Below, piece by piece: positions 1-7,308 of a stretch of DNA of 7,308 bases. Below the pieces are notes generated by a model, which was given only the letters and a program-made list of their open reading frames with translations, had not been told where the DNA came from and ran no database searches. Position numbers and translations under genes: made by a program. This stretch comes from Nitrospinota bacterium. Lineage in GTDB: Bacteria > Tectomicrobia > Entotheonellia > J063. How positions within the stretch are numbered: the first letter of the stretch is position 1; the number at the start of each line of letters is the position of its first letter. The stretch is taken from assembly GCA_003696125.1 (NCBI GenBank), contig RFHZ01000019.1:1-7308 (forward strand). The letters are read 5' to 3'.

Positions 1-6
1 GTACAG

Positions 7-26
7 CACCACGGAGATGTGGAGAA
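7..26 (-). repeat. Diverged copy of dispersed repeat (inverse orientation)
   Basis: This 20-mer matches the reverse complement of 1956-1975 at 17 of 20 positions. The outer blocks CACCACGGAGA and GGAGAA are identical and only the central three bases differ. The window therefore holds two copies of one element in opposite orientation, both in intergenic DNA. This is directly visible. Function is unknown. Confidence 0.55.
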
Positions 27-200
27 ATTCCCTTCCCTTGCCAGACCTTATCACGTCTTGAGATCGTATTAAACCACACAACCTTCGGAAAGGCAAGACA
101 CTTCCGCAGGGTGATGTCTTTGTGACCCTGCCTCACCATCTCCACGGCGGCACACGGAACAAGGACACGGCGGTGCTATCCCCCACAGGCAGGCATGGGG

Positions 201-230
201 TTGCACGGTCGTAAAGGCTGGGTGTATACT
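201..230 (+). promoter_or_regulatory. Sigma-70-like promoter for the deiminase/DUF4126 pair
   Basis: A -35 box TTGCAC (201-206) and a -10 box TATACT (225-230) are separated by 18 bp. Transcription would start near 237, leaving a leader of about 70 nt before the ATG at 310. The boxes are close to consensus and correctly placed for the first + strand gene. The assignment is by pattern only. Confidence 0.6.
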
Positions 231-309
231 AGCGCTTGCATCATGCCGTCAGGGAGAATCTTTAGGCGGGAATACCGGTAGTGGTGAGGATTTGACGAAG
301 GAGGGAACG

Positions 310-1185
310 ATGGAGGTAGGATGTCAATCGATGGTGACCCCGATCCGCAAGCTCTTGTTGAAGCATCCCCGGGAGGCTTTTCTCGATCCGGAAACGGTGC
401 AGGCACAGTGGCAGGCGCTCAACTATGTAGATTGCCCCGACTATGAAAAGGCTCTCCAGGAGTACGACCGCTTTGTGGCCCTGCTCCAGCAGTTCGATCT
501 GGAGATCTTTTTCCTTCCCCCTCATGCCCAGACCAATCTCGACTCCATCTATGTCCACGATCCCCTCCTCGTTGCCGCACAGGGAGCCATCCTCTGCAAC
601 ATGGGAAAAGCTGCCCGGCAGCACGAGCCGGCAGCAGCCGCAGCCTTTCTACAGGAACTGGGGGTGCCGGTGCTGGGAGCCATCAGCGGGGAGGGAAGAC
701 TGGAAGGGGGGGACGTGCTCTGGGTGGATGAGCATACCCTGGCCGTAGGGAGAGGGTATCGCACCAATGACGAAGGGATCCGGCAGTTACAGGCCCTCCT
801 CGCCGATACCATCCAGGAACTGGTGGTGGTCCCCCTTCCCCACTGGAACGGTCCCGGGGATGTGATGCACCTGATGTCGCTGATCAGCCTGATCGACCAC
901 GATCTGGCCGTCGTCTACTCTCGACTCCTCCCGGTACCCTTCCGCGAGTGGCTCCTGGCACGGGGAATCAGGCTGATCGAGATCCCGGATGAGGAATTCG
1001 AGAGCATGGGGTGCAATATCCTGGCCGTGGCTCCCCGCAAATGCATCATGCTGGAGGGAAACCCGCAGACCCGTCTGCGGCTGGAAGAGGCAGGGGTTGA
1101 GGTCTGGACCTATACCGGAGAAGAGATTTCGCGGAAAGGTGCCGGTGGCCCGACCTGTCTCACCCGTCCCCTGCTGCGGCGATAG
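310..1185 (+). CDS. Arginine deiminase / dimethylargininase (DDAH) superfamily hydrolase
   Basis: This 291-aa cytosolic protein belongs to the guanidine-modifying (pentein-fold) superfamily. Its members hydrolyse arginine or methylarginines to citrulline plus ammonia or an alkylamine through a cysteine adduct. Visible motifs, in order, are D78-S-I-Y-V-H83-D84 (substrate-binding loop), E132-G-G-D135, R151-T-N153, the probable catalytic H187 in DVMHLM, N236 in MGCN, and the probable nucleophile C283 in GGPTCLTRP at the C-terminus. The length fits DDAH-type enzymes (about 250-300 aa) better than classical arginine deiminases (about 400 aa). The ATG at 310 is chosen because AAGGAGGGA (299-307) lies just upstream; a TTG at 292 sits before that site and is unlikely. 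The region after the active-site His reads HLMSLISLID, not the HLDT common in arginine deiminases, so the exact substrate is uncertain. It is followed 31 bp later by the DUF4126 gene. Confidence 0.85.
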   Translation: MEVGCQSMVTPIRKLLLKHPREAFLDPETVQAQWQALNYVDCPDYEKALQEYDRFVALLQQFDLEIFFLPPHAQTNLDSIYVHDPLLVAAQGAILCNMGKAARQHEPAAAAAFLQELGVPVLGAISGEGRLEGGDVLWVDEHTLAVGRGYRTNDEGIRQLQALLADTIQELVVVPLPHWNGPGDVMHLMSLISLIDHDLAVVYSRLLPVPFREWLLARGIRLIEIPDEEFESMGCNILAVAPRKCIMLEGNPQTRLRLEEAGVEVWTYTGEEISRKGAGGPTCLTRPLLRR

Positions 1186-1216
1186 CGTACGGCATCGCTA
1201 AAAAGAGGAGAGTAGC

Positions 1217-1825
1217 ATGGAGACGCTACAGGCGTTGAGCCTGGCCATGGGCTCGGCCTGGGGATCCGGTATCAACCTGTACGCCACCGTGGCCATGCTC
1301 GGCCTGATGGGACGCCTGGGGGGTATCGAGCTTCCACCAGATCTGGCGATCCTGACCCATTCGGGAATCATCGCCGTGGCCGGGTTCATGTACGTGGTCG
1401 AATTTGTGGCGGACAAGATCCCGGGATTCGATTCCCTCTGGGACGCCATCCATACCTTTATTCGCATTCCGGCCGGTGCCATCCTGGCAGCCCGGGCCAT
1501 CGGCGACCTCCACCCTGCCCTGGAGATCATGGCCTACCTGGCCGGAGGAGGCATTGCTGCCCTCTCCCACACCACCAAAGCGGGCACGCGTGCCGCCATC
1601 AACCTGAGTCCGGAACCGGTCACCAACATTGCGGCCAGCCTCACCGAAGATCTGCTGACCGTGGGAGGCATCTGGACGGCCTTTAACTACCCTGCACTCC
1701 TGATCGGATGGGTAGGAGCCTTCCTGGTGCTGGCCATCTGGCTCCTCCCCAGATTCTGGCGCTTCTTCCTGGGCATCTTCCGCCGTGTGCAACGCCTGGT
1801 CAAAGGAGTAACGAGTAATGAGTAA
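1217..1825 (+). CDS. DUF4126 family integral membrane protein
   Basis: This 202-aa multi-pass membrane protein matches the DUF4126 pattern. It has S17-G-I-N20-L-Y near the N-terminus, an E62-F-V-A-D-K-I-P-G-F-D72 block followed by WD and H79/R83, then S117-H, K121, R125, N129-L-S-P-E-P-V-T-N137, and S141-L-T-E-D145. Hydrophobic segments lie at about 7-30, 48-63, 84-118 and 158-178, followed by a basic C-terminal tail. No biochemical role is established for the family, and the conserved polar residues within membrane segments suggest transport or enzymatic chemistry in the bilayer. AAGAGGAG (1203-1210) sits 6 bp before the ATG. The gene is probably co-transcribed with the deiminase-like gene. 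The last six codons (GVTSNE) and the stop lie partly inside a heptanucleotide tandem repeat, so the extreme C-terminus appears to have been supplied by repeat DNA. Confidence 0.85.
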   Translation: METLQALSLAMGSAWGSGINLYATVAMLGLMGRLGGIELPPDLAILTHSGIIAVAGFMYVVEFVADKIPGFDSLWDAIHTFIRIPAGAILAARAIGDLHPALEIMAYLAGGGIAALSHTTKAGTRAAINLSPEPVTNIAASLTEDLLTVGGIWTAFNYPALLIGWVGAFLVLAIWLLPRFWRFFLGIFRRVQRLVKGVTSNE

Positions 1826-1854
1826 TGAGGGATGAGGGATGAGGACTGAGTAAA
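1806..1854 (+). repeat. Heptanucleotide tandem repeat (7 units) spanning a stop codon
   Basis: Seven consecutive 7-bp units read GAGTAAC, GAGTAAT, GAGTAAT, GAGGGAT, GAGGGAT, GAGGACT and GAGTAAA. The array runs through the end of the DUF4126 gene (stop TAA at 1823-1825) into the spacer. Because 7 is not a multiple of 3, gain or loss of units downstream of the stop has no coding effect, while changes upstream would shift the frame of the last codons. Confidence 0.8.
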
Positions 1855-1855
1855 T

Positions 1856-1951
1856 CCTCTGTGCCTGGTTTATTATAGTCAAGTGTTCCGTGTAGCGCGT
1901 AGGGGCGCAGCGCGCTGCGCCCCTACCAGGCGTCCGGTGGCCTCTGTGCCT
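1856..1951 (+). repeat. 11-bp direct repeats flanking a palindrome
   Basis: CCTCTGTGCCT occurs exactly at 1856-1866 and again at 1941-1951. The 28-bp palindrome lies between them. The arrangement could be a small mobile-element remnant or two partly overlapping dispersed repeats. No transposase is present. The two copies are certain; their role is not. Confidence 0.5.
1899..1926. repeat. Perfect 28-bp palindrome in the convergent spacer
   Basis: The left arm GTAGGGGCGCAGCG (1899-1912) is followed immediately by its exact reverse complement at 1913-1926, with no spacer. In RNA this would form a very stable GC-rich hairpin on either strand. It lies between two convergent transcription units (DUF4126 gene on +, SDR gene on -), so it may stop or stabilise transcripts from both sides. 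There is no T tract on either side, so it is not a standard Rho-independent terminator. Similar palindromes occur as dispersed repeats in some Chloroflexota and cyanobacteria. Confidence 0.75.
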
Positions 1952-1955
1952 TATA

Positions 1956-1975
1956 TTCTCCGTGTCTCCGTGGTG
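1956..1975 (+). repeat. Dispersed repeat with internal 8-bp tandem
   Basis: CTCCGTGT (1958-1965) is followed directly by CTCCGTGG (1966-1973), inside a 20-bp stretch that recurs in reverse orientation at 7-26 with 17 of 20 identities. It lies about 16 bp beyond the stop codon of the SDR gene. It looks like a genome-wide intergenic repeat, not a site specific to this locus. Confidence 0.6.
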
Positions 1976-1991
1976 AAAATATGATGCTCTT

Positions 1992-2741
1992 CTAGTGGAA
2001 AATGCGGCCGGCATCGATGACCAGGGTCTGGCCGGTGGTGGTTTCGGTACGACAGAAGGTGACCACCTGCTCGGCCACGTCGTCCTTATCCGCTGCCCGC
2101 TTGAGCAATACGTTGCTGACCACCCGCTGGCGGTACTCAGGTGCCAGGTTCTCCGTCATGCGTGTCCCCTCCAGGTACCCGGGAGCCACGCAGTTGACCA
2201 GAACCTCTGGGGCCAGGGCCACGGCCATGCAGCGGGTGAGATGGATCAGGCCGGCCTTGGAGACGGCATAGGCGATGGAGGATCCGGTTGGAGCCAGACC
2301 GGCCACAGAAGCGATGTTGACGATCCTTCCCCGTCCCTGCCGCTTCATGAACGGTGCCACTGCCTTGATACAGAGCAGGGGACCGGTGAGGTTCACCGTA
2401 AGGATCTTGGACCAGTCCTCTAAGGTCAACGCATCCAGATCAGAGAAGGGGATCCACTTGTTATAGGCCGCATCGTTCACCAGGATATCGATCCGCCCGA
2501 ACTCCCGGATCACCTGATCGACCAGACCGTGTACCTGCTCGGGTTGGGTGACATCACACCGGACCGGTATCGCCCGCACCCCCAGCTCCTGCATCTCTGC
2601 ACTCACCTGCCTGGCCACCGCCTCCTGTTGGGCATAGACGACCACAATATGGGTACCCTGCTGCGCCAGGGCCCGGCAGATCCGTCGTCCCAATCCCCCG
2701 GTTCCCCCGGTGACCATGGCCACCGCATCCCGTAACTCCAT
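1992..2741 (-). CDS. Short-chain dehydrogenase/reductase (SDR), classical type
   Basis: This is a 249-aa cytosolic NAD(P)-dependent oxidoreductase of normal classical-SDR length. The Rossmann cofactor motif TGGTGGLG is at 11-18, D63 is in the RCDV adenine-contact region, and the NNAG-equivalent reads N89-D-A-A92. N117 is in VNLTG. The catalytic set is S145 (NIASVAG), Y158 and K162 (YAVSK), followed by APGYLEGT at 186-193. The C-terminus VIDAGRIFH resembles the usual VDGG ending with G replaced by A. FabG-like 3-oxoacyl-ACP reductases are the nearest well-known relatives, but family members use many substrates, so none is assigned. The AGGAGGGA ribosome site (2747-2754) lies in the 15-bp gap after the ligase stop codon, so the two genes are co-transcribed and the SDR probably works on the same pathway. 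Confidence 0.88.
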   Translation of the reverse strand: MELRDAVAMVTGGTGGLGRRICRALAQQGTHIVVVYAQQEAVARQVSAEMQELGVRAIPVRCDVTQPEQVHGLVDQVIREFGRIDILVNDAAYNKWIPFSDLDALTLEDWSKILTVNLTGPLLCIKAVAPFMKRQGRGRIVNIASVAGLAPTGSSIAYAVSKAGLIHLTRCMAVALAPEVLVNCVAPGYLEGTRMTENLAPEYRQRVVSNVLLKRAADKDDVAEQVVTFCRTETTTGQTLVIDAGRIFH

Positions 2742-2756
2742 GCCTTCCCTCCTCTT

Positions 2757-4148
2757 CTATGCCCGCTCAAAATAGCGGGCCCGTTCCCAGCTCGTCACCA
2801 CCGCATCGAACTTGCGCTGTTCGGTGCGGAAGAAGTGCAGGTAGTGATCGATGACCGCCTCTCCAAAGACCGTACGGGCCCAGGTGCTCTTCTCCAGCTC
2901 CTGTATGGCTTCAGGAAGGGTATGGGGTACCTGGGGCAGGTCCTGCGCCGCATAAACATCCCCCTCAAAGGCGGGTGGTGGCTCTATCCGGTTCTCGATC
3001 CCATCCAATCCTGCTGCCAATGTCGCGGCAAAGGCGAGATAGGGGTTGGCATCGGCCCCAGGAGCGCGACACTCTAACCGCAAGGAGGAACCGTGGCCGA
3101 CAATACGGAAGCCGGCGGTGCGGTTGTCATAGCTCCAGGCGATCCCGGTGGGAGCAAAGGAGCCGGCCACGTAGCGCTTGTACGAGGTGGGATAGGGGGC
3201 GTAGAAGGGGAAGATCTCCCGCAGGTGCGCCATCCAGCCGCCCAAAAACCAGCGGAAAAGCGGGGAAGCGTGCAGCGGTCCGATCGGCTCATCCCCGGGG
3301 AAGAGCGGCTCTGTTCCGGTCTGATCCCACAGGCTGGCGTGGAGGTGCATGCTGGAGCCGGCATAGCGCTGGTCCCACTTAGACATGAAGGTGACCGCAC
3401 ACCCCTGTTGCCAGGCGATCTCCTTGGCCGCATGCTTGTAAATGGCGTGTCGATCAGCCATCTCCAGGAAGTCGGCGTAGCGCAGGTTGATCTCCTGCTG
3501 ACCCGGTCCCCATTCCCCTTTGGAGAACTCGACCGGCACCCCGGAGCGCTCCAGGTGGTGGCGGATGGTGCCGATGAGAAACTCCTCCTTGGTCCCCTGC
3601 AGGATGTGATAGTCCTCGATATAGTGTCCGAGCGGTTCCAGGTCCAGGTACCGCTTGCGGGCCGCCTCTTCATAGGAGTCTTTGAAGACGTACAGCTCGA
3701 GCTCTGAGCCGCCCATGGCCACATACCCCTTTTCCGCTGCCCGGGCTATCTGGCGACGGAGGATGGTACGCGGCGCCACCTCGACCAGCACCTCCTCCTC
3801 TTCGTTATAGACATCGCACAGGACCAGGGCCGTCTTGTCCAGCCAGGTGGCCAGCCGCAGGGTCTGCAGGTCCGGGACGAGTCGAAAATCGCCATACCCC
3901 TGTGCCCAACTGGTAAAGGCATATCCCGGGACCGGGTCCATCTCCATGTCGCAGGCCAGGAGATAGTCACAGGCATGGATGGCATGGTCCAGCACCTCGT
4001 CCACAAAGAACCGTCCGGTGATCCGCTTGCCCAGCAGGCGCCCGTACAGGTCTGGGAAGACGGTGAGTACCGTCTCGATCTGTTCACGGGCCACCATCTC
4101 CCGTAGCGTTTCCACATTCAGCATACCCCGTACCGGCGAAGTCTCCAT
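2757..4148 (-). CDS. Glutamine-synthetase-family ligase (possible gamma-glutamyl-amine ligase)
   Basis: This 463-aa protein has the full glutamine synthetase catalytic fold. Metal and substrate residues are visible as E149/E151 (GSELELYVF), E212 and E219 (EWGPGQQEI), H268 (SSMHLHASLWD), R325 (SYKRYVAGSFAP), R343/R348 (DNRTAGFRI) and E359/R361 (RLECRAPGADANPYLAFAA). The adenylylation-tyrosine segment of housekeeping GlnA (NLYDLP-like) is absent, and the usual DGSS-type ammonia-side loop is replaced near 74-93 by GYAFTSWAQGYGDFRLVPD. This suggests a GS-like enzyme that joins glutamate, or a similar acid, to an amine in the manner of PuuA or the actinobacterial GlnA3/GlnA4 enzymes. That is inference, and ammonia cannot be excluded as substrate. 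A strong AAGGAGGATAA site precedes the ATG, and the SDR gene follows 15 bp after the stop. Confidence 0.87.
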   Translation of the reverse strand: METSPVRGMLNVETLREMVAREQIETVLTVFPDLYGRLLGKRITGRFFVDEVLDHAIHACDYLLACDMEMDPVPGYAFTSWAQGYGDFRLVPDLQTLRLATWLDKTALVLCDVYNEEEEVLVEVAPRTILRRQIARAAEKGYVAMGGSELELYVFKDSYEEAARKRYLDLEPLGHYIEDYHILQGTKEEFLIGTIRHHLERSGVPVEFSKGEWGPGQQEINLRYADFLEMADRHAIYKHAAKEIAWQQGCAVTFMSKWDQRYAGSSMHLHASLWDQTGTEPLFPGDEPIGPLHASPLFRWFLGGWMAHLREIFPFYAPYPTSYKRYVAGSFAPTGIAWSYDNRTAGFRIVGHGSSLRLECRAPGADANPYLAFAATLAAGLDGIENRIEPPPAFEGDVYAAQDLPQVPHTLPEAIQELEKSTWARTVFGEAVIDHYLHFFRTEQRKFDAVVTSWERARYFERA

Positions 4149-4219
4149 GCATTATCCTCCTTATGACGAGTGGGAATCGACAGCGGGACTGAGAGCCTGG
4201 CTTTCGAGGGACAATAAGC

Positions 4220-4239
4220 CGGTCTCTCTACCCAGACCG
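4220..4239 (-). terminator. Hairpin between the DUF4389 gene and the ligase gene
   Basis: CGGTCT (4220-4225) and AGACCG (4234-4239) form a perfect 6-bp stem with an 8-nt loop. The hairpin lies about 30 bp after the DUF4389 stop and about 70 bp before the ligase ribosome site. On the - strand it is followed by GCTTATTGT, which is only mildly U-rich. It could be a weak terminator or an attenuator in the ligase leader. The inverted repeat is certain; its function is not. Confidence 0.35.
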
Positions 4240-4267
4240 ATTGAGCCTGTGGTGGTTAGAGCTTCCC

Positions 4268-4579
4268 TTAAGAGAAAGTCACCTCCTCCTCTGGCCGCTC
4301 CATCTCTGGTGGAAATTCCTGAAAGGGAAAAGGCCGCCCGTTTTCGTTGAGGGTCAGATAGCGCATCACCTTATAGGCATAGGTGGTGACTCTATTGGCA
4401 AAGGTCCGCAGGGGATTACTGTATCTCCGCGCCACCAGCAGGTAGATGTACTGGAAGATGACGGTGATCTGGATGATCGTTTTCAGAATCTCGAAGATGA
4501 CCAGATAGAGCAGGGTGTAGAGGAGTCGAATAGCGATCTGTTTACGGGAAGCAGTGACCTCGTGCTCAGAAGGGTTCAT
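4268..4579 (-). CDS. DUF4389 family small membrane protein
   Basis: This 103-aa protein has a short polar N-terminus with R12-K13, a long hydrophobic stretch from about residue 16 to 50 (probably two membrane passes), and a charged cytoplasmic tail. The segment R51-R-Y-S-N-P-L-R-T-F-A-N followed by Y67, Y69, Y74-L and the P83-F-P-F86 motif near the C-terminus is the DUF4389 signature. The family has no established function. The ATG at 4579 is supported by GAGGAG about 7-8 bp upstream. The gene is 110 bp from hepT and 119 bp from the ligase gene, so it may be its own transcription unit. A TATAAA is present at about 4616-4621 on the - strand, but no good -35 box pairs with it. Confidence 0.8.
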   Translation of the reverse strand: MNPSEHEVTASRKQIAIRLLYTLLYLVIFEILKTIIQITVIFQYIYLLVARRYSNPLRTFANRVTTYAYKVMRYLTLNENGRPFPFQEFPPEMERPEEEVTFS

Positions 4580-4644
4580 CTAAGACTCCTCTTCTTGGCC
4601 GGAACTCATCTCCGTTTATAAAACACCAGCAGGTCTTCAGAGCG

Positions 4645-4684
4645 GAACAGGTTTATTTTTGGAAAGTGCTCCTTGCTCCTGTTC
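4645..4684. repeat. Inverted repeat between hepT and the DUF4389 gene
   Basis: GAACAGG (4645-4651) pairs exactly with CCTGTTC (4678-4684) across 26 bases. On the - strand it begins 6 bases after the hepT stop codon. It could help end the mntA-hepT transcript, but the loop is long and no uridine run follows, so terminator activity is uncertain. Confidence 0.3.
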
Positions 4685-4689
4685 AGAGG

Positions 4690-5034
4690 TTACCCGTTCT
4701 CCAGGATGTCCTCCAGTGTTGCGATAAGTGGCGGAAGGTCTGTCTCCACAGTATCCCATAACAGGTTGAGGTCCACCGCGTCATATCCGTGAATCAAGCG
4801 ATTACGCATGCCTACAATATCGGCCCAGGGGATTTGGGGATATTTGTCTCTCGTTGGTATGGATACTCGCGCTGCGGCCTCGCCAAGGATTTCCACCAAA
4901 TGGGTCAGGGCCAGTTGGAACATGCGGTCGGCATCCAGATCAGAGCGCGTTCGACCTCGTGTCATGGCATACGCTTCCCGCGCATAGTCCAGCATATGCC
5001 GCATACTGGTCCGATCATCACGCTTGCTCATCAT
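4690..5034 (-). CDS. hepT: HepT-like (DUF86) ribonuclease toxin
   Basis: This 114-aa helical HEPN-family protein carries the family's active-site motif RX4HXY as R77-N-R-L-I-H82-G-Y84. In characterised HepT/MntA pairs, R and H form the RNase active site, and the tyrosine is AMPylated by the partner MntA to switch the toxin off. All three residues are intact here, so the toxin should be active. Two consecutive ATGs exist (5034 and 5031). The first is chosen because AGAGG lies 6 bp before it, giving a 17-bp overlap with the end of mntA and implying translational coupling. A longer version starting at 5067 would lie further inside mntA and lacks support. The role could be stress response or phage defence; which one cannot be told from sequence. 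Confidence 0.88.
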   Translation of the reverse strand: MMSKRDDRTSMRHMLDYAREAYAMTRGRTRSDLDADRMFQLALTHLVEILGEAAARVSIPTRDKYPQIPWADIVGMRNRLIHGYDAVDLNLLWDTVETDLPPLIATLEDILENG

Positions 5035-5329
5035 AGACCGCCTCTGCTTCGCGAAGCACCTCTTCACGGAAATAGGGGCTGAGAAATCCGGCCGTATTCA
5101 GATCCACCTTTCGTCCAAGCAGGCGACTCAGTTCATTCTCGATCCTGGCAAAACCGATCAATCCCACCCGCGCACCCGGTTCGAACTCTACCAGTACATC
5201 TACATCGCTTTCAGGGCCAAAGTCCTCCCGTAGTACCGATCCGAACAGGGAAAGCCGGCGAATACGATGTCGCCGACAGAACCTGGCGATTTCTTCCCGC
5301 GGTATGTTGATTTTCCTGCCCATGTCCAT
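5018..5329 (-). CDS. mntA: MntA-like minimal nucleotidyltransferase antitoxin
   Basis: This 103-aa protein has the minimal nucleotidyltransferase signature GSX10DXD as G30-S31, then ten residues, then D42-V-D44. The third carboxylate is D76 in KVDLNT. In the HepT/MntA system this enzyme transfers AMP from ATP to the toxin's tyrosine and so neutralises it. All catalytic carboxylates are present. The N-terminus holds a basic helix (R16-x-x-R-R-H-R-I-R-R), typical of the family. ATGs at 5329 and 5323 are both possible; AGAGGTGG ends about 12 bp before the first. Its 3' end overlaps hepT, and a good promoter lies 51-80 bp upstream. Confidence 0.88.
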   Translation of the reverse strand: MDMGRKINIPREEIARFCRRHRIRRLSLFGSVLREDFGPESDVDVLVEFEPGARVGLIGFARIENELSRLLGRKVDLNTAGFLSPYFREEVLREAEAVYDEQA

Positions 5330-5379
5330 AAGCAGCTATGACCACCTCTTCTGCTCTTTGATGTATCCTCCAGGCATCC

Positions 5380-5409
5380 ATTGTACCATACCACATTCTC
5401 AGGAGTCAA
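5380..5409 (-). promoter_or_regulatory. Promoter of mntA-hepT
   Basis: Read on the - strand, TTGACT (5409-5404) and TACAAT (5385-5380) are separated by 18 bp, and a TGG just before the -10 box makes it an extended -10. This is the best promoter match in the window. The predicted start near 5373 gives a leader of about 45 nt to the mntA ATG. Confidence 0.7.
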
Positions 5410-5473
5410 TCTGATGGAACTCCCTCAGAAACGGCCCAAGAAGCCTCTCAATTCGGTATTTGACGCTTTTCTG

Positions 5474-5501
5474 TTGCAATTCCCCTGGAGGTGTGCATAA
5501 T
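5474..5501 (+). promoter_or_regulatory. Possible promoter of the UGSC selenoprotein operon
   Basis: TTGCAA (5474-5479) and CATAAT (5496-5501) are separated by 16 bp, with transcription expected near 5508 and a leader of about 64 nt before the ATG at 5572. A TTGACG at 5460-5465 is an alternative -35, but no -10 box lies at the right distance. It diverges from the mntA promoter about 65 bp away. Confidence 0.45.
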
Positions 5502-5571
5502 AGCGGAAGGGTATTCTCAGCGAAGAAGACCAGAAGAAGAGCAATATCATAGAGCAGAAAAAGGAGCAGGT

Positions 5572-6678
5572 ATGCCGCTGACATCAAACCGTATCGCCGT
5601 CTCCGATCCCCTGGAGGCGATCGAGTACTGTTACCGGGAAAACCTGACCGATGGTCTCCCGGTGGTGCCCCCCACAGAGAAGCGGGTGCAGGAGTTTCTG
5701 GATGCGGTGGGACTCCCCCCTGACCACGTCATCGGCGAGGTGACGGAGCGGGCCCGGGTCATTACCGCGGAAAAGCTGGCCATCAACGCGGTCATGGCCG
5801 GCTGTCTTCCCCGGTACATGCCGGTGCTCATCGCCGCGGTGGAAGCCCTTTGCGATCCGGCCTTCAAGTTCAACCACCTGGCCAGCCTCGGCTCTCCCTG
5901 GCCGCTCCTCATCGTGAGCGGACCGGTGGTGAAGGAGTTAGAGATGAACTACGGGATGTACCTCTTCGGCTCGGGTAACCGGGCCAATGCCACCATCGGC
6001 CGGGCCATCAGCCTCTTACTCTGGAACTGCTGTGAGTTGCGACCCGATGCCATCCAGCGTGGCCAACTGGGTAGTCCCCAGCGCTATTCCTTCTGCATCG
6101 CCGAGAATCCGGATACGGCCTGGGAGGGGCTGAACGAATGGGAGGGATACCCCCGCCAGACCAGCACGGTCACCGTCCTCTCCGGGTACTACTTCTGCAT
6201 GGCCCGTACCGAGAGCAGCGTGGCTAAAGCTATTCTAGCCCCACTGGTCAATGCCATCAGCCGGCATGAGTTCTCGCGAGGATGCTACGTGGTGATCATC
6301 CCTCCCAATCTGGAAGCGCTCTTTGTCGAGCAGGGGTGGAGCAAGCGAGACATCCGCGACTATCTCTTTGCCCACTGCAAACGATCGGTCAAGGATCTGA
6401 AAGAGGATGGACGCTGGGGACGGCTCACCTCCACCTTTGTGGGGGACCTCAAGGACCTGATCCCGGTAGAGCCGGGAGATGAAGAGCGGTGGGTCTATCT
6501 CTTCCGGGAAAATCCTGAACTCGACCCTGCTGTCTTTCACGAAGGCGCGCTGAAACGGCGGGCCGATGTCCTGATCGTAGCCGCCGGAGGGGATGCGGGA
6601 ATCGCCATGGGCTTTTACCAGCCCTATAGCCAGTCTACCAACCCGGTGACCAAACCAATAACCCTTCCCCGACAGTAG
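5572..6678 (+). CDS. Conserved protein of unknown function, partner of UGSC selenoprotein
   Basis: This 368-aa, apparently soluble protein has no signal peptide and no obvious membrane segment. I do not recognise an enzymatic family. Distinctive stretches are T26-D-G-L-P-V-V-P-P-T35, N72-A-V-M-A-G-C78, the glycine- and asparagine-rich G133-S-G-N-R-A-N-A-T-I-G-R144, F174-C-I-A-E-N179, and a C-terminal V333-L-I-V-A-A-G-G-D-A-G block followed by N357-P-V-T-K-P-I. Proteins with the DGLPVVPPT segment recur beside or fused to UGSC-type proteins, as I recall it, and that should be checked. Ten cysteines are present, including a C153-C154 pair. The ATG at 5572 is chosen because AAGGAG (5561-5566) lies 5 bp upstream; the frame remains open to a GTG at 5491, but that extra segment is polar and repetitive and overlaps the predicted promoter. 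The selenoprotein gene begins 19 bp after the stop, so the two form an operon. Confidence 0.82.
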   Translation: MPLTSNRIAVSDPLEAIEYCYRENLTDGLPVVPPTEKRVQEFLDAVGLPPDHVIGEVTERARVITAEKLAINAVMAGCLPRYMPVLIAAVEALCDPAFKFNHLASLGSPWPLLIVSGPVVKELEMNYGMYLFGSGNRANATIGRAISLLLWNCCELRPDAIQRGQLGSPQRYSFCIAENPDTAWEGLNEWEGYPRQTSTVTVLSGYYFCMARTESSVAKAILAPLVNAISRHEFSRGCYVVIIPPNLEALFVEQGWSKRDIRDYLFAHCKRSVKDLKEDGRWGRLTSTFVGDLKDLIPVEPGDEERWVYLFRENPELDPAVFHEGALKRRADVLIVAAGGDAGIAMGFYQPYSQSTNPVTKPITLPRQ

Positions 6679-6697
6679 AAGAGTGAGGAGGTGCCAG

Positions 6698-7243
6698 ATG
6701 ACCTTTGTCTTTCTCGATCCACGACAGGGACCCAAGTATGACCTGCTGGAACCGGCGCCCCGGCTCCCTTCCCTCAAGGGAAAACGGCTCGGCATCCTCT
6801 GGAATAATCGTCCCGGCGGGGATAGGCTCCTGCGCTATGTGGCCGAGATCTTACACCAGAAATACGAGCTGGCCGAGATCTATTTCACCAAGAAGCCCTT
6901 CATCGGGAACGAAGCACCCCCAGAGGTCCTGGAGGATCTGGCCTCCCGGGTTGATGCCGCCGTGGTCGGCCTGGGAGACTGAGGTTCCTGCACATCGGGC
7001 AGTGTGCTCGATGCGGTGAACCTGGAACGGAGAGGCATCCCGGCCGCCGTGGTCGGCCTGGACAAGCTGGTGCAGACCACAGGTAGAGGCATGGCACGGG
7101 CGCAGGGGTATCCGGGGATGCGCTTTGCCGTGATCCCTTATGCGACGAGCGACTGGGGAGGGGCGGCGCAGGAGGAGGAGTTGCGGGCCAAAGCCCAGGC
7201 GGCTGCCCCACAGGTCGAGCGTATCCTGACCGCCGAGTCATAG
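6698..7243 (+). CDS. UGSC-family selenoprotein (UGA at residue 95 read as Sec)
   Basis: This protein is 181 residues long if the in-frame TGA at 6980-6982 is read as selenocysteine. The frame then continues without break to TAG at 7241-7243. The sequence around it is GLGD-U95-G-S-C98-T, which is the defining motif of the UGSC (seleno)protein family. U95 and C98 make a U-x-x-C redox pair, like the CxxC of thioredoxin-type proteins. The N-terminal half has a short strand at 2-6, L31-G-I-L-W-N-N, and V86-A-A-V-V leading into the motif; the second half resumes with A109-A-A-V-V-G-L-type strands, consistent with one alpha/beta domain. GAGGAGGTG (6684-6692) precedes the ATG. Without recoding the product would stop at 94 residues, just before the motif. 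A SECIS-like hairpin starts at the UGA. The biochemical role is unknown; a redox function is inferred from the Sec motif. Confidence 0.88.
6980..6982 (+). other. In-frame UGA selenocysteine codon
   Basis: TGA sits between GGA-GAC (Gly-Asp) and GGT-TCC-TGC (Gly-Ser-Cys). Amino acid character and codon use are the same on both sides, and the residue falls exactly where UGSC-family proteins carry Sec or Cys. This excludes a random nonsense mutation as the simplest reading. Confidence 0.87.
6982..7023 (+). promoter_or_regulatory. Bacterial SECIS-like stem-loop
   Basis: The lower stem pairs 6982-6987 (AGGTTC) with 7018-7023 (GAACCT), 6 bp. An internal loop follows (6988-6992 against 7014-7017). 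The upper stem pairs 6993-7000 (CATCGGGC) with 7006-7013 (GCTCGATG), 8 bp including one G-U pair. The apical loop is AGTGT (7001-7005). Eighteen nucleotides separate the UGA from the loop, inside the 16-37 nt range known for bacterial SECIS elements, and a G stands at loop position 2 as required. The GC-AGTGT-GC tip resembles the tip of the E. coli fdhF element. It would bind SelB and deliver Sec-tRNA. All of it lies within the coding sequence. Confidence 0.8.
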
Positions 7244-7256
7244 CGGGTAGCAGGCA

Positions 7257-7308
7257 ATGCTCTTGACAGGAGCGATTCAGCGGCTTACGGGTAGTGACAC
7301 CTTTGCAC
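7257..7308 (+). CDS. Possible 5' end of a further gene (truncated by window)
   Basis: An ATG 13 bp after the selenoprotein stop opens a frame that runs to the window edge, reading MLLTGAIQRLTGSDTFA. The close spacing fits a third operon member, but the ribosome site (GGGTAGCAGG) is weak and 17 codons are too few to identify a family. Confidence 0.3.
   Translation, partial: MLLTGAIQRLTGSDTFA

Follow-up and report, generated by a model that had tools for sequence, protein, structure and literature searches.

The window analysed here, a stretch of 7,308 nucleotides from a Nitrospinota bacterium, carries near its end a gene of the UGSC selenoprotein family, preceded on the same strand by a gene of an unnamed protein family. 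The UGSC reading frame is single and runs from the ATG at 6698 to the stop codon at 7241–7243 with one internal TGA, at 6980–6982, and the read-through product of 181 residues spells ...GLGD-U-GSCTSGSVLD... around selenocysteine 95 (Sec95). Table 11 splits this frame into a 94-residue piece (99 residues if the upstream GTG at 6683 is taken as the start) and an apparently separate 79-residue ORF at 7004–7243, as an earlier note on this DNA had observed, and the continuous frame and D-U-G-S-C-T signature that the note proposed are borne out by the translation. The features of the locus are the following.

5572–6678, plus strand: partner gene, 368 aa, of an unnamed family without a Pfam or NCBIfam match, adjoining or fused with UGSC in relatives
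6686–6693, plus strand: purine-rich Shine–Dalgarno-like sequence (gaggaggtg) of the UGSC gene, 5' of the ATG at 6698, from direct reading
6698–7243, plus strand: UGSC selenoprotein gene, 181 residues including Sec95 and Cys98, from sequence reading and the PF24696 match
6980–6982, plus strand: UGA codon, almost certainly decoded as Sec95; TGA in homologues
6989–6991, plus strand: TGC encoding Cys98, candidate resolving cysteine of U-x-x-C, invariant in 43 aligned homologues
6995–7011, plus strand: bacterial SECIS-like hairpin, 6995–7001 paired with 7005–7011 around a G-U-G loop, with a core of 6996–7000 and 7006–7010

The read-through product matches PF24696, the Pfam UGSC family, over residues 6–178 (E = 2.2e-44; 152 bits against a gathering cut-off of 25), and because this match covers both flanks of the TGA, the frame is not due to chance. 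The NCBIfam model NF041046, "UGSC family (seleno)protein", is matched at 8.5e-31 with 107 bits, which is under its equivalog cut-off of 125, so the gene is assigned to the PF24696 family and not to the NF041046 equivalog. The window gene adds a member to an already known selenoprotein family, with the Sec-Gly-Ser-Cys signature present and its Sec encoded by TGA. It has in common with other members the D-U-G-S-C signature, the length, and relatives fused to a second domain; in contrast to most of them, it is without the His-Pro motif (Tyr148-Ala149 instead) and without the Phe at position 124, and it represents a divergent branch of the family. Sec95 and Cys98, which the note had paired in a U-x-x-C redox centre, are both invariant across the 43 homologues, and a putative redox pair is a reasonable reading of them. 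The 2008 GOS survey (PMC2398784) and a 2026 review (PMC13188914) record the family without a function, in agreement with the note's statement that its reaction is undescribed; the survey places UGSC among the commonest selenoproteins of the GOS aquatic samples and reports 21 homologues of the Cys type (PMC2398784).

It is virtually certain, on comparative grounds, that the gene decodes UGA as selenocysteine and is a real selenoprotein gene. Table 11 reads the TGA as a stop, which would mean that a nonsense mutation has interrupted the gene or that the locus is a split pseudogene, but the codon is common to all homologues checked, which leaves that reading a negligible probability. Across 193 genomes, 46 UGSC copies extend across the Sec codon, and each (46/46) contains one TGA and then coding sequence; the three copies without a stop are fragments that end short of this codon. 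GTDB contigs yielded 584 confirmed UGSC relatives. The Sec codon was checked in the best 80 of these 584, which come from Pseudomonadota, Chloroflexota, Rokuibacteriota and a small number of further phyla, and in 80 of 80 it is TGA with coding sequence continuing downstream. None of the homologues checked ends at codon 95, so that the outcome named by the earlier note as refuting, reading frames that end there, did not occur. One locus, L100, has UGAC instead of UGSC.

The Sec machinery of the source genome also speaks against a true stop. selA, selB, selD and tRNA-Sec, which the note had named as the genes to look for, were all found in this genome bin, which has a contamination of 8%: selB scores 385.9 bits, above its cut-off, and tRNA-Sec 74 bits with the anticodon UCA, while selA is incomplete, in two pieces at contig ends, and selD, which has its own in-frame TGA, is incomplete where a contig end cuts the piece. 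The same genome has four UGSC genes (the window gene and three more), each with exactly one in-frame TGA. In the 14 genomes whose UGSC gene is intact, selB is always above its cut-off, compared with 89 of the 193 genomes overall.

Bacterial selenoprotein genes are recognized by an in-frame UGA with a hairpin within about 40 nt, and both are found here, the hairpin starting about 12 nt 3' of the UGA, in frame. In a gap-free alignment of the 60 nt from the TGA onward in 107 genes, stem columns 16–22 and 26–32 (6995–7001 and 7005–7011) are paired in 97.3% of cells, and the five core pairs are intact in 107/107 genes, with compensatory changes. Stem cells altered on both sides number 57, compared with 16.2 in shuffles, and none of 500 shuffles reaches 57; when the partner strand is slid as a control, stem pairing drops to 14–61%. 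RNAalifold recovers the identical hairpin core unprompted, while an Rfam scan of the window gave a single chance match below the cut-off. This covariation over 107 genes is a further point against the true-stop reading.

The highest mutual information among column pairs after the TGA belongs to pair 19–29 (U-A in 67 genes, G-U in 38 and A-U in 2, with no exception), which joins position 1 of codon 101 to position 2 of codon 104. In the protein, residue 104 is His or Gln when residue 101 is Cys or Trp, and Leu when residue 101 is Gly or Ser; no other combinations occur, because the two codons must pair in the mRNA, and the hairpin therefore accounts for an odd restriction in the protein. On a tree built without the hairpin-pair columns concerned, the three core pairs that vary required a minimum of 4, 4, and 7 changes, or at least 15 state changes in total. 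State changes this few mean that the doubly changed cells are not independent, and a count of 40 "independent" double changes at pair 19–29 was rejected, the tree minimum at that pair being 4 changes. At the comparative level, these data demonstrate that the in-frame hairpin helps the UGA to be decoded as selenocysteine.

Between the stop codon of the partner gene and the UGSC ATG at 6698 there are 19 nt. In 69 of 80 loci, UGSC has a partner homologue nearby, almost always upstream and on the same strand; in 7 of the 11 loci without a nearby partner the contig ends first, so that the partner is present in 69 of 73 evaluable loci, the true exceptions, with enough flank but no partner nearby, being L127, L131, L138, and L146. 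The partner is fused behind UGSC in a single chain in L003, L004, L032, and L053, whereas three partner-type genes surround one UGSC gene in L100 and L101. Among the 193 genomes, the partner occurs in 14, the very same 14 whose UGSC gene is intact; a fifteenth UGSC match is a fragment of 64 residues located at the end of a contig. In terms of gene content, this distribution establishes the partner as an obligate companion of UGSC, and the two proteins belong together. The 2008 survey describes a fusion of UGSC with "Unknown_1" (PMC2398784), which is probably the partner family.

Asp27, Cys78, Arg144, Asn152, Glu178, and Trp184 are invariant in the partner. The protein has no match in Pfam, NCBIfam or the PDB sequences, and a search of Pfam at a lax cut-off and of the PDB sequences returned only chance-level matches to designed proteins and unrelated domains; no homologues were found in viral contigs. 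Its AF2 model has a pLDDT of 87, with weak fold matches (best Foldseek E of 1e-3; VIA Z of at most 6.4). Class I fumarase and cyclic-amide-hydrolase ("Toblerone") folds held the top Foldseek ranks, and since these matches are weak, no such claim is made.

The AF2 model of UGSC, built with 43 sequences (pLDDT 91.6; pTM 0.87), consists of five successive strand–helix units and contains no beta hairpin, a predicted (beta-alpha)5 fold in which Sec95 resides between strand 87–93 and helix 96–111. Its fold matches in the PDB are generic flavodoxin-like or Rossmann-like, B12-binding-like, and lumazine-synthase folds; thioredoxin is absent among the fold matches listed, an absence that alone excludes nothing. 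UGSC is classed as Trx-like in the literature (PMC2398784; PMC13188914), and it has U-x-x-C in common with thioredoxin-like selenoproteins. In contrast, the thioredoxin arrangement of beta-alpha-beta followed by beta-beta-alpha differs from the alternating (beta-alpha)5 prediction, and the model does not support a thioredoxin fold. UGSC might nevertheless act in the manner of thioredoxin, the view of the 2008 survey, as a general thiol-disulfide oxidoreductase that reduces disulfides through U-x-x-C, with the partner as its client or redox relay; the motif with its invariant Cys98, the Trx-like listing and the invariant Cys78 of the partner would allow this. We consider this rather unlikely, given the confident model and the PDB matches just described, a profile similarity that is to GrdB, and the several paralogues per genome with their own partners, which would better fit a substrate-specific enzyme.

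Comparison of UGSC by HHalign with nine proteins of the GrdB family (PF07355), the selenoprotein B of glycine reductase, gave 92.5% (E = 4.9e-7; 94 columns), with Sec aligned on Sec and PHP on PHP, compared with at most 0.8% for 30 column shuffles and at most 2.2% for 33 unrelated decoy families. The match does not extend beyond the Sec half, and the U-x-x-C motif contributes part of it; with the motif masked, the value is still 44–57%. With HMMER, UGSC has no PF07355 match, and PF24696 is the sole family at E ≤ 0.001. We regard the Sec half of UGSC and the Sec domain of GrdB as distantly homologous, without placing UGSC in PF07355. UGSC and GrdB have a common Sec alignment, in which U-x-x-C is followed by a helix, a strand, and the PHP motif; they differ in length (181 aa compared with about 440), and the partner shows no relation to the pyruvoyl subunit of GrdE type (PF09338), with no PF09338 match and an HHalign value of 0.1% in a comparison with GrdE. 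D-proline reductase, PrdA/PrdB, is likewise a selenoenzyme of two components, with U-x-x-C in one subunit (PMC13188914), but the direct profile match of UGSC to PrdB-like proteins is weak (3.6%), whereas GrdB matches them at 99.6%, and PrdB-like proteins were rejected as the nearest relatives of UGSC.

Two side observations concern these reductase families. The PF07355 matches of ten full-length GrdB genes (L054, L055, L056, L057, L058, L066, L067, L068, L071, and L072) stop exactly one codon before the TGA, so that the PF07355 model seems to be without the Sec domain; this gap probably goes back to gene models that were themselves truncated. Further selenoproteins of their genomes are the small PrdB-like proteins of L060, L061, L063, L064, L069, and L073, whose genes have a TGA in frame within a U-P-[VLMA]-C motif.

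In ten Chloroflexota/SAR202 loci (L103–L107, L109, L111, L113, L115, and L116), as far as the contigs extend, UGSC lies in a common operon with genes for a phosphoribosyltransferase, a metallo-beta-lactamase fold protein, a hydroxyisobutyrate-dehydrogenase-like protein, the partner, and UGSC, followed by NuoE-like, NuoF-like, and formate-dehydrogenase-alpha-like proteins and a ferredoxin reductase. Through this operon, UGSC and its partner are joined to a formate-dehydrogenase-like module that is NAD-linked, a catabolic or redox context that favours the enzyme proposed below. Outside SAR202, the UGSC neighbours are diverse, with no recurring theme except a few transporters and amidotransferases. 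Genomes of the window's class have 4–8 UGSC copies (4 in the source genome), and such paralogue sets look like substrate-specific enzymes rather than a single housekeeping thiol reductase.

The obligate partner and the GrdB kinship together suggest a two-part selenium enzyme, not a thioredoxin, with the chemistry of glycine and proline reductases, summarized in part in PMC13188914, as the template. UGSC and its partner would form a complex that works as a single enzyme, in which UGSC supplies the selenolate of Sec95, a residue predicted to open a helix directly after a strand. The partner, with its one invariant Cys and several invariant Arg, Asp, Glu, and Asn residues, would bind an (anionic) substrate and present it to the selenolate, whose attack would lead to reductive cleavage of a substrate bond, and Cys98 would then resolve the selenium intermediate. 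Electrons would come from NAD(P)H via thiols and, in SAR202, perhaps via the NuoE/NuoF/formate-dehydrogenase-like module of the UGSC operon, and the paralogous pairs (4 in the source genome, up to 8) would be enzymes for different substrates. Since the partner is not a GrdE homologue, the pyruvoyl chemistry of Grd and Prd is not simply transferable. Taken as a whole, the proposal that Sec-decoded UGSC and its partner constitute one two-component, Grd/Prd-like selenoenzyme with this mechanism stands, in our judgement, at even chances. The half-length GrdB match, the weak PrdB-like and partner-fold matches, the varied neighbours outside SAR202, the four loci that lack a nearby partner and the contamination of the bin weigh against it.

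Alternatively, UGSC could carry or transfer a group (selenium, sulfur or alkyl), with Sec95 as a covalent carrier as in GrdA, rather than the attacking residue of a reductase, and the true active site in the partner. The small size of UGSC, its fusion to the partner in some relatives, and the presence in L100 and L101 of one UGSC gene for three partner genes would suit a carrier; on the other hand, among the GrdB and PrdB-like proteins compared, the similarity is to GrdB, and we regard this alternative as improbable.

The two-component enzyme of UGSC and partner may, more tentatively and with somewhat less than even expectation, define a new class of Sec enzyme, in which a reduced GrdB-type Sec domain is combined with a substrate subunit of a family outside Pfam, occurring in the window's class as 4–8 variants per genome for different substrates and distributed over Rokubacteria, SAR202 Chloroflexota, Burkholderiales, and others. 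The partner gene, the selenocysteine-insertion hairpin, and the GrdB relation go beyond the earlier note, and neither the obligate partner link, the GrdB relation nor the codon-pair coupling was found in the open-licence papers searched. With an obligate partner and kinship to glycine reductase, what was "some redox protein" becomes the proposal of a two-subunit enzyme that can be tested, in a family whose genes automatic gene calling keeps cutting in two.

Elsewhere in the window, positions 301–4148 encode an arginine deiminase/dimethylargininase-like protein, a DUF4126 membrane protein, an SDR, and a glutamine-synthetase-like protein of 463 aa that scores far under the GlnA cut-offs; these genes are perhaps a gamma-glutamyl ligase set. 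On the minus strand at 4690–5329, a HepT-like HEPN gene overlaps an MNT nucleotidyltransferase gene, as in type VII toxin–antitoxin pairs.
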